Assembly (NCBI RefSeq): GCF_030268965.1
Contig: NZ_BSSE01000007.1
Coordinates: forward strand, 124,001 to 188,000
DNA length: 64,000 bases
Source of the DNA: Microtetraspora sp. NBRC 16547
Lineage (GTDB): Bacteria; Actinomycetota; Actinomycetes; Streptosporangiales; Streptosporangiaceae
Direction: 5' to 3'
In this document: piece after piece, positions 1-64,000 of the stretch
Layout of the letters: every line of letters begins with the position of its first letter
How positions within the stretch are numbered: the first letter of the stretch is position 1
The notes under the pieces: generated by a model
What the model saw: only the letters and a program-made list of their open reading frames with translations
Database searches by the model: none
What the model was told of the DNA's origin: nothing
Translations under genes and position numbers: made by a program

Positions 1-321
1 GTCCTTGACCAGGAAGCCGCTGGCCCCGGCGCGCAGCGCGGCGAAGACGTACTCGTCGAGCGCGTAGTTGGTGAGGATCACCACGCGCACGCCGTCGAGC
101 TGGGGATCGGAGCCGATGCTCCTGGTCGCCTGGATTCCGTCGAGGAAGGGCATCCTGACGTCCAGCAGCGCCACGTCCGGCCGCAGCGTGCGGGCCAGCT
201 CGACCGCGGCGCCGCCGTCGCCCGCCTCGCCCACGACCACGATGTCCTCGGCCAGTTCGAGCAGCGCGCGGAAGCCCGCGCGGATCAGCGGCTGGTCGTC
301 GGCGAGGAGGACCCGGATCAC
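1..321 (-). CDS. NarL/LuxR-type response regulator, N-terminal part (runs off the window)
   Basis: The receiver domain of a two-component response regulator, which would be phosphorylated by the adjacent histidine kinase. The 107 visible codons start at GTG 321 and begin MIRVLLADDQPLIRAG. They contain the acidic pair DD, the phospho-acceptor aspartate in DVALLDVRMP, the switch threonine in VVILTNY and the lysine in GFLVKD. This is the whole receiver domain; the DNA-binding HTH domain lies outside the window. The GTG overlaps the kinase stop codon (GTGA), so the two genes are translationally coupled. The NarL family is inferred from the receiver and the DesK-type partner; the output domain is not visible. 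Confidence 0.9.
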   Translation of the reverse strand, partial: MIRVLLADDQPLIRAGFRALLELAEDIVVVGEAGDGGAAVELARTLRPDVALLDVRMPFLDGIQATRSIGSDPQLDGVRVVILTNYALDEYVFAALRAGASGFLVKD

Positions 322-1460
322 GGCCGTTCCCCCAAGGGCAGCTCGGCGTGAACACCGAACCCGCCCTCCGGGCGCGGCCCGGCCGAGAGCGACCCGCCGA
401 GAGCGACCACGCGCTCGCGCATCCCGATCAGCCCCATCCCGTGACCGGCGGCACCGCCGCCGGAGTGTCCGTCGTCCACCACCCGTACGACGATCTTCTC
501 CGGATGGTATTCGGTCGTCAGGGTGATCGTCGCCGGGCCCGCGTGGCGCAGGACGTTCGTGAACGCCTCCTGCACGATGCGGTAGGCCGTCCTGTCGATC
601 TCCTCGGGCAGGTCCCGCCGGTCTCCGACGATGGAGCTGCGCACCGGAAGCCCCGCCGCCTCGGCCCTGGACACCAGCCGGGGGAGCCGCGCGAGACCCG
701 CCTGCGGGGCGTCCAGCTCGGCCTGCCTGAGCACGCCGAGCGTGGCGCGCAGCTCGCGCATCGCCTCGTGACCGGACTCCTTGATCGCGACCAGCGCCTC
801 CCGGGCGCGCTCGGGCCGCTGGTCCAGGAGCTGCATGGCGACGGACACCTGGACGTTGATCACGGAGATGCTGTGCGTGAGCGAGTCGTGCAGCTCCTGC
901 GCGATCCACAGGCGCTCCTCGCCCGCCCGGCGGAGCGCGGCCTCCTCACGGGTGCGTTCGGCCTCGATCGCCCGCTGCTCCACCTCGTGCAGGTAGGCGC
1001 GCCGGTTCCGCGTCACCTCGCCGAGCACCACCATCGCCACCAGCCACCCGCCGAGCAGGTTGAAGCCGTCGCTCGGCGAGGGGTCGGTATCCGAGAGCGC
1101 GATGAGGCCGTAGATGCCCATGTCCATCGCGACGGCGAGAACGATCGCCAGGCGGCGCCGGCCGAGGGTCGCGGCCGTGTAGATCGACACCAAAGCGGGC
1201 GCGGCGGCGAACACCCCCGGATAGTGACAGGCGTAGTAGACCACCGCGCAGACCACCGTGACCACACCGACCGCCAGCGGAGCGCGCCGCCGGAAGACCA
1301 GCGCGGGCGCGGCCACGGTGATCAGCGCGAGGCCGAGGGGGTCCAAGGGGCGCTCGAACGCCCCCGAGCTCGACAACCCGCCGTACGTGCCCGCGACGAT
1401 CCCCGTCAGCGCGCCCAGGGCCATCAGTGCGTCGATCTTCCGGGCTTCCACCATCGACAC
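318..1460 (-). CDS. Sensor histidine kinase, DesK/NarX-like (HisKA_3)
   Basis: Membrane sensor kinase of 380 residues. Residues 10-150 contain about five or six hydrophobic segments with no large extracellular domain. A short coiled linker leads to the HisKA_3 dimerisation domain, with the phospho-accepting histidine at about residue 191 in QELHDSLTHS. The HATPase domain follows, with the N box EAFTNVLRHA and G boxes VVDDGHSGG and GHGMGLIGMRER. It overlaps the response regulator gene by four bases and should phosphorylate it. The stimulus cannot be read from sequence. ATG 1454 is an alternative start two codons downstream. Confidence 0.92.
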   Translation of the reverse strand: MSMVEARKIDALMALGALTGIVAGTYGGLSSSGAFERPLDPLGLALITVAAPALVFRRRAPLAVGVVTVVCAVVYYACHYPGVFAAAPALVSIYTAATLGRRRLAIVLAVAMDMGIYGLIALSDTDPSPSDGFNLLGGWLVAMVVLGEVTRNRRAYLHEVEQRAIEAERTREEAALRRAGEERLWIAQELHDSLTHSISVINVQVSVAMQLLDQRPERAREALVAIKESGHEAMRELRATLGVLRQAELDAPQAGLARLPRLVSRAEAAGLPVRSSIVGDRRDLPEEIDRTAYRIVQEAFTNVLRHAGPATITLTTEYHPEKIVVRVVDDGHSGGGAAGHGMGLIGMRERVVALGGSLSAGPRPEGGFGVHAELPLGERP

Positions 1461-1607
1461 AGTAGGTCACCGGTTCCGGCCGGCCGACACCCGCGCGACG
1501 GAGACCGCGCGTACATCCCCGGTGGTACGCGCGGCACGGCCTACCGCCTACGAAGTACGCGAAATACCGTCCGAGGAAGGACGATCTTGCAGCTCCCCGG
1601 CGGAAAC

Positions 1608-2057
1608 ATGACCCGTATGGACACCCCACCCCTCGTGGCCGGCCGACCGGCCGGTGCCCCTCGCACGCGCCCGCCGGGCTGGATCGTCTGGTGGCTGCGG
1701 ATCGCCACCACCGCGCATCTGGCCGGGGTGCTCGGGCAGGCCGTGCTGGCCGGGCTGTTCGTCACCGGCAACGTGGACATGCTGGTCCAGCACCGTGACA
1801 ACGCCGGATTGACGCACACCATGCTGTACCTCCAGCTCGTCGCCGCGATCCTGCTGTGGCGTCCCGGCAGGGGCCCGAGCTGGCCCGCCTGGGCGAGCGC
1901 GGCGCTCGTCGCCCTGGAGACGGTGCAGGTCATGCTCGGCCTGAACCGCGTCCTCGCGGGACATTTCCCCCTCGGCGTGACGATCTTCGGCGTCTCCGCC
2001 GTGATGGCCGCCTGGACCTGGTGGGGCCTGCGGGCCAGGCGGGGGAGTGCCACGTGA
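1608..2057 (+). CDS. Small four-helix membrane protein coupled to the multicopper oxidase
   Basis: A 149-residue integral membrane protein with four predicted helices, at about residues 24-50, 62-80, 85-105 and 115-137. The N-terminus is proline-rich and the C-terminus is basic. I do not recognise a named family. The stop codon overlaps the start of the multicopper oxidase gene (GTGA), so the two are translationally coupled. A role in anchoring, copper delivery or electron transfer for the oxidase is inference from this coupling. ATG 1617 is an alternative start. The longer upstream open frame antisense to the kinase is a shadow. Confidence 0.75.
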   Translation: MTRMDTPPLVAGRPAGAPRTRPPGWIVWWLRIATTAHLAGVLGQAVLAGLFVTGNVDMLVQHRDNAGLTHTMLYLQLVAAILLWRPGRGPSWPAWASAALVALETVQVMLGLNRVLAGHFPLGVTIFGVSAVMAAWTWWGLRARRGSAT

Positions 2058-3655
2058 CGCCGTCCTCTTCGCCTTCCCGGCGCGGCGTGGTGCCGCCGTC
2101 TTCGCTCTCCCGGCGCGGCTTCCTGGGCGTACTCGGCGGCGGCACGCTCCTGCTCGGCGGCGGCGGGCTCGCCCTCGCGGGCTGCGGTTCGCTCGCCGCC
2201 GAGACCGCGGGCCGGCCACTGGCCAGCGCGCTGCCGCTGCCCGCGCCGTTCACCGTGCCGCTGCCGATTCCCAACGTCGCCCGCCCCGTACGGCCGGGCC
2301 ACTACGAAGTCGTCCAACGCGCGGCCAAGGTGGAGATCATCCCGGGGACGACGACCGAGGTGTGGGGGTTCGACGGCACCTTTCCCGGGCCCACGTTCGA
2401 CCTGCGGCGCGGGAGCCGCACGGTCGTCCGGGTGCGCAACGAGCTTCCGGTCCCGACGTCCACCCACCTGCACGGCGGGGTCACCCCGGCGGACTCCGAC
2501 GGCTACCCGACCGATCTGGTGGTCGCCGCCGGACGGGGTTTCCGGCCGCCCGGCGGGCACTCCCACGCCGGCATGCGGGTCGACCCGGACCAGTGGACGT
2601 TCCATTCCGGGGCCAGGGAGTACGTCTATCCCCTGGAGCAGCGGGCGGCCACGCTCTGGTACCACGACCACCGGATGGACTTCTCCGGGCCGCAGGTGTG
2701 GCGCGGCCTCGCCGGCTTCCTGCTGGTACGCGATGACGAGGACGACGCCCTGCCGCTGCCGAAGGGGGAACGCGACATCCCGCTGATGATCTGCGACCGC
2801 GCCTTCGACGAGGACGGCGCGTTCCGCTATCCCTCGCGGGACCCGAGCCTGCTGCTCCGGGCCGGCGTGCACGACCCGTACATGGAGGGCGTCGAAGGGG
2901 ACGTGATCCTGGTCAACGGTGCGCCGTGGCCGGAGCTGGAGGTGGACGCGGTGCGCTACCGGCTGCGGCTGCTCAACGCGTCCAACGCCCGCCGTTACCG
3001 GCTGGAACTGCAGCCCGGCGGCCGGTTCGTCCAGGTCGGCAGCGACGCGGGGCTGCTGCCCGCTCCGGTGGAACACGGCGCGATCACGATCGCCCCGGCG
3101 GAACGGTTCGACGTGGTGGTGGACTTCTCCGGCTACCCCGTCGGCAGCCGGGTGACGCTGGTCAACACTCTGGGCACCGGACCGGCGCGGAACGTGATGA
3201 GCTTCCGCGTCGCCAGGAAGGCCGCCGACGACAGCGCGGTCCCGGCCCGGCTGTCCCGGCCGGAGCGCCTCAACCGCTCCGCCGCCGCGACCACGCGGGT
3301 CTTCGATTTCCGCAAGTCCGGGCAATGGGCCGGCGCCTGGACGATCAACGGGAGGCCCTTCAATCCGGGCACCCCGCTGGTACGACCCCGCCTGGGGACC
3401 ACCGAGGTCTGGCGCCTCACCAGCGACTTCCACCATCCGGTGCACGTGCACCTGGCGCACTTCCAGGTGCTCACCCGGAACGGCAAGGCGCCCGCGGCCA
3501 CCGACGGGGGCTGGAAGGACACCGTGGACCTGCGTCCGTACGAGGTCATCGAGGTCCTGGTCCGCTTCGAGGGTTATCGCGGGCGCTACATGATGCACTG
3601 CCACAACCTCGAACACGAGGACATGGCGATGATGGCCGACATCGAGGTGGTCTGA
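2054..3655 (+). CDS. Tat-exported multicopper oxidase (laccase/bilirubin oxidase-like) lipoprotein
   Basis: A 533-residue multicopper oxidase that should couple substrate oxidation to four-electron oxygen reduction outside the membrane. The N-terminus has a twin-arginine signal (SRRGFLG, residues 19-25) and a lipobox LAGC with Cys44, so it is probably a Tat-exported lipoprotein. All four copper-ligand motifs are present: HLHGG (about 138), WYHDHRMD (about 202), HPVHVHLAHF (about 460) and HCHNLEHEDM (about 515, with an axial Met). The GTG start overlaps the preceding membrane-protein stop and follows a GGGGGAG ribosome site. The substrate (metal, phenol or bilirubin-like) is not predictable. 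Confidence 0.93.
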   Translation: MTPSSSPSRRGVVPPSSLSRRGFLGVLGGGTLLLGGGGLALAGCGSLAAETAGRPLASALPLPAPFTVPLPIPNVARPVRPGHYEVVQRAAKVEIIPGTTTEVWGFDGTFPGPTFDLRRGSRTVVRVRNELPVPTSTHLHGGVTPADSDGYPTDLVVAAGRGFRPPGGHSHAGMRVDPDQWTFHSGAREYVYPLEQRAATLWYHDHRMDFSGPQVWRGLAGFLLVRDDEDDALPLPKGERDIPLMICDRAFDEDGAFRYPSRDPSLLLRAGVHDPYMEGVEGDVILVNGAPWPELEVDAVRYRLRLLNASNARRYRLELQPGGRFVQVGSDAGLLPAPVEHGAITIAPAERFDVVVDFSGYPVGSRVTLVNTLGTGPARNVMSFRVARKAADDSAVPARLSRPERLNRSAAATTRVFDFRKSGQWAGAWTINGRPFNPGTPLVRPRLGTTEVWRLTSDFHHPVHVHLAHFQVLTRNGKAPAATDGGWKDTVDLRPYEVIEVLVRFEGYRGRYMMHCHNLEHEDMAMMADIEVV

Positions 3656-3683
3656 CCGCGGCAGAAAGCGATCACTCCATCCG

Positions 3684-3760
3684 CGATGAACACACAGGCC
3701 AGGCAACTGCGGCCTTTGCGGTGATTCGCGCGTGATCAATATGGCCTTGCGTGTTCATCG
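3684..3760. repeat. Long interrupted inverted repeat downstream of the multicopper oxidase
   Basis: Arms at 3684-3700 and 3743-3760 pair through ten consecutive bases (CGATGAACAC with GTGTTCATCG), then a small internal loop, then GGCC with GGCC. The 42-base spacer contains a GTGATCA. No T-run follows, so it is not a classic intrinsic terminator. It could be an RNA hairpin ending the oxidase transcript or a protein-binding site. Confidence 0.45.
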
Positions 3761-3870
3761 TGACCCGCCCGCGTGGCGGGTCCAAGGCCGTATGGGTGGG
3801 CCGGACCTCTGCCGGGGCGGGGCTACATTCTGGTGGGGCCGGGACCGGTCCGGGGGCTGTGCGATCGGCA

Positions 3871-3903
3871 TCTGATCATCCATGTGATCAGCATGTGATC
3901 AGC
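3871..3903 (+). promoter_or_regulatory. Array of three TGATCA palindromes upstream of the purine operon
   Basis: TGATCA occurs at 3873-3878, 3885-3890 and 3896-3901. The last two lie inside a perfect tandem repeat of the 11-mer CATGTGATCAG (3881-3891 and 3892-3902). Spacing of 11-12 bp puts all three on one helix face. The array lies 120-150 bp upstream of the permease start, so it is a good operator candidate. The PucR-type regulator at 8406-9953 is the obvious local candidate ligand-responsive factor, but that link is inference. Confidence 0.55.
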
Positions 3904-3926
3904 TTGGAGACGACTACAGGAGGCGG

Positions 3927-3943
3927 CGCCACGGCTCGTGGCG
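3927..3943 (+). promoter_or_regulatory. Leader hairpin between the operator array and the permease start
   Basis: A perfect 7-bp stem CGCCACG/CGTGGCG with a GCT loop sits about 80 bases before the permease start, probably in the 5' leader. It does not match any riboswitch fold I know. Seen directly; any function is inferred. Confidence 0.35.
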
Positions 3944-4022
3944 TTCGCCAATGGACGGGTCAGGCGTGGGCTGTTTTCCTGGGACCGCACCAAATGTCGA
4001 CTTCAAGGTAAAGAGGGGGCCC

Positions 4023-5396
4023 GTGGCCGTCGAGCAACGCGGCATCGAGCTGGTTTCGCCGCAGGAGAGGTACGGCAGGCCCCGCGACCTGCTCTTCCTG
4101 TGGTCAGGCACCACGCTCGGCATCTTCACGCTGGTCTACGGCACGGTCGTCGTGTCGCTCGGCCTGAGCTTCCCGCAGGCCGTGGCCGCGATCATCATCG
4201 GCAACCTGCTGGCGTTCCCGCTGGTCGGCCTGACCAGCCTGCAGGGACCCGCGGTGGGCACGTCCACCATGGCCGTCTCCCGCGCGGCCTACGGCCCCAA
4301 GGGCGCCCGCGCGCTGGGCTTCTTCGGCTGGCTGAACATGGTCGGCTTCGAGGCGGGCGGCATGGTGCTGATCACCTTCGCCGCGCTCGCGCTGTTGGAC
4401 AAGGCGGGCGTCCACGACCAGGGCATCGGGCTGAAGGTCGCCGTGATCCTGGTCGCCGCGCTGATCCAGCTCGTGCTCCCGCTCGTCGGGCACGCGGCCG
4501 TGATGAAGGCGCAGAAGTACTTCACCTGGGTGTTCGTCGCCATGTTCGGGATCATGGCGGTGCTGGTCGGCCCGAAGGTGGACCTCGCCGCGACCGGCGG
4601 CGCCGACTTCGCCACGTTCACGGGCGCGGTGGCGCTGGTCATGTCCGCCGGCGGGCTCTCCTGGGCCCCGCTCGGCAGCGACTACTCCCGCTACCTCCCC
4701 GCGGACGCGAGCAGGAAGGCGGTCTTCGGGTACGCCGCCCTCGGCGGCTTCGTGCCGTACGTGCTGCTGATGACGCTCGGCGCCGCGGTGGCCACCGTGG
4801 TCAAGGATGCGGGTGACCCGATCTCGGGCCTGCCCGGCGCGCTGCCCGGCTGGTTCACGGTGCCCTACCTCGTGCTCGCCATGGTGACGCTGTTCGCGGT
4901 GAACACCACCGACCTGTACTCCTCCGGCCTGAACCTGCAGGCGGCCGGGATCAACGTCAAGCGCTGGGTCGCCGTCGTGGCCGACCTGGTGATCTGCGTT
5001 GCGATCACCTACGTGGCCGTGGTCTCCGACTCGTTCAACACGATGCTGAACACCTTCCTCGGCCTGCTGATCATCTGGCTGGCGCCGTGGGCCGGCGTCT
5101 ACCTCTCCGACTGGCTGCGCCGCAGGGGCAGCTACGACGGCGCGGCGCTGTTCGACGAGAGCCCGGCGAGCCCGTACTGGGGCAGCGGCGGCGTGCGCTG
5201 GTCCGGCATCCTGGCCCAGGTCGCGGGCATGATCGCCGCCGCACTGTGGATCAACTCCACGGCATTCACCGGCTGGATCTCCCAGGCCACCGGCGGCACC
5301 GACTTCAGCATCTTCGCCGGGGTCATCGTGGCGGGCGTCACCTACCTGGCGCTGGAGCGGCGTACCGCTGTGGAGACCGTCCCCGTCGCCGCCTGA
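4023..5396 (+). CDS. NCS1-family purine/cytosine permease
   Basis: A 457-residue membrane transporter with about twelve helices, matching the NCS1 (CodB/PurP-like) cytosine-purine permease family. The N-terminal GRPRDLLFLWSGTTLGIFTLVYG and the first-helix serine/glycine pattern are typical. It probably imports adenine or a related nucleobase, because the next two genes encode deaminases. GTG 4023 was chosen because an AAGAGGGGG ribosome site precedes it; an ATG at 3951 in the same frame lacks one and would add non-conserved residues. It starts a three-gene operon that ends at the hairpin at 8278-8330. Confidence 0.88.
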   Translation: MAVEQRGIELVSPQERYGRPRDLLFLWSGTTLGIFTLVYGTVVVSLGLSFPQAVAAIIIGNLLAFPLVGLTSLQGPAVGTSTMAVSRAAYGPKGARALGFFGWLNMVGFEAGGMVLITFAALALLDKAGVHDQGIGLKVAVILVAALIQLVLPLVGHAAVMKAQKYFTWVFVAMFGIMAVLVGPKVDLAATGGADFATFTGAVALVMSAGGLSWAPLGSDYSRYLPADASRKAVFGYAALGGFVPYVLLMTLGAAVATVVKDAGDPISGLPGALPGWFTVPYLVLAMVTLFAVNTTDLYSSGLNLQAAGINVKRWVAVVADLVICVAITYVAVVSDSFNTMLNTFLGLLIIWLAPWAGVYLSDWLRRRGSYDGAALFDESPASPYWGSGGVRWSGILAQVAGMIAAALWINSTAFTGWISQATGGTDFSIFAGVIVAGVTYLALERRTAVETVPVAA

Positions 5397-5494
5397 CACG
5401 AGCCGCCCGAACCAAGGACAGCCTGAATCCAGGGCAGCTCCGACTGAGGGCCGCCCAGCAAACGCAGCCTGACAACGAAAGGCACGCACACCTC

Positions 5495-7249
5495 ATGGCA
5501 GACCGCCTTTTGCTCGACGTCGCCTACGGGCGGCGCCCCGCCGACCGCATCATCACGGGCGGCACGCTGGTCAACGTGCTGACCGGGGAGATCTACCCCG
5601 CCGACGTCGCGATCAGCGGCACCCGGATTGCGGCCGTGGGCGACCTGCCGGACACGATGCGCGGCCCCGACACCGAGATCATCGACGCCCGCGGCGGCTA
5701 CCTCGTGCCCGGTCTGATCGACGGCCACCTGCACATCGAGTGCAGCAAGCTCTCGGTGACCAGCTTCGCCGACCTGGTCGTCCCGCTCGGAACGACCAGC
5801 GTGGTGTCGGGCCTCGACCAGATCCTGGTCGTGGACGGCCTCCCCGGCGTGCGGCGCTTCCTGGATGAGTCCAAGAACACCGGCATGCGGATCTGGTGGG
5901 GCGCTCCTGCCAAGGCTCCGTACACGGTTCCGGAGTCCAACGTCGGCCACACCTTCGGGCCGGAGCAGCACGCGGAGGCGCACACCTGGCCCGAGTGCGT
6001 CGGCGTGTGGGAGACCGTCCAGGAGATGGTGGAGCACGGCGACCCCGCCGTCATGGACGCCCTCGACCTGGCCGAACGGCACCGGATGCCCGTCTTCGGC
6101 TGCGCGCCGCTGTCCGACACCCGCCGCATCAGCGGGCTGGCGGCGGCCGGCGTACGGCTCGACCACGAGTCCTACTCGCACGAGGAGATGCTGGAGAAGC
6201 TGCGCCTCGGCATCTACGCGATCGTCCGGGAGTCGTCGGTCGCGCACTTCCTGGAGGAGAACATCCAGGTCGTCTCCAAGGTCGGCGCGCGCCGGGTGGC
6301 GTTCTGCACCGACGACGTGCACGCCGCCGACGTGCTGGCCGGCGGCCACATGGACAAGCTGGTCCGGATGGCCGGCAAGGCCGGCGTCGACCCGGTGACC
6401 GCCGTCCAGATGGCCACGATCAACTGCGCGGAGATGTACCGGATCGACCACCTGGTCGGCAGCATCGCCCCCGGCCGCTTCGCGGACGTGCTGATCGTGG
6501 ACTCGCTGGAGGACTTCCGCGTCCGCGAGGTCGTCGCGGGCGGCAGCCTGGTGGCGCGCGGTGGCGCCATGATCACCCCGACCGCGCCGCCCGAGCGCGG
6601 AGACGTGCGGCCGCTGCCGGTCCGCGAGATCCTCGCCGAGGACCTCGTGCTCCGTGCGCCCGAGGGCGCCTCGGAGGTGACCGTGCTGACCATGAACATG
6701 ACGCCGGAGCAGGTGTTCGTGCGCAAGCGCCGCGACGTGACGCTGCCCGTCACCGGCGGGCTGGTCGAGCCCTCGGTGGCCGAGGACGCGCTGCTGGTCA
6801 CCGTGGTCGAGCGGTACGGCAAGACCGGGAACATGCCCGTGGCCATGGTGAGCGGCATGGGCTTGCGCAAGGGCGCGATCGCCACCAGCGCCGCCCCTGA
6901 CGACAACAACATCATCTGCGTGGGCGCCTCGCGCGCCGACATGGCGGTCGCGATCAACGCGGTCGTCGCGGCGGGCGGCGGCCAGGCGGTCGTGGTGGAC
7001 GGCGAGGTCGCGGCGCTGCTGCCGCTGCCGGTCGGCGGCATCGTCTCCGACCTGCCCGCGGCCGAGATGGCGGCCGCCGAGACTCGGCTCGACGACCTGG
7101 CGCGGGAGCTGGGCTGCGCGCTGCCCGCGCCGCTGATGTACCTGTTCTTCCTGTCGATCACCGCGATCCCGGACTACGCGATCACCGACCTCGGCCTGGT
7201 CGACTGCGTGGCACTGGACGTCATCGACCCGATCATCTCGGAGGCCTGA
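5495..7249 (+). CDS. ade: Adenine deaminase (Ade type)
   Basis: A 584-residue amidohydrolase converting adenine to hypoxanthine and ammonia. The metal-binding motif GHLHIE lies at about residues 75-80, and later ligands fall in HESYSHEEM and FCTDDVHAADVL. The C-terminal third carries the Ade-specific domain with the conserved run GMGLRKGAI and PDDNNIICVG. ATG 5495 gives the family start (ADRIITGGTLVNVLTGEIYPADV); the open frame extending to 5087 overlaps the permease and is spurious. It lies 98 bp after the permease and 2 bp before the second deaminase, so the three are probably cotranscribed. Confidence 0.92.
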   Translation: MADRLLLDVAYGRRPADRIITGGTLVNVLTGEIYPADVAISGTRIAAVGDLPDTMRGPDTEIIDARGGYLVPGLIDGHLHIECSKLSVTSFADLVVPLGTTSVVSGLDQILVVDGLPGVRRFLDESKNTGMRIWWGAPAKAPYTVPESNVGHTFGPEQHAEAHTWPECVGVWETVQEMVEHGDPAVMDALDLAERHRMPVFGCAPLSDTRRISGLAAAGVRLDHESYSHEEMLEKLRLGIYAIVRESSVAHFLEENIQVVSKVGARRVAFCTDDVHAADVLAGGHMDKLVRMAGKAGVDPVTAVQMATINCAEMYRIDHLVGSIAPGRFADVLIVDSLEDFRVREVVAGGSLVARGGAMITPTAPPERGDVRPLPVREILAEDLVLRAPEGASEVTVLTMNMTPEQVFVRKRRDVTLPVTGGLVEPSVAEDALLVTVVERYGKTGNMPVAMVSGMGLRKGAIATSAAPDDNNIICVGASRADMAVAINAVVAAGGGQAVVVDGEVAALLPLPVGGIVSDLPAAEMAAAETRLDDLARELGCALPAPLMYLFFLSITAIPDYAITDLGLVDCVALDVIDPIISEA

Positions 7250-7251
7250 CC

Positions 7252-8265
7252 ATGCCTGAGACCATGAAGGACTTCATCGCCGGACTGCCCAAGTGCGAGC
7301 TGCACCTGCACATCGAGGGCACCCTTGAGCCCGAGCTGAAGTTCGAGCTGGCGAAGCGGAACGGCCTGGCCCTGCCGTACGACACGGTCGAGGACATGCG
7401 GGCCGAGTACGACTTCGACGACCTGCCGTCGTTTCTGTCCGTCTACTACGAGGGCATGAACGTCCTGCGCACCGAGCCGGACTTCTACGACCTCGCCATG
7501 GCGTACCTGCGCAAGGCCGCCGCGCAGAACGTGCGGTACGCGGAGATCTTCTTCGACCCGCAGGCACACACCTCTCGTGGCGTGCCGTTCGACGTGCTGG
7601 TCCGCGGCCTGCGCCGGGCGCTGATCGACGCGGAGAACCAGCTCGGCGTCCGCGCCCAGCTCATCATGTGCTTCCTGCGTGACTTCCAGGCCGAGTACGC
7701 GATGGCGACGCTGCTGGAGTCGCTGCCGTACCGGGAGTGGATCGTGGGCGTCGGCCTGGACTCCGACGAGAAGGGTAACCCGCCGGCCAAGTTCGCCGCG
7801 GTGTTCGCCCGAGCCAGGGAGGAGGGCTACCTGCTGACCATGCACTGCGACGTGGACCAGGAGAACTCCACCGAGCACATCCGCCAGTGCGTCGAGGAGA
7901 TCGGCGTCAACCGGATCGACCATGGCGTCAACGCGCTGGAGGATCCGAAGCTCGTCGAGGCCATCAAGGAGCGCGGGCTGGGCCTGACCGTGTGCCCGAT
8001 CTCCAACCGGTACGTCACCGACTCGATGAAGGCCGACGCCATCCGGCGCATGCTTGACCTGGACCTGCGCGTCACGATCAACTCCGACGACCCGGCGTAC
8101 TTCCCGGGTTACGTGCAGGAGAACCTCGTCGCGATCCAGGAGGCGCTGGACCTGTCCCGCGAGGAGCTGGTCCGGCTCCAGCGGAACGCCTTCGAGATCA
8201 CTTGGCTGCCCCGCCAGGTGAAGGACGCCTACCTGGCCGAGCTGGACGCCTACGCCGCCTCCTAG
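7252..8265 (+). CDS. Adenosine/adenine deaminase-superfamily protein (Aah1-like) with altered active-site motif
   Basis: A 337-residue protein of the adenosine deaminase superfamily, closest by eye to the bacterial/fungal adenine deaminase subgroup. Shared features are HLHIEGTLEPEL (18-29), the FFDPQAHT block, IDHGV (about 222-226) and NSDDPAYFPGY (about 278-288). In canonical members the third metal histidine is followed by A-G-E, the Glu being the proton shuttle. Here residues 198-203 read HCDVDQ, so that Glu is replaced by Val with flanking Asp residues. Substrate could be adenine or another 6-aminopurine; operon position supports purine catabolism. Confidence 0.82.
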   Translation: MPETMKDFIAGLPKCELHLHIEGTLEPELKFELAKRNGLALPYDTVEDMRAEYDFDDLPSFLSVYYEGMNVLRTEPDFYDLAMAYLRKAAAQNVRYAEIFFDPQAHTSRGVPFDVLVRGLRRALIDAENQLGVRAQLIMCFLRDFQAEYAMATLLESLPYREWIVGVGLDSDEKGNPPAKFAAVFARAREEGYLLTMHCDVDQENSTEHIRQCVEEIGVNRIDHGVNALEDPKLVEAIKERGLGLTVCPISNRYVTDSMKADAIRRMLDLDLRVTINSDDPAYFPGYVQENLVAIQEALDLSREELVRLQRNAFEITWLPRQVKDAYLAELDAYAAS

Positions 8266-8277
8266 AGACGGCGCGCC

Positions 8278-8330
8278 CCTCTCGGGTCTTTTCGCCGGAA
8301 CGACCGCGGCCGGCGAAAAGACCCGAGAGG
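8278..8330. terminator. Perfect 21-bp-stem hairpin between convergent genes
   Basis: Arms at 8278-8298 and 8310-8330 are exactly complementary over 21 bp with an 11-base loop. The stem contains CTTTTC/GAAAAG, giving short T-tracts in both directions. It lies 13 bp after the deaminase stop and 75 bp from the end of the convergent regulator gene, so it is best read as a bidirectional terminator. Confidence 0.85.
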
Positions 8331-8405
8331 TGCTGCGTTATGCCGGTTCGGGTCCCTTCTCCGTGATTGAGCGTCCCTGGAGGGGACGCTCCGGCGACTG
8401 CGGGG

Positions 8406-9953
8406 TCAGCGCATCCTGAGGGCGAGCAGGAAGTCGACCTGCTCGTCCAGCGAGGTGAGCGACCGGCCGGTCAGCTCCTCGATCCGCTTCACCCGGTAGC
8501 GCAACGTGTTGACGTGGACGTGCAGCCGGTCGGCCGTCGTCGCCCACGAGCCGGACTCCTCGAGGAAAGTCTCCAGGGTCTCGATCAGGTCCGTCTGGTT
8601 CGCGGCGTCGTACTCCTCCAGCCGGCCGAGCAGTCGGGCGCGGAACGACCGGCGCAGGTCGCCGGGGATGGCGGCGAGCAGCGACCGGTGCGAGCTGACG
8701 TCGTCCGCGGTCATCGCGCTCACCCGGTCCTGCCCCAGCGCCGCGAGCGTGCGCGCGTGCCGTGCCTCCTCGATGAGGCTGCTCAGCCCGGCCGGACCGG
8801 TGGTGACGCTGCTCAGCCCGAGCGTGATCCGGGCGTCGGTGAGACCGGCCTCCAGCGTCCGCGCGCCGCGCAGCACGTGTCCGGCGATTTCGGCGGCGGT
8901 GTTCCCCGCCAGCGGCACGAGCGCGATCGCCTCGCCGTCCTCGCGCGCCGTGGCCACCCCGGGCGCGAGCGGCCGCAGCAGCTCGTCGAGCACGGCGGCG
9001 CCCACCTCGTCGGCCCGTTCCACGCCCTCGACCCGCAGTGCCGCCGCCAGCAGCCCGTGCTCGGTCTCCACGTGCAGCGTGTGCAGCCGCGAGACGACAC
9101 CGGGCAGGTTGGCCTCGCCTGAGCCGAGCAAATCGAGCAACTGGTCGAGCACGCGCCGCTCGATCCGCTGCGCCGCCTCCAACCGGGACCGCTCCAGGGC
9201 CACCAGCGCGGCCAGCTCCACGATCAGGTCCTCGTGCTCGCCGCCCGCCCCCGCCTGCTCCCCGGCGTACGCGAGGAACCAGTTGGCGATGCGGTGCGGC
9301 GCGCCCTTGCTCACCGGGAAGACCGACAGCACGGTGCCGTCCTTCCGCGTGGACATGCCGGGCAGGAAGCGCGCCGACAGGAACGCGTGGGCCAGCCGGG
9401 TCCCATCCCCGGGCGCGAGCGGCTGCGACCCCACGATCACCCGGCCGGTGGCCGACATCACCCAGCACGGCACGTCCAGCTCTCCGGCGACGGCGGTGAC
9501 GAGCTTGTTCAGGCTGCCGCCGTCCACGAGCACGCTGGCGAGCCTGCGCCGCGACCCCTGCGGCCGGCGCGGCGCGGCGCCCAGCTCGTCGATCAGCCGG
9601 CGCAGGACGTGTTCGGTGACGACGCTGAACGGCACGTCCACCGACAGGCAGAGCAGCGGCAGCCCGGCCTCGGCGCAGGCGTCGATCAGATCGGCGGGCG
9701 GGACCTTCAGCGCGGTGCCGGAGCAGAGCGCGGTCACCCCCACCTGGACCAGCGCGGAGACGAACCGGCGCGAGGAGGCGGGCCCGTCGTGCCAGGTCAG
9801 CTCGGTGAGGACCAGCTCTCCGGGTTTGACGAACCTGGCCGGCTCCGGAAGGTCGGTCGTGGCCACGCCACGCACCCGCCGGTCCAGCAGGTCGTGCCCG
9901 GTCAGGACCTTCAACCCCAGATGGTCGACCTGGCAAAGGTCCCGCAGTCGCAT
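8406..9953 (-). CDS. PucR-family transcriptional regulator
   Basis: A 515-residue regulator. The N-terminal PucR ligand-sensing domain (about residues 1-125) includes RVRGVATTDLPEPARFVKPGELVLT and the VPFSVV motif. The middle is the family's GGDEF-like region. The C-terminal helix-turn-helix (about 455-511) reads TADRLHVHVNTLRYRVKRIEELTG. PucR-type proteins control purine and related nitrogen-source catabolism. Its location facing the permease/deaminase operon suggests it controls that operon, possibly through the TGATCA array; this is inferred. It lies 51 bp downstream of the TenA gene on the same strand. Confidence 0.9.
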   Translation of the reverse strand: MRLRDLCQVDHLGLKVLTGHDLLDRRVRGVATTDLPEPARFVKPGELVLTELTWHDGPASSRRFVSALVQVGVTALCSGTALKVPPADLIDACAEAGLPLLCLSVDVPFSVVTEHVLRRLIDELGAAPRRPQGSRRRLASVLVDGGSLNKLVTAVAGELDVPCWVMSATGRVIVGSQPLAPGDGTRLAHAFLSARFLPGMSTRKDGTVLSVFPVSKGAPHRIANWFLAYAGEQAGAGGEHEDLIVELAALVALERSRLEAAQRIERRVLDQLLDLLGSGEANLPGVVSRLHTLHVETEHGLLAAALRVEGVERADEVGAAVLDELLRPLAPGVATAREDGEAIALVPLAGNTAAEIAGHVLRGARTLEAGLTDARITLGLSSVTTGPAGLSSLIEEARHARTLAALGQDRVSAMTADDVSSHRSLLAAIPGDLRRSFRARLLGRLEEYDAANQTDLIETLETFLEESGSWATTADRLHVHVNTLRYRVKRIEELTGRSLTSLDEQVDFLLALRMR

Positions 9954-10004
9954 CTCTCCCGATCCCGTAGCCGTCCGAATCCCCCCATCGAGAGTATCGG
10001 CAGC

Positions 10005-10670
10005 TCAGACGGGCCAGACCTCCCGCCGCCAGGCGGCGTCCCAGAACATCCACTCGTAGCGTGCGGTTGTCGTCGCGTTCGCGAGCAGCCGCCCGCGCTC
10101 GTCGGCGGTCAGGTCCGCCGCGACCGCGTCGAGCAGGTCGAGCACGCCCGCGACGGTCTCCTGGTACTCCTCGCCGCCGTAGGTCTCGATCCACCAGGCG
10201 TACAGCGGGTCGGGGGAGGAGCGGCGGAGCAGGGTCTCCCCGACCCGGGCGTAGATCCAGTAGCACGGCACGATCGCGCCGAGCGCCTCGGCGAAGGTGC
10301 CGAGGTGGCAGGCGCGCAGCAGGTACGACCCGTAGCCGAGCGCGGTGGGCGGGGCGGGGTGGCGGCGCGCCTCCTCCTCGCCGATGCCGAACGCGTTGAG
10401 CAACTCGACGTGCAGGCTGTGCTCGACCTCGACCGTGCGGGCGGCGTCCGCGGCGAACCGCTGGACGGTGGCCGGGTCGGGCGCCTTGACCGCGCACGCG
10501 GCGAGCGCGCGCGCGTAGTCGGGCAGGAAGTGCGCCTCCTGGAGGACGAAGTGCCGGAAGACCTCCTTGGGGAGGGACCCGTCGGTCAGCCCGGTGAGGA
10601 AGGGATGGGCCAGGATCTCGTGGTAGATCCCGTCCATCGCCCGCCACAACTCGTCACGGAACGCGCGCAC
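10005..10670 (-). CDS. tenA: TenA-family aminopyrimidine aminohydrolase
   Basis: A 221-residue all-helical protein of the TenA/thiaminase II family, which hydrolyses degraded thiamine pyrimidines for salvage. Recognisable blocks are HPFLTGLTDGSLP near the N-terminus, FVLQEAHFLPDYARALA, EHSLHVELL, a cysteine in the helix IVPCYWIYARVG matching the catalytic position, and the C-terminal YEWMFWDAAW. The start is a GTG (10670). It precedes the PucR gene by 51 bp and may share its transcript, so its real substrate could also be a purine-related amine. Confidence 0.85.
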   Translation of the reverse strand: MRAFRDELWRAMDGIYHEILAHPFLTGLTDGSLPKEVFRHFVLQEAHFLPDYARALAACAVKAPDPATVQRFAADAARTVEVEHSLHVELLNAFGIGEEEARRHPAPPTALGYGSYLLRACHLGTFAEALGAIVPCYWIYARVGETLLRRSSPDPLYAWWIETYGGEEYQETVAGVLDLLDAVAADLTADERGRLLANATTTARYEWMFWDAAWRREVWPV

Positions 10671-10768
10671 CAGCCGATGCTATCCAGCGCGCGCACAGGC
10701 CATGGACGGTGGTGAGCTGTCCGCGTTCCGGTGATGTGGCCGCCGCCTCGGTGAGGGGTCCGCGTGTC

Positions 10769-12064
10769 TCAGGTCGTCGGCTCGTGGACGGCCGGGCTGG
10801 GGGAGACCACTCCCGCCCGGTCGGGTGTCCGCACGTGCTCCGGCAGGATGCCGTACATCATGATCCGCATCAGGATCTGGGACATGAGCCGGCGGCCGCG
10901 CTCGCCGCTCAGGATCGCGGGCAGCTGCGGTTCCTTCCCGCCGAGGACTCGGCCGACGAGCTTGCGCTGAGCCAGCAACTGGACGTACTGGGTGCCGGCG
11001 GTCGGGATCGTACGGCGCCGCTGCACCCGCTGTACGAGCCGAGGGTTGAACGTCTTACGGAACCTGTCCGGATCGGCCTGGGCGCGGTGGAGCGGTTCGG
11101 CCAGCAGGTTGGCGGTCGCCACCGCGTCCTGCACGGCGAGGTTGATGCCCACGCCCCCGATCGGCGACATGGTGTGCGCGGCGTCGCCGATCGCGAGGAG
11201 ACCGGGCCGGTCCCAGCGACTGAGCCGGTTCACGCCGACCGAAAGGAACGCCACCGTCCCCCAGTCGTCGATCTCGTCCACCCGGTCGGCGAGGAACGGC
11301 AGCAGGCGGGCCAGGCGCGGCCGGAACTCTTCCAGACCTTGCTCGCGGATCCGCTGGTAGGTGCCCTTGGGGATGAGGAAGGCGATCTGCCAGTAGTCGC
11401 CCCGGTCGATGGCCACAGCCATCTCGCCCTTGCCGATGTGACCGGTCAGGCCGTTGCCCTCGTCGTCCGGGCGGCGCGAGATGCGCAGCCACAGCACGTC
11501 CATCGGCGCGCCGAAGTCGACGGGGATCATCCCGGCGGCGCGCCGCAGGTCGGAGCGGCGGCCGTCGGCGGCCACGGTCAGCACCGCGCGGAGGTCGTGC
11601 TCCCCGTGCGCGTCGCGGTAGCGAAGGCCGCGGATCGCCCCGCCGTGCTCGATCGGCCCGAGGGTCTCCGCGTTCATCAGCAGCCGGAACGCCGGATAGC
11701 GGCGGGCGTGCTCCACCAGCAGGGTGAGGAAGTCCCACTGCGGGATCATCGCGATGTGGCGGTACTTCCGGGTGGACGGGAACCACTGGAGGTCCGCGTC
11801 GACCAGCGTCCGGGTGAGCGTGCTCATGCGGAGCGTCGTCAGGTTCCGGTGCGGGATCCGCTCCAGGTCGTCCACCAGCCCCAGTTCGTCCAGGACCTGC
11901 AACGTCGAGGGATGGACGGTGTCACCGCGGAAGTCGCGCAGGAAGTCGCCGTGCTTCTCCAGGACGGTCACCTGGACTCCGGCGCGGGCCAGCAGCAGGC
12001 CCAGCATCACCCCGGCGGGGCCGCCGCCGGATATGGCGCAGGTCGTGGTCTCGGATTCCGGCAT
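10769..12064 (-). CDS. FAD-dependent monooxygenase (UbiH/PHBH fold)
   Basis: A 431-residue group A flavin monooxygenase. The N-terminal Rossmann fingerprint is SGGGPAGVMLGLLLARAGVQVTVLE, followed by an RGDTVHPSTLQVLDELGL block, a central DG motif (VAADGRRSDLRRAAG) and the FAD-ribityl motif LLAIGDAAHTMSPIGGVGINLAVQDA. It should hydroxylate or epoxidise an aromatic or polyketide-like substrate using NAD(P)H and oxygen. ATG 12064 has an AAAGGGA ribosome site; an upstream in-frame start at 12148 would add non-conserved residues. No pathway neighbours identify the substrate. Confidence 0.88.
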   Translation of the reverse strand: MPESETTTCAISGGGPAGVMLGLLLARAGVQVTVLEKHGDFLRDFRGDTVHPSTLQVLDELGLVDDLERIPHRNLTTLRMSTLTRTLVDADLQWFPSTRKYRHIAMIPQWDFLTLLVEHARRYPAFRLLMNAETLGPIEHGGAIRGLRYRDAHGEHDLRAVLTVAADGRRSDLRRAAGMIPVDFGAPMDVLWLRISRRPDDEGNGLTGHIGKGEMAVAIDRGDYWQIAFLIPKGTYQRIREQGLEEFRPRLARLLPFLADRVDEIDDWGTVAFLSVGVNRLSRWDRPGLLAIGDAAHTMSPIGGVGINLAVQDAVATANLLAEPLHRAQADPDRFRKTFNPRLVQRVQRRRTIPTAGTQYVQLLAQRKLVGRVLGGKEPQLPAILSGERGRRLMSQILMRIMMYGILPEHVRTPDRAGVVSPSPAVHEPTT

Positions 12065-12240
12065 TCGTCGGCTCCCTTTCGGTCGGACGAGCGCGGTCGT
12101 ACTGGAAGGACTCGAGATCCTCCCCTCCCCGGATAAATGGGATTCCAACCTTCACACGTCGGCTTTCCTTCCTACCGACCGACCTGGGAGAGTTCCCGCA
12201 CCGGAACGGTGGGGACAATGGCCGGGAGGGGGGATGCCGT

Positions 12241-13122
12241 ATGCGCGTCGCGGTGCTCGGAATGGGCAGGATGGGGCGGGCGCTGGCCGAGCGGCTGCTC
12301 GCGCGGGACTTCGCGGTCACGGTGTGGAACCGCACGCCGGGCCGGGCCGACGAGGTGACCGCCCTCGGCGCGGCGGAGGCCGGGGACCCGGCGCAGGCCG
12401 CGCGCGACGCCGACGCCGTGCTGCTCTCGCTCGCGGGGGACGAGGCGGTGCGCGAGGTCATGGTCCGCCTCGCCGAGGTCGGGGGGCCGATCGTCGCCGA
12501 CATGAGCACCGTCTCCCCGGACACGTCGCGGGCGCTGCGCGAGGCCGCGCCGGGAGGCCGTTTCGTGGCCGCGCCCATCATCGGGGGACCGCAGGCCGTC
12601 GTCTCCGGGCAGGCGTTCACGCTGGTCGGGGGCGACCGGCAGCTCGTCGACGACCTCCGGCCGATCTGGGCGGAGGCGTTCTCGGCCTATCGGTACTGCG
12701 GGGCCGACCCGGGCAGCGCGGTCATCTTCAAGCTGCTGAACAACTATCTGCTGATGTCGAGCGTCGCCGTCGTCGCCGAGGTGGTCGCCACGGGCCTCGC
12801 GGCAGGGGTGGACGACATGCTGCTGCGGGACTTCCTCTTCGGCTGGCCGACCGTCCCGCCCGCGGTACACAACCGGATCGACGACATCCTCAGCGGCGAT
12901 CATCGCGGCTGGTTCACGACCCGGCTCGGCGCCAAGGACGTGCGGCTCGCCGTCGATGTGGCCCGGTCGGCCGGGATCGACCTGCCGATCGCCCAGCTGG
13001 TCGAACGGCGTTTCGAGGAGGCGGCCGAGCGCGGCTGGTCCGACGCCGACATCGGCGCCGTCGTCGAGCTGCTCATGCCGACGGGCGGCCGGAAACGCCA
13101 CGCCGTACCCGACGAGGGCTAG
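12241..13122 (+). CDS. NAD(P)-dependent 3-hydroxyisobutyrate/6-phosphogluconate dehydrogenase-like reductase
   Basis: A 293-residue beta-hydroxyacid dehydrogenase-family protein. The dinucleotide site MRVAVLGMGRMGRALAERL is at the N-terminus, with WNRT after the second strand suggesting NADP preference. The substrate signature VADMSTVSP is present. The helical C-terminal domain contains the catalytic-lysine region FKLLNNYLLM. Many actinobacterial members are imine reductase-like or glyoxylate reductase-like; the substrate is not resolvable. A GGAGGGGGG ribosome site precedes ATG 12241. Confidence 0.88.
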   Translation: MRVAVLGMGRMGRALAERLLARDFAVTVWNRTPGRADEVTALGAAEAGDPAQAARDADAVLLSLAGDEAVREVMVRLAEVGGPIVADMSTVSPDTSRALREAAPGGRFVAAPIIGGPQAVVSGQAFTLVGGDRQLVDDLRPIWAEAFSAYRYCGADPGSAVIFKLLNNYLLMSSVAVVAEVVATGLAAGVDDMLLRDFLFGWPTVPPAVHNRIDDILSGDHRGWFTTRLGAKDVRLAVDVARSAGIDLPIAQLVERRFEEAAERGWSDADIGAVVELLMPTGGRKRHAVPDEG

Positions 13123-13278
13123 CGAGTGTCAGACACACCCTGGCCACACGGCCGCGGCCTGGAATGATCCGGAGAGGACGCGGGCGCGAGCCGGTTACGG
13201 GGCGGCGGGACCGGCCGCCGGTCGGCCGGGGATCGGCCGTGTGCGATGAGAACAGACGACGACAAGAGGAGCTTTTCC

Positions 13279-14214
13279 GTGCCTGATATGTCCTACCGCC
13301 GTCTCGGCGATTCCGGCCTGGTCGTCTCGGCGGTCGGCCTGGGAGCGAACAACTTCGGCCGGAGGATCGACATCGAGGCGACCCGCGCGGTCGTCGACGC
13401 CGCCCTCGACGCGGGAATCACCCTCATCGACACCGCCGACACCTACGGCGAGTCCGAGACGTTCCTCGGAGAGGTGCTGCAGGGCCGGCGCGACGAGGTG
13501 GTCCTGGCCACCAAGTTCGGTGGGGACACCGGCGGGGCGAACGGCCCCGACTGGGGGGCCCGCGGCTCGCGCCGCTACATCCGCAAGGCGATCGAGCGCT
13601 CGCTGCGCCGCCTGCGCACCGACTGGATCGACCTCTACCAGCTGCACTTTCCCGACCAGGTGACGCCGATCGAGGAGACCCTCGCCGCGCTGACGGAGCT
13701 GGTCCGCGAGGGCAAGGTGCGCTACATCGGGTCGTCCAACCTCGCGGGGTGGCAGGTCGCCGACGCCGAGCACATCGCCCGCGCCGCCGGGTACGAGCGC
13801 TTCATCTCCGCGCAGAACGAGTACAGCCTGCTGAACCGGCGGATCGAACAGGAGCTCGTGCCCGCCGCCACGCACTACGGCGTCGGCGTGTTGCCGTACT
13901 TCCCGCTGGCGAGCGGGCTTCTGACCGGCAAGTACCGACGGGGTGCGACGCCACCGGAGGGCACCCGCCTCGCCGCCCGGCCCGAGTACCTCACCGACGC
14001 CCGTTTCGACACCGTGGAACGGCTGACGGCGTTCGCGGAACGGCAAGGCGTCGGCCTGCTGGACGTCGCGATCGGCGGCCTCCTCGCGCAGCCCGCGGTC
14101 GCCTCGGTCATCGCGGGAGCGACCCGGCCGGAGCAGGTGAAGGCCAACGCCGCCGCCGGGGCCTGGCGGCCGGACGCGGAGGCGCTGGCCGAGCTCGACA
14201 AGATCGCGCCGTAG
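13279..14214 (+). CDS. Aldo/keto reductase
   Basis: A 311-residue (alpha/beta)8 barrel NADPH-dependent oxidoreductase. The catalytic tetrad can be read: Asp in LIDTADTYGESE with its Tyr, Lys in VVLATKFGG and His in YQLHFPD. The cofactor segment near the C-terminus is VIAGATRPEQVKANAAAG. GTG 13279 follows an AAGAGGAG ribosome site seven bases upstream; ATG 13246 is in frame but has no good site. It converges on the next gene with only 15 bp between them. Substrate unknown. Confidence 0.9.
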   Translation: MPDMSYRRLGDSGLVVSAVGLGANNFGRRIDIEATRAVVDAALDAGITLIDTADTYGESETFLGEVLQGRRDEVVLATKFGGDTGGANGPDWGARGSRRYIRKAIERSLRRLRTDWIDLYQLHFPDQVTPIEETLAALTELVREGKVRYIGSSNLAGWQVADAEHIARAAGYERFISAQNEYSLLNRRIEQELVPAATHYGVGVLPYFPLASGLLTGKYRRGATPPEGTRLAARPEYLTDARFDTVERLTAFAERQGVGLLDVAIGGLLAQPAVASVIAGATRPEQVKANAAAGAWRPDAEALAELDKIAP

Positions 14215-14229
14215 CCCGCATTCCGCCTG

Positions 14230-15069
14230 TCATTCGCCCCGCATGGTGGCGAGCGCCGTCTCGAAGGCGTCCATCTCGCGCTCGATCCGGCTGCGCCCGG
14301 CGGACGGCAACCACGCCATCACGCGGGACACCCCGGCCTTCTCGCACTCCTCCAGCACCGCGGGGTCCGAGGGGGCCGACAGCATCACGATCCGGATCAG
14401 CCGGCCCGTGTCGTCCGCCCGGCGGAGCAGCTCGGGCACCCGCTCCAGGACACCGGGACCGTAGTTCGGCAGCCACGCGTCGCCGTACGCGAGGACGCGG
14501 TCGAAGACGCGGGGCCCGGTCCCGCCCACCAGGATCGGCGGGTACGGCCGCTGGGCCGGCTTCGGCCACGACCACATCGGGCCGAACGACACGAACTCGC
14601 CGTGGTACTCGGCGTCGGCGTGCGTCCAGATCCGCTGCATCGCCTCGATGTGCTCCTTCATGACGGCGAACCGGCGGGCGGGATCGACCCCGTGGTTGCG
14701 GATCTCCGGCTCGTTCCAGCCCGCGCCCACGCCCAGCTCGAACCGCCCGCCGGTGAGGGTGTCGACGCTGGCCACCGCCTTGGCGAGCGCGATCGGCTCG
14801 TGCTGCGGGACGAGGCAGATCGCGGTGCCCACCCGCAGCCGGGTCGTGGCCGTGCCCGCGGCCGTGCACGCCACCAGCGGATCAAGGGTGTGCCAGTATC
14901 TGCGGGGCAGCGGCGCGCCGTCCGGGCCCAGCGGCGTGGCGCCGGTCACCGGGATGTGGGTGTGCTCGCTGAACATCAGCGCCACGTGGCCCCGCTCCTC
15001 GACCACCTGGGCGAGCGTGGCGGGATCGACGGCGTCGTGCGTGGCGAAGTAGCCGAATCCGGAGTCCAT
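14230..15069 (-). CDS. LLM-class F420-dependent oxidoreductase
   Basis: A 279-residue luciferase-like barrel protein. Visible features include EHTHIPV near the N-terminus, the RVGTAICLVPQHEPIALAKAVASVD block, the LGVGAGWNEPEI motif and PYPPILVGGTGPRVFDRVLAYGD, all typical of the F420-dependent subfamily (TIGR03619 type). It probably carries out a deazaflavin-dependent hydride transfer on an unknown substrate. The ATG at 15069 is preferred; the frame extends to 15123 without support. It is divergent from the formate dehydrogenase operon. Confidence 0.87.
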   Translation of the reverse strand: MDSGFGYFATHDAVDPATLAQVVEERGHVALMFSEHTHIPVTGATPLGPDGAPLPRRYWHTLDPLVACTAAGTATTRLRVGTAICLVPQHEPIALAKAVASVDTLTGGRFELGVGAGWNEPEIRNHGVDPARRFAVMKEHIEAMQRIWTHADAEYHGEFVSFGPMWSWPKPAQRPYPPILVGGTGPRVFDRVLAYGDAWLPNYGPGVLERVPELLRRADDTGRLIRIVMLSAPSDPAVLEECEKAGVSRVMAWLPSAGRSRIEREMDAFETALATMRGE

Positions 15070-15213
15070 CGCCCCAGCGTAAGCCGGGGGACCGGCCCGG
15101 CCCGGGGACGACACTCGGCACATTCACGCAGGTCCGGGACTTGTGCCCCGGCCCGTCACGACGTACGCGCGGGCGAGCGGTTAGACGCGACGAAGTCGGG
15201 CAAGACTCGCATC

Positions 15214-18200
15214 ATGGCAGGTGGCGGGTGGTTTCTCCGGTGGCCGGTGATCCGGCAGCTCCGTGGACAGGACGGCAGAGGCGAGGCCGCGCGGTCGGCG
15301 CGCACCGACGCCCTGCGGCCACGCGTCGAGGAGGCCGACAGCGTCGCCCGGTCCGTCTGCCCCTACTGCGCGGTCGGCTGCGGCCAGCTCGTCTACGTCA
15401 AGGACGGCAAGGTCAGCCAGATCGAGGGCGACCCGGACTCGCCCATCTCGCGAGGCAGACTGTGCCCGAAGGGGTCGGCCAGCAAGCAGCTCGTCACCCA
15501 CGCCGGCCGCCAGACGAAGGTGCTGTACCGGCGGCCGTACGGCACGGACTGGGAGCCGCTCGACCTCGACACCGCGATGGACATGATCGCCGACCGGGTC
15601 CTGCGCACCCGGCGGGACACCTGGCAGCAGGAGCACGAGGGCAGGGTCGTGCGCCGCACCCTGGGCATCGCCAGCCTGGGCGGGGCGACGCTCGACAACG
15701 AAGAGAACTACCTGATGAAGAAGCTCTACACCGCCCTCGGCGCGATCCAGGTGGAGAACCAGGCGCGCATTTGACACTCCTCCACCGTCCCCGGTCTGGG
15801 GGCCAGCTTCGGGCGCGGCGGCGCTACGACGTTCCAGCAGGACCTGGAACGCGCCGACTGCATCGTCATCCAGGGCTCCAACATGGCCGAGTGCCACCCC
15901 GTGGGCTTCCAGTGGGTGGTGGAGGCCAGGTACCGCGGCGCGAAGGTGTTCCACATCGATCCGCGCTTCACCCGGACCAGCGCGCTCGCCGACCGGTACG
16001 TGCCGATCCGCGTGGGCAGTGACATCGTCCTGCTCGGCGCGCTGATCAACCACGTCCTGGAGAACGAGCTGGACTTCCGTGAGTACGTGCTGGCCTACAC
16101 CAACGCGTCGATGATCGTGTCCGAGGAGTACCGCGACACCGAAGACCTGGACGGCCTGTTCTCCGGCTTCGACCCCGAGACGCGCACGTACGACCCGGCG
16201 ACCTGGTCGTACGAGGGAGCGCCCGAGGAGGCGGCGGCGGGGGAGCGCGCCGAGCAGATGGATCACGGCCGGGAGCACGCGGACATGGGCGGGCCCGACC
16301 AGTACGGCGCGGGCGGCGCGTCGGCGAATCCCCGGCCGATGAAGGACCCGACGCTGCGCCACCCGCGCTGCGTCTACCAGATCCTGCGGCGGCACTTCGC
16401 CCGTTACACCCCGGAACTGGTCGCGGAACTGTGCGGCATCTCCCCGGAGGACTTCGCCGAACTGGCCGAGACGGTCACCACGAACTCCGGCAGGGAGCGC
16501 ACCACCATGTGGGTGTACTCCGTCGGGTGGACCCAGCACACCGTCGGTGCGCAGTACATCAGGGCGGCGTCGATCCTGCAGTTGCTGCTCGGCAACATCG
16601 GGCGGCCGGGCGGCGGCATCCTCGCGCTGCGCGGTCACGCGAGCATCCAGGGCTCGACCGACATCCCGACGCTGTTCAACATCCTGCCGGGATACCTGCC
16701 GATGCCGCACGCGCACCAGCACGAGACCCTCGACGACTACCTGGCGAGGGCGGGCGGCGACACCGGGTTCTGGGGCAGGAAGCGCTCCTACATGGTGAGC
16801 CTGCTCAAGGCGTGGTGGGGGGACGCGGCGACCGAGGACAACGACTTCCGCTTCGACCACCTGCCGCGCCTCACCGGGGACCACGGCCACTACAGCACGG
16901 TCATGGGCCAGATCGACGGCACGGTCAAGGGCTACTTCGTGGTGGGCGAGAACCCCGCCGTCGGGTCCGCGGGCGGCCGGGCGCAGCGCCTCGGCCTGGC
17001 GAACCTCGAGTGGCTCGTGGTCCGCGACCTGACCCTGGTGGAGACGGCGACGTTCTGGAAGGACGGCCCCGAGCTGGAGACCGGGGAGATGCGCACCGAG
17101 GACATCGGCACCGAGGTGTTCTTCGTGCCCGCGGCCAGCCACGTCGAGAAGGACGGGACCTTCACCAACACGCAGCGGCTGCTGCAGTGGCGGGAGAAGG
17201 CGCTCGACCCGCCCGGCGACTGCCGTAGCGACCTGTGGTTCTTCTACCACCTCGGCAAGCTGCTCAAGGAACGGATCACTTCCGGCGAGATCGACCGGCC
17301 GCTGCGCGAGCTGACCTGGGACTATCCCGAGGAGGGCGTCCACGGGGACCCGTCGGCGTCGGCGGTGCTGCGGGAGATCGGCGGTGTCGGGCCGGACGGG
17401 CGCGCCCTGTCGGATTACACCGAGCTCAAGCCGGACGGGTCCACTCAGTGCGGCTGCTGGATCTACTGCGGGGTGTACGCCGACGAGGTCAACCAGGCGG
17501 CCCGGCGCAGGCCGGGGCGCGAACAGAGCCCCGAGGCACCCGAATGGGGCTGGGCGTGGCCGGCCAACCGGCGCATCCTCTACAACCGCGCCTCGGCCGA
17601 CCCCGAGGGCCGTCCATGGAGCGAGCGCAAGGCGTACATCTACTGGGACGAGAAGAAGGGCGAGTGGACCGGTCCCGACGTGCCCGACTTCGAGAAGACC
17701 AAGCCGCCGGGCTACCGGCCGCCGGAGGGCGCCCTGGCCGAGGCGGCGCTGTCCGGGACCGACCCGTTCATCATGCAGGCGGACGGTAAGGGCTGGCTGT
17801 ACGCGCCGGCGGGCCTGGTCGACGGGCCGCTCCCCGCGCACTACGAGCCGTTCGAGTCGCCGGTGCGCAATCCGCTGTACGCCCAGCAGGACAACCCGGC
17901 GCGGCGGATCTACCCGCGGCCCGAGTCGCCGTACAACCCGGTGGGGGCGCCGCGCTTCCCGTACGTGCTGACCACGTACCGGCTGACCGAGCACCACACC
18001 GCAGGCGGCATGAGCCGGCCGCTCGCCTACCTCGCCGAGCTGCAGCCGGAGCTGTTCTGCGAGGTGTCGCCGACGCTCGCCGCCGAGCTGGGCCTGGCGA
18101 ACGGCGACTGGGCCACGATCGTGACCAGCAGGACCGCGATCGAGGCGCGTGTCCTCGTCACCGAGCGCGTACGGCCGCTGCGGATCCAGGGGCGTACGGT

Positions 18201-18405
18201 TCACCAGATCGGCCTGCCGTACCACTGGGGGTGGGGCAGCGGCGGTCTGGTCACCGGCGACATCGCGAACGACCTGATGCCGCTCGCGCTCGACCCCAAC
18301 GTCTACATCCAGGAGAGCAAGGCGACGACCTGCGATGTCCGGCCGGGCCGGCGGCCACGGGGCAGGGACCTGCTCGCCCTGATCGAGGAGTACCGGCATG
18401 GCTGA
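15214..18405 (+). CDS. fdhA: Formate dehydrogenase alpha subunit with in-frame TGA for selenocysteine
   Basis: The molybdopterin/tungstopterin catalytic subunit oxidising formate to CO2. It is read here as 1063 residues with TGA 15772-15774 decoded as selenocysteine 187. An N-terminal Fe4S4 site is formed by VCPYCAVGCGQ and RLCPKG. Protein homology continues in the same frame on both sides of the TGA: ENQARI-U-HSSTVPGLGASFGRGG matches the metal-ligand U-H of E. coli FdhF/FdoG. The C-terminal molybdopterin-guanine-dinucleotide domain includes YRLTEHHTAGGMSR. No Tat signal is seen, so a cytoplasmic site is likely. It overlaps fdhB by eight bases. Full translation requires a working Sec pathway, which is in doubt here because of selA. 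Confidence 0.93.
15772..15805 (+). promoter_or_regulatory. SECIS-like hairpin following the fdhA TGA codon
   Basis: After the TGA at 15772-15774, a stem CCCC (15789-15792) and GGGG (15798-15801) closes a GGTCT loop (15793-15797), with an unpaired or wobble T just below the stem. E. coli fdhF SECIS has the same GGUCU loop and a bulged U bound by SelB. The distance from TGA to loop is 18 bases, the same as I count in E. coli fdhF from memory. This supports Sec decoding rather than a nonsense mutation. Confidence 0.85.
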
Positions 18406-19291
18406 GCGGATGGGGTTCTTCACCGACACGAGCATCTGCATCGGCTGCAAGGCGTGCGAGGTGGCCTGCAAGGAGTGGAACCAGCTTCCCGACGACGGGT
18501 TCGTGTTCGAGGCGACGTCCTACGACAACACGGCGGCGCTCGGGGCGAGCACGTGGCGGCACGTCGCCTTCATCGAGCAGCAACCCGTCTGGATGCCGGA
18601 CGGCGACCCGATGTCTCATGGCGGCCCTGTGCCTCATAGCGGTCCGATGTCTCATGGCGGCCCGATGCCCGACGGCGGCTCGATGCCTCATGGCGGCGAG
18701 TCCGTGTTCGAGGTCGGGCGGGACGGCCGCTGGCTGATGTCGTCGGACGTGTGCAAGCACTGCACGAACGCCGGATGCCTGGACGTCTGCCCGACCGGGG
18801 CGATTTTCCGCACCGAGTTCGGCACCGTGGTCGTCCAGCCGGACATCTGCAACGGCTGCGGCTACTGCGTGCCGGCCTGCCCGTTCGGGGTGATCGACCG
18901 CAGGGAGGGCGACGGCCGGGCGTGGAAGTGCACGATGTGCTACGACCGGCTGCGTGGTGGGCTGGAACCCGCCTGTGCCAAGGCCTGCCCCACCGACTCG
19001 ATCCAGTTCGGCCCCCTCGACGAGCTGCGCGAGCGGGCCGCGGCCCGGGTGGACACCCTGCATGCCGCGGGCCATACCGAGGCCCGCCTGTACGGCGAGA
19101 GCCCCGGCGACGGGGTGGGAGGAATGGGGGCGTTCTTCCTGCTCCTGGACGAGCCCGAGGTTTACGGCCTGCCGCCCGACCCTGTGGTGCCCACGCGGGA
19201 CCTGCCCGCGATGTGGGGCTGGGCCGGCGCCGCCATAGCCACCATGGCGGCAGCCGTCGCCGCCTCCTTCCTCGGCGGACGCTCCCGGTGA
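18398..19291 (+). CDS. fdhB: Formate dehydrogenase beta subunit (four Fe4S4 clusters)
   Basis: A 297-residue electron-transfer subunit. Four cysteine clusters can be read: CIGCKACEVACKEW, CKHCTNAGCLDVCP, CNGCGYCVPACPFG and CTMCYDRL with ACAKACP. A C-terminal hydrophobic helix (about 272-294) should anchor it to the membrane, as in FdoH/FdnH. Residues 72-101 are an unusual insert of five six-residue units of type M-S/P-H-G-G-P, encoded by an 18-bp tandem repeat. It overlaps fdhA by eight bases and is followed by the membrane subunit after 147 bp. Confidence 0.92.
   Translation: MAERMGFFTDTSICIGCKACEVACKEWNQLPDDGFVFEATSYDNTAALGASTWRHVAFIEQQPVWMPDGDPMSHGGPVPHSGPMSHGGPMPDGGSMPHGGESVFEVGRDGRWLMSSDVCKHCTNAGCLDVCPTGAIFRTEFGTVVVQPDICNGCGYCVPACPFGVIDRREGDGRAWKCTMCYDRLRGGLEPACAKACPTDSIQFGPLDELRERAAARVDTLHAAGHTEARLYGESPGDGVGGMGAFFLLLDEPEVYGLPPDPVVPTRDLPAMWGWAGAAIATMAAAVAASFLGGRSR
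18611..18700 (+). repeat. 18-bp tandem repeat, five units, inside fdhB
   Basis: Units at 18611-18628, 18629-18646, 18647-18664, 18665-18682 and 18683-18700 share the pattern ATG-C/TCT-CAT-GGC-GGC-CC, with substitutions. The repeat is in frame and codes for Met/His/Gly-rich hexapeptides. Such repeats can change copy number by slippage without breaking the frame. Confidence 0.9.
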
Positions 19292-19438
19292 TGAGACCGA
19301 GCGGCGGTGAGGCGAGGGGGTCGAAGCGCGGGCGAGCCACGAGCCCCGGTTGGCATGGATGGCGCAATGTCACCGATATAGCTGGGTTTATGACCATTGT
19401 CGGTTTCGGGAGCTTCAGGGATCTCGGGGGAGACGTCG

Positions 19439-20380
19439 ATGAGTAGGGGAACTCGGGAGCGGGCCGTGGCGCCGGAGGCGGAGTTCCGCTCCTACTACGG
19501 ACGTCCCGTGATCAAGAGGCCAATCTGGCACGTACCGCACATGCCGGTCTATCTCTATCTGGGTGGTTTGTCCGGGGCGTCGTCGCTCACGGCGATCATG
19601 GCGGGGCTCACCGGGCGCCCTCACCTGGCCCGTACCGCACGGATCGCGGCCGCCGCCGGGGCCGCCCTGGGCACCGGCTTCCTCGTCGCCGAGCTGGGCC
19701 GTCCCATGCGGTTCCTCAACATGTTGCGCGTCTTCAAGCCGACCTCCCCGATGAGCGTGGGGTCCTGGATCCTGGCGGCCCAGGGCGGGCTGTCCGCGGT
19801 CGCCGCCGCCTCGGCCGTCACGGGGATCCTCCCGGCCGCCGGTGACGCCGCCGCGCTCGCGACCGGCGTGACCGGGCCGCTGACCGCCACGTACACGGCG
19901 GTCCTGGTCGCTGACACCGCCGTACCCGCCTGGCACGAGGGGTACCGGGAACTGCCGTTCCTGTTCGCGGGAAGTGCGCTGGCAAGCGCGGGAGCGGTGG
20001 GCATGCTGGCGGCGCCCCGGACCGAGGCGGGCCCCGCCCGTGCCGTGGCCCTGATCGGGGCCGCGGTCGAGACCGCCGCCGCATCCGCCCTGGAACACCG
20101 GCTCGGGCTGGTCGGTGAGCCGTACCGGCAGGGCAGGGCGGGTCGGCTACTGCGCGCGGCACGCGCGCTGACGGTGGGCGGCGGCCTGCTCACGCTGCTC
20201 GCCGGACGCAGCCGGGTCGCGACCGTCGCCTCCGGCCTCTCCCTCACCGCCGGGGCGCTGTGCACCCGGTTCGGTGTGCTGGAGGCGGGCCGAGCCTCCG
20301 CCGCCGATCCGAAGTTCACCGTGGTGCCGCAGCGGGAGCGCCTCGACTCCGGAGCGCCCGCCCCGTCCTCCGGCCGATGA
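19439..20380 (+). CDS. Formate dehydrogenase membrane subunit, NrfD/PsrC-like
   Basis: A 313-residue polytopic membrane protein with about eight hydrophobic segments, resembling NrfD/PsrC quinone-interacting subunits. It contains VYLYLGGLSGASSL, GFLVAELGRPMRFLNMLRVFKPTSPMSVGSW and a long C-terminal tail. The GRPxRFLNMLRxFKPTSPMSVGSW block is characteristic of the family. It should pass electrons from the iron-sulfur subunit to the quinone pool. ATG 19439 has a GGGGGAG ribosome site; the TTG at 19397 is less likely. It is convergent with selD, with a 38-bp gap. Confidence 0.87.
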   Translation: MSRGTRERAVAPEAEFRSYYGRPVIKRPIWHVPHMPVYLYLGGLSGASSLTAIMAGLTGRPHLARTARIAAAAGAALGTGFLVAELGRPMRFLNMLRVFKPTSPMSVGSWILAAQGGLSAVAAASAVTGILPAAGDAAALATGVTGPLTATYTAVLVADTAVPAWHEGYRELPFLFAGSALASAGAVGMLAAPRTEAGPARAVALIGAAVETAAASALEHRLGLVGEPYRQGRAGRLLRAARALTVGGGLLTLLAGRSRVATVASGLSLTAGALCTRFGVLEAGRASAADPKFTVVPQRERLDSGAPAPSSGR

Positions 20381-20418
20381 GCCCCGCTGCCGATGAGTCC
20401 CGTGTCGATGAGCCCCGT

Positions 20419-21585
20419 TCAGCGCAGCCGCAGGGCGGCGCGGCCGGGGGCGACGAGCTCGCCGACGACCGGAGCGCCGGGAACCTCGCCCGCCACGAGC
20501 AGCCCCCCTGAGGTCTGCGCGTCGGCGAGGAGCAGGAGCTCCGCGTCGTCGCAGCGGCCCGGGTCGAGATGGGGCCGCACCCACGCCAGGTTGCGGCGGG
20601 TGCCACCGCTCACGTGGCCGTCCCGCACCGCCTCCCTCGCCCCCTCCAGGTACGGCACGGCCGCCACGTCGACCACCGCCGTGAGGCCGCTCGCCCTGGC
20701 CAGCTTGTACAGGTGGCCGAGGAGACCGAAGCCGGTCACGTCCGTGGCGCACTCGACCCCGGCGGCGAGCGCCGCCCGTGACGCGTCCCGATTCAACGTG
20801 GTCATCGCGTCGATCGCCTGCGGGAAGACGTCGCCGGTCGCCTTGTGCCGGGTGTTCAACACGCCGATGCCGAGCGGCTTGGTGAGGGAGATCGGCAGGC
20901 CGGGCCGTCCGCCGTCGATGCGCAGCAGCCGGGCCGGGTCGGCCAGGCCGGTGACGGCCATACCGTACTTGGGCTCCGGGTCGTCCACGCTGTGACCGCC
21001 CGCCACGTGGCAGCCCGCCGCCCGCGCGACGTCGAGGCCGCCGCGCAAGACCTCCCTGACGAGCTCCATGGGCAGCGTGTCCCGAGGCCAGCCGAGCAGG
21101 TTGACGGCCACCAGCGGCTCACCGCCCACCGCGTACACGTCGGACAGGGCGTTGGTGGCGGCGATCCGCCCCCAGTCGTACGGATCGTCCACGACGGGGG
21201 TGAAGAAGTCGGCTGTCGCGACGACCGCCCGGCCGTCCTCGATCCGGACCACGGCGGCGTCGTCCCCGTCGTCCAGCCCGACGAGCAGCTCACCGATGGG
21301 GGAGAAAACGTCACCCCGCCGCCTGGTGTGCCCTGGACGGTCGATGAGGCCGGAGACGATGGCCTCCAGCTCTCCGGGCGGGATCTTGCAGGCGCAGCCG
21401 CCTCCGTGGGCGTACTGCGTGAGCCGTACGGCCCCGTTCGGGTGTGGCGCTCCGGCAGCCGGGGAGCTTTCCGGGTTCCCGGCGCCTCCCGGGCCGTTCC
21501 CCGGGCTGTGCTCGTCGGTCCCCTGGTTGTTCTCCGTGCCGTGTCCCGACGTGGGGGATCCGTGCTCCGTGGTCGTTCCGGTCAT
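20419..21585 (-). CDS. selD: Selenide, water dikinase SelD
   Basis: A 388-residue selenophosphate synthase making selenophosphate from selenide and ATP. The catalytic loop reads GGGCACK, with Cys (not Sec) at the nucleophile position and the essential lysine retained. DVYAVGGEPLVAVNLLGWP and CHVAGGHSVDDPEPKYGMAVTG are typical. The first 55 residues form a low-complexity Gly/Pro/Thr-rich extension; conserved sequence starts near VRLTQYAHGG, so a later start is possible. It converges on the formate dehydrogenase genes and diverges from tRNA-Sec, forming a compact selenium cluster. Confidence 0.94.
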   Translation of the reverse strand: MTGTTTEHGSPTSGHGTENNQGTDEHSPGNGPGGAGNPESSPAAGAPHPNGAVRLTQYAHGGGCACKIPPGELEAIVSGLIDRPGHTRRRGDVFSPIGELLVGLDDGDDAAVVRIEDGRAVVATADFFTPVVDDPYDWGRIAATNALSDVYAVGGEPLVAVNLLGWPRDTLPMELVREVLRGGLDVARAAGCHVAGGHSVDDPEPKYGMAVTGLADPARLLRIDGGRPGLPISLTKPLGIGVLNTRHKATGDVFPQAIDAMTTLNRDASRAALAAGVECATDVTGFGLLGHLYKLARASGLTAVVDVAAVPYLEGAREAVRDGHVSGGTRRNLAWVRPHLDPGRCDDAELLLLADAQTSGGLLVAGEVPGAPVVGELVAPGRAALRLR

Positions 21586-21678
21586 GCCGCCTCACCTGGA
21601 TCGATCTGGACATAAGTGGGAGAGTTCATGGGTGCAGTTCGTGATGCCCCTTACCCGCCTGCCGATACGTTCTCCCCT

Positions 21679-21771
21679 GGAGGTGTCTGGGCGCCTGGTG
21701 GCCCCCACGATCTTCAAAATCGTTGAGGTCGAGAATCTCGGCCTGGCGGGTTCGATTCCCGTCCGCCTCCG
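21679..21771 (+). tRNA. selC: tRNA-Sec (anticodon TCA)
   Basis: A 93-base tRNA. A perfect 5-bp anticodon stem ACGAT/ATCGT closes the loop CTTCAAA, giving anticodon TCA at 21714-21716. A long variable arm has a 7-bp stem (GGTCGAG with CTCGGCC, one G-T pair). The T arm is GCGGG-TTCGATT-CCCGT. The acceptor stem GGAGGTG pairs with CGCCTCC and G73 follows; the eighth bacterial Sec-type acceptor pair is mismatched. CCA is not encoded. It reads UGA and is charged first with serine, then converted by SelA. Confidence 0.95.
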
Positions 21772-22106
21772 CTACCAGGCAAGGTACTCCGGAAGCCATG
21801 TCCGCTGATCACATTTCCCCGCAGAAGTGATCTTCTCGGAGGCCCGATGGGAACAAATGGGGAACATCGCGTCACGGCCGTGTTCCTGTGATTCCGTCCG
21901 TCCCGTGAGGAGCGCCACGACTCTCTCGGCTGCGTCATCACGACGCGGGCGGCAAGCTCGTCGAGAGACCCGACGACGAACCCCAACCCGAGGCAGCCTA
22001 AAAGATCTTGATCCCAGGTCTTGACTATTGCTCCCGCCGATCGTGAATTCCTTCAACGCAGGAAAATGGGTACAAACCTCGCCGGATTCGGTGCAAGGCT
22101 GAGCGC
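21772..22106. other. 335-bp intergenic stretch downstream of tRNA-Sec
   Basis: No convincing gene. Short antisense open frames here end inside the tRNA and are artefacts. tRNA 3' ends are common integration sites, and the next gene (a solo TOPRIM protein) looks accessory, but I found no integrase and no clear second copy of the tRNA tail in the window. Confidence 0.5.
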
Positions 22107-22667
22107 GTGAACCATACGCACACCGTGGTCCTGGTCGAGGGGATCAGTGATGAGTCGGCCATCAAAGCGTTGGCCGAGCGCCGGGGCCGAAACCTCGCGG
22201 CCGAAGGAATCTCCCTCGTGGCGATGGGCGGTGCCACGAACATCTGGACGTATATCGGCAAGTTCGGCCCTCCTGGTCGCAATCTCCGGCTGGCCGGTCT
22301 GTGTGACGCCGGCGAAGAAGGCGCCTTCCGGAGGAGTCTCGAGCGCGCTGGCCTTGGATCCAATCTCAACAGAAGCGATCTGGAGGCGCTCGGATTCTTC
22401 GTGTGCGTGGCTGACCTGGAAGACGAGCTGATCCGGGCCCTCGGCACCGCCACGGTTGAACGCGTCGTCGATGCCGAGGGCGAGCTCAGGTCATTTCGCA
22501 CACTCCAGAAGCAACCCACATGGCGCGGGCGCAGCGCTCACGACCAGCTGCGCCGGTTCATGGGATCAGGCAGCGGCCGCAAGATCCGCTACTCAGGCCC
22601 GCTCGTCGCGGCACTGGAGCTCGATCGCGTGCCGCGACCGCTCGACGGACTGCTGGCCCACCTATGA
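22107..22667 (+). CDS. Stand-alone TOPRIM-domain protein (OLD-nuclease-like)
   Basis: A 186-residue protein whose first half looks like a TOPRIM nuclease/primase domain: TVVLVEGISDESAIKALAERRG provides the conserved Glu, and LRLAGLCDAGEEGAF stands for the DxD-type strand, with Asp and Glu rather than a clean DxD. OLD-family proteins normally fuse such a domain to an ATPase; here it stands alone. The C-terminal half is basic and unassigned. It starts at GTG 22107 with a weak ribosome site. Possible roles are defence or DNA repair; unproven. Confidence 0.65.
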   Translation: MNHTHTVVLVEGISDESAIKALAERRGRNLAAEGISLVAMGGATNIWTYIGKFGPPGRNLRLAGLCDAGEEGAFRRSLERAGLGSNLNRSDLEALGFFVCVADLEDELIRALGTATVERVVDAEGELRSFRTLQKQPTWRGRSAHDQLRRFMGSGSGRKIRYSGPLVAALELDRVPRPLDGLLAHL

Positions 22668-22935
22668 GGCTCCTCACGCACGGGGACGAGCCGATCTGCC
22701 AAGGGGCTACGCCAGGCAATGACCTTGCCGACCTCTTCGACGGCCGCCACGCGCCGCTCGACGAACGCAGCTGAGGCGAGCCTGTTCCTGAATGAGGGCC
22801 TGACGTCACACCGTTCCGCCATGTGTAGGGGGCCCGGGTGGACGCCTACAGCCGCGGCCAGCGCTTCATCGCTGACGTACCCCCCAATCGGATTCCGGAT
22901 ACAGCAGCCCCGGTGCGTGGCTAGGCTCGGGCGCC

Positions 22936-23454
22936 GTGACAGATGAGACGCAGGTGACTTATCTATGGCATGAGGCGCCCGTCCCTCCAGATCTGCCGGT
23001 GGCGAAAGTTCACGGCTACCTGGTGTGTCCGTCCAGCGGGCGGGTGCTGATCCAGGACGTCGGCGGGACGATGGGTCTGCCCGGGGGAACACCCGAACCT
23101 GAGGATGAGGATTTCGCAGAGACGTTCGTCCGTGAGGCGATGGAGGAAAACGACGTTCAGGTCGGGCCGGTCGTCTACCTCGGGTATCAGGAGGTCCGTG
23201 AGCCTGGCCGACCGCCGTACGCGCAGGTCCGCATGGCAGGCGTGATTCGCGCTTTCGACCCGCCTTGCCCTGACCCCGACAGCAACGGGCACATCTGCCG
23301 CAGGCTCATGGTGCCGTTGCAAGACGCTGCCGACGTGCTCGGCTGGGGCGAACCCGCAGCGGCGCAGGCGCAGGCAGCCGCGCGGGTGGCGGAGTCCGAG
23401 TGGGGGCTGCCCGTGGACAGCCCCGCAGCGGCCGGGTACGTCGACTCGGACTAG
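22936..23454 (+). CDS. NUDIX hydrolase-like protein
   Basis: A 172-residue protein with a NUDIX box around residues 49-72: GGTPEPEDEDFAETFVREAMEEN. The REAMEE core is present, but the last part departs from the consensus EExG (EEND). NUDIX enzymes hydrolyse nucleoside diphosphate derivatives; the exact substrate is unknown. The start is GTG 22936. The next gene, a nucleotide-sugar dehydrogenase, follows by 53 bp on the same strand. Confidence 0.78.
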   Translation: MTDETQVTYLWHEAPVPPDLPVAKVHGYLVCPSSGRVLIQDVGGTMGLPGGTPEPEDEDFAETFVREAMEENDVQVGPVVYLGYQEVREPGRPPYAQVRMAGVIRAFDPPCPDPDSNGHICRRLMVPLQDAADVLGWGEPAAAQAQAAARVAESEWGLPVDSPAAAGYVDSD

Positions 23455-23507
23455 CCGCGCCCGAGCGCGTTTCACTGTGCACCTCCAACAGGAAGGACGA
23501 ACGGAAC

Positions 23508-24821
23508 GTGCGGATGACGATGATCGGGTGTGGCCATCTGGGTGCCACCCATGCGGCGTCGATGGCGGAGATCGGCCACGACGTCGTGGGCGTGGACATC
23601 GACCCCGGAAAGATCGCCACGCTGAACTCCGGGCGGGCGTGGTTCCACGAGCCCGAGCTGGACGAGATGCTGGCCCGGCACGTGGCCAGCGGGCGGCTGC
23701 GGTTCACCACCGACTTCGCCGAGGCCGGAGCGTTCGGCGACATGCACTTCGTCGGCGTGGCCACGCCGGGGATGGCCGACCGCGACGACTACGACCTGAC
23801 GCAGCTGTACGCGGCGGTGTCCGCGCTGGCGCCGCACCTGAACCGGCCATGCGTGATCGTCGGCAAGAGCACGGTGTCGGTCGGGACGACAGCGGCCGTG
23901 CAGGAGCTGGTCCGCGAGCTCGCCCCGGCCGGGGATCAGGTGGAGGTGATCTGGAATCCCGAGTTCCTCCGTGAGGGCCACGCCGTACAGGACACGCTCC
24001 GCCCGGACCGGATCGTCGTCGGCGTCACCTCGCCCGAGGCCGAGCGGATGATCCGCGACGCGTACAAGCCGATCACCGATGCCGGAGTGCCCCTGGTGGT
24101 CACCGACCCTGCCACCTGCGAGCTGGTCAAGGGCGCCGCGAACGCGTTCCTGACGATGAAGATCTCCTTCATCAACGCGGTGGCCGACCTGTGCGAAGTC
24201 GCCGGCGGTGACGTCGCGCACCTGGCCGACGCCGTCGGCCTGGACCCGCGAATCGGCCGCGCATTCCTGGACGCCGGGCTCGGCTACGGCGGCGGCTGCC
24301 TCCCCAAGGACGGCCGTGCGTTCGCGGCCCGCGCCCGCGACCTCGGCGTGGACGAAGCCGTCGAGTTGCTGGGCATCGTCGACCAGATCAACGCCTCCCG
24401 CCGGGACCGCGTGGTCACCATGGCCAGTAAGGCGTGCGGCGGCACCCTCGCCGGGAAGCGGGTCGGCGTGTGGGGTGCCTCCTTCAAGACCGGCACGGAC
24501 GACATCAGGGACTCGCCCGCTCTGGACGTTGCCGCGCGCATGCACGCCCAGGGCGCGCTGATCACGGTGTACGACCCGATGGCCATCGACACCGCCCGGG
24601 CCGCGCACCCCGAACTCGGGTACGCGGCCGACCCGGTCGCCGCGGTCGCCGACGCCAACGTGCTGCTGGTGATGACCGCCTGGCCGGAGTTCCGCGGCAT
24701 CCACCCGCAGACGGTGGCCGAAGCGGTAGCCCAGCGGGTGGTGATCGACGCCCGTAACGCCCTACACGACGGGTGGTGGGCCGAAGCCGGATGGACGGTC
24801 CACCGGATCGGCCGCAGGTAG
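23508..24821 (+). CDS. UDP-glucose/GDP-mannose 6-dehydrogenase family protein
   Basis: A 437-residue NAD-dependent nucleotide-sugar dehydrogenase that would oxidise the C6 hydroxyl to a carboxylate. The N-terminal fingerprint is MIGCGHLGATHAASMAEIGHDVVGVD. The centre contains NPEFLREGHAVQD and the lysine block ELVKGAANAFLTMKISFINAVADLCE. The catalytic cysteine lies in GYGGGCLPKD. The C-terminal domain has VGVWGASFKTGTDDIRDSPAL. GTG 23508 follows a GGAAGGA site. The first glycine-rich motif (GCGHLG) lacks the more usual GxGYVG tyrosine. It may supply a sugar acid for surface polymers; no glycosyltransferase genes lie nearby. Confidence 0.88.
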   Translation: MRMTMIGCGHLGATHAASMAEIGHDVVGVDIDPGKIATLNSGRAWFHEPELDEMLARHVASGRLRFTTDFAEAGAFGDMHFVGVATPGMADRDDYDLTQLYAAVSALAPHLNRPCVIVGKSTVSVGTTAAVQELVRELAPAGDQVEVIWNPEFLREGHAVQDTLRPDRIVVGVTSPEAERMIRDAYKPITDAGVPLVVTDPATCELVKGAANAFLTMKISFINAVADLCEVAGGDVAHLADAVGLDPRIGRAFLDAGLGYGGGCLPKDGRAFAARARDLGVDEAVELLGIVDQINASRRDRVVTMASKACGGTLAGKRVGVWGASFKTGTDDIRDSPALDVAARMHAQGALITVYDPMAIDTARAAHPELGYAADPVAAVADANVLLVMTAWPEFRGIHPQTVAEAVAQRVVIDARNALHDGWWAEAGWTVHRIGRR

Positions 24822-24912
24822 CCAGCCCATCACGGACGCTGACCGACGTTCACGGCGGCCTGCACGGTCGCCGTGAACTGGAGACGAGCGCCGCTCCGGG
24901 GGGGCCTGGAGG

Positions 24913-25461
24913 TCAGGCGTGATCGGCGCAGCAGGGCGTGGGATTGGGGATCTCGGCGGGGGTCAGGCACCCGCCGGACGCGGGCATGGTGACCAACGTC
25001 ATCAGGCCGTCGCGCCACTCCGGCCGGACGTGGTCGTTGGTGACCACGTCCGTGTCCGCGTCCGGCTCGTCAGCCTGGGCCAGTACGACCACCCGGTCGA
25101 TGGCCGAGCGGGCGAGGACCTCGCGCACGGGCAGCGTCCCGGTCAGTTCGTCCTGGCCGGGGAAGAGGACGATCCTGCCCGTCCTCCCGGCCGCGTGCTC
25201 CGCCGCGGCGAGCGCCGCGCCCTCCGCGTCCGGGCCGGTACGGCTCTCGCCCAGCGCGGCGGACACGCCATCGGGCAGGAGGGACAGGTCGGCGTCTCCT
25301 TCCAGCGTGACCGAGCAGGCCACGTGGGGGAGCGCCCCGGTCCTGACGAAGTGCGTGCAGCCGATCACGGCGGACGGCAGGCCGAGCGCCTCCACCACGG
25401 AGTGGAGAAGACGCTCGGCCTCGGCGACCGTACGTGATCCCGAGTCGACACCGAGGATCAT
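24913..25461 (-). CDS. Conserved-looking hypothetical protein coupled to the PHP protein
   Basis: A 182-residue protein I do not recognise. It begins MILGVDSGSRTVAEAERLLHS, has a cysteine in AVIGCTHFV and ends with a His/Cys tail (GGCLTP...CCADHA). It has no signal peptide or transmembrane segment. The ATG overlaps the stop of the exported PHP protein (ATGA), so the two are cotranslated. The C-terminal cysteines could bind metal. Function unknown; the coupling suggests it serves the same pathway as the PHP protein. Confidence 0.65.
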   Translation of the reverse strand: MILGVDSGSRTVAEAERLLHSVVEALGLPSAVIGCTHFVRTGALPHVACSVTLEGDADLSLLPDGVSAALGESRTGPDAEGAALAAAEHAAGRTGRIVLFPGQDELTGTLPVREVLARSAIDRVVVLAQADEPDADTDVVTNDHVRPEWRDGLMTLVTMPASGGCLTPAEIPNPTPCCADHA

Positions 25462-27173
25462 CGGCGCGGCAGGATCCAGATCGGGTTGGTGTAGAACCAC
25501 AGGTCGCTCCACGGGTCGGCGTCGCCGAAAACGTCGATCGCCGGACCGTTGGGGTCGACGGACGCCCCGAGCAGGCCGGGGGCGGAGCGCTTGCCGTCGG
25601 TGCCGCGGAGCCGTACGTAGATGGGCCGGTCGACGGCGCCCACCTGGTAGGTGAACGTGACGGTGCCGCTGTTCTTGCCGACCTCGAAGGACTGCACGAC
25701 CTTCGTGTTCGGCGTGGTGAACGCGTCCTGGTCCGACACCGGGCCGGTCACGTCGCCCTGGATCACGTCGACGCGGGCCAGGGTCGGCACGACCTGCGCC
25801 CAGTTCGGGGTGTTCGCCAGCGTGATCTGGATGGAGACCTCGGCCTTCGCGCCCTTGCGTACGTACAGGGTGTCTCCGAGGGTGACACCGTGGTTGCCCT
25901 GCGCCCGGGCACGTACGACCAGGTCGCTGATCAGGCCACCGTGGTCGACCCAGATCCGGCCCTGGCGGATGCCCTCCATGACGGCGCCGTAGGAGAAGTC
26001 GGCCGCCCCAACGTGGGTGCGGCTGTAGTACCCCGGCCAGAAGTCGCCGTTGGTCAGGTTCGGGACACCCTTGTAGATCGGGTCCTCGTACCTGCCGTTG
26101 GCGTTGAAGTCGCCGCCGGGACCGCGGTCGGTGGTGTCGCCGTAGATCGTGTGCGCGTCGGAGTTGGCGGTGATCCACCATCCCCTGCCCTCGGCGAGCA
26201 GGCTGTCCCACAGGCCGCCGACCGTCGCGGTCATCCAGTCGAAGCCGCCGAAGGTCTTGTAACTCTCGGCCGGGTAGCCGGGGAAGGAGTCGGCGCTGGG
26301 GCCGTTGTCGTAGTAGCCGCGGCCGGAGCCGGGGCCGTACGGCTTGGCGATGCCCGCCGCCTGGTGGCCGGGCGCGCCCTCCATGCCCACGGCGATGCCC
26401 GGCTGGGTGTCGTGCCAGCCGCGGATCTCGTGCGGCGAGTCGATGCCCTTGCGCGAGGGGTGGTTCGCGAGGAACAGCGCGTCGGGAACGCGGCGCCGCT
26501 TGACGGCGTCCGCGAGGAAGTTCAGGCCCGAGATGGCGAGGGCCTCGTTCTGCGGGGTTCCGGTGGTGGCGCCCTTGACCACGCCGTCGAAGGAGTTCTC
26601 GAACTCCTTGAGCGTGGCGACCTCGCCCTTGCCCGGCGCGACGAAGACCGTGCCGTGCTCGGCCGCCGGGATGTTCCACTCCAGGCCCTGGAAGACGAGG
26701 GTCTCCTTGACCGCTTCCCGGGCGGCGACGATGTCGGGGTTGACCTTCTCCACGCCGATCTTCGCGTGGGCCACGCTGCCGTGGTCGGTGATGACCATCC
26801 AGTCCAGCCCGTACGCGTTGGCGTGGCGTACCTGGTCGATGACCTTGTACATGCCGTCGGAGCTGTACTGGGTGTGGATGTGGTGGTCGCCCGCGAGCCA
26901 GAGGTAGCCGTCCCTTCGCTCGGGACCGCTGCGCGAGCTGGCCGCGGCCGCGGCCGCGGTGGCCGGCGACATGGCGCCGAGGACGCCGGCGGCGGTGAGC
27001 CCGGCGCCGAGGAGTCCGGCGCGGCGGAACATCTGGCGCCGGGAGAGGTCGCGCGGCGACAGCTCCCCGTCCGGAATCGACATGTCGGCCGCGGGAGCGA
27101 CGTCGCCGCCGTCGTGGCCATGGTGGTGGTGATCGTGATGGTGGTCGTGGGTGTGGGGGTGCCCGTGACCCAT
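25458..27173 (-). CDS. Tat-exported PHP-domain metallophosphoesterase with His-rich N-terminus
   Basis: A 571-residue protein. Residues 1-21 are strikingly histidine-rich (thirteen His in the first 20 residues). A twin-arginine signal (RDLSRRQMFRRAG, about 42-54) and a hydrophobic h-region ending in AMSPATAAAA follow. The mature part opens with the PHP motif GDHHIHTQYSSDG and MVITDHGSVAH, typical of metal-dependent phosphoesterases. Later sequence contains further metal ligands (ANHPSRKGID, NSDAHTIYGDTTD). It is probably exported folded and metal-loaded. Substrate unknown. A 14-bp palindrome lies 85 bp upstream. Confidence 0.85.
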   Translation of the reverse strand: MGHGHPHTHDHHHDHHHHGHDGGDVAPAADMSIPDGELSPRDLSRRQMFRRAGLLGAGLTAAGVLGAMSPATAAAAAASSRSGPERRDGYLWLAGDHHIHTQYSSDGMYKVIDQVRHANAYGLDWMVITDHGSVAHAKIGVEKVNPDIVAAREAVKETLVFQGLEWNIPAAEHGTVFVAPGKGEVATLKEFENSFDGVVKGATTGTPQNEALAISGLNFLADAVKRRRVPDALFLANHPSRKGIDSPHEIRGWHDTQPGIAVGMEGAPGHQAAGIAKPYGPGSGRGYYDNGPSADSFPGYPAESYKTFGGFDWMTATVGGLWDSLLAEGRGWWITANSDAHTIYGDTTDRGPGGDFNANGRYEDPIYKGVPNLTNGDFWPGYYSRTHVGAADFSYGAVMEGIRQGRIWVDHGGLISDLVVRARAQGNHGVTLGDTLYVRKGAKAEVSIQITLANTPNWAQVVPTLARVDVIQGDVTGPVSDQDAFTTPNTKVVQSFEVGKNSGTVTFTYQVGAVDRPIYVRLRGTDGKRSAPGLLGASVDPNGPAIDVFGDADPWSDLWFYTNPIWILPRR

Positions 27174-27636
27174 AGCGTGCCCTTTCTCTCCGCCGGAGCA
27201 GAGATCGCGCTCCGGCTACGCAGGGCACCATTTCGGAATCGGACAAACCAGAAGTGAACGGTGTACACCGTGCGGTGGTCGGTTGCCTGTATGGTCTAGG
27301 GCTCTGGCCGTCCAATGGGCGCATCGCCCGTTCTGATGCGGGGGTGCTGGTCACAGTGGCGGCGGGCGCGCGGGGAGGCCGGCCATGCGGGATGTCTCAC
27401 TGTGAGTTCGACCGCTCGCGTGTCTGTCTGCGGGATCCGGTGCGGGTACGGAACGGCGCGGCGGGCGTCCCTGACGAGAAACACGGGGGTAACAGAAGGT
27501 TGGATTCAGCCCACGATAAAGGGCACACCTGGAGGTGGTGTGGCGGGACTTCGGTGGTGGCGGGCGCGTAGTAGCGGCCGCATCTCCGATGCCGGGTTGG
27601 TCGCGACCAGCCCGGGCTGCAGGCGCGTGTCGGGAT
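27174..27636. other. 463-bp intergenic region upstream of the PHP gene
   Basis: No credible coding sequence. The only structured element I see is a perfect 14-bp palindrome ACGGTGT/ACACCGT at 27258-27271, about 85 bp upstream of the PHP start codon, which could be an operator. The rest shows neither repeats nor RNA-gene features. Confidence 0.5.
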
Positions 27637-28296
27637 CTACGGCTGCCAGCGGGCCGCGGTCTGGCGTCGATAGCTGCGTGCGAAACCGTGCAGCAGGATG
27701 AACCGGGGCACCGCCGGGACCTGCCGGACGACGACCTGGTAGCCCTCGGGGTCGATGCCGTCGAGCAGCCAGTGCCCCTCGATCCCGAGCCGGCGGAAGG
27801 ACTTGGGCTTGACGTTGTACGCCTGGTCCCAGGTGTGCCACTCGGCCTGCGTGATGCTCGCCGACACCACCGGCATGGCCTCGGCGACCTCGCGTTCCAG
27901 ATGGGGCACCAACACGCCTGTCAGTGCTTCCAGCGCCGCGACGAGCCGGGAGCGCGCCTCGTCGGTCGTCGTCGCCGCGTACCGCCGCCCGGCGGTCGTC
28001 AACGTCACGATCGCCGGGGCGATCCGACGGTGATCGGCGTCCAGGGAGTCGAGCAGCGGGCCCGCGGCCGGGTTGCGTCGGCGCACCAGCGGCCAGAGGC
28101 CCTCGTCCTCGCCGGTGTGGTGCGCGTGCAGGAGCCCCATCAGCCACATCACGTGCTCGCCGAGCGCGCGCCGCTGCCGGCCCTGCGGATACGGCTTGGT
28201 GGTCAGCGCCGCATGTGAGCGGTCCAGGTCGCGGCGTAGCGCGCCATGCACGATCCCCATTATTCGCGTGTCCGCCGGGGCCGAACTCGGTCCCAT
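27637..28296 (-). CDS. Hemerythrin-domain protein
   Basis: A 219-residue protein with a hemerythrin HHE-type helical bundle in its first 150 residues. Candidate di-iron ligands are HAAL, LLHAHHTGEDEGLWPLV, DADHRRIAP and PHLEREVAEAMP. Such proteins sense or store oxygen, nitric oxide or iron. The C-terminal part (EWHTWDQAYNVKPKSFRRLGIEGHWLLDG) occurs in related actinobacterial proteins. ATG 28296 is chosen because GGAGG ends four bases before it. The gene sits alone between the PHP gene and the MDMPI/TetR pair. Confidence 0.85.
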   Translation of the reverse strand: MGPSSAPADTRIMGIVHGALRRDLDRSHAALTTKPYPQGRQRRALGEHVMWLMGLLHAHHTGEDEGLWPLVRRRNPAAGPLLDSLDADHRRIAPAIVTLTTAGRRYAATTTDEARSRLVAALEALTGVLVPHLEREVAEAMPVVSASITQAEWHTWDQAYNVKPKSFRRLGIEGHWLLDGIDPEGYQVVVRQVPAVPRFILLHGFARSYRRQTAARWQP

Positions 28297-28401
28297 CTCG
28301 CCTCCCACTGGCGTTTCCGAAGAGGGTGAACGGCATTGGTGTCACTGCAAGCGTCGAAATCCGGTGCCGGCGGCGCCGTTCAGGAGCGGGTCTCCGGATC
28401 C

Positions 28402-29154
28402 TCAGAAGGGAACCGGTTGGGCGAGCAGTCCCGTGCCACCGTCGCGGCCTGAGAGGATCCGGCAGAACTCGACGGCGTCGAGCGTGATCTCCTCACCGTC
28501 GTCGCCGACGACGAAGGTGCCTCCCGCCGGTCCCTCCAGGTGGAGCCGGAAGGGTCTGCCGTGGCGCCGGGCCCACTCGGCGACGACGTCGGCCACGATC
28601 CGGCCGTCGTGGCCGGCGGTCAGCCTCAAGGGACGGCCGGTCGCACGGCTGAGGTCGACGCGGTGCATCCAGGTGTCGCGGGTGTAGATGACGTCGTACA
28701 GGTAGCCGATCGTCCAGGGCTCCATGACGCCGCCGACGTCGGTCTTGATCGGCATCCGGCGCAGCGGCGCGGGCATCCTGCGCCGGGCACGGGCGGCACG
28801 GGGCGCGACGGCGGTGAGCCGTTCGACGAGCTGGGACGTGCTCAGGTGGGCTCGCTCGGCGACCTGGACCTGAGTCATGCCGTCGACGAGGGGACGGTCG
28901 CCCGCGGCCTTGCTGCCGGCTCGAAGCTGGTGGACCAATTGGCGCGGCGAGGCGGTGAACTCCATCATGCCCACGACGTGCGCGACCAGCGCCCGCACGT
29001 CCCAGGCCGGGCAGTCGGTCTGCCGAGTCCAGTCTTCGGCATCGAATGATCGGACCAGATCGACGAAGCGCGCGTTCTCGGCCGCCGCCAGCACCGCGGC
29101 CTCCCGGCGATCGAGTGTGGGTAGCGATTCCATCGCCGTCGAGGTGTCGGGCAT
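28402..29154 (-). CDS. Maleylpyruvate isomerase-family (MDMPI/DinB) mycothiol-dependent protein
   Basis: A 250-residue member of the mycothiol-dependent maleylpyruvate isomerase/DinB-like family. The N-terminal four-helix bundle has the metal histidine region CPAWDVRALVAHVVGMMEF and a second histidine in DTWMHRVDLSRATG. The C-terminal part is the MDMPI_C-like sandwich. These enzymes use mycothiol, consistent with an actinobacterium. The ATG overlaps the upstream TetR stop by one base (TGATG), so it is cotranslated with and probably controlled by that repressor. Confidence 0.82.
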   Translation of the reverse strand: MPDTSTAMESLPTLDRREAAVLAAAENARFVDLVRSFDAEDWTRQTDCPAWDVRALVAHVVGMMEFTASPRQLVHQLRAGSKAAGDRPLVDGMTQVQVAERAHLSTSQLVERLTAVAPRAARARRRMPAPLRRMPIKTDVGGVMEPWTIGYLYDVIYTRDTWMHRVDLSRATGRPLRLTAGHDGRIVADVVAEWARRHGRPFRLHLEGPAGGTFVVGDDGEEITLDAVEFCRILSGRDGGTGLLAQPVPF

Positions 29155-29759
29155 CAGCCGAGCCTCCCTTGCGTGCGGTTGCTCATGTGGGCGAAGAACA
29201 TCTCCATGGCCTCGTCGACCAGCTTGAGCCAGCGATCGCCGCCCGGGTCGTTGGAGATCTGCTGGTCGGCCAGGCCGGTGGTGAGCGCGGTGACCATGTC
29301 CAGCGCCTCGGGTGCGGCGATGCCGATCTTCGCCAGGTGCGAGCCCATCGTCCGCAGCGCCTGAACCGCCAGCGCGTAGGACTCGGCGGACGGCTCGAAC
29401 CCGGGAATCGTGCGCTGGAACATCAACTGGTAGCGCGCCGGATCCTCGACGCAGAACTCGACGAACATCCGGCTGCCGGTCTTGAGGTCGCGCAGTGCGT
29501 CACCCGTCAGCGCGAGGCGGGTCACGCGATCCAGGAACTCGCGGCAGCCCTGCGCGTACATGGCGTCGTAGACGGCGTTCTTGGAGTCGAAGTAGGAGTA
29601 CATCGACGGAGGGCGCATCCCCACCCTGTGGGCCACATCCCGCAGCGTCAGCCCGGCCAGCCCAGCGGCGCGCGCGATGTCCCAAGCCGCTTCGAGAATC
29701 TCGGCCTTCGTCCTCTCGTGACGTTCGGCTCTCCTATCTCGAATCGGTTCTCCTAACAT
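29154..29759 (-). CDS. TetR-family repressor, probably autoregulated and leaderless
   Basis: A 201-residue TetR regulator. The N-terminal HTH (about residues 15-60) reads TKAEILEAAWDIARAAGLAGLTLRDVAHRVGMRPPSMYSYFDSK; the C-terminal ligand domain is of the TetR_C_25 type (AVYDAMYAQGCREFLDRV). The start is ATG 29759, which lies inside the palindrome TCCTAA-CATGA-TTAGGA (29751-29767). A TTGACC hexamer lies 36 bp upstream of the A of the ATG, so the transcript is probably leaderless and self-repressed. It is cotranslated with the MDMPI gene. Confidence 0.9.
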   Translation of the reverse strand: MLGEPIRDRRAERHERTKAEILEAAWDIARAAGLAGLTLRDVAHRVGMRPPSMYSYFDSKNAVYDAMYAQGCREFLDRVTRLALTGDALRDLKTGSRMFVEFCVEDPARYQLMFQRTIPGFEPSAESYALAVQALRTMGSHLAKIGIAAPEALDMVTALTTGLADQQISNDPGGDRWLKLVDEAMEMFFAHMSNRTQGRLG

Positions 29760-29767
29760 GATTAGGA
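29751..29767 (-). promoter_or_regulatory. TetR operator palindrome overlapping the start codon
   Basis: Six-base arms TCCTAA (29751-29756) and TTAGGA (29762-29767) flank a 5-bp centre that contains the start codon of the TetR gene. Operators overlapping the start of a leaderless repressor gene are typical of autoregulation. A TTGACC -35-like hexamer lies at 29790-29795 on the same strand. Confidence 0.65.
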
Positions 29768-29844
29768 CGATCGCACAGAGTTCAGAAACGGTCAAGAGGT
29801 GCGGTCCTGGCGGGCCTCGGAAGGTGGTCGTAAATCCGGTCGGT

Positions 29845-29989
29845 TCAGTGCGGACGGCGGATCATCGCCCACGTGCGCGGACCGCCGCCGGGCAGCTCGA
29901 CCTCGGCGGTGACCTCGAACCCCAGCCGCCCGTAGAACCGTACGTTCGCCTCGGTGGACGTCTCCAAGAACGCCGGGACTGCGGCCGCG
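29845..29989 (-). pseudogene. C-terminal remnant of a GNAT acetyltransferase
   Basis: Reading toward lower coordinates, about 47 codons ending at TGA 29845-29847 encode FLETSTEANVRFYGRLGFEVTAEVELPGGG, then RTWAMIRRPH. This is the classic C-terminal end of GNAT acetyltransferases (acetyl-CoA strand plus N-xxFYxRLGF). The N-terminal two thirds are missing. Upstream sequence runs directly into the end of the MFS transporter gene in a different frame, so a deletion has fused the two loci. Confidence 0.75.
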
Positions 29990-31231
29990 TCACCGTGGGG
30001 TGTCGCCGGCGGGAAGTGGCGGGGCGTGCCGGACGGCCGTGCTCGCCGTCGCGGCCAGCGCGGTCACCAGCATGCCGGCGCCGAGGACGAGCATGGTGAC
30101 GCGAGGTGTGACCACGGTGAGGAGATGGCCCGCCGCCAGGGAGCCCACCGGTATGACACCCCAGCTCAATGTCATGCCCGCGCTGCTGACCCGCCCCAGC
30201 ATCCCGTTCGGCACCAGTGTCATCTGGTACGTGCCGATCACGATGTTCCACATCGGGCCGACGAAGGAGGTCCCCGCGGCGATCAAACCGGCTACCAGCG
30301 GGTGAGGGGCGACCGCGATCAGCGGGAGCAGCACAGCCCAGACCCAGTTGACGCCGATGATCACGGTTCTGGGGCTGAACCGGCGGTGCAGACGGCCGGC
30401 GACGACCGCGCCGAGCAGCCCGCCCCCGCCGTAGACGCCCATCATCACACCCGTCTCGGCCGAGGAGGCGCCCAGCTCCTCTGCGAGCACGACGAGCACG
30501 AGGGCGAGCCCGGCGAAGATCATGTTGCTCGCCGCGACCAGGAGTACGGCGGCGCGGATCAGCGGGTGCCCCCAGAGCCACCGCAGGCCCGCCGTGGTGT
30601 CGTGCCAGAATGATCCGGGCCGCTCCGCGCGCTCGCCTCGCAGGTCGGACCGAACGAACAGCAGGGCGAACGCGGCGACCAGATAGGAAAGGGCGCTCGC
30701 CAGGAACGGGACGGCCTGGCCGACGCCAAACAGAGCGCCGCCGACGGGAGGGCCGGCGAGACCGGCGCCGCGGGTCTTGGCCTCGTTCTGCGCGATCGCG
30801 GCGGGCAGGAGCACGGCGGGCACGATTTGCGGCAGGGCGGCTTCCTCGGCGAGGCCGTAGAAGACGAAGCAGACGCCCTGGACGAACGCGGCGATCACCA
30901 GATGGGGCAGCGTGAGGACGCCGAGCCACCACGCGACGCAGATGCTCGCGAGAGCGGCCCCCGCGCTGAGCTGGCCGGCCAGCATGACGCGGCGGCGGTC
31001 CCAGCGATCGACCAGCGTGCCGGCGAGGAGGTTCGCCACCAGGTAGGGGAGGGAGGCCGCGGCGGCCACGACGCCGGCGTCGGCCGCGGACCCCGTGATC
31101 GAGAGCACGAGCAGCGGCATGGCCATCGCGCTGACCCGGGAACCCAGGGTGGACACGATCTGGCCGCTCCAGATGACGAGGAAGTCGCGGTTGCGCCACA
31201 GGGAGGGCCTGCGGCCCACGGTGGTGGTCAT
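29990..31231 (-). CDS. MFS transporter (drug-efflux type)
   Basis: A 413-residue major facilitator with about twelve helices, of the enterobactin/macrolide-efflux-like group common in actinobacteria. FLVIWSGQIVSTLGSRVSAMAMPLLVL is helix 1; the motif A-like LVDRWDRRRVMLAG links helices 2 and 3. The ATG overlaps the stop of the ArsR-type regulator (ATGA). It is therefore probably a regulator-controlled efflux pump. The C-terminus ends at GDTPR, at the point where GNAT remnant sequence begins. Confidence 0.9.
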   Translation of the reverse strand: MTTTVGRRPSLWRNRDFLVIWSGQIVSTLGSRVSAMAMPLLVLSITGSAADAGVVAAAASLPYLVANLLAGTLVDRWDRRRVMLAGQLSAGAALASICVAWWLGVLTLPHLVIAAFVQGVCFVFYGLAEEAALPQIVPAVLLPAAIAQNEAKTRGAGLAGPPVGGALFGVGQAVPFLASALSYLVAAFALLFVRSDLRGERAERPGSFWHDTTAGLRWLWGHPLIRAAVLLVAASNMIFAGLALVLVVLAEELGASSAETGVMMGVYGGGGLLGAVVAGRLHRRFSPRTVIIGVNWVWAVLLPLIAVAPHPLVAGLIAAGTSFVGPMWNIVIGTYQMTLVPNGMLGRVSSAGMTLSWGVIPVGSLAAGHLLTVVTPRVTMLVLGAGMLVTALAATASTAVRHAPPLPAGDTPR

Positions 31232-31803
31232 CGTGCCTCGCTGCTTCGGGGGGTGGGGAAGGCATGGAAGATCACCGTGATGTGCCGGGCCCCATCGGGC
31301 GCCTGGTCCGGTTCGCGCCGCCACCGGGTGAGCAGCGCAACGTACTCCTCGGTGAAGGCGGCCAGTTCCGCGGCCGTCAGGGTGGTGCCGCCGATCGAGC
31401 TGAGTGCCGCGTCGCCGAACGGGCCGAAGTCGTCCTCGTTCGCGAGGAACGCCGCCAGTTCCCGTTCGCCGTGTTCCTGCCACTGCCGGTCGATCTCGGT
31501 CGCTGCGGCCTCGGCCTCGGCGTTCACCGCGCGGCTCGGCAGCCGCAGGTCCAGTGGGATGGCGCGCCAGAATTTCCGCCGCCCGGCCGAACGATCGACG
31601 TCCACCTCGATGAAGCCGAACCGGGAGAGCTGGCGCAGGTGGTAGCTCGTGGCGCCGCGATCCTCATCGAACTCGGCGGCGAGGGTCGCGGAGGTCGCCG
31701 GGCCGTATCGCTGCAGGTGGGTGAGCAGGCGCTGGCGCAGCGGATGTGCCAGCGCCTTCAACGCCTCCGGATCGGACAACTGTCTCCGCTGGATCTCCGT
31801 CAT
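31228..31803 (-). CDS. ArsR/winged-helix regulator of the MFS pump
   Basis: A 191-residue winged-helix protein. The HTH_20/ArsR-like DNA-binding domain (about 12-80) reads ALKALAHPLRQRLLTHLQRYGPATSATLAAEF, then ATSYHLRQLSRFGFIEVD. The C-terminal half is helical. It lacks the cysteine metal site of ArsR/SmtB, so the ligand is probably organic. It overlaps the MFS gene (ATGA). A perfect 11-bp inverted repeat starts at its ATG and extends upstream, fitting autoregulation. ATG 31803 sits at the edge of that repeat, suggesting a short or absent leader. Confidence 0.9.
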   Translation of the reverse strand: MTEIQRRQLSDPEALKALAHPLRQRLLTHLQRYGPATSATLAAEFDEDRGATSYHLRQLSRFGFIEVDVDRSAGRRKFWRAIPLDLRLPSRAVNAEAEAAATEIDRQWQEHGERELAAFLANEDDFGPFGDAALSSIGGTTLTAAELAAFTEEYVALLTRWRREPDQAPDGARHITVIFHAFPTPRSSEAR

Positions 31804-31841
31804 GTTGAGAAGATATCAATGCAAAGATTCCTTCTCAACAT
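31802..31841 (-). promoter_or_regulatory. Operator-like 11-bp inverted repeat upstream of the ArsR gene
   Basis: ATGTTGAGAAG (31802-31812) and CTTCTCAACAT (31831-31841) are perfect inverted copies separated by 18 bp of AT-richer DNA. The left arm includes the start codon. Placement across the expected promoter fits binding of a dimeric winged-helix repressor. Confidence 0.7.
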
Positions 31842-31946
31842 TTCTTCGCAGAGACGCCGATGCGGGCTTGTGCCGCCAAATTTCACGAAGATCCATATGA
31901 GAGGGGGGTAAGTCGGCAAAATGGCAGGTCCTGCTTGCCGCGCCGA

Positions 31947-32347
31947 TCAGTCGTCGTCGGGGCAGAGGACGTGCCGGAGATAGAAGTCCGGCTTGGCCAG
32001 GTAGCGCCGCCAGTGGTCCACCACCTGCAGGTTCTCCCACTCGGCGATGCGGATCCCGTCGTCGTCGAGCTCCAGGATCTGCGCGCCGGGGAGGCTGGCC
32101 AGGATCGGCGAGTGCGTGGCGCACACGATCTGCCCACCATCCCTGGCCACGCGGTCCATGAGGCCGATCAGCCGAAGGCACGAGGTGAACGACAGGGCGG
32201 CCTCGGGCTCGTCCATCAGATAGAGCCCCGGTCCGGCCACCATGCGGTCCAGGACCGTGAAGAAGCCCTCTCCGTGCGCACGGCCGGGAGGGTGAACGGC
32301 CATTCCTCCGGTACACGACCGGGAACGCGCAGGCGGCTGAGCAGCAC
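31947..32347 (-). pseudogene. AAA-type ATPase with internal deletion and frameshift
   Basis: GTG 32347 with a GAGGAGG site opens a frame reading VLLSRLRVPGRVPEEWPFTLPAV, the usual N-terminus of actinobacterial AAA ATPases. Conserved sequence then continues in another frame (ATG 32303 onward) as HGEGFFTVLDRM, Walker B LYLMDEPEAALS, CATHSPILASLPGA and the C-terminal end at 31947. The Walker A (P-loop) segment between these parts is missing. The two frames meet around 32270-32290 at a CCCGGCCGTG stretch that could belong to either side. It looks like a microhomology deletion that inactivated the gene. Confidence 0.78.
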
Positions 32348-32655
32348 GCGCTACCTCCTCACGGCGATGTCCCGCGGATCACACGACCATGTGGACCATG
32401 TGTGGACCATGTGACTGTGACGTCGAGGCGGCGAGGCCGTCCTCACAGGCCCACCCACAGAACGCCCGCACGACAGGTGATCGTGCGGGCTCGACCGTCT
32501 GAGAACGCATCCTCCCCGATGCCGCCGGCGCGACCAAGGATCACCAGGGATCGACCGTGTCCGCCGCACTCCAGGCCTACGCCGCCATGGCCCAGGCCGC
32601 GGACAAACCGCGTACGCGACACGAGTGGCCGGTAGCGGACGCCCCGATCATCGGC
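32348..32655. other. 308-bp intergenic region with triple GACCATGTG
   Basis: No credible gene. Three copies of GACCATGTG start at 32385, 32394 and 32405 (spacing 9 and 11 bp), upstream of the broken ATPase start. They may be a regulator-binding array or a short slippage repeat. The remaining sequence, up to the end of the hydroxylase gene, holds nothing I can assign. Confidence 0.5.
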
Positions 32656-34203
32656 TCAGCGGGCGGCTCCGAACCACCGCTCCAGCGCCGCGCGGAGCGC
32701 CGCTCGGTCCCGCGAACCGGGGTTGGGGGATACCGAGGCCCATGCGACGTAGCAGTCCGGCCGCAGCAGCAGGGCGCCGGCCGGGGAGTCATCGCACCTC
32801 GCGGTGACGGCGTCCACCCGGTCCTGCCAGCCGGACAGCTCCATGGCGAGTGACGCGTCCGTGGTCAGGTCCAGCAGCAGCGGCCGGGCGTTCTCGGTCA
32901 GCTCGGCCAGCCGGACCGGACCGTTCCCGGTGTCCAGCGAGAGGTCGGGCGCCCACCGGCCGACGAGGGGATGCGCGTCGCCGGATCCCGGGTCGTAGCG
33001 GATGTCCGCTCCCGCCATCAGGTCCGCGATGCGCTGGACGTTTCGCCGGTCGGCGAGTAACTCCGTGAACAGCTCACGCAGTGCGGTGACCTCGGTGCCG
33101 GGGGCGACCAGAGCCGACTGGGCCTGCGTCTGCATGATCACCCGCTCGGCGGCCGGCCGCCGCTCGCGTTCGTAGGTGTCCAGCAGCCCGGGCGGGGCCC
33201 AGCCGTGGATCTCGGCGGCGAGCTTCCAGCCCAGGTTGACGGTGTCCTGCAGGCCCAGGTTGAGCCCGGGCCCACCCATCGCCGAGTGCACGTGGGCGGC
33301 GTCGCCGACCAGCAGCACCCTGCCGTCGCGGAACCGGTCGGCGAGCCGGGTGTTGCCGCCGACCTGCCGGCGCACCATGTGCGGTCCCGGCCCCTCGGGC
33401 GGGTCGATCGGCAGATCCGCCCCCAGCACCCGGCGTACGCTCTGGCGCAGTTCGTCGAGGGTCAGGGGCCCGTCACCGGCCTCGCCCGGGTCCCACTCCG
33501 TCGTACTCACCAGCGGAGGGCGGGAGGGGAACGGCGCGTACACGAACAGGCCGCGTTCGGTGCGATGGTGCCTGAACGGCGGGACGAGCCCGTGTCCGGG
33601 AACGTTCAGCCCGCCGGTGACCGGATCGACCAGCGAGGACGGCACGACGGCCTGCGCGGTGCGGGAGATGGTGTTGTCCCTGGTCACGCCGGGGAAGCCG
33701 ATGCCGGCCAGCTTGCGCGTCAGGCTGCGGCCACCGTCCGCCCCGACCAGGTAGCGGGCGCGCAGCCGGTAGGAGCCGGCGGGGCCCGCGACGTCGACGG
33801 TGACCGCGTCGGTCTCCTGGGCCAGCCCGGTGAGCTCGTGCCCGCGACGGATCTCCACGCCCAGTTCGACGGCGTGCTCCTCCAGGACCTGCTCGATGCG
33901 GCGCTGCGGTACGGGCAGGCTGTAGAGCGGGTTGTCCTCCAGCGTGCTCAGGTCCAGCGGCAGCGCGCCGAACACGAAGGACGGCCCCGGCCGTGGGGGT
34001 TCAATGCTGCCGCTGAGGCGGCGGTGCAGGCCCCGGCGGTCGAGCATCCGTACCACCTGGCCGACCAGGCCGTTGGCCCGGTTCTCCTCGGTGCGCTCCG
34101 GCAGGCGTTCCAGCACGAGCGGGCGCACTCCGGCCAGGCTCAGCTCGCAGGCGAGCATCAACCCGTTCGGTCCGGCTCCGGCGATGACGACGTCGACGTA
34201 CAT
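32656..34203 (-). CDS. Aromatic/polyketide FAD hydroxylase (PgaE/RdmE-like)
   Basis: A 515-residue group A flavoprotein hydroxylase. The N-terminal GAGPNGLMLACELSLAGVRPLVLE binds FAD, the middle has YLVGADGGRSLTRKLAGI, and RVLLVGDAAHVHSAMGGPGLNLGLQDTVNLGWKLA is the second FAD motif. A thioredoxin-like C-terminal domain (about 395-515) is typical of PgaE/RdmE tetracycline-like hydroxylases. It may detoxify or tailor an aromatic compound. ATG 34203 has a GAGGAG site. The TetR gene 157 bp upstream on the same strand may regulate it. Confidence 0.9.
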   Translation of the reverse strand: MYVDVVIAGAGPNGLMLACELSLAGVRPLVLERLPERTEENRANGLVGQVVRMLDRRGLHRRLSGSIEPPRPGPSFVFGALPLDLSTLEDNPLYSLPVPQRRIEQVLEEHAVELGVEIRRGHELTGLAQETDAVTVDVAGPAGSYRLRARYLVGADGGRSLTRKLAGIGFPGVTRDNTISRTAQAVVPSSLVDPVTGGLNVPGHGLVPPFRHHRTERGLFVYAPFPSRPPLVSTTEWDPGEAGDGPLTLDELRQSVRRVLGADLPIDPPEGPGPHMVRRQVGGNTRLADRFRDGRVLLVGDAAHVHSAMGGPGLNLGLQDTVNLGWKLAAEIHGWAPPGLLDTYERERRPAAERVIMQTQAQSALVAPGTEVTALRELFTELLADRRNVQRIADLMAGADIRYDPGSGDAHPLVGRWAPDLSLDTGNGPVRLAELTENARPLLLDLTTDASLAMELSGWQDRVDAVTARCDDSPAGALLLRPDCYVAWASVSPNPGSRDRAALRAALERWFGAAR

Positions 34204-34359
34204 GGCAGTGCTCCTCGGACGGCGGGGAAACAGCGGAAAGCGGCCGGGCGAAGCGCATGGGCGATCGACCCGGCGGCGCGAGGGCACTCGGGTTGGTTTC
34301 TCAGACGGTGCGGGGCTCCGCGTCTTCTTTGAGGGGGCTCTGGCGGCCTTCCCGGGAGG

Positions 34360-35010
34360 TTAAGGAACCGGCAGTCCCATGGAGAGCTGGCGGAGCGCGT
34401 CACGGAGTAGTTGATTGATCGGGACGGGCGGGTCCGCGTGCAGCCACTGCTGCATGGACACCCTGATGGCGACTCCCACCGCGCCGGCCACCAGCCGCGG
34501 GTAGAGGTCGCGGTCGACGTCGGCGCCCGTGCGCTCGGCGATCGCCGCGGCGAGCTCGGTCTCGGCGGCGGTGGCGGCCTGGAGGAACGCGCCCGTCAGC
34601 GCCGGATCGGTCGTCATCAAGCGGACCCCGTCGAGCCACTGCCGGTCGGGCGTGTCCTGGCCCCCGGCACCCTCGGCGCCCTGTCCCTCGGCGCCCTGTC
34701 TCAGCGTGAACCGGGCCATCACCGCGTGGGCGATGGCCTCCCACAGCGGTTCCGAAGCCGGACGAGCGCGCAGTTCATCGGCGATCAGCCGGGCCCGGTC
34801 GAGATGCCGGGCGGCGATCGCTTCGCCCTTGCTGGAGAAGTAGTTGTTGAAAGTGCGTGGGGAGACGCCGGCCTCGGCCGCGATGTCCTCCACACGGACG
34901 TTGTCCAGCCCGCGCTCCACGGCGAGGCGAATCGCGGCCCAGCTCAGCGCGATGCGGGTCTCCTGCTTCTTGCGCTCGCGCAGCCCCAGGCGCTCACCTT
35001 CTGTGCCCAT
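34360..35010 (-). CDS. TetR-family regulator upstream of the FAD hydroxylase
   Basis: A 216-residue TetR regulator. The HTH (about 14-58) reads KKQETRIALSWAAIRLAVERGLDNVRVEDIAAEAGVSPRTFNNYFSSKGE. The C-terminal ligand domain includes a short low-complexity stretch of GAEGQGAEGAGG. ATG 35010 lies one base after the expected start of transcription, so it is probably leaderless. The operator palindrome at 35031-35045 overlaps its promoter. It precedes the hydroxylase by 157 bp and is the likely regulator of that gene. Confidence 0.9.
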   Translation of the reverse strand: MGTEGERLGLRERKKQETRIALSWAAIRLAVERGLDNVRVEDIAAEAGVSPRTFNNYFSSKGEAIAARHLDRARLIADELRARPASEPLWEAIAHAVMARFTLRQGAEGQGAEGAGGQDTPDRQWLDGVRLMTTDPALTGAFLQAATAAETELAAAIAERTGADVDRDLYPRLVAGAVGVAIRVSMQQWLHADPPVPINQLLRDALRQLSMGLPVP

Positions 35011-35017
35011 GATCAAG

Positions 35018-35045
35018 ACTCTAGCAGTTCTTGCGTGTTCCGCAA
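35018..35045 (-). promoter_or_regulatory. Leaderless promoter with TetR operator
   Basis: On the minus strand TTGCGG (35040-35045) and TAGAGT (35018-35023) are separated by 16 bp and place the transcript start at the TetR ATG. The palindrome TTGCG-N5-CGCAA (35031-35045) covers the -35 element. A related TTGCGCAA lies further upstream at 35099-35106. Confidence 0.65.
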
Positions 35046-35255
35046 ATATGCGCGTCCCGTAAATGTGCGGACTGCGCAATGAATGCTCGCCCAAAAGCTT
35101 GCGCAACAAGCGGTGCGTTTAGGGGTGCCCAACAGGCATGGTTGATCATGGTTGAGGCCCGCGTTCCGCCATCCTCGGGAAGGTGTGCCGGATCTCGGTG
35201 CACGGGCGGGCTCCCCAACTGGCCGATCAGGGGAGAGGCGCCGCCCCGCCGCCTG

Positions 35256-35651
35256 TCAGAGGCGGGATATCGTCCAGGGCCACCCAAGGCGCTCCACCTG
35301 GGAGGGTATGGAGCGGAGCGGCGTCCAGCCGGGCTTCTCGCACGGTTCGAGCTCGTGGTCGAGCCCCACCGCGGACAGGAGCCGCTCGACCCCCGGTGGG
35401 ACGTGAGTCAACACGAAGGTGCCGCCCTGCTCCCTGACGTGCTGCTTGATCGGGATCAGGGCGCGCACGCCCGCGCAGTCCATGAAGGACACATCGCCCA
35501 TGTCGACCTCGATCTTCGGGACGGACACCTGGTGGATGACGCGGTCGAGCGTGTCCCACAGGATGCCCGTGGTCGTCAGGTCGATCTCACCGTACGGATG
35601 GATGACAGCGTGGGGGCCTTCGGTTTCCACCGCGACGTCCAGCCACACCAT
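35256..35651 (-). CDS. STAS-domain anti-anti-sigma-like protein lacking the usual phospho-serine
   Basis: A 131-residue STAS-domain protein, normally an antagonist of serine-kinase anti-sigma factors. The STAS fold can be followed through HPYGEIDLTTTGILWDTLDRV, IEVDMGDVSFMDCAGVRALI and GTFVLTHVPPGVERLLSAVGLD. In SpoIIAA-type proteins the motif is D-S-S-G with the second Ser phosphorylated; here it is D58-C-A-G, so no phospho-acceptor is present. It might therefore be constitutively active or have another role. ATG 35651 follows an AGGAGG site by five bases. Confidence 0.85.
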   Translation of the reverse strand: MVWLDVAVETEGPHAVIHPYGEIDLTTTGILWDTLDRVIHQVSVPKIEVDMGDVSFMDCAGVRALIPIKQHVREQGGTFVLTHVPPGVERLLSAVGLDHELEPCEKPGWTPLRSIPSQVERLGWPWTISRL

Positions 35652-35839
35652 CACGACCTCCTGTGCGTCGGCTTTGATGAATGCGGGGGTATGCCTCCTT
35701 CGTAACAGGGAAGAGTGTGCGCCGCCTCCCCTTCATTCCCCTGAGCTGGTAAAAGCTCGGCCGCTCATCGGCGTAGCCGCACCGCTCATCCACGCTGCCG
35801 CGCTTGCTTGCCCGCCCCTCCCCGCTCCGCGTGCCCACG

Positions 35840-35912
35840 CCGCTCACCGACACCGCTCACCGACACCGCTCAGCCATGCACCTCATCCATGCCCCTCATC
35901 CATGCCACGCCG
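35840..35912. repeat. Adjacent 13-bp-period repeats
   Basis: CCGCTCACCGACA occurs at 35840-35852 and 35853-35865, with a partial third copy at 35866-35872. A second 13-mer, CCATGCMCCTCAT, follows at 35874-35886 and 35887-35899, with a degenerate copy to 35912. The block lies between the STAS and epoxide hydrolase genes, abutting the hydrolase stop codon. It has no coding or terminator character. Confidence 0.75.
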
Positions 35913-35913
35913 T

Positions 35914-37107
35914 TCAGGCGAGGAGCGTCCGGAAGAACTCCTTTATGTCGGCGGCGAGCAGGTCGGGAGCCTCCAACGCGGCGAAGTGGCCCCCGCGCTC
36001 GAACTCCGACCAGCGCACCACGTTGTGAACCTTGTCGGCGAAGCGGCGGATGGAGAAGTCGGTCGTGAACACCGCGACGGCGGTCGGCACGGTGGAGCGC
36101 TCCTTCGGCGCCCACATGCTCGGATCGTTGAACCGCTCGTAGTACGTGTGCGCGGCCGAGCCGGCCGTACGGGTGAACCAGTAGACGCTCACGTCGGTGA
36201 GGATCCGGTCGCGGTCGACGGCGTCCTCGGGCAGCTCGGCGGCCGGGTCGGTCCACTCGCGGAACTTCTCCACGATCCAGGCGAGCTGCCCGGCGGGGGA
36301 GTCGAGCAGGGCGTGGGCGATGGTCTGCGGCCGGGTGCCCTGGATCTGCATGTACGCGCCCGACCGATCCTGCCACTCCTTCATCGCCGCCAGCCGGTCA
36401 CGTTCTGCCCCGGTCAGCGCGGCCATGTCGGCGGGGTCGCCGGTCGGGAAGGTGACCAGGGCATTGGCGTGGACTCCGATCACCCGCTCCGGCGCGGCAC
36501 GGCCCATCAGAGGAGCGATGAAGGCCCCCACGTCGCCTCCCTGCACGCCGTACCGGTCGTATCCGAGCCGGGCCATCAACTCGGTGAGCGCCGCGGCGGT
36601 GCGTCCGTCGGTCCACCCGGTGTCGGGCAGCGGCCCGGAGAACCCGTAACCCGGGAGCGACGGGATCACCAGGTGGAAGGCGTCGGCGCGGTCGCCGCCG
36701 TGCCCCACCGGGTCGGTGAGCGGGCCGATCAGATCGAGGAACTCGACGACGGATCCGGGCCAGCCATGGAGCAGCATCAGCGGGGTGGCGTTCGGCTCGG
36801 CGGAGCGTACGTGCAGGAAGTGCACGTCCGTGCCGTCGATCGTGGTGATGAACTGCGGAAGGGCGTTGAGCGCCTTCTCCTGCGCTCGCCAGTCGTACTC
36901 GCCGCCCCAGTAGTCGGCGAGGCCGCGCAGGTAGGAGGTCGGAACGCCCCGCTCCCAGCCGGTCCCCGGCAGGTCGGGGGTCCACCGGGTCCGGGCCAGT
37001 CGCTCACGCAGATCGTCGAGATCGTCCTGCGGGATCTCGATGCGGTATGGGCGGATCTCGGTGTCGTCGGAGGCCGGTCGAGGGGCGGTCATGTCGCTGT
37101 TCGTCAT
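35914..37107 (-). CDS. Epoxide hydrolase (EHN/microsomal type)
   Basis: A 397-residue alpha/beta hydrolase with the N-terminal EHN domain of microsomal-type epoxide hydrolases: [22 protein letters not shown] near the start, then [16 protein letters not shown]. The oxyanion motif is [10 protein letters not shown], the nucleophile elbow QGGDVGAF carries the catalytic Asp, and the late [13 protein letters not shown] supplies His. It opens epoxides to diols. ATG 37107 is chosen. The divergent WYL regulator and the shared inverted repeat at 37126-37150 suggest local control. Confidence 0.92.
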
Positions 37108-37125
37108 GAGTTGATCGTATGAACC

Positions 37126-37150
37126 ATTGGTGTCAAGTTCTGGCACCAAT
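37126..37150. promoter_or_regulatory. Operator-like inverted repeat in the divergent epoxide hydrolase/WYL promoter
   Basis: Arms at 37126-37135 and 37141-37150 match over ten positions with one mismatch around a 5-bp centre (ATTGGTGTCA and TGGCACCAAT). The repeat lies between the two divergent start codons, 12-20 bp from each. It is the best candidate binding site for the WYL/DeoR-type regulator. Confidence 0.65.
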
Positions 37151-37161
37151 TGTGCGGCACG

Positions 37162-38226
37162 ATGGAGCACATGCTCGAGACGTCCGCCCGCCTGCTTCGC
37201 CTGCTATCCCTCCTCCAGTCACGCGGCGACTGGACCGGCGCCGAACTCGCCGAGCGGCTCAGTGTCGGCCTGCGGACCGTACGGCGTGACATCGACCGGC
37301 TGCGCGACCTCGGCTATCCGGTGGACGCCACGCCGGGTGTCGCGGGCGGGTACCGGCTCGCGGTGGGGGCGTCCCTGCCGCCGCTGCTGCTCGACGATGA
37401 GGAGGCGGTGGCGATGGCGATCGGGCTGCGCACGGCCGTGACCGGCGGCGTGGCCGGGTTGGAGGAGAGCGCGGTTAGCGCGCTGGCCAAGCTGGAACAC
37501 CTGCTTCCGCGCCGCCTCCGGCACCGGGTGACCGCCTTCCTGGCGACGACCGTGCCGCTGGTCGGACCGGGTTCGGCCACCGAGGCAGTGGACCCCGAGT
37601 TGCTGACCGCGGTCGCCGCGGCTTGCCGGGACCAGCGCCGGCTGCGACTGCGCTATCCGGGGCGCGACGGCGTCACCGTCCGGAATATCGAGCCGCACCG
37701 GCTGGTCCACACACCGCGCCGCTGGTACCTGCTGGCGTGGGACGTGGACCGCGCCGACTGGCGGACCTTCCGCCTCGACCGGATCGAGGGACCGCCGGGG
37801 CCGCCAGGCGCCCGATTCGTGCCGCGCACCCCTCCATCTGACGACGTGGTCGCATATGTGTCGCAGTCCATTTCGTCCGCGCCATACCGCTACCGGGCAC
37901 GCATCCTCTTCCACGCGCCGATCGACACCGTGGCCCAGCGCTGCTCGCCGGCGGCGGGACGGCTGGAGGCCCGTGACGCGGGCTCCTGTGTGTTCCACAC
38001 CGGGGCCGACTCGCTGGACGAGCTGGCGCTCCACGTCGCGGTCAAGGGCTTCGAGTTCCAGGTCCTCGACCCGCCCGAGCTCGTCCCGGTGCTCCGTACC
38101 CTGTCCGACCGACTCCGCGCCGCTGCCGATGCCGCTTCTGGTGCCGCCTCTGATGCCGCTTCTCGTGCCAATACTGATTCCACTGCTGATTCCACTGCCG
38201 AACCCGGGACCCGTAGGCAGGGTTGA
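37162..38226 (+). CDS. HTH-11/WYL-domain transcriptional regulator
   Basis: A 354-residue regulator. The N-terminal winged helix reads [49 protein letters not shown]. The WYL-type ligand domain follows, with [36 protein letters not shown] and the C-terminal WCX-like region. WYL proteins bind oligonucleotides or other ligands. ATG 37162 is preferred; TTG 37150 and ATG 37171 are alternatives. The C-terminus ends in a short Ala/Ser/Asp-rich repeat. It is divergent from the epoxide hydrolase and probably regulates it. Confidence 0.88.
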
Positions 38227-38483
38227 CCGGTTCCCGCGCCGAAACGGACACCACCGAAGACGCTCGCGATACCCTTGGCGGCCTCCCCGGCCGTACGCCG
38301 TGCCCGGCACCGAGACGGCCGCGGGAAGCTCGGCGAGCCGTCCTGCCACGGTGCTCCGTTACTGTCGTTGGTGTCGGTCGGTGATGGGGGCGGCCATGCC
38401 TGCCCGCGCGGCGGCCGCGCCCCGTGGCCGATTCGCCCGGCCGGTGCTCGGTCGAGCCCCTGATTCGGAAGGGTGAGAGGTCA

Positions 38484-38846
38484 ATGCGCGGTCTCGGCGA
38501 ACTCGAAGCCAAGGTCATGGACGTGCTGTGGTCGGCGAGCGAACCGCTGCGGGTCCGCGAGGTGCTCGAACGGCTGCACACTCCCCGCCCGCTGGCCTAC
38601 ACCACCGTCATGACGGTGCTGGACAACCTGCACGGAAAGGGATGGGTCCGGAGGGAGCGCGCCGGCCGGGCCTACGAGTACACCGCCAGCGAGACCCGCG
38701 AGGAGGCGGGCGCGAAGCTGCTACGCGACGTGCTCCACTCCAGCGGAGACGCCGAACAGGTGCTGCTGCACTTTGCCCGGTCCGCGACCCCGGAGGAGTC
38801 GGACATTCTCCGCCGCGCGCTGGACCGGCGGGGAGGCCGTGGGTGA
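38484..38846 (+). CDS. BlaI/MecI-family repressor
   Basis: A 120-residue winged-helix repressor. LGELEAKVMDVLWSASEPLRVREVLERL, then YTTVMTVLDNLHGKGWVRRERAGRAYEYTAS, is the family's DNA-binding domain; the C-terminal helices dimerise and carry the protease-cleavage region. ATG 38484 has a GAGAGG site. The stop overlaps the GTG of the downstream M56 protease (GTGA), giving the classic BlaI-BlaR pair. Targets are unknown; the dyad upstream of the DsbA gene at 42530-42580 contains TACTAC half-sites worth testing. Confidence 0.92.
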   Translation: MRGLGELEAKVMDVLWSASEPLRVREVLERLHTPRPLAYTTVMTVLDNLHGKGWVRRERAGRAYEYTASETREEAGAKLLRDVLHSSGDAEQVLLHFARSATPEESDILRRALDRRGGRG

Positions 38847-39787
38847 CGCTCGCTCTCGGGCTGCTCATGGCCGCCGTCGTCATCGGTGTTGCGGGTCCGG
38901 CCTACCTGTGCATCGCCGTGAAGCCGAGCGTACGGCCGGGGCTCGCCCTGGTCGGCTGGGTCACCTCGATGGCGCTGATGGTCGTCGCGGCCCTGGTGGC
39001 GGCGGTGCTGCTCGTGGCACCACACGCGTACGTCCTCGACGGGCTGATCGGGATGAGGCACAGCTGCGTCAACGTCATCCGCGCCAGCGGGGAGGTGGCG
39101 TGGGGACACGTCGCACGGTCGGCCGGGGCCGCGGCCGTGTTCGGTGCGGCCGGATGGGTCGCCGTGGTGGCCGCGCGCCTGTCGTGGCACCGCAGGCGGT
39201 GGCGGCGGGAACACCTCGCGCTGCTGCGCGCGGTCTGCCGGTGCGAGCGCTCGATCCTCTGGATGGATGAGGACACGCCCGTCGCATACAGCGTCGGCGG
39301 TCGGCGCGGCGCCATCGTGGCGACCCGCGGCGTTGCCCGGCTGCGCCCCCGCGAACGCGACGCGATCCTGGCGCACGAGCACGCGCACATGCGCGGCCGG
39401 CACCATCTCCTTTTACTGGTCGCGGACGTCATGGCGAAGGCGCTGCCATTCGTGCCGCTGTGCCGCCGCGCGCCGGGTGCCATCAGGGTCCTTGTCGAAC
39501 TGGCCGCTGACGCGGCTGCCGCGCGCCTGCACGGTCCGGGACCGGTCCGTGCCGGGCTGCTCGCCGTGGTCGGCCACGGCACCCCCAGCACCGCGCTCGC
39601 CATGTCGAGGGATGCGGTCGAGGCCCGGCTCCGCTGGCTCGCCGACGAGCGGGTGGCGCTGGGATGGCTGCCAGCACGGGTCGGTTATGCCCTCGCGGCT
39701 GTGCTCGCCCTGACGCCCGCGCTCGTCTCGATCGCAATTGTCACGCTCGTGGTGCTGGTCTACTGCCTCGGTGTCCGCCCGGCCTGA
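38843..39787 (+). CDS. M56/BlaR1-like membrane zinc metalloprotease
   Basis: A 314-residue membrane protease. Several helices occur at residues 1-60 and 90-115, with the zinc motif HEHAH in RDAILAHEHAHMRGRHH and a further candidate ligand in ELAADAAAARLHGPG. It lacks the C-terminal penicillin-binding sensor of BlaR1, as is usual for the short actinobacterial partners. It probably cleaves the cotranslated BlaI repressor on receiving an envelope signal. The GTG start overlaps the repressor stop codon. Confidence 0.88.
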   Translation: MTLALGLLMAAVVIGVAGPAYLCIAVKPSVRPGLALVGWVTSMALMVVAALVAAVLLVAPHAYVLDGLIGMRHSCVNVIRASGEVAWGHVARSAGAAAVFGAAGWVAVVAARLSWHRRRWRREHLALLRAVCRCERSILWMDEDTPVAYSVGGRRGAIVATRGVARLRPRERDAILAHEHAHMRGRHHLLLLVADVMAKALPFVPLCRRAPGAIRVLVELAADAAAARLHGPGPVRAGLLAVVGHGTPSTALAMSRDAVEARLRWLADERVALGWLPARVGYALAAVLALTPALVSIAIVTLVVLVYCLGVRPA

Positions 39788-39913
39788 CGTTCGGTACCGC
39801 ACAACAGCCGACGGCATACGTACTGCTCGTCTCCCGCAAGGCATGTGCCCAGGCCTGTACCACCGCACCGGACGAGCCTTGTCGGAGTTCGGCGTCGTGG
39901 CCGTTTGTCGCCA

Positions 39914-40196
39914 CTGGTCTGCTGGCCATAGTTGATCGCCGCTGGTCACCCTTGGTCGGCATTGGTCAGCGGCCATCGGTGGTGCTCAGCGGTGGTCATT
40001 GGCTGCCAGCGTCGGCGGTGGTCGTTGGCGCTGGTCATTGGCGCTGGTCATTGGTGGTTGTCGTTGGTGGTGGTGGTTGTCGTTGGCGGCGTCGACGGTG
40101 GCCGTCGGTGGTGGTTGCCGGCGTCGGCGTCGGCGTCGGTGGTGGTCGACGGTGGTGGTGGTGGTGGTCGCTTGCCGGCGTCGGTGGTGGTTGGTG
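39914..40196. repeat. G/T-rich low-complexity tract between convergent genes
   Basis: About 280 bp of strongly strand-asymmetric sequence built from degenerate CTGGTC/TTGGTC, TCGGCG and GGTGGT units, with (GGT)n runs near 40140-40165. It fills most of the 410-bp gap between the M56 protease and the DUF222-HNH gene. All frames crossing it give monotonous Val/Gly/Trp or Thr/His tracts, so I treat it as non-coding. Confidence 0.8.
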
Positions 40197-40197
40197 A

Positions 40198-42174
40198 TCA
40201 GCGTCTGCTCACCCAGGGCCGGGCACGCAATTTGGGATAGCGATGGAACCGCATGGACACGGTGCCGTCGCCCTGATCGATGATCTCGACCTTGTCCGGA
40301 TGACGGGATTTCCACTTGTTGTCCGGCGCACACAACGGAGCCAGGTTGTCCAGATCGGTGCGACCGGTGGGATACCAGGGCTCGATGTGGTCGATCTCCG
40401 TCAGATAGGCGGGAACGTCACACCCCTCACGGCAGCAGGTGCCGTACTTGGCGATGATCGCCTCCCGCTGGTCGGCCGAAGCCAGACGGCGGGAACGACC
40501 GAAGTCGGTGACGATCCCCCGCGCGTCACGCAACACCCGGCGCAACTCGGCGCTGTAGGCCATCCGGCGGGCGTCAGCAGCCGGGATCGAGGTGCCGTCC
40601 TCCAGATGGGCGGGCTGATCGGACTCACCGGTCAGAGTCTGCTCGGTAACCGACACATGCATGACCGTGCGGCGTCCGCCCTCCGAGAGGCGGATGGCCA
40701 GGGCGTCGGCCATCCGCCGGGCGTGGCTACGGGTGTCGGCGCTGCCGGTCTTGACGGCCAACGGCTCCAGCCACGTTTTGAGCTGCATCTTCAGCTCAGG
40801 ATCCAGCAGGCCGCTGACGCGGCCCATCCCGTCGAAGGTGTCGGCGATCGTCAGGTGCTGGCGCTCGGTCTTGGCCGCGGCCCGGGCCAGACGCCCCTCA
40901 GGATCGATGGTCTCGAAAATCGCCTGCCCCGCACGGGCGACATCCTCGACCGTACTGGCGGAAGCGTCGGCCAGGTCGACCAGGATCGGCTCGGCCAAAG
41001 CGGTCTCGGTGTCATCCAGATGCCGCACCGCGGAGGAGATCGTGGCGGCGTAACCGAAAGACAGGCTGCCCTCGGCGAGCCGGGCAGCGGTCTGGGGCAG
41101 GCGGGACAGTTGCCGGGCCAGAGTGATGCGCTCCCCGGCCCGGGCGGCGCGCGAGCCGGTGGCGGCGGCCAGCCACGCGCCGACCGAACGCCGCCCGAAC
41201 AGGTGGTGGCCCTTCCCGGCCTCAGCCACCACCAGCCTGGCGGCGAGCGCGGCCTCGGCCAGATCAATCGCCCGCGCCAACGCCACGATCTCCGCCATCG
41301 CCGCTTCGGTGTCGCACGGCACCTGATCCCCGGCGGCGGCGATCTGTCCGGCGCGGCGCAGCAGCTCCGTCACCGCTGCTGCGGCCAGGCCGGGATCGGG
41401 CCAGTCCCCACACCCGGGCCCGCTACCGGCGCGCCCCTCCCGGCCTGGTTCTTTCCGGCCTGGTTCTTTCCGCGCTTCCCCCGGCTCCTCCCCCGGCCCC
41501 TGCCCCGGCCCCGGCGCCTGCCGCGGCCCCTGCCGCGGACGACGCCGCCCGGGCGATTCCCGCCCAGCCTCACCCGACATCCCCCCGGCGGGGCCGGCCG
41601 GACGGCCTTGCCAGATCCCGTCCCAGGCGGATGCGTCCTCGCGCTCGGTCCTCACCGTCCGCGACCACCGGCCCTGCTGTCCCGTGGTCACATCTCCCGC
41701 GAAGCCTGCCCCCTCCGCAGCATCCGGCGATCGCGTTGTCTGGCGTGGCTCGCCGTCACGCTGCCCGGCCTCGGGCTGCATCATCTGGGCCGGCGCTTTG
41801 CCGAACTGTCCGGCCTCGGGGTCCACCATCTGGACTGGTGCGTGGTCGAACTGCCCGATGACGGGCTGGACCATACCGGGCACATGGACTCGAGCACGAT
41901 CGAGAAGCACAGCCCCGTAAGCATCACCGGCGAAGCGTCGCGACCTCATCGACGGCTCGTACCGCAACGACTCGTACCGCAACGGCTCGCATCGCAACGG
42001 CTCATAGCGCCGGGGCGCACGCCGCCCCGGACGAGCCGAACCGGCCAGACCGACCGAACCAGCCAGACCGACCGAACCGGCCGAAGGAGAAGGCGGCCAG
42101 GAGGGCGAGGAAGGTGAGGAAGGCGAGGCCTGCGGGACTGGGCGGCGCAGCAATATCGCACCCGAAAGCATCAT
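40198..42174 (-). CDS. DUF222/13E12-repeat HNH endonuclease with disordered repetitive N-terminus
   Basis: A 658-residue protein. Residues 1-270 are low complexity, with internal pentapeptide units of the YEPLR type, SVGLAG units and Pro/Gly/Glu repeats. The DUF222 domain (about 270-560) is recognisable from ALARAIDLAEAALAARLVVAE and LPQTAARLAEGSLSFGYA. The HNH domain is C-terminal: CCREGCDVPAYLTEIDHIEPW, then TDLDNLAPLC. Such proteins are multicopy, often linked to 13E12-type elements, and presumed nucleases. ATG 42174 has a GGAGGGAGG site. Confidence 0.88.
   Translation of the reverse strand: MMLSGAILLRRPVPQASPSSPSSPSWPPSPSAGSVGLAGSVGLAGSARPGRRAPRRYEPLRCEPLRYESLRYEPSMRSRRFAGDAYGAVLLDRARVHVPGMVQPVIGQFDHAPVQMVDPEAGQFGKAPAQMMQPEAGQRDGEPRQTTRSPDAAEGAGFAGDVTTGQQGRWSRTVRTEREDASAWDGIWQGRPAGPAGGMSGEAGRESPGRRRPRQGPRQAPGPGQGPGEEPGEARKEPGRKEPGREGRAGSGPGCGDWPDPGLAAAAVTELLRRAGQIAAAGDQVPCDTEAAMAEIVALARAIDLAEAALAARLVVAEAGKGHHLFGRRSVGAWLAAATGSRAARAGERITLARQLSRLPQTAARLAEGSLSFGYAATISSAVRHLDDTETALAEPILVDLADASASTVEDVARAGQAIFETIDPEGRLARAAAKTERQHLTIADTFDGMGRVSGLLDPELKMQLKTWLEPLAVKTGSADTRSHARRMADALAIRLSEGGRRTVMHVSVTEQTLTGESDQPAHLEDGTSIPAADARRMAYSAELRRVLRDARGIVTDFGRSRRLASADQREAIIAKYGTCCREGCDVPAYLTEIDHIEPWYPTGRTDLDNLAPLCAPDNKWKSRHPDKVEIIDQGDGTVSMRFHRYPKLRARPWVSRR
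41953..42012. repeat. 15-bp tandem repeat coding YEPLR-type pentapeptides
   Basis: Four units at 41953-41967, 41968-41982, 41983-41997 and 41998-42012 (plus-strand CGGCTCGTACCGCAA and variants) encode consecutive pentapeptides in the N-terminus of the HNH protein. The unit length is a multiple of three, so copy-number change keeps the frame. Confidence 0.8.
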
Positions 42175-42592
42175 CCCGGAACGCCTCCCTCCGGCCTCCA
42201 GCCGATCAGCACACCGTAAAGATATCGCTCACACGTTCTATAGGCAACTCTGAGTAGTCACCTATTTACCGTTCGTCCGCAATGTAATAAAAGTTCCATT
42301 CGGGCAGGCGGTTCTTGTGAGGTGTTACGGTCGCGGCGCTATCGCGGCCGCCGTTCGGTCGTCGCTGTTAGTGGACAAACACCTCGACTGGCTGATGGTC
42401 GCCGCGCTTCGTCGGGCATTGGTTCGGTTCGGCGCCCGACCGGTCTCAACGACCTCGGGGACGTTGCTCGGCCTCGTGTGGCCCGGTGAGGTGAGTGTGG
42501 GGCGAGTGCGTCTCCGTAGGGCGGATCCGGTCCCGGCAGCACTTACTACTATGGTGGATAGTAGTAAGTGCTGCCGGGACCGCGGAGGCTCC
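42175..42592. other. 418-bp divergent intergenic region
   Basis: Lies between the DUF222-HNH gene and the DsbA-like gene. It has an AT-richer stretch (42210-42300) that probably holds both promoters, but I cannot assign hexamers confidently. Its main structure is the perfect hairpin at 42530-42580 (see that entry). The open frame that extends the DsbA gene back to 42317 crosses this region and is not supported. Confidence 0.6.
42530..42580. promoter_or_regulatory. Perfect inverted repeat (22-bp arms, 7-base loop) before the DsbA gene
   Basis: Arms at 42530-42551 and 42559-42580 are exactly complementary, with loop TGGTGGA. The right arm ends two bases before the GCGGAGG ribosome site. The inner part of each arm contains TACTACTA/TAGTAGTA dyads. 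It could be an operator, or an mRNA stem regulating translation or termination. There is no T-run, so it is not a standard terminator. Confidence 0.85.
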
Positions 42593-43390
42593 ATGGGGAC
42601 GAACAACCAGAAAAACACCGTCAAGCGTGATGCGGTGCTGGTCGTGGTCCTACTTGTGGTCGCCGTGGGGCTGCTGGGGTCCCTGGTCACCCGCCCGTCC
42701 AATGATGCCACTGCGGCGGGTAGGGGCGGACCCGGGACGAGTGCGGCATCTCCAGGCGGGTCGGACGGGACCGCGGGGAGCGGGACCGATGCCGACGGGG
42801 CTTCGCCGTCCGGAACGTCCGCCGACGAGACGGGGCCGCTCAGCTCGGTCGCCCGTCGCGTGTCGGGGGATCCGCTTGCCGTGGGCCGTCCCGACGCTCC
42901 GGTCACGATGGTCGTCTACTCCGATTTCCGGTGCCCGTTCTGCGCGAAGTTCGGCCGGGACATCGAGCCTGAGCTCGTGAAGCGCTATGCCGGCAAGGGG
43001 ACGCTGCGCATCGAATGGCGCGACTACCCGATCTTCGGCGAGCCGTCGATCAACGTCGCCAGGGCCGCGCGAGCGGCGGGAGCACAGGGCAAGTTCAGGG
43101 AGTTCAGTGCTGCGCTGTACGCCGCGGCACCGGCCACCGGCCATCCGGACTACACATCCAAGGCGCTGCGGAAGTTCGCCGAGCAGGCCGGAGTGCCGGA
43201 CCTCGACCGCTTCGTCAAGGACATGGGGAGCAAGGCGTTCGACGAGGCCATCGAGAAGGACATGATCGAGGGGCAGTCCATCGGCGTGCCGAGTACCCCG
43301 GCCTTCCTCATCAACGGACAGCCCCTGCTCGGCGCGCAGCCGCTGGAGGAGTTCACCGCCATGATCGACCAGGCGGCCGGGCACGGATGA
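42593..43390 (+). CDS. Membrane-anchored DsbA-like thiol oxidoreductase
   Basis: A 265-residue secreted or anchored thioredoxin-fold protein. A TM helix (about 13-36) is followed by a Gly/Ser/Thr-rich linker (40-85). The DsbA_4/thioredoxin_4 domain contains the redox site FRCPFCAKF and the cis-proline loop GVPSTPAFLING. It should form or reshuffle disulfides outside the membrane, with the adjacent CcdA supplying electrons. ATG 42593 has GGAGG five bases upstream. It overlaps the CcdA gene (ATGA). Confidence 0.92.
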   Translation: MGTNNQKNTVKRDAVLVVVLLVVAVGLLGSLVTRPSNDATAAGRGGPGTSAASPGGSDGTAGSGTDADGASPSGTSADETGPLSSVARRVSGDPLAVGRPDAPVTMVVYSDFRCPFCAKFGRDIEPELVKRYAGKGTLRIEWRDYPIFGEPSINVARAARAAGAQGKFREFSAALYAAAPATGHPDYTSKALRKFAEQAGVPDLDRFVKDMGSKAFDEAIEKDMIEGQSIGVPSTPAFLINGQPLLGAQPLEEFTAMIDQAAGHG

Positions 43391-44373
43391 GCCAGATCGG
43401 GTTCCTGGGCGCCTTCCTCGGCGGGCTGCTGTCGTTGGTCAGCCCGTGCTCCGCACTGCTCCTGCCGTCCTTCTTCGCGTACGCCTTCGAGCGGGTCGGC
43501 ACGCTCGCCCGGCGCACGATGGTGTTCTATGCCGGGCTCGCGGTCGTGTTGGTGCCGCTCGGCGCCGGGGTCGGCGCCGTCGGAGCGCTGATCACCCGCT
43601 ATCGCGACGTCACGACGACGGTCGGAGGGATCGTACTGATCGTCCTCGGCGCCGCCGCGATCCTGGGCAAGGGCTTCGGCCTGGCCGCCGCACAGCGGGC
43701 GACGGCCGGCATCCGGATCTCCTCAACGGCGTCGGTGTTCGCACTCGGCACGGTCTACGGCCTGGCCGGATTCTGCTCGGGGCCGCTGCTCGGCAGCGTG
43801 CTGACCGTCTCCGCCGCCGGTGGTGAACCGATCTACGGCGGCGCGCTGATGGCGCTCTACGCGCTCGGCATGGCCATGCCGCTGTTCTTCCTCGCGCTGT
43901 TGTGGGACCGCTTCGACCTCGGCCGCAAGACGTGGTTGCGGGGCAAGCGGATCCGCCTCGGCCCGCTGCGCACGCACAGCACCAGCCTGATCTCCGGGCT
44001 GCTGTTCGTCGGCATCGGCGTGCTGTTCCTGGTCACCGACGGCACCGCCAACCTCGGAAGCATCTCCAGTGTGGACGACCAGTTCTCGCTCCAGGTGTGG
44101 CTGAAATCCGTGGCCGGTCACGTGCCCGACACCGCACTGCTGCTGGGCGTGGTGACGGTCGTCCTCGCCGTCCTCCTGGTGCGCCTGTACCGCGCCCGCA
44201 GTGGCCGTGTCCACGATGGTGACCAGGCCGACGGTGACTGTGGTGCCCATGATGGTGACCGTGTCCATGATGGTGACCATGCCCACGATGGCAACAGTGC
44301 CGGGGATGCCGACCGGGGAGCGGCCGCTGAGAGCGCCGGTGACACCGGGACGGACGGTTCGGCGAACCGCTGA
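43387..44373 (+). CDS. CcdA/DsbD-type transmembrane electron carrier with HDGD-repeat tail
   Basis: A 328-residue membrane protein of the cytochrome c biogenesis (CcdA/DsbD-beta) family, with about six helices. Helix 1 has SLVSPCSALLLPSFFAYAF and helix 4 GLAGFCSGPLLGSVLTV, supplying the two membrane cysteines that relay electrons. A hydrophilic C-terminal tail (about 272-328) is rich in His, Asp and Gly, with repeated HDGD motifs that may bind metal. Cotranslated with the DsbA-like gene, so the pair forms a thiol redox relay. Confidence 0.9.
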   Translation: MSQIGFLGAFLGGLLSLVSPCSALLLPSFFAYAFERVGTLARRTMVFYAGLAVVLVPLGAGVGAVGALITRYRDVTTTVGGIVLIVLGAAAILGKGFGLAAAQRATAGIRISSTASVFALGTVYGLAGFCSGPLLGSVLTVSAAGGEPIYGGALMALYALGMAMPLFFLALLWDRFDLGRKTWLRGKRIRLGPLRTHSTSLISGLLFVGIGVLFLVTDGTANLGSISSVDDQFSLQVWLKSVAGHVPDTALLLGVVTVVLAVLLVRLYRARSGRVHDGDQADGDCGAHDGDRVHDGDHAHDGNSAGDADRGAAAESAGDTGTDGSANR

Positions 44374-44494
44374 CGCGCGAGTCGACGTACAGGCCGACCT
44401 GCGACGACTTGCCTGACTTCCTGGCGGGACGGTGTCATCCGCTCCCGGCCCGGCGGCTTCGAATCACGTCGGGCTCCGTTCTAGTGTTCCGTGA

Positions 44495-45292
44495 GTGGAT
44501 CAACGCAGACGGGTGCCCCGTACCGACGCCGTCCTCGCGGCTCCGGAGCTGGTCGCGGCGCAGGGAAGGCTCGGGCGGGCGGCGGTCAAGAAGGCCGTCG
44601 CCTCCGCTCAGCGGCGCGTACGGCAGGGCGAACTCGGCCCGGACGAGGTCGTCGGCGCGGCGGTGGCCGCGCTGCCCCCGCGCGCCACGAGCCTCCGTCC
44701 GGTGATCAACGCGACCGGGGTGCTGCTGCACACCAATCTGGGTCGGGCACCCCTGTCGGCGGCGGCGATCGACGCGGTGACGGCGGCCGCGGGTCCGACT
44801 GATGTGGAGTTCGACCTGGTACGCGGGACGCGGGCCAGGCGCGGGCGCGGAGCGATGGACGCGCTGGCCCAGGCCGTGCCCGACGCCGAGGACGTGCATG
44901 TCGTCAACAACAACGCCGCCGCCCTCGTCCTGACCCTGGCGGCCCTGGAGGCCACCCTGCGCGGACCCGTGCCGCCGCTCGGCGAGGCCTTGCACGCCGA
45001 CCCGGAGGCGCTCGCGGCGCGCGCCGCCGTCCTCGCGGGCACGCTCGCCGAGGCCGGGCTCGACGCGCGGGCCGTGCCCAGCGAGGCGAACGTGGGCGGC
45101 GGGGGCGCGCCCGGCGTCACACTGCCGAGCGCCGCGGTGAGCCTGCCGGAGCGGTTCGCCGGCCCCCTGCGCACGGGCGAGCCGCCGGTCGTCGGCAGGA
45201 TCGAGGGCGGGCGGCTCCTCATCGACCTGCGCGCCGTCCCGGGGACGCGGGACGGCGACGTGGCGCGGGCGGTTCTGGCGGTGGAGGGCTGA
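44495..45292 (+). pseudogene. selA: L-seryl-tRNA(Sec) selenium transferase, internally deleted
   Basis: The open frame is 265 residues, whereas SelA is normally about 430-460. The N-terminal domain (RRRVPRTDAVLAAPEL; RPVINATGVLLHTNLGRAPLS; VHVVNNNAAALVL) and the C-terminal part (LTLAALEATLRGPVPPL; ANVGGGGAPGVTLPS) are intact, but they join directly at about residue 146. About 170 residues are missing, including the PLP-lysine motif (S-G-D-K-L-L-G-G-P-Q in homologues). The frame is preserved. Such a protein should be unable to bind PLP. The cause could be a real deletion, possibly between short LTLAAL-like repeats, or an assembly collapse. It is coupled to selB. Confidence 0.88.
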
Positions 45293-47118
45293 TGCACGTC
45301 GTGGCCACGGCAGGGCATGTCGATCACGGGAAGTCCACGCTGGTGCGCGTGCTCACCGGCATGGAACCGGACCGGCTGGAGGAGGAACGGCAGCGCGGCC
45401 TGACGATCGAGCTCGGATACGCCTGGACGACGCTGCCTTCGGGGGAGCGGCTGGCGTTCGTGGACGTCCCCGGGCACGAGCGGTTCCTCGCGACGATGCT
45501 GGCCGGGGTGGGTCCGGCACCCGCTGTGATGTTCGTGGTGGCCGCCGACGAGGGCTGGATGCCCCAGTCGGAGGAGCATCTGGTGGCACTGGAAGCCCTC
45601 GGCGTACGGCACGGCCTGCTCGCCGTCACCCGCGCGGACCTCGCCGACCCCGGGCCCGCGATGGTACGGGCGGCGACCCGGCTGGCGGAGAGCGGCCTCG
45701 GATCCGTGGAGCGGGTCGCGGTGAGCGGACGCACCGGCCAGGGGCTGACGGGGCTACGGGCGGCGCTGGACCGCCTCGTGGCCGGGTTGCCCACGCCCGA
45801 TCCCCGCGCGCCGGTGCGGATGTGGATCGACCGCGCGTTCACCGTGCGAGGCAGTGGCACCGTCGTTACGGGGACGCTGCCGGCGGGAACGGTCGCGACC
45901 GGCGACGAACTGGCGCTGGCGGCCGGCACGGTGCGCATCCGCGCGGTCGAGTGCCTGAACGAGGCAGTGCCCTCGGCGACCGGTGTCGCCCGGGTGGCGC
46001 TCAACCTGCGCGCCCCCGCCGCGCCGGAACGGGGCCAGGCCCTCGTCACCCCGGGGGCGTGGACCTGGACCGCTGCCGTCGACGTGCGGATCTCTCCGGT
46101 CGGGGGTGCGGTCGAGCATCTGTCCGACGTACAGGGTCTGCCGCCGCGACTGACCGCGCACATCGGTTCCGCTGCCGTGGTGTGCGAAGTACGGCCACTC
46201 GGCGGGCGGATCGCCAGGCTTCGTCTGGCCCGTCCGCTGCCGCTGCACGTGGGGGACGTGTTGCTGCTGCGCGACCCCGGCCACAGCCCCGGAACCGGCC
46301 CAAGAATCGGCGCGAGAATCGGTGCGAGAACCGGCGTGGGAACCGGTGTGAGGGTGTTGGCGGGCGCGACCGTGCTCGACGCACGGCCGCCCGGGCTACG
46401 CCGCCGGGGCGCGGCCAGGGAGAGGGCCGTCGACTTGACCGCCGCGACGCCGGACGCCGGATCCCTGCTGCGGACGCACCGGCTGCTGCGCGGGGGTGAC
46501 CTGCGGGCAATGGGATGCGCACCTCAGGGGAGGCCGGTGTCCGGGGACTGGCACGCTGATCCCGCATACTGGTCCGGGCTGCGGGAGCGGCTGTCCGGCG
46601 CGGTGCGGCGGTACGCGGCGGCGCACCCGTTGGAGCCGGGGATGCCGGTCGACGTGGCACGGCAGGAGCTCGGCCTGCCGGACCGCCATCTCGTCACGGC
46701 CCTGGTCGAACCGCCGCTGGCCGTCGCGGGTGGTCGGATCGTCAGCGGGTCCTCCGGCCTGCCCGCGCCCGTGGCGGCGGCGGTGGAGCGTCTGCGCGCC
46801 GAGCTCGCCGCCCGGCCCTTCCTCGCTCCAGAGGCGGGACGGTTGGCCGAGCTGGGGCTCGGTCCCAAGGAGGTGGCGGCGGCCGTGCGGACGGGCGCGC
46901 TGCTACGGGTGGCCGACGGCGTGGTGCTCCCAGCGGGGGCGGACGTCCGCGCGGCGGAGCTGCTGGCCCGCCTGCCCCAGCCGTTCACCGTCAGCGAGGC
47001 GAGAAGGGCGCTGGACAGCAGCCGTCGGGTCATGGTGCCGCTGCTGGAGCACCTCGACCGGAGCGGACTCACCGAACGCGTGGACGAACTGCATCGGCGG
47101 TGCCGTACGCCCCGCTGA
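45292..47118 (+). CDS. selB: Selenocysteine-specific elongation factor SelB
   Basis: A 608-residue translation GTPase that delivers Sec-tRNA to UGA codons. The G1 motif is GHVDHGKST (8-16), followed by the switch region RGLTIELGYAW and G3 DVPGHERF; domains II and III follow. The C-terminal winged-helix domains (about 400-608) that bind the SECIS include LAARPFLAPEAGRLAELGLG and VSEARRALDSSRRVMVPLLEHLD. Around residues 330-355 a Gly/Arg/Thr repeat (PRIGARIGARTGVGTG) looks like a recent insertion. It starts at ATG 45292, overlapping the selA stop by one base. Confidence 0.93.
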   Translation: MHVVATAGHVDHGKSTLVRVLTGMEPDRLEEERQRGLTIELGYAWTTLPSGERLAFVDVPGHERFLATMLAGVGPAPAVMFVVAADEGWMPQSEEHLVALEALGVRHGLLAVTRADLADPGPAMVRAATRLAESGLGSVERVAVSGRTGQGLTGLRAALDRLVAGLPTPDPRAPVRMWIDRAFTVRGSGTVVTGTLPAGTVATGDELALAAGTVRIRAVECLNEAVPSATGVARVALNLRAPAAPERGQALVTPGAWTWTAAVDVRISPVGGAVEHLSDVQGLPPRLTAHIGSAAVVCEVRPLGGRIARLRLARPLPLHVGDVLLLRDPGHSPGTGPRIGARIGARTGVGTGVRVLAGATVLDARPPGLRRRGAARERAVDLTAATPDAGSLLRTHRLLRGGDLRAMGCAPQGRPVSGDWHADPAYWSGLRERLSGAVRRYAAAHPLEPGMPVDVARQELGLPDRHLVTALVEPPLAVAGGRIVSGSSGLPAPVAAAVERLRAELAARPFLAPEAGRLAELGLGPKEVAAAVRTGALLRVADGVVLPAGADVRAAELLARLPQPFTVSEARRALDSSRRVMVPLLEHLDRSGLTERVDELHRRCRTPR

Positions 47119-47176
47119 CCAGGTCCACCGCCGCCGCCTGCCTGAGACCCGCACGGAATGCTGAGCAAGGCCGTCT

Positions 47177-47199
47177 GCGCCGGATAGCCCGTCCGGCGC
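47177..47199. terminator. GC-rich hairpin between convergent selB and nfi
   Basis: Perfect 8-bp stem GCGCCGGA/TCCGGCGC (47177-47184 and 47192-47199) with a 7-base loop, 59 bp after the selB stop and 48 bp from the end of the convergent nfi gene. No T-run. Probable bidirectional terminator of the GC-rich hairpin type. Confidence 0.55.
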
Positions 47200-47246
47200 C
47201 GGGACGCGTTCCCGACGCCGGCTCGTCCCGGGGTGCCCGGGGTCGC

Positions 47247-47939
47247 TCAGGCGGTCCGCGCCCCGGACCGAGAGAGCCGGTCCGCCTGGCGGATCGGCTC
47301 CGGCAGCCGGTAGGCCGGGGCGAGCCGCAGCACGTGGCGGCACGCGTTGTCCAAGCCGACGCGATGGCCCTGCGAGACGTAGACCGGCTTGACCCCGTCA
47401 CGGGTGCGCAGCGCCCGCCCGACCACCTCGCCGCCGTCCACGATCGGGGTCCACGAGCCGCGTTCCGGAGCGGGGTCGTCGTAGCGTCCGATGAACGTCG
47501 TCTTGGCCACCCCGATCGCGGGCAGGCCGGTCAGCACACCGACATGGCAGGCCAGGCCGAACCGGCGCGGGTGGGCCAGGCCGTACCCGTCGCAGACCAG
47601 CAGCTCGGGCGCGACCCGCAGCCGTTCCAGCGCGGTGAGCAGCGGCGGCAGCTCCCGGAAGGCGAACAGCCCCGGCACGTACGGGAACCGCGCGCGTTCG
47701 TGGACGACGGCCTGGTCGACCACGTCGAGCGTGTCCGCGTCGAGGACCACCACGGCGGCGGTGAGCTCGTCGCCCTCGGTCGCGTACGCGACGTCGAGCC
47801 CCGCGACGTGCCGGACCGTCTCCGGTCCCGGGTCCGCGAGGTCCACCAGAGGGCGCAGCCGTTCCTGGACCGCCTCCGCCTCGGCGACGCTCTCCGGCCA
47901 TTCGGCGAGGTCCGAACCCGTGCCCGCGCCCTGTTCCAT
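47247..47939 (-). CDS. nfi: Endonuclease V (deoxyinosine 3' endonuclease)
   Basis: A 230-residue repair nuclease that nicks DNA near hypoxanthine. The RNase-H-like core has the catalytic Asp in VAGLDVAYATEGDELTAAVVVLD, the wedge motif FPYVPGLFAFRELPPLL and the second metal Asp in PELLVCDGYGLAHPRRFGLACHVG. GVAKTTFIG and VYVSQGHRVGLDNA complete the family signature. ATG 47939 has an AGAGAGG site. It diverges from the exonuclease gene by 95 bp. Confidence 0.93.
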   Translation of the reverse strand: MEQGAGTGSDLAEWPESVAEAEAVQERLRPLVDLADPGPETVRHVAGLDVAYATEGDELTAAVVVLDADTLDVVDQAVVHERARFPYVPGLFAFRELPPLLTALERLRVAPELLVCDGYGLAHPRRFGLACHVGVLTGLPAIGVAKTTFIGRYDDPAPERGSWTPIVDGGEVVGRALRTRDGVKPVYVSQGHRVGLDNACRHVLRLAPAYRLPEPIRQADRLSRSGARTA

Positions 47940-48034
47940 CGGCCGCCTCTCTGGTGCTCGTCCCGGCCCGTCTCGGGTGACGTGCCGAAGCGTGAAGGGT
48001 GGAAAGTGTCGGTGGTGCCTGCTATATCGCGATC

Positions 48035-48826
48035 ATGACCACTTCCCCCGCGGTCGCGCCCGAAGGGCTGCCCCGGTTCACCTGGCGGCAGGCCAAGGCC
48101 CGCGACCTCCGCACCAAGGGGCAGCTCGCGAAGCGACGCCACCTGCCGGTCAAGCCGCCGGTCGCGCTTGTCGTCATCGACGGACGCGAGTTCGAACTCT
48201 ACCGCGACTGCGACACGATCGATCTCGAGGCCGAACGCTGGAGAGCGATCCGGTGGGCCGACGAGATGCTCCGGTCGAACGCCGTCATCCTCGACACCGA
48301 GACCACCGGCACCGACCCGAACACCGACCGCGCGGTGCAGATCGGCGTCGTCGACATGCGCGGGAACGTGCTGCTCGACACGCTCATCGACCCGGGCGTC
48401 CCCATCCCGGCGGAGGCGTCCGCGATCCACGGCTACCTCGACGCGGACGTCGCCGGGTGGCCCACGTTCGCGCAGGTCCTGCCGCAGCTCAGCGCGGTGC
48501 TCACCGGGCCGGCCCGGCCGGTCGTGGTCTACAACAGCCGCTACGACGGCCGGCTCCTGCGCGCCGAGGTCGCCCGCATCCGCAGCCTGGACTACGCCAT
48601 GGCCTGGTCGAACGGCTTCTCGTGGAAGTGCGCGATGACCGTGTACGGCTGGTTCAGGGGCGCGTGGGACGACCGGCGTTCCGACTGGCGACGGCACGCG
48701 CTGTCGGGTGGCGACCACAACGCGGTCGGCGACTGCCGTGCGGTGCTGCGGCTCATCGAGAGCATGGCCGAGGCGGTCGACGACCCTCCCTTCGACCCTG
48801 ACGACTCCGACGACCTCGACGACTGA
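48035..48826 (+). CDS. DnaQ-like 3'-5' exonuclease (DEDD family)
   Basis: A 263-residue protein whose central part is an epsilon-type exonuclease: Exo I VILDTETTGTDP (Asp, Glu), Exo II VVVYNSRYDGRLL and Exo III HNAVGDCRAVLRL give the DEDDh residues. The N-terminal 70 residues (WRQAKARDLRTKGQLAKRR) are basic and unassigned; the C-terminus is Asp-rich. A role in proofreading, repair or RNA processing is possible. It starts at ATG 48035 with no clear ribosome site; a TATATC nearby suggests a short leader. Confidence 0.85.
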   Translation: MTTSPAVAPEGLPRFTWRQAKARDLRTKGQLAKRRHLPVKPPVALVVIDGREFELYRDCDTIDLEAERWRAIRWADEMLRSNAVILDTETTGTDPNTDRAVQIGVVDMRGNVLLDTLIDPGVPIPAEASAIHGYLDADVAGWPTFAQVLPQLSAVLTGPARPVVVYNSRYDGRLLRAEVARIRSLDYAMAWSNGFSWKCAMTVYGWFRGAWDDRRSDWRRHALSGGDHNAVGDCRAVLRLIESMAEAVDDPPFDPDDSDDLDD

Positions 48827-49006
48827 GCCGGAGCTCCTGCTCCATTGGTGCGCCGCCGTACTTGCCTGCGAGCACGCCGCCACAGCGGCTCGCTCGCGGA
48901 TGCGTGCCGAGATTCCGGCCGGATGCGGACATTTCATGCCTCCGCCGTTCCGTCGTACGGGATGATCCCTGTACGGGGTGGCGGGGCTACACGATGGGGG
49001 AGAGCG

Positions 49007-49768
49007 GTGCATCCGTACCGGGAGTCGCCGGCGCTGCGGGAGCCGTACCGCATCGCGGGCCTGTGGGTGCGCGTGCTCCTGCTCGTCGTCCTGCTCTGGG
49101 GTGGTCTCGTCACCGTTCTCAGCGCCGTTCCCCGGGAGCGTGAACTCGCGGATCTCCGCGCGGACCTGGCCGCCGGGCGGGTCACCTACGTGATCTACAA
49201 GGGGCACGAGGACGAGCGGGGCGAGCTGAGGGAGGTGCGCTGGTCCACGGGGCCGCTGTTCTGGTACCGGGCGCTACGGCCGTGGCACGATGACCGTCCC
49301 TATACGATGGCCGCGCTCGTCGCCGACGCCGCCCCAGACATCACCGACGCGGACGTCGCCGACGTCGACCCGCGCCCGGTGCTGCGGAAGGCGACGGATC
49401 GCGACGGCCGCAACGGCCTGTTCCCCGCCTGGCCGTCCACGGTGCCGGTTCCGCACGGGAGCTGGACGGTCTCGGTCGCCTGGATCGCCACGTTCATCGT
49501 CATGGTCGGCACGGCCCGGCCCCGGCTGGGTAACCGCTGGGCGTGGTTCTGGCTGTTCACCGTCGGCCAGATCGGCGCCGTCATGTACCTGCTCTCCGAA
49601 CCGCGGTCGGTATGGCGCGGACTCGGACCGCAGGAGCCACCGCCGTCCCGGCTGGGAGGTGGCCGGGGATGCGTCCTCGCCCTCTGCCTGCAGTTCCTCG
49701 TCCCCTCCGCCGTCTTCGGGGCCGGAACCGTGGTGCCTCGCCTGCTCGACATGCTCGCCGGTCCCTGA
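49007..49768 (+). CDS. Three- or four-helix membrane protein, unassigned
   Basis: A 253-residue integral membrane protein I do not recognise. A TM helix near residues 18-38 (GLWVRVLLLVVLLWGG) is followed by an extracytoplasmic or cytoplasmic domain (40-150) containing REVRWSTGPLFWYRALRPWHDD. Three more helices follow at about 158-175, 181-200 and 225-245. GTG 49007 follows GGGGGAG; the longer frame to 48845 crosses non-coding DNA. Its neighbours (exonuclease upstream, OhrR-like gene convergent) give no clue. Confidence 0.75.
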   Translation: MHPYRESPALREPYRIAGLWVRVLLLVVLLWGGLVTVLSAVPRERELADLRADLAAGRVTYVIYKGHEDERGELREVRWSTGPLFWYRALRPWHDDRPYTMAALVADAAPDITDADVADVDPRPVLRKATDRDGRNGLFPAWPSTVPVPHGSWTVSVAWIATFIVMVGTARPRLGNRWAWFWLFTVGQIGAVMYLLSEPRSVWRGLGPQEPPPSRLGGGRGCVLALCLQFLVPSAVFGAGTVVPRLLDMLAGP

Positions 49769-49895
49769 TTTCCCGCCGCGGTGTCACCGTCCTGGAACCG
49801 GCTCGGGCCGGTTCCTTCCGCACGACATCGGTGACCCGGCCCCGCGTGGCCAGGGCCGCGCCGACGCGTGGCCGCAGGTGGCCGGTGCGCCGGGA

Positions 49896-50360
49896 CTATC
49901 CCGCTCCGTGGCCGTTGGCGCTGTTGGCGGCGGCGATCACCCGCATCAGCGACTCGTGCAGGTGCTGGAGCTCGTCCAGCTCCATGCCGAGGCGCGCCAC
50001 GATGGCCGGGGGGATCTTCTCCGCGTCGGACCGCAGGTCCTTGCCGGCCGGGGTGAGGACGACGGCGAGGGCGCGCTCGTCGTTGGCGTCCCGCTCGCGC
50101 CGGATCAGCCCGCTCGCCTCCAGGCGCTTGAGCAGTGGGGAGAGCGTGCCGGGGTCGAGCTGGAGCATCCGGCTGAGGTCCTTCACCGCCAGAGGCGCGT
50201 GCTCCCAGAGGGCGAGCATGGCGAGGTACTGCGGGTGGGTCAGGCCCATGGGCTCCAGCAGCGGGCGGTAGACCGCGACGACATTCCTGGACGCGACGGA
50301 CAGCGCGAAGCACACCTGTCGCTCCAGGGACAATGGGTCAATGTCGGCGAAGCCTCTCAC
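49896..50360 (-). CDS. OhrR-like MarR-family redox repressor
   Basis: A 154-residue MarR regulator resembling OhrR, the organic hydroperoxide sensor. The N-terminal ERQVCFALSVASRN carries the redox cysteine at the expected place; the winged helix spans about 50-110 (VKDLSRMLQLDPGTLSPLLKRLEASGLIRRERDANDERAL). GTG 50360 is chosen because GGAGG ends five bases upstream; GTG 50366 overlaps that site. A 13-bp imperfect inverted repeat at 50391-50417 covers its promoter. No ohr gene is visible; the divergent neighbour is a small membrane protein. Confidence 0.88.
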   Translation of the reverse strand: MRGFADIDPLSLERQVCFALSVASRNVVAVYRPLLEPMGLTHPQYLAMLALWEHAPLAVKDLSRMLQLDPGTLSPLLKRLEASGLIRRERDANDERALAVVLTPAGKDLRSDAEKIPPAIVARLGMELDELQHLHESLMRVIAAANSANGHGAG

Positions 50361-50390
50361 AAGCACCTCCGTATCGGCGTGCTATAAAAG

Positions 50391-50417
50391 TTAGTATACA
50401 AATGGTTTGTGTACCAA
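50391..50417. promoter_or_regulatory. OhrR-type operator
   Basis: Inverted repeat of 13-base arms around G50404, matching at 10 of 13 positions (arms include GTATACAAA and TTTGTGTAC). It is AT-rich and lies just upstream of the repressor's ribosome site, as OhrR operators do. It also lies about 80 bp upstream of the divergent small membrane protein gene. Confidence 0.65.
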
Positions 50418-50496
50418 GTAATCCTGAGATCGTGAGCTCCTCCGGCGCTCGCCCACCGGGCGCGCTGGGATGACTCACCTGGCCGGAGGTAAGGTC

Positions 50497-50688
50497 GTGG
50501 CCCCCTTGAGGCGGAAGAGCATCGAAGAGCGGATCGCCGAGCGCCAGGCGCAGCGAGGGGCTCTGGAGGGCAAGGGCAAGCATTTCGAGCACGGCCCGGC
50601 CAAGTTCATCTTCGTCTTCCTGATCGTGTTCGTCGTCCTGGGCCACCTGCTCGGCCTGATCCTGCTGATGATGCTGGACATCACCTGA
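50497..50688 (+). CDS. Small single-span membrane protein
   Basis: A 63-residue protein. The N-terminal 35 residues are charged (MAPLRRKSIEERIAERQAQRG) and a C-terminal helix (about 37-60) is strongly hydrophobic (FIFVFLIVFVVLGHLLGLILLMML). GTG 50497 follows GGAGG; ATG 50470 would add nine residues. It is divergent from the OhrR-like gene and may be under the same operator, which would make it part of a hydroperoxide response; unproven. Confidence 0.65.
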   Translation: MAPLRRKSIEERIAERQAQRGALEGKGKHFEHGPAKFIFVFLIVFVVLGHLLGLILLMMLDIT

Positions 50689-50691
50689 TCC

Positions 50692-50805
50692 TCACCCGGA
50701 CAGCCGGGCCAGCAGTCCGAGAACGGCCCGGCCGCTCGGCCCGCGACAGTCAGGGATGCCCGACTCGGTGGAGATGTCCGCGCCGGTCAGGACAGTGATC
50801 ATCAT
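50692..50805 (-). pseudogene. Sir2 (sirtuin) N-terminal remnant
   Basis: ATG 50805 with an intact GAGGAG site opens the sirtuin start MMITVLTGADISTESGIPDCRGPSG, matching the family's GAGIS-xxSGIPDxRG NAD site but with a G-to-D change in the first motif. It then runs into unrelated residues and stops after 37 codons, so the whole catalytic domain is lost. Confidence 0.8.
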
Positions 50806-50997
50806 GGCTCCTCGCCTCGGCCTATCGCCGACACGGCCGCCGAGGTGGGATTCGCCGACCACAGCCACCTCACCCGCTGGTTCGTCCGCTGTTTCGGGAT
50901 CACGCCGGCGGTATCGGGACGCCGTACTTCCGGGTGGTGTGAAGTCTTCCGCTTTCTCATGACATCTCCGATAGATCGTCAAGCGTCCACTCTGTAG
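50806..50997 (+). pseudogene. AraC-family HTH C-terminal remnant
   Basis: From 50821 the frame reads PIADTAAEVGFADHSHLTRWFVRCFGITPAVSGRR and stops at TAG 50995. This is the second helix-turn-helix of AraC/XylS regulators (I-A-x-x-A-xx-V-G-F-x-D-x-S-x-L-x-R-x-F). No start codon or upstream domain remains. It abuts the Sir2 remnant head to head, within about 15 bp. Confidence 0.8.
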
Positions 50998-51021
50998 GGG
51001 CGCGGAGAGCGGAGGTCGTTG

Positions 51022-51405
51022 ATGAAGGTCGCGGGGGATCGGGTGGCTCGGCTCGCCGGAGGTAAGGAGCAGGTGGTGCGGGCCCGCAGGCTCGTGTCCG
51101 CCGCCCTGGGGAGGGACCATCCGCTGCACGACGACTGCGTGCTGCTGACCAGTGAGATCGCCACGAACGCGGTGGTCCATTCGCGTTCGGGCGAGGGGGG
51201 ATCCTTCACGCTGACGGTGTCCTGTACGGAGGACCGGGTGCGCGTCTGCGTTCAGGACGAGGGGTCGGCCGACCCGCCCTGCGCGGGCCATGCCGTATCC
51301 AACGGGACCAGCGGGCGCGGCCTGCCGCTGCTTGACGCGCTGGCCGCGCGATGGGGCATGATCCGCGAGGCCGGCCGGAACCAGGTCTGGTTCGAGATGG
51401 CCTGA
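51022..51405 (+). CDS. RsbW-like ATP-binding anti-sigma kinase (HATPase_c_2)
   Basis: A 127-residue single-domain protein of the GHKL/RsbW type, usually a serine kinase that binds a sigma factor and phosphorylates a STAS antagonist. The N box is CVLLTSEIATNAVVHS, G1 is VRVCVQDEGSADPP and G2 is SGRGLPLLDALAARWG. ATG 51022 follows a GGAGG site. No sigma factor or STAS gene is adjacent; the STAS protein at 35.3 kb is the only other member seen here. Partners are unknown. Confidence 0.88.
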   Translation: MKVAGDRVARLAGGKEQVVRARRLVSAALGRDHPLHDDCVLLTSEIATNAVVHSRSGEGGSFTLTVSCTEDRVRVCVQDEGSADPPCAGHAVSNGTSGRGLPLLDALAARWGMIREAGRNQVWFEMA

Positions 51406-51708
51406 AGTCAGAGCCGTCACCGGGCGCGGTTCCACGGGTCCTCCGCCCTCGGGTGTGGACCCCAGGGCCGCCAGGGCCGCCGAACTGAAAGCAACGGCCG
51501 TAAAGCGCGGATCACGGCGTCACGGCGTCATAGCGGCGGGGCGGTGATCTCGGGATCCCGCCCGCCGGGCGTTGATCCGTTGATCGCTCGGGCCTGAGCC
51601 CAGGGGGCGTCGAGGGACGGACCCGGCGGCCTTCTATTCTCGAAATCGCCAGATCCGCCAGATCCGCCGCGATATCCCGCCGCCATGGCCGATTCCTAAG
51701 GAAGATCC
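51406..51708. other. 303-bp intergenic region before the aminotransferase
   Basis: No gene. It contains short direct repeats (CAGATCCGC near 51650-51670, TCACGGCG near 51510-51530) and the aminotransferase ribosome site AAGGAAG at its end. I see no hairpin strong enough to call a terminator. Confidence 0.5.
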
Positions 51709-53001
51709 GTGACCTCATCGAACGTCGGCGACCTCGACGAGCTCGTCGCCGAGCACGACCGCGCCGTCCGTGACCACGCCGCCCTCGTGGCGCGCGGCCT
51801 GTCGCTCGACCTCACCAGGGGCAAGCCGTCGGCCCGGCAGCTCGACCTGTCCGACGGCCTGCTCGCGCTGCCCGGCGCGGACGACCACACGGCCGCCGAC
51901 GGCACCGACTGCCGCAACTACGGCGGGCTCCAGGGCCTGCCGGAGCTCAGGGAGATCTTCAGCGGGCCCCTGCAGGTGCCCGCCGCCCAGCTCGTGGTGG
52001 GCGGCAGCTCCAGCCTCGCGATGATGCACGACACCGTCGTCCAGGCGCTGCTCAGCCGGCTTCCCGGCGCGGAGCGCCGCTGGGTGGACGAGCCGCGCGT
52101 CGCCTTCCTGTGCCCGGTGCCCGGATACGACCGGCACTTCGCCCTGTGCGAGCGCTTCGGTATCGAGCTGATCCCCGTGCCGATGACGCCCGAAGGCCCC
52201 GACATGGACGTCGTCGAGCGCCTGGTACGCGAGGACGCCCAGGTCAAGGGCATCTGGTGCGTGCCGAAGTACAGCAACCCGGACGGCGTCTCCTACAGCG
52301 ACGAGACCGTGCGGCGCCTGGCCGCCATGCCGGCCGCCGCCCCGGACTTCCGGATCTTCTGGGACAACGCGTACGCGGTGCACCACCTCACGGACACCCC
52401 GGTGGAGATCGCCGACGTCCTGACGCTGTGCGCGGAGCACGGGAACCCGGACCGCGCCTTCGTCTTCGGCTCCACCTCGAAGATCACCTGGGCCGGCGCC
52501 GGCGTGGCGTTCTTCGGGTCCTCGCCCGCCAACGTCGCGTGGTGGATGGCCAACGCGGGCAAGCAGACCATCGGCCCCGACAAGATCAACCAGCTCCGGC
52601 ACGTGCGCTTTCTCAAGGACGCCGAGGGTGTCGCCGCCCACATGCGCCGCCAGCGTGACCTCATCCGGCCGAAGTTCGACGCGGTGAGCCGCATCCTGGA
52701 CAAGGAGCTCGGCGGCACCGGGTTCGCGTCCTGGTCCAGCCCGGCCGGGGGCTACTTCATCAGCCTCGACGTCCCCGAGGGCTGCGCGCGCGACGTGGTG
52801 CGCAAGGCGGCCGAAGCCGGCATCGCACTGACCCCCGCCGGGGCCACCCACCCGTACGGGAACGACCCGCAGGACCGGACCATCCGCATCGCGCCGACGT
52901 ATCCGGACCTGGAGGAGCTCGATCTCGCCATCGAGGGCCTCGCGGTCTGCGTGCGCCTGGTCGCCACCGCCAAGCTGATCGAGAGCGCCTCCGCGATCTG
53001 A
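51709..53001 (+). CDS. PLP-dependent aminotransferase (aspartate aminotransferase-like, MocR-type domain)
   Basis: A 430-residue fold-type I aminotransferase of the actinobacterial AspT-like group. RGLSLDLTRGKPSARQLDLSDGLL is the signature N-terminus. PLP contacts include SSSLAMMHD, the Asn/Asp/Tyr region FRIFWDNAYAVHHL and the Schiff-base lysine in GSTSKITWAGAG. Near the C-terminus, DRTIRIAPTYPDLEEL supplies the substrate-binding Arg. It should interconvert aspartate and oxaloacetate or a related pair. GTG 51709 follows AAGGAAG. No clear operon partner. Confidence 0.9.
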   Translation: MTSSNVGDLDELVAEHDRAVRDHAALVARGLSLDLTRGKPSARQLDLSDGLLALPGADDHTAADGTDCRNYGGLQGLPELREIFSGPLQVPAAQLVVGGSSSLAMMHDTVVQALLSRLPGAERRWVDEPRVAFLCPVPGYDRHFALCERFGIELIPVPMTPEGPDMDVVERLVREDAQVKGIWCVPKYSNPDGVSYSDETVRRLAAMPAAAPDFRIFWDNAYAVHHLTDTPVEIADVLTLCAEHGNPDRAFVFGSTSKITWAGAGVAFFGSSPANVAWWMANAGKQTIGPDKINQLRHVRFLKDAEGVAAHMRRQRDLIRPKFDAVSRILDKELGGTGFASWSSPAGGYFISLDVPEGCARDVVRKAAEAGIALTPAGATHPYGNDPQDRTIRIAPTYPDLEELDLAIEGLAVCVRLVATAKLIESASAI

Positions 53002-53090
53002 CGGGGAGCGTACGCGAGCCGATCAGGCCGCCCCGCGACCTGATCGGTTACATCCGCGCCGCGCCGGGCAGTCGAAGGTCCTCCTAAAAA

Positions 53091-53105
53091 GGGACGAAAT
53101 GTCCC
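53091..53105. promoter_or_regulatory. Perfect GGGAC-N5-GTCCC palindrome upstream of the M50-CBS gene
   Basis: GGGAC (53091-53095) and GTCCC (53101-53105) around a 5-bp AT-rich centre, 36 bp before the start codon. The mycobacterial DosR box, from memory, is TTSGGGACTWWAGTCCCSAA, with a 4-bp centre, so this is similar but one base longer. Confidence 0.5.
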
Positions 53106-53140
53106 TGCCGGGACGGGCCCTTCGGGCGGATGGTGGATAT

Positions 53141-54259
53141 ATGAAGCAGAGTCTGCGCCTCGGGCAGGTCGCCGGCATCCCGGTGGGGGTCCACTGGTCG
53201 GTGCTGGTCATCGCCGCCCTCATCGCGGCCAGTCTCGGCGGTGGCGTACTGCCCGGCGCGGCTCCCGGTCAGGTGCCCGGGCTGTACTGGACGATCGCCG
53301 TGGCGACCTCGGTGCTGTTCCTCGCTTCGCTGCTGGCCCACGAGCTGGCGCACGCGCTGGTCGCCCGGTGGCGGGCCGTTCCGGTGCAGTCGATCACGCT
53401 CTGGCTCTTCGGCGGCGTCACCCAGATGCAGGGCGAGGCGCGGACTCCGCGCAACGAGCTGGAGATCTCGGTGGTCGGCCCGCTGACCAGCCTGGCCGTC
53501 GCGGGGCTCGCCTTCGTCATGGCCGCGTTCATGCCGGGGCCGCGTCTGGTGCTGTCCGCGCTCATGTGGCTGGCACTGATGAACCTCCTGCTCGGCGTCT
53601 TCAACATGCTTCCCGGCGCGCCGCTCGACGGCGGCCGGGTGCTGCACGCGGTGCTGTGGTGGCGCACGCGTGACCGGGCCAGGGCCGACCGGGCCGCCGC
53701 ACGCGCCGGTCAGGGGCTCGGGCTTCTGCTGGTCGGCCTGGGCATGGCCGAGGTCTTGTTCACCTCATGGGCCGGCGGCCTCTGGCTCATGATCATCGGA
53801 TGGTTCCTCGCCGGTGCGGCCGGCACCGAGATGGCCGCGCGATCCGCCCGCGAGGGGCTCGGGGGCGTGCGGATCAGGGACGTGATGACCCCGCTGCCCG
53901 ACCTGGCCCCCGCCTGGCTGGACGTGGAGGAGTTCGTCTCCGGCGTCGCGTCCCGGTCGCACCAGTCGGTGTTCCCCGTGGTCGCCTTCGGGGGCGAGCC
54001 CATCGGTTACGTCAACCTGGAGGCGCTGGCCGCCGTGCCGCCCTCCCAGCGTGGCTCGACCCGCTTGGACCGCCTGGCCCGGCCGCTGCCGCCCGACCGG
54101 ATCCTCGGACCGGACGACGACGCCGCCACGCTGCTCGAACGGCCGACCATGGGGCCGATGGTCGCCCTCGTCATCGAGGGAGGACACGTCGCGGGCATGG
54201 TCACCGCACAGGACCTGTCCAGGATGGTACGGCTGGCGCTCCTGCGCCGGGCGAGCTGA
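53141..54259 (+). CDS. Site-2 protease family (M50) with CBS domains, Rv2625c-like
   Basis: A 372-residue membrane metalloprotease. Zinc site HELAH (about 68-72 region, LLAHELAHALVARW) and the second motif NMLPGAPLDGGRVLHA are intact. The C-terminal 130 residues form two CBS-like halves (IRDVMTPLPDLAP; GPMVALVIEGGHVAGMVTAQDLSRM). The M50-CBS arrangement matches mycobacterial Rip3/Rv2625c, a DosR-regulon member (established knowledge). ATG 53141 is chosen. A palindromic GGGAC-N5-GTCCC lies 36 bp upstream, suggesting hypoxia or redox control. Confidence 0.9.
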   Translation: MKQSLRLGQVAGIPVGVHWSVLVIAALIAASLGGGVLPGAAPGQVPGLYWTIAVATSVLFLASLLAHELAHALVARWRAVPVQSITLWLFGGVTQMQGEARTPRNELEISVVGPLTSLAVAGLAFVMAAFMPGPRLVLSALMWLALMNLLLGVFNMLPGAPLDGGRVLHAVLWWRTRDRARADRAAARAGQGLGLLLVGLGMAEVLFTSWAGGLWLMIIGWFLAGAAGTEMAARSAREGLGGVRIRDVMTPLPDLAPAWLDVEEFVSGVASRSHQSVFPVVAFGGEPIGYVNLEALAAVPPSQRGSTRLDRLARPLPPDRILGPDDDAATLLERPTMGPMVALVIEGGHVAGMVTAQDLSRMVRLALLRRAS

Positions 54260-54359
54260 CAGCGTGCCAGACGTGCCAGCGGGGGCCGACGCGTGACCGC
54301 GCCCTTAAAGGGAAGAGGACCGCCCAGGACCGGGGAACGACGGTGAGGAGGAGACGGCG

Positions 54360-55184
54360 ATGCGAGCCGATGAGTCCCAGCGGCCTGTGGTGGTCGGATA
54401 CGACGGATCGGCCTGCAGCGAGTGGGCCCTGCGCCTGGCGGTGCGCGAGGCGCAGCTGAGGTACGCGCCTCTCGTGGTGACCCACGCCTGGCAGTGGCCG
54501 TTCGCCGTCAAGCCCAGCGACCCCTCGGTGATCGAGACCGTACGGCACACGGCCGAGTTCGTCATAGGCAAGGGCGTCACCCTGGCAGCCACGCTGGCTC
54601 CCCATCTGGAGGTCAGGGCCCGGCTGGAACGGGGTTCCGCGGCGTCGGTCCTGCTCACCGAGGCGGCGGCGGAGGAGCTGATCGTCCTGGGCACCCGCGG
54701 GACGGGTGGCTTCGAGCGGCTCAGGGTCGGCGCGACCGCGGCCCAGGTCGCCGGCCACGCGCCCTGCCCGGTGATCCTCGTGAGCGGGCCGATCCCCGAG
54801 GCCGGGCGCGTCGTCGTCGGAGTGGACGACTCCCCGCAGAGCGGAAGGGTGCTGGGCTTCGCCCTGGAGGAGGCGAGCCTGCGCCGCAGCGACGTGCTGG
54901 CCGTGCACGCGTGGACGGAGGGGGACCAGCCGTCCCGCGAGGCCGCGGCCCGCTTCCAGCGGATCGTGGCGCCGTGGTGCGAGAAGTACCCGCAGGTGCA
55001 GGTCTTCACCTCCTTCGCCGAATGGCCGGCGGAGGAGGCCCTGCTCACCGTGAGCGGTGACGCCGCTCTCCTCGTCATCGGCAACCGCGCGCACCGCGAA
55101 CCGGCGCGGGTCACGCTCGGCCTGGTCACCCAGTCCGTGCTGCACGACGCGCTCTGCCCCGTCGCGGTCATCCCCCAGAGCTGA
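54360..55184 (+). CDS. Universal stress protein, two tandem USP domains
   Basis: A 274-residue protein with two USP domains (about 8-142 and 150-274). The first has VVGYDGSACSEWALRLAV and an intact nucleotide loop VLGTRGTGGFERLRVGATA. The second has VVGVDDSPQSGRVLGFAL, but its loop reads IGNRAHREPARVTLGLVT and is degenerate, so only the first may bind ATP. Mycobacterial Rv2623 has the same tandem form and is DosR-controlled. A GAGGAGGAG site precedes ATG 54360. It follows the M50-CBS gene by 100 bp. Confidence 0.9.
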   Translation: MRADESQRPVVVGYDGSACSEWALRLAVREAQLRYAPLVVTHAWQWPFAVKPSDPSVIETVRHTAEFVIGKGVTLAATLAPHLEVRARLERGSAASVLLTEAAAEELIVLGTRGTGGFERLRVGATAAQVAGHAPCPVILVSGPIPEAGRVVVGVDDSPQSGRVLGFALEEASLRRSDVLAVHAWTEGDQPSREAAARFQRIVAPWCEKYPQVQVFTSFAEWPAEEALLTVSGDAALLVIGNRAHREPARVTLGLVTQSVLHDALCPVAVIPQS

Positions 55185-55203
55185 CGGTTCCTCTACGTTC
55201 GGT

Positions 55204-55281
55204 CCTCTGCGTTCGGTTCCCCGAGGGCGCAGCGGGCCGCAGAGGCCGGAGAATCCGGAGAATCCGGAGAGGCCGCAGAGG
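55204..55281. repeat. Short repeats and possible terminator between the USP and nitroreductase genes
   Basis: CCTCTGCG (55204-55211) can pair with CGCAGAGG (55238-55245) or with a second copy at 55274-55281. Between the two later copies, CCGGAGAAT is repeated in tandem. The genes are convergent here, so a terminator role is plausible but weak. Confidence 0.4.
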
Positions 55282-55291
55282 TCCGGGAGAT

Positions 55292-56299
55292 TCAGACGCG
55301 CAGGAGCGGCATGAGCCGCTCCTCCTTCCGTGAGTCCTGGAGCAGCAGCTCGCCCGCCGGGCGACGCGGCGCGCGCGGCACGACCGGGCCGTACCCGAAC
55401 CTGATGATCATCTGAGCGTGGCCGCGGGCGTGCCTCGGGTCCGTACGGCGGCGCATGTCGCGCAGGTCGAGCGGCTGGTTGAGGAACGAGGCGGAGATGC
55501 CGCGGCACGTCGCCATGAGCAGCACCCGCTGGAGCGCCTGGCCGGCGTGCAGCCAGTCCACGGGCCGGTCTCCCCGGGTGGTGAGCACGGCGAGCTGCGG
55601 GCGCGACTCGAAGCGGTCCACTCGGCGGCTCTGTCCCCGGTGGCCGATCCCGAAGTCGCGGACGGGGGCGGGATCGCGGTCCGGCCGCGGCCCGTGGACG
55701 TGGCGCGGGACGCCGTCGAACAGCGCGCGGCCCGCCGTCCACGCCGCCAGCTCGGCGAGGTAGCCACGGTCGCCGGCCAGCTCGTCGCTAGCCACGGCGA
55801 CCTGTTCGAGGAGCTCTCCGGCCGCCTCGTCGTCGAGGGGGACCAGGTTGGCGCCCTCGCGGCTGGCGGCGATGCGCAGGCCGGCCAGGACGGAGGGCGG
55901 GACCAGGCGGTCGTCGAAGGGCTCCCGGTTGGTCCGCCGCACCCTGATCGCCGAGTAGAGGGAACGCTCGGTCGCGTTGGCCGGCGTCGACTCGGTCATC
56001 CTGATCGAGGCGAGGAGCGTCGGGTCGTCCGTGTCGGGCAGGAGGGACACCGTGGGGCGGTAGCCGCCGATCCTGACCGCCAGCCTGAGGTTGAACAGGG
56101 CCGCGCCGCAGCTGACGTGCATCGACCGGCCTCGGGGATCGCTGACCCGCAACCGGCGGCTCGGATCGCACAGCAACTCGGCCACGTCGTCGCCGACGGT
56201 CCGGAGGCGCCAGGGCTGGGTGTTGAGCACGGACGGAGCCTGCTCCGCCGCCACCAGCAGGTACTGCACGCCGAGATCGGACGCCAGGGGCGAGAGCAT
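55292..56299 (-). CDS. Acg-family FMN nitroreductase-like protein
   Basis: A 335-residue protein of the Acg/nitroreductase-like family (mycobacterial Rv2032, Rv3127 and Rv3131). LLVAAEQAPSVLNTQPWRLR is the usual N-terminus. RVRRTNREPFDDRLVPP, then DWLHAGQALQRVLLMATCRGISASFLNQPLD, and the C-terminal RFGYGP region support the call. Acg proteins bind FMN but lack known nitroreductase activity. ATG 56299 has a GAGGAGG site; the frame to 56404 runs through the DosR-like box. This gene completes a dormancy-like set with the M50-CBS and USP genes. Confidence 0.87.
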   Translation of the reverse strand: MLSPLASDLGVQYLLVAAEQAPSVLNTQPWRLRTVGDDVAELLCDPSRRLRVSDPRGRSMHVSCGAALFNLRLAVRIGGYRPTVSLLPDTDDPTLLASIRMTESTPANATERSLYSAIRVRRTNREPFDDRLVPPSVLAGLRIAASREGANLVPLDDEAAGELLEQVAVASDELAGDRGYLAELAAWTAGRALFDGVPRHVHGPRPDRDPAPVRDFGIGHRGQSRRVDRFESRPQLAVLTTRGDRPVDWLHAGQALQRVLLMATCRGISASFLNQPLDLRDMRRRTDPRHARGHAQMIIRFGYGPVVPRAPRRPAGELLLQDSRKEERLMPLLRV

Positions 56300-56390
56300 C
56301 GAGGGCCTCCTCGGGATAGACGGATCTCGCACAGAGCCAGACTTCGCCGTATCCACCGGGGAGACCAGTGCCGACGGCCCCCGCGCCGCC

Positions 56391-56405
56391 GGGACTTTGG
56401 TCATC
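56391..56405 (-). promoter_or_regulatory. DosR-box-like GGGACTTTGGTC upstream of the Acg gene
   Basis: GGGACTTTGGTCATC read on the plus strand matches the first ten or so positions of the mycobacterial DosR box, with a degraded second half. It lies about 90 bp upstream of the Acg-type start codon. Confidence 0.5.
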
Positions 56406-56443
56406 AGGCCCCGCCTGACCGCCCGCCTGACCGGGCGAACCGG

Positions 56444-57358
56444 TCAGGCGGGCTCGTGCAGCCAGCAGGCGACCGGCCCGAACTCGGGCTCACGCTCCCT
56501 GCAGACGTCCATCACCTTCGGGCAGCGGGGGTGGAACCGGCAGCCGCGCGGCGGCGCCGCCGGATCGGGAACGTCCCCCGGGAGCTCGGCCGGCAGCACG
56601 CCGGCCCCGTCCGGCGCGGGAATGGCGCCGAGCAGCGCCCGCGTGTACGGGTGCCGGGGGTCGGCCCAGACCTCGTCGGTGCGGCCGATCTCCACGATCT
56701 TCCCCAGGTACATCACCGCGATCCGGTCGGCGATCAGCCGTACCACGGACAGGTCGTGGCTGATGAAGAGCAGGCCCGCCCCCGACTCGACCGCGAGGTC
56801 CCGCATCAGGCGGGCGACCTGCGCCTGCGCCGAGGCGTCGAGCGCCGAGATCGGCTCGTCGCCGATCAGCAGCGACGGCCGGGCGGCCAGGGCCCTGGCG
56901 ATCGCGATGCGCTGGCGCTGGCCGCCGGAGAACTCGTGCGGGTACCTGGTCGCGAACTCGCGCGGCAGGCCGACCCGGTCGAGCAGGTCGGCGGGCGTGG
57001 TCGAGGCGTCCGCGGCGGCGCGCAGCCCGTCCGCGATCTGGTCGCCCACCCGCCGCCGCGGGTTCAGCGACGCGTACGGGTCCTGGAAGACCATCTGGAT
57101 GCCGGTCAACGACCGGTCCCTGCGGCGCAGGCCGAGCGGTGCCACCGGACGGCCCTGGAACGCGATGGTCCCCGAGGCCGGGCGGCCGATTCCGCACACC
57201 GCGCGGGCCAGCGTCGACTTGCCGCACCCGGACTCGCCGACGAGGCCGACCACCTCCCCGGCGGCGACGCTCAGGCTGGCCCCGGCCACGGCCCGCACCA
57301 CGGGGCGTCCGGGCGTCCGGTGCTCGACGACGAGGTCGTCCACGGTCAGCAGTGTCAT
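56444..57358 (-). CDS. Peptide ABC transporter ATPase (DppF/OppF-like)
   Basis: A 304-residue ABC ATPase. Walker A GESGCGKST, Q-loop MVFQDPYASLNP, signature EFSGGQRQRIAIARAL, Walker B LLIGDEPISALD and the H-loop ISHDLSVV are complete. The C-terminal CRFHPRCPKVMDVCRE is the cysteine motif of the oligopeptide/dipeptide family. It is the last gene of a five-gene operon, overlaps the previous ATPase by ATGA and should pair with it as a heterodimer. Confidence 0.93.
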   Translation of the reverse strand: MTLLTVDDLVVEHRTPGRPVVRAVAGASLSVAAGEVVGLVGESGCGKSTLARAVCGIGRPASGTIAFQGRPVAPLGLRRRDRSLTGIQMVFQDPYASLNPRRRVGDQIADGLRAAADASTTPADLLDRVGLPREFATRYPHEFSGGQRQRIAIARALAARPSLLIGDEPISALDASAQAQVARLMRDLAVESGAGLLFISHDLSVVRLIADRIAVMYLGKIVEIGRTDEVWADPRHPYTRALLGAIPAPDGAGVLPAELPGDVPDPAAPPRGCRFHPRCPKVMDVCREREPEFGPVACWLHEPA

Positions 57359-58197
57359 GCCGGCTCCCCTTCGGAAGGCTCGGTCCCTGTGGTCTCGGCA
57401 CCCGCGTTCTCGGGGAGGGCGTCGAGCAGCGCGCGGGTGTAGGCGTGACGCGGCTCGCGCAGCACCTGGCCGCGCGGTCCGGTCTCCACGACCAGGCCGT
57501 CCTTCATCACGCTCACCTCGTCGGCGACCGCCGACATCACGCCGAGGTCGTGGGTGACGAGCAGCACGGCCAGGCCGAGGTCGTCGCACAGGCCGCGCAG
57601 CAGCCGCAGGATCCCCGCCTGGACGGTCACGTCGAGGGCGGTCGTCGGCTCGTCCGCGATGAGCACCTTCGGCGAGCAGGCGAGCGCGACCGCGATCGCG
57701 ATGCGCTGGCGCATGCCGCCGGAGAACTGGTGCGGATAGCGGTCGATCGCCTCCTCCGGCCCGGGGATGCGGACCTTGCGCATCAGGTCGATCGCCCGCT
57801 CCCGCGCCTCGCGGCGGCCGAGCCGGAGGTGGTGGCGCATGTGCTCGGTGAGCTGCCGCCCCACCGACAGCATGGGATGCAGGCTGGTCGCCGGGTCCTG
57901 GAAGACCATGGCGACCTCGGCGCCCCGTACGGCGTTGAGTTCCTTGGCGGGGAGGGACAGTAGGTCACGGCCGGCCAACTCGATCCGGCCCGTCGTACGG
58001 GCTCCGTGGGGGAGCAGGCCGAGCACGGCGAGGCCGGTCATGGTCTTGCCGGAGCCGCTTTCGCCGGCCAGGCCGTGTACCTGGCCCGGTCGCAGGGCGA
58101 TGTCCACTCCGCGCAGGATCTCTTTGCCGTGGATGGCGACGGTGAGATCGGAGATGGTGAGGACGCCGTTCGCGGAGGTCTCCCCGGCGGTTTCCAC
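57355..58197 (-). CDS. Peptide ABC transporter ATPase (DppD/OppD-like)
   Basis: A 280-residue ABC ATPase. Walker [10 protein letters not shown] is followed by Q-loop [12 protein letters not shown], signature [16 protein letters not shown], Walker [13 protein letters not shown] and H-loop VTHDLGVM. It lacks the C-terminal CxxxxxC motif of its partner. GTG 58197 is preferred (GAGGAGAG site); TTG 58248, overlapping the permease stop, is an alternative that would add a Gln/Thr/Gly-Arg repeat. Confidence 0.9.
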
Positions 58198-58244
58198 GGC
58201 GCTCTCCTCGCGTCGCCCGGTCTGTCGCCCTGTCTGTCGCTCGG

Positions 58245-59150
58245 TCAAATGGCACGCTCCTTGATGGCGCGGGCGGTCCGGGGGTCGAGCGCGTCGCGCA
58301 GCGTGTCCCCGAGGAAGTTGAACGCGAGCACGACCGTCAGGATGGCGAGACCGGGGAAGGTCGCCACCCACCAGCTGTCGAAGACCTCCACGCCGGAGGC
58401 GACCATCGCGCCCCACTCCGGAGACGGCGGCTTGGCGCCGAGACCGAGGAAGGACAGGCCGGACAGCAGCAGCAGCGCGGTGCCGATGTCGAGCGTCGCG
58501 AGCACCAGGACGGGGCCGGTGACGTTCGGCAGCACGTCCACGCGGAGCGAGCGCCAGGCCGAGAAGCCGAGCAGCCGCCCGCTCAGCACGAACTCGCGCT
58601 CGCGGATGCCGAGCACCAGGCCGCGCGTCACGCGGGCGTAGGCCGGCCAGGCGACGATGAGCACGGCGATCACCGCGTTGCCGAGGCTCGCGCCGAGGGC
58701 GGCGGCCACCACCATGGCGAGGATGATCGTCGGGAAGGCGAACACGAGATCCGCCAGCCGCATGATCGTCTCGTCCACCCATCGGCCGAAATATCCGGCG
58801 CAGGCGCCGAGCAGGCCCCCGATCAGCACCGAGAGCACCACCAGCAGCAGCGTCAACGGGATCGAGACGCGGGCGCCGTACAGCACGCGGCTCAGGATGT
58901 CGCGGCCGAGCTGGTCGGTGCCGAACCAGTGACCCGGCCCGGGCGGGGCCAGCCGGGGCAGCTCCTGGGCGAGCGGGTCGTGCGGGGCCAGCACCGGCGC
59001 GGCCAGCGCGATCACGATCCAGGCGAACGCGACCACGCCGCCGACGATCGCCAGCGGCTGCCGCCACGCCTCGGGGAGCCGCCGTGTCAGCCCCCCTGTC
59101 CGCCCTCCTGTCCGCCCTCCTGCCGGCCCCCCTGTCAGTCGTCGTCTCAC
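58245..59150 (-). CDS. Peptide ABC transporter permease (DppC/OppC-like)
   Basis: A 301-residue membrane protein with about six helices. The family signatures are GTDQLGRDILSRVLYGARVSI and the EAA-like loop with REREFVLSGRLLGFSAWRSLRVDVLPN. The first 25 residues carry a short GGRTGG repeat. GTG 59150 overlaps the stop of the preceding permease (GTGA). It forms the channel with the DppB-like subunit. Confidence 0.92.
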   Translation of the reverse strand: MRRRLTGGPAGGRTGGRTGGLTRRLPEAWRQPLAIVGGVVAFAWIVIALAAPVLAPHDPLAQELPRLAPPGPGHWFGTDQLGRDILSRVLYGARVSIPLTLLLVVLSVLIGGLLGACAGYFGRWVDETIMRLADLVFAFPTIILAMVVAAALGASLGNAVIAVLIVAWPAYARVTRGLVLGIREREFVLSGRLLGFSAWRSLRVDVLPNVTGPVLVLATLDIGTALLLLSGLSFLGLGAKPPSPEWGAMVASGVEVFDSWWVATFPGLAILTVVLAFNFLGDTLRDALDPRTARAIKERAI

Positions 59151-60256
59151 GAGATTCTCACTCTGGGGTCGATGACGCCGTACAGAACGTCCACGATCAG
59201 GTTGATGACGAGGTAGACCACGCCCACCACCAGGCCGACGCCCATCACGGCGGGCAGGTCGAGGGAGGTCGCGCTCTTGTAGGCGTACTGGCCGATGCCG
59301 GGCCAGGCGAAGATCGCCTCGACCAGCACGGTGCCGGACAGCAGGCTGCCGAAGGCGAGGCCCGCGACCGTGATGACCGGGACCAGCGCCGACCGCAGGA
59401 CGTACCGGAACAGGATGACCCGGGCGGGCAGGCCCTTCGCACGGGCCGCCCGGACGTAGTCCTGGCCGAGCACTTCCAGCACCGCCGACCGGGTGAACCG
59501 GGTGAGCAGGCCGATGGTGTAGAGCGCGAGGACCAGCGCCGGGGTGACCAGGTGACCGGCCGCCGAGGCGAACACGTCCCACTGGCCGGACAGTGCCGCG
59601 TCGATCGTGTACAGACCGGTGACGTGCGGCGGCGGCGTCATGCCGGGGTCGATCCTGCCGCTGCCCGGGGTGATCTGTAGCCGGTAGAAGAAGACGTAGA
59701 ACGCCACCAGCGCCAGCCAGAACGTCGGCACCGAGATGCCGAACAGGCTGGTCACGCGCAGGATGTGGTCCGACAGCCGGTCGCGGCGCAGCGCGGCGAC
59801 GACACCGAACGCGACCCCCAGCACCAGCGAGATCAGGATGGCCGCGCCGGCCAGCTCCAGCGTCGCGGGCACGAACTCGGCGAGGTCGTCGGCCACCGGG
59901 CGGTGGCTCTGCTGGCTCTGGCCGAAGTCCCCGCGCAGCACCCCGGAGAGGTGGATCAGGTACTGCTCGGGGAGCGGCTTGTCCAGACCGTGGTCCGCGC
60001 GCCACTGCGCCACGATCGCCGGATCGCCGATGGCGCGCTGACCCAGGTTCGCCGCGGCGGGGTCGCCGGGGACCAGGTTCGTCAGGAGGAACGTGACGAG
60101 CGTGATGCCCAGGGCGAGCAGCAGCGCCGTGACGATCCTGCGGACCAGGAACCGGACGAACGGACGCCGACGCGCGGCGCGGCCCCGCCGCGTGTTCTCG
60201 CTGGGCAGGGCCGCGCCGCCGTCCTGGTCCTTACTTGGCACCGAGGTCGGCGACAT
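59147..60256 (-). CDS. Peptide ABC transporter permease (DppB/OppB-like)
   Basis: A 369-residue membrane protein with about six helices. It begins with a long basic tail (to about residue 35), then FLVRRIVTALLLALGITLVTFLLTNLVPGDPA. The EAA loop is near QDYVRAARAKGLPARVILFRYVLRSALVPV. The ATG at 60256 overlaps the end of the substrate-binding gene by 26 bp; a GTG at 60241 is a shorter alternative. Confidence 0.92.
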   Translation of the reverse strand: MSPTSVPSKDQDGGAALPSENTRRGRAARRRPFVRFLVRRIVTALLLALGITLVTFLLTNLVPGDPAAANLGQRAIGDPAIVAQWRADHGLDKPLPEQYLIHLSGVLRGDFGQSQQSHRPVADDLAEFVPATLELAGAAILISLVLGVAFGVVAALRRDRLSDHILRVTSLFGISVPTFWLALVAFYVFFYRLQITPGSGRIDPGMTPPPHVTGLYTIDAALSGQWDVFASAAGHLVTPALVLALYTIGLLTRFTRSAVLEVLGQDYVRAARAKGLPARVILFRYVLRSALVPVITVAGLAFGSLLSGTVLVEAIFAWPGIGQYAYKSATSLDLPAVMGVGLVVGVVYLVINLIVDVLYGVIDPRVRIS

Positions 60257-61832
60257 TGATCGTCCACACCGGGTGGTACTCCAGGCCCGTGACGGATCCG
60301 GCCGTCACGATGTTCTGACCCGGCTGGATCAGCGGGATGAACGGGCCGGAGGCGTTGAGCTTCGTCTGCACGTCGGTGTACGCCTGCTTGCGGTCCTCGT
60401 CGGTCACCGAGGCGGCCGCCTTCTCGCCCGCGGCCTCCAGCTCCTTGTCCGCGCCCGCCTTCCAGCCGGCGCGCAGACCGACCAGCTTGCCGGGCAGGAA
60501 CGACAGGTAGTTGCTGGGGTCGGGGAAGTCCGGGCCCCAGTACCAGAGGCCGAGCTCCTCCTTGCCGTTGCGGTAGTTGTCCAGGGCCGTGGTGACCGGC
60601 GCGGGCGTGAGCTCCACGGTGATGCCGATCTCCTTGAGGTTGGCCTGGATCCGCTCGGCCAGCGGCTGGAAGGACAGGCCGTTCACGGTCAGCTCGCTCG
60701 GGTACTCGAGCTTGACCGTGGGGTTGGCCACGCCGCTCTCCTTGAGCGCCGCCTTCGCGCCCTCGACGTCGCGCTGGGTCGCCTGGTCGGCGGGGAGTGC
60801 GCCGAGGAACATCGACGGGATGATGCCCGCGGCCTGGGTCGAGCCCTCACCGGCCAGCTCCAGCAGGCCGGTGTAGTCGACGCCCTTGCGCAGCGCCTCG
60901 ACGAACTTCGGGTTGGAGGTGATCTTGCTGACGCCCGGGTCCTGGTTGGCCAGCAGGAAGAACACGTACGCCGAGGTCGTCCGCTTGACCTGCAGGCCGC
61001 CGCCCATGCCGGCCACCTGGTCGCCCGACAGGTTCAGCGCCACCTGGCTGTCGCCGCGCTGCACGTTGAGCTTCTGCGTGGCGGACTCGACGTTGCGGAT
61101 GACGACCTTGTCGTAGACCGGCTTCTTCGCGCCCCAGTACTTGTCGTTCTTCTTGAGCACGACCTGGCTGCTCACGTTGAACGACTCGAGCGTGTACGGC
61201 CCGGAGCCGGCCGAGGCGGAGTTGAGGTACTGCTCGGCCTTGTCGTCCGCGTTCTCGGTCGCGCCGTTCTCCTTGGCGACCTTGGAGTTGAGGATGCCCA
61301 GCGCCGGGTTCGGCAGGATGTACGGCAGCGCCGGGTTGGGCGCCTTCGACGTCAGCGTGATCGTGCTGTCGTCGGTCTTGGCCACCTCGACGCCGTCGAG
61401 CAGGAAGGAGGGGGTGCCCTTCATGTCGCGCACGCGGGTCAGCGAGAAGAGGACGTCGTCGGCGGTGACGGGGGTGCCGTCGGCGAACGTGGCGTCCTTG
61501 CGCAGCTTGAGCGTGAGCTCCTTGCCGTCGGACGACATCTCGTACGACTCGGCGAGGGACGGGACCGGCTTGGTGACGTCCGCGCCCTCGAAGGTGAGGA
61601 GCGTGTCGTAGGTCGCCTTGTCCACGACCAGACCGGTCGGCTCGTACGTGCGGCCCGGGTCGGCCGTCTTGAGATCGAAGGATGTGTCGATCACGAGGGT
61701 CTTGCCCGCGCTGCTCTGCCCCTGCGTGGCGGACGAGCCGCCGCTGGAGCACGCGGCGAGGGCGAGAGCACCGGTGAGCACGACCGGCAGCAGGGCGGTG
61801 GTCGCCCGCCGGCGCCGCGAACGGAGCGCCAT
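60231..61832 (-). CDS. Peptide ABC transporter substrate-binding lipoprotein (SBP_bac_5)
   Basis: A 533-residue extracellular solute-binding protein of the peptide/nickel type (SBP_bac_5). The signal MALRSRRRRATTALLPVVLTGALALAACSSGG has a lipobox LAAC. The mature part contains ATYDTLLTFEGADVTKPVPSLAESYEMSSDGKELTLKLRKDATFADGTPVTADDVLFSL, typical of the family. ATG 61832 has a GGAGG site. It is the first gene of the operon and faces the divergent Lrp-type regulator, which probably controls it. Confidence 0.93.
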   Translation of the reverse strand: MALRSRRRRATTALLPVVLTGALALAACSSGGSSATQGQSSAGKTLVIDTSFDLKTADPGRTYEPTGLVVDKATYDTLLTFEGADVTKPVPSLAESYEMSSDGKELTLKLRKDATFADGTPVTADDVLFSLTRVRDMKGTPSFLLDGVEVAKTDDSTITLTSKAPNPALPYILPNPALGILNSKVAKENGATENADDKAEQYLNSASAGSGPYTLESFNVSSQVVLKKNDKYWGAKKPVYDKVVIRNVESATQKLNVQRGDSQVALNLSGDQVAGMGGGLQVKRTTSAYVFFLLANQDPGVSKITSNPKFVEALRKGVDYTGLLELAGEGSTQAAGIIPSMFLGALPADQATQRDVEGAKAALKESGVANPTVKLEYPSELTVNGLSFQPLAERIQANLKEIGITVELTPAPVTTALDNYRNGKEELGLWYWGPDFPDPSNYLSFLPGKLVGLRAGWKAGADKELEAAGEKAAASVTDEDRKQAYTDVQTKLNASGPFIPLIQPGQNIVTAGSVTGLEYHPVWTINVADLGAK

Positions 61833-61953
61833 ATCTGTATCCTCCGAAAATGTGCCATGTGAGACGTTTAGTCGATGATGGTGCAGGAGTGTCCGACAGA
61901 AAGTCCAGCGTGTGCCGGGATGCTGAGACAAATCTGATGAGGGAGAAGCTGCC

Positions 61954-62589
61954 GTGACCGAAATGTCAAGCTACCCGACTCCTGGGGCTACTCCTTCTGG
62001 ACGTATCGGCATCGGCCTGGAGCTCGACTCGACACATCTCAAGATCCTTGAGGTGCTCAGGGAGAACGGCCGGATCTCCGTGGCCGCGCTCGCCGAGCGC
62101 GTGGGCATCTCCCGCGCGAACGCCTACACCCGGTTCGAGGCCCTGCGCGCCGACGGGGCGATCAAGGGCTTCACCGCCGAGATCGACCACGTCCGCGCGG
62201 GTCTGGGCATCACCGCGCTGGTCTTCGTCACCGTACGGCAGCAGATGTGGCGGCAGTTCCGCGCCCAGCTCGCCCAGATGCCCGAGGTGGAATACTGCGC
62301 GATCACCACGGGCCAGCACGACGCGATGATCCAGGTGCGGATGGCGGACGTGGCGGCCGTGCACTCCCTGGTGACCGAGCGGCTGGCGAACATTCCAGCG
62401 GTCAAGGCCACCGAGACCGTCTTCATCCTCGACGAGGTGATCAAGCGGCCGTACATCCTGCCGACCGACAGCAGGCCCGCCGCCCGCAGGCCCGCCGCCG
62501 AGGCATCGGGTGACGGGGTCCCGCTGGGCAAGATGCGGTTCGAAGGGGTCTCCGAAAGCCGGGCCGGCCTGCAGCGGGACCAGGGGTGA
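61954..62589 (+). CDS. Lrp/AsnC-family regulator
   Basis: A 211-residue regulator. The HTH (about 25-75) reads STHLKILEVLRENGRISVAALAERVGISRANAYTRFEALRADGAI. The RAM ligand domain (about 90-165) has EVEYCAITTGQHDAMIQVRMAD. The C-terminal 45 residues are an Ala/Arg/Gly-rich extension beyond the usual 150 residues. GTG 61954 follows GAGGGAGAA. Divergent from the peptide transporter, which suggests that it regulates uptake in response to amino acids. Confidence 0.9.
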   Translation: MTEMSSYPTPGATPSGRIGIGLELDSTHLKILEVLRENGRISVAALAERVGISRANAYTRFEALRADGAIKGFTAEIDHVRAGLGITALVFVTVRQQMWRQFRAQLAQMPEVEYCAITTGQHDAMIQVRMADVAAVHSLVTERLANIPAVKATETVFILDEVIKRPYILPTDSRPAARRPAAEASGDGVPLGKMRFEGVSESRAGLQRDQG

Positions 62590-62596
62590 TGACGTG

Positions 62597-62630
62597 CTGT
62601 CGACATCATTGTCGACAATGATGTCGACAG
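62597..62630. terminator. Perfect 34-bp palindrome with three GTCGAC sites
   Basis: The sequence from 62597 to 62630 equals its own reverse complement. GTCGAC occurs at 62599-62604, 62611-62616 and 62623-62628, spaced exactly 12 bp. It lies eight bases after the Lrp-type stop, between convergent genes, so a terminator role is likely. Its symmetry also resembles protein-binding sites. Confidence 0.75.
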
Positions 62631-62653
62631 GGATGATGACGCCGGGCGTCGGC

Positions 62654-62998
62654 TCAGGAGACCTCGGCGCAGACGCTGACGTGCGTCGTGTCGTCTCCCT
62701 CGAACTGGAACTCCTCGATCAGGTGCAGCCGCCCGTCGGGCCGCGTCTCGATGCGGCTGGTGCTCCTCCCGCCGGCCCGGCCGCCCTTCTTGAGCTGGTG
62801 GATGTAGGTGATCTCCAGGCGGTCGTCCTCCCGGGTACCCACGAAATGCCCGTGCACCACCGTGTCGCCGACGTAGCTGCCCCAGACGATGCCGTCCTCC
62901 TCCGTGTAGACGAACTCGGTCGGCCCGTCCGGGTCCACCTCGCTCGCGGTGGAGCTGACCATCACGAACTTGCGGCCGTTGAGATTTCTGTCGTCCAT
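62654..62998 (-). CDS. Small conserved-type protein (n-acetylglutamate synthase-like annotation family)
   Basis: A 114-residue soluble protein: MDDRNLNGRKFVMVSSTASEVDPDGPTEFVYTEEDGIVWGSYVGDTVVHGHFVG, then a strand-rich C-terminus. Homologues are often labelled n-acetylglutamate synthase, but there is no acetyltransferase motif, so I treat it as unassigned; a lipocalin-like or beta-barrel fold is possible. ATG 62998 is chosen. It is convergent with the Lrp gene. Confidence 0.75.
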   Translation of the reverse strand: MDDRNLNGRKFVMVSSTASEVDPDGPTEFVYTEEDGIVWGSYVGDTVVHGHFVGTREDDRLEITYIHQLKKGGRAGGRSTSRIETRPDGRLHLIEEFQFEGDDTTHVSVCAEVS

Positions 62999-63129
62999 GA
63001 CCCCGCATCGTGCCGATCCGTCCGGAGTTCGCAATCGATGCTGGACGTTTCGCCGGCCGGATGCCCCTGGCAGCCGTCTTCCGTCCAGCTGGCCGTGACC
63101 TCCCTCAGAAGGACGCAGACACGCGAGCG

Positions 63130-63645
63130 ATGGAGTCGTCGTACAGCCACATCCAGCTCGCCGAGGGGCTGGCCGGCGACTTCACCGCCTGGACCGACGA
63201 TCCGGTCAGCTACGCCGACGAGCGGTGGCAGGTCCCGCCGAGCCGCGTCTTCCCCAAACCGCCCGGCGGGATGCCGGTCTACCTCGCCGGTTTCGCTCCA
63301 AGCGCACTTGAGCGCGTCGGTCGCCGGGCCGACGGCTGGCTCGGCGTCGCCCTGCCGCTCCCGGTCCTGACCGGGATGTGGGCCGCGATCCGCCGGGCCG
63401 CGGAGGACGCGGGACGTGATCCCGCCGCGCTCCGCATGGTTCTGCGGGCCAACCCGAAGGTCACCGCCGCGCCCGCGCCGGAGGCGGACGTCCCCGACTC
63501 GGGTACGGTCACGCAGATCGCGGGCTATCTGGCCGCCGCGGCCGAGGCGGGCGCGGACGAGATCCTGCTCGATCTCCAGCTCACCGCGCGGGACGACGAC
63601 CACCTGCTCGACCTCGCCCGGGCGTTCCGCGCGGCACTCTCCTGA
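63130..63645 (+). pseudogene. LLM-class oxidoreductase, 5'-truncated
   Basis: Residues from about 30 on read PVSYADERWQVPPSRVFPKPPGGMPVYLAGFAPSALERVGRRADGWLG, the middle and C-terminal part of luciferase-like monooxygenases. Full-length members are about 290 residues; here only about 170 codons follow ATG 63130, and the N-terminal barrel half is absent. The first 30 residues do not match the family. It may be a deletion product or a solo C-terminal half. No good ribosome site was seen. Confidence 0.65.
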
Positions 63646-63729
63646 CCATGGACTTCAGGGCCTGACGATCGGTTTCGCGTGTGACTCAATGAAGGAAAGT
63701 TACAGAAGCTTCACGTCTTGTGGAGATAA

Positions 63730-63758
63730 TTGACGTCATCGCTGCTTCACCATAAAGT
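63730..63758 (+). promoter_or_regulatory. Sigma70-type promoter before the second solute-binding protein gene
   Basis: TTGACG (63730-63735) and TAAAGT (63753-63758) with 17-bp spacing, about 55 bp upstream of ATG 63814. This is the cleanest housekeeping-type promoter in the window. Confidence 0.75.
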
Positions 63759-63813
63759 CCGGAAAAAGTTCCCTCTGTCCAGCCTCGATATATAGACCCC
63801 CACGGAGCGGTCC

Positions 63814-64000
63814 ATGAAGCGTGTAGCAGCGGTTGTGTCGTTGCTCAGCCTTGCCGCCGTCACTGTGACGGCGTGCAGCAGCACCAGTACGGGTGGAAGT
63901 TCAGCCGGTGGCGGCGTCTTCACCACCATCGACGGCTTCAAGCCGGGTCTCGACGTCAACGGGCCGATCAACCCGTGGAACCCCAAGGGCAACATGTTCC
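63814..64000 (+). CDS. ABC transporter substrate-binding lipoprotein, N-terminal part (runs off the window)
   Basis: Sixty-two codons of a secreted lipoprotein: MKRVAAVVSLLSLAAVTVTACSSTS has the lipobox VTAC, followed by a Gly/Ser linker, then DGFKPGLDVNGPINPWNPKGNMF. The NPWNPKGN-type run suggests an SBP_bac_5 peptide-binding protein. The rest lies outside the window. The promoter at 63730-63758 serves it. Confidence 0.8.
   Translation, partial: MKRVAAVVSLLSLAAVTVTACSSTSTGGSSAGGGVFTTIDGFKPGLDVNGPINPWNPKGNMF

Follow-up and report, generated by a model that had tools for sequence, protein, structure and literature searches.

Bacterial Sec decoding requires SelA. The locus described here, part of a window of 64,000 nucleotides of Microtetraspora sp. 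NBRC 16547 (the whole stretch of DNA that we analysed), raises the question of how this rule applies to a genome in which a selA gene without its catalytic core accompanies fdhA, selB, selC and selD genes that look intact. An earlier interpretation, made from the letters of the window and here called the sequence-only reading, had presented the case as a Sec pathway whose selA lacks its catalytic core and had named three options: that Sec synthesis was lost recently, that a further selA or route exists, or that the assembly collapsed at short repeats. The relevant features of the window are as follows.

44495..45292, + strand: native selA, with an internal in-frame deletion and the catalytic core missing (265 aa, GTG start)
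44926..44935, + strand: deletion junction in selA, V145 / LTLAALE, placed to within a few nt by comparison with G002 and G001
45290..45294, + strand: TGATG, in which the end of selA overlaps the beginning of selB (possible translational coupling, inferred)
45292..47118, + strand: native selB, 608 aa, intact open frame
21679..21772, + strand: native selC, tRNA-Sec with anticodon TCA (identified by ARAGORN; 71.4 bits in Rfam against a gathering score of 47)
20419..21585, - strand: selD, selenophosphate synthetase, with AIRS and AIRS_C domains
15217..18405, + strand: fdhA, with an in-frame TGA (Sec) at 15772-15774 (start approximate)
15772..15819, + strand: the UGA and a conserved SECIS-like stretch, CCCC-GGUCU-GGGG at 15789-15801

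As references for the deletion we used the full-length SelA orthologues of G002 (429 aa) and G001, both members of the same genus, and both ends of the window protein align with them. V145 of the window protein is joined directly to LTLAALEATLRG, the open reading frame runs stop-free across ...VHVVNNNAAALVLTLAALEATLRG..., and 164 codons (492 nt) have been lost in frame; the loss of about 170 residues that had been proposed was therefore correct as to frame and slightly too large. Pfam recognizes the N-terminal domain PF12390 at residues 4-43 (40 bits), and PF03841 matches the gene as two pieces, corresponding to positions 1-83 and 276-366 of 367. From an alignment to Aquifex SelA (structure 3w1h, positions counted by hand), the missing part corresponds approximately to Aquifex residues 148-318, and the window protein has no equivalents of Ser217, Ser282, Asp284, Lys285 (the PLP lysine), Arg312 and Arg315; only those of Arg86 and Arg119 are retained among the eight named active-site positions, whose functional roles, including that of Lys285, are described in the available portion of PMC4607533. 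The absence of the core and of the PLP-lysine motif was thus borne out by alignment to G002, G001 and 3w1h. Lacking the PLP-binding lysine and the selenophosphate-binding arginines of functional bacterial SelA, the 265-aa product is almost certainly incapable of forming Sec alone. At 44190-44373, directly upstream of selA, a membrane-protein ORF (CcdA-like by eye) ends in a repetitive HDGD-like tail.

The other Sec genes of the window gave no indication of damage, and the earlier description of fdhA, selB, selC and selD as intact agrees with the TGA, domain, ARAGORN, Rfam and ORF checks. The window fdhA contains one in-frame TGA and no other, and a single in-frame TGA is also present in its counterparts in 6 of the 7 relatives that were searched; at E 1e-100 nothing was matched in the seventh, G242. 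In G003 there is an additional, stop-free homologue. Over the 48 nt starting at the TGA, four of the six relatives are identical to the window and the remaining two differ at 1 and 2 positions, compared with 74-95 identical third positions of 100 on each side of this stretch. The CCCC-GGUCU-GGGG element resembles the E. coli fdhF loop. Its predicted folding energy is unexceptional (z = 0.50; 141 of 200 shuffles were equally or more stable), and conservation is the better evidence for this SECIS-like stretch. An adjoining gene for a putative Fe-S subunit, at 18398-19291, carries a repetitive MSHGGPMPDGG-like insert.

A PF03841 search of the organism's own genome, a draft assembly of 7.82 Mb in 151 contigs, located a full-length selA on contig C8 (G000:C8:234721-235740) within a cassette of the order selC, selA, selB (L024 10394-13531). 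The headline of a Sec pathway without an intact selA falls with this observation, which is of the kind that the sequence-only reading had itself named as counter-evidence, and the option of another selA is the one of the three that stands. The C8 protein is 426 aa in length and matches PF03841 from position 1 to 366 of 367 at 353.8 bits and PF12390 at 40.7 bits; its selC lies 27 nt to the 5' side of selA, and selB overlaps the end of selA. By hand count on the 3w1h alignment it retains the equivalents of Arg86, Arg119, Ser217, Ser282, Asp284, Lys285, Arg312 and Arg315, so that both the full-length family match and the active-site residues of functional bacterial SelA are present. The strings TASGDKLLGG, KVHPSNY and ARALRVDK all occur in this protein, and none occurs in the 265-aa window product. 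We infer that the cassette is expressed and that its SelA acts on both tRNAs, in which case the C8 enzyme would form Sec-tRNA(Sec). Because the PF03841 search recovered a full selA copy, there is no need to invoke a new route to Sec, and the apparent exception to the SelA requirement is removed. The C8 gene contains 33-nt imperfect direct repeats flanking the core, and exchange between such repeats was considered as a source of the deletion; we rejected it because in-register removal predicts a loss of 513 nt in that gene, not 492.

The aldehyde dehydrogenase gene just upstream of the C8 cassette is 93-96% identical to its counterparts in G001, G002 and G003, and 98% identical to that in G041. 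Since the gene adjoining the cassette matches three genomes of the same genus at this level, contig C8 belongs to the organism and was ruled out as a contaminant. In all four genomes the aldehyde dehydrogenase match ends before the cassette, and among the five genomes of the flanking-gene search only G012 contains cassette DNA at >80%. A third, decayed copy is present on contig C2 (L029 6275-7892) as a selA fragment of 35 aa and a selB whose frame is broken; an ORF that overlaps this relic matched no Pfam family. Also, a third above-cut-off tRNA-Sec match in the genome, on C34, proved to be tRNA-Ser by ARAGORN, and an fdhA-type search of the genome revealed no second FdhA with a UGA.

A SelA tree of 108 rows, from which we dropped matches of <300 query residues, further matches at a place already represented and rows identical to one another, but in which the shorter window row was kept, splits the two selA genes. 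The window SelA clusters with those of G002 and G001 and one G041 copy (SH-aLRT 100), and this group sits in a large clade composed mostly of Streptosporangiaceae. The C8 SelA clusters with the two G012 copies (SH-aLRT 100), and its cassette type is also found in G012, G247 and G242, besides the relic on C2. Copies of the cassette are at the following places.

L024 10377-13531: cassette on contig C8
L060 5851-8981: cassette copy
L145: cassette copy
L146: cassette copy
L061 7640-9067: cassette copy
L029 6275-7892: decayed copy on contig C2

The DNA similarity between contig C8 and contig C22 of G012 spans 3.1 kb with a sharp end on each side, and in G247 and G242, where selC likewise lies just upstream of the C8-type selA, the identity is 88% and 83% over the part of the cassette present. 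The cassette, as selC-selA-selB or selC-selA, recurs in three genera at about 83-90% identity, and at the places where the comparison included both flanks its ends are sharp, as they would be in a mobile element. Its patchiness across genera and its sharp ends suggest that the C8 cassette was probably acquired laterally, although this cassette type may instead be an ancient paralogue that was lost in most lineages. Of 35 inverted pairs, the 25 listed include no convincing terminal repeats; one 18-nt, 78% inverted pair lies near both cassette ends and could be due to chance. G247 contains both selA types, each full length. In G012 there are only two PF03841 matches, both of the C8 cassette type, and next to one of these selA copies lie a selD, another selC and a selB gene. 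A native origin of the latter selC and selB is not borne out, the SelB being 51% identical to the window SelB and 59% identical to the C8 SelB. Between this tRNA-Sec gene of G012 and the selB, which is unlike both types of the window genome, is a rhodanese-like ORF (L061 10239-10721).

In a PF03841 survey of 150 genomes of the family, taken out of a larger group, 100 genomes were matched, and the pattern of both ends in frame with the core missing was seen only in the window genome. Full-length matches, by our own criteria, numbered 94 among 120 loci, some of which are duplicates of one place. Apart from the two rows of the window, the others lie at contig ends, are diverged, slightly short or frame-broken (L095), or are long without the motif string, and the deletion pattern of the window is absent from all other rows of these 120 loci. 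An order-wide search covered 345 genomes, at least 233 of them with a match; none of 16 weak or multi-match genomes that we rechecked, among the matches listed, has the truncated form. Within the C-terminal part of the G301 SelA (L155 from 1294), a long Pro-Ala-rich repeat is inserted in frame.

We consider that the native selA is a partial-deletion pseudogene and that a complete second cassette, probably gained laterally, supplies SelA, such that FdhA is still made with Sec; on the sequence evidence described above we give this reading a probability of about 0.88. According to this reading, the Sec genes of the window would be the vertically inherited set, to which a second selC-selA-selB cassette was added, probably by lateral transfer. 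The C8 SelA would then make Sec-tRNA(Sec) from Ser-tRNA(Sec), using selenophosphate supplied by the SelD encoded in the window, and FdhA would continue to be made with Sec. Redundancy of this kind would have permitted the native selA to lose its core by the 492-nt in-frame deletion, and its frame may have stayed open through TGATG-coupled translation of selB. The cassette presumably came before the deletion, and its lateral gain probably made the native selA dispensable; the synthesis of selenoproteins has probably not suffered. As expected for a pseudogene that arises through redundancy, the genome contains an intact equivalent, the C8 selA, and the case is most likely one of ordinary gene loss by redundancy.

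Of the other explanations, the one with most in its favor, which we nevertheless regard as unlikely, is that the truncated ORF has been retained for a non-catalytic role, either solely as a translated leader to which selB translation is coupled via TGATG or as a partner that binds tRNA(Sec) and modulates the second SelA. The deletion is exactly in frame, and the N-terminal domain and the C-terminal part are retained; yet about one-third of random deletions would be in frame anyway, and the form occurs in no other genome inspected, whether at the family loci or in the 16 rechecked genomes among the matches listed. The end of selA overlaps the beginning of selB here and likewise at 72 of the 93 loci that carry the two genes on the same strand, a count in which starts were extrapolated and some genomes entered repeatedly (18 more loci have no selB, and 2 have the genes on opposite strands); perhaps this overlap couples selB translation to selA and thereby constrains the ORF. 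In G001, selB matches in two frames at L027 about 8040-8052, which is either a frameshift or an assembly error. Codon changes in SelA, when polarised, are still conservative: on the window branch 9 alter the amino acid and 24 are silent, compared with 7 and 20 on that of G002 (Fisher p = 1.0, from few changes). A neutral gene should have a fraction of about 0.67-0.70 amino-acid-changing, compared with 9/33 (95% interval 0.13-0.46) for the window SelA, and by our own arithmetic the upper limit of 0.46 is compatible with neutral change along as much as about half of the window branch. There is no excess of amino-acid changes, and therefore either the deletion is recent (falling roughly in the later half of the branch) or constraint on the ORF persists. 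The truncated ORF is free of signs of decay, a pattern that a long-dead pseudogene would not show; however, a gene that had lost its core recently would appear just as conserved. It is most improbable that the 265-aa product is expressed and useful as a dead SelA that binds tRNA(Sec), mixes or competes with the second SelA and balances the two Sec sets.

An assembly artefact, with the native selA in reality full length, is also very doubtful. The assembly is a draft in 151 contigs, but the join is in frame, the contig that contains the window is 260 kb, and collapse at short repeats is unlikely because, judging from the relatives, the parental sequences at the join probably had only about 3 nt in common, far less than the repeats at which an assembler collapses sequence. 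We assign the lowest probability to loss of Sec synthesis with fdhA due to decay. The core of the native SelA is indeed gone, but this explanation is unsupported because a full-length selA is present on C8, in a complete second selC-selA-selB set; also, the UGA region of fdhA is conserved, and changes on the window branch of SelB are mostly silent (23 amino-acid-changing to 70 silent, compared with 22:34 on the G002 branch).

In relation to bacterial SelA in general (L-seryl-tRNA(Sec) selenium transferase; PF03841/PF12390; structures 3w1h and 8uzw), the C8 copy is a member of full length in which the active-site positions are conserved, and the window copy is a truncated homologue from which the core (about 148-318 in Aquifex numbering) is absent. 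We found no account of a truncated selA with an intact spare in the literature searched, and the available portion of PMC13188914 contains nothing on such a case. Transfer of selA-selB-selC clusters between lineages is described in the accessible parts of PMC1273633, PMC1794560 and PMC5029168, and the C8 cassette type likewise appears as a compact cluster of Sec genes; it differs in that it shares a genome with the organism's own Sec genes, where no second UGA-bearing FdhA was found. The window genome may exemplify the displacement of a resident gene by a second Sec cassette: both types are found in G247, the resident gene of the window genome is broken, and G012 has the cassette type only. 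In Helicobacter pylori and H. acinonychis, according to the portion of PMC4607533 available, SelA has lost the N-terminal tRNA-binding domain and mostly kept the catalytic residues, and the other sel genes are gone; selA is partly lost there as it is here, but in the window genome the catalytic core was lost and the N-terminal domain kept, and a second full set is present. Two Yersinia pestis strains, as reported in the accessible part of PMC1273633, have a frameshifted selB, a recent loss with the partners kept. As in the window, one gene of the pathway is broken while its partners and the UGA-bearing fdh gene stay; in contrast to those strains, the window genome probably retains decoding, because its second copy of selA is intact.
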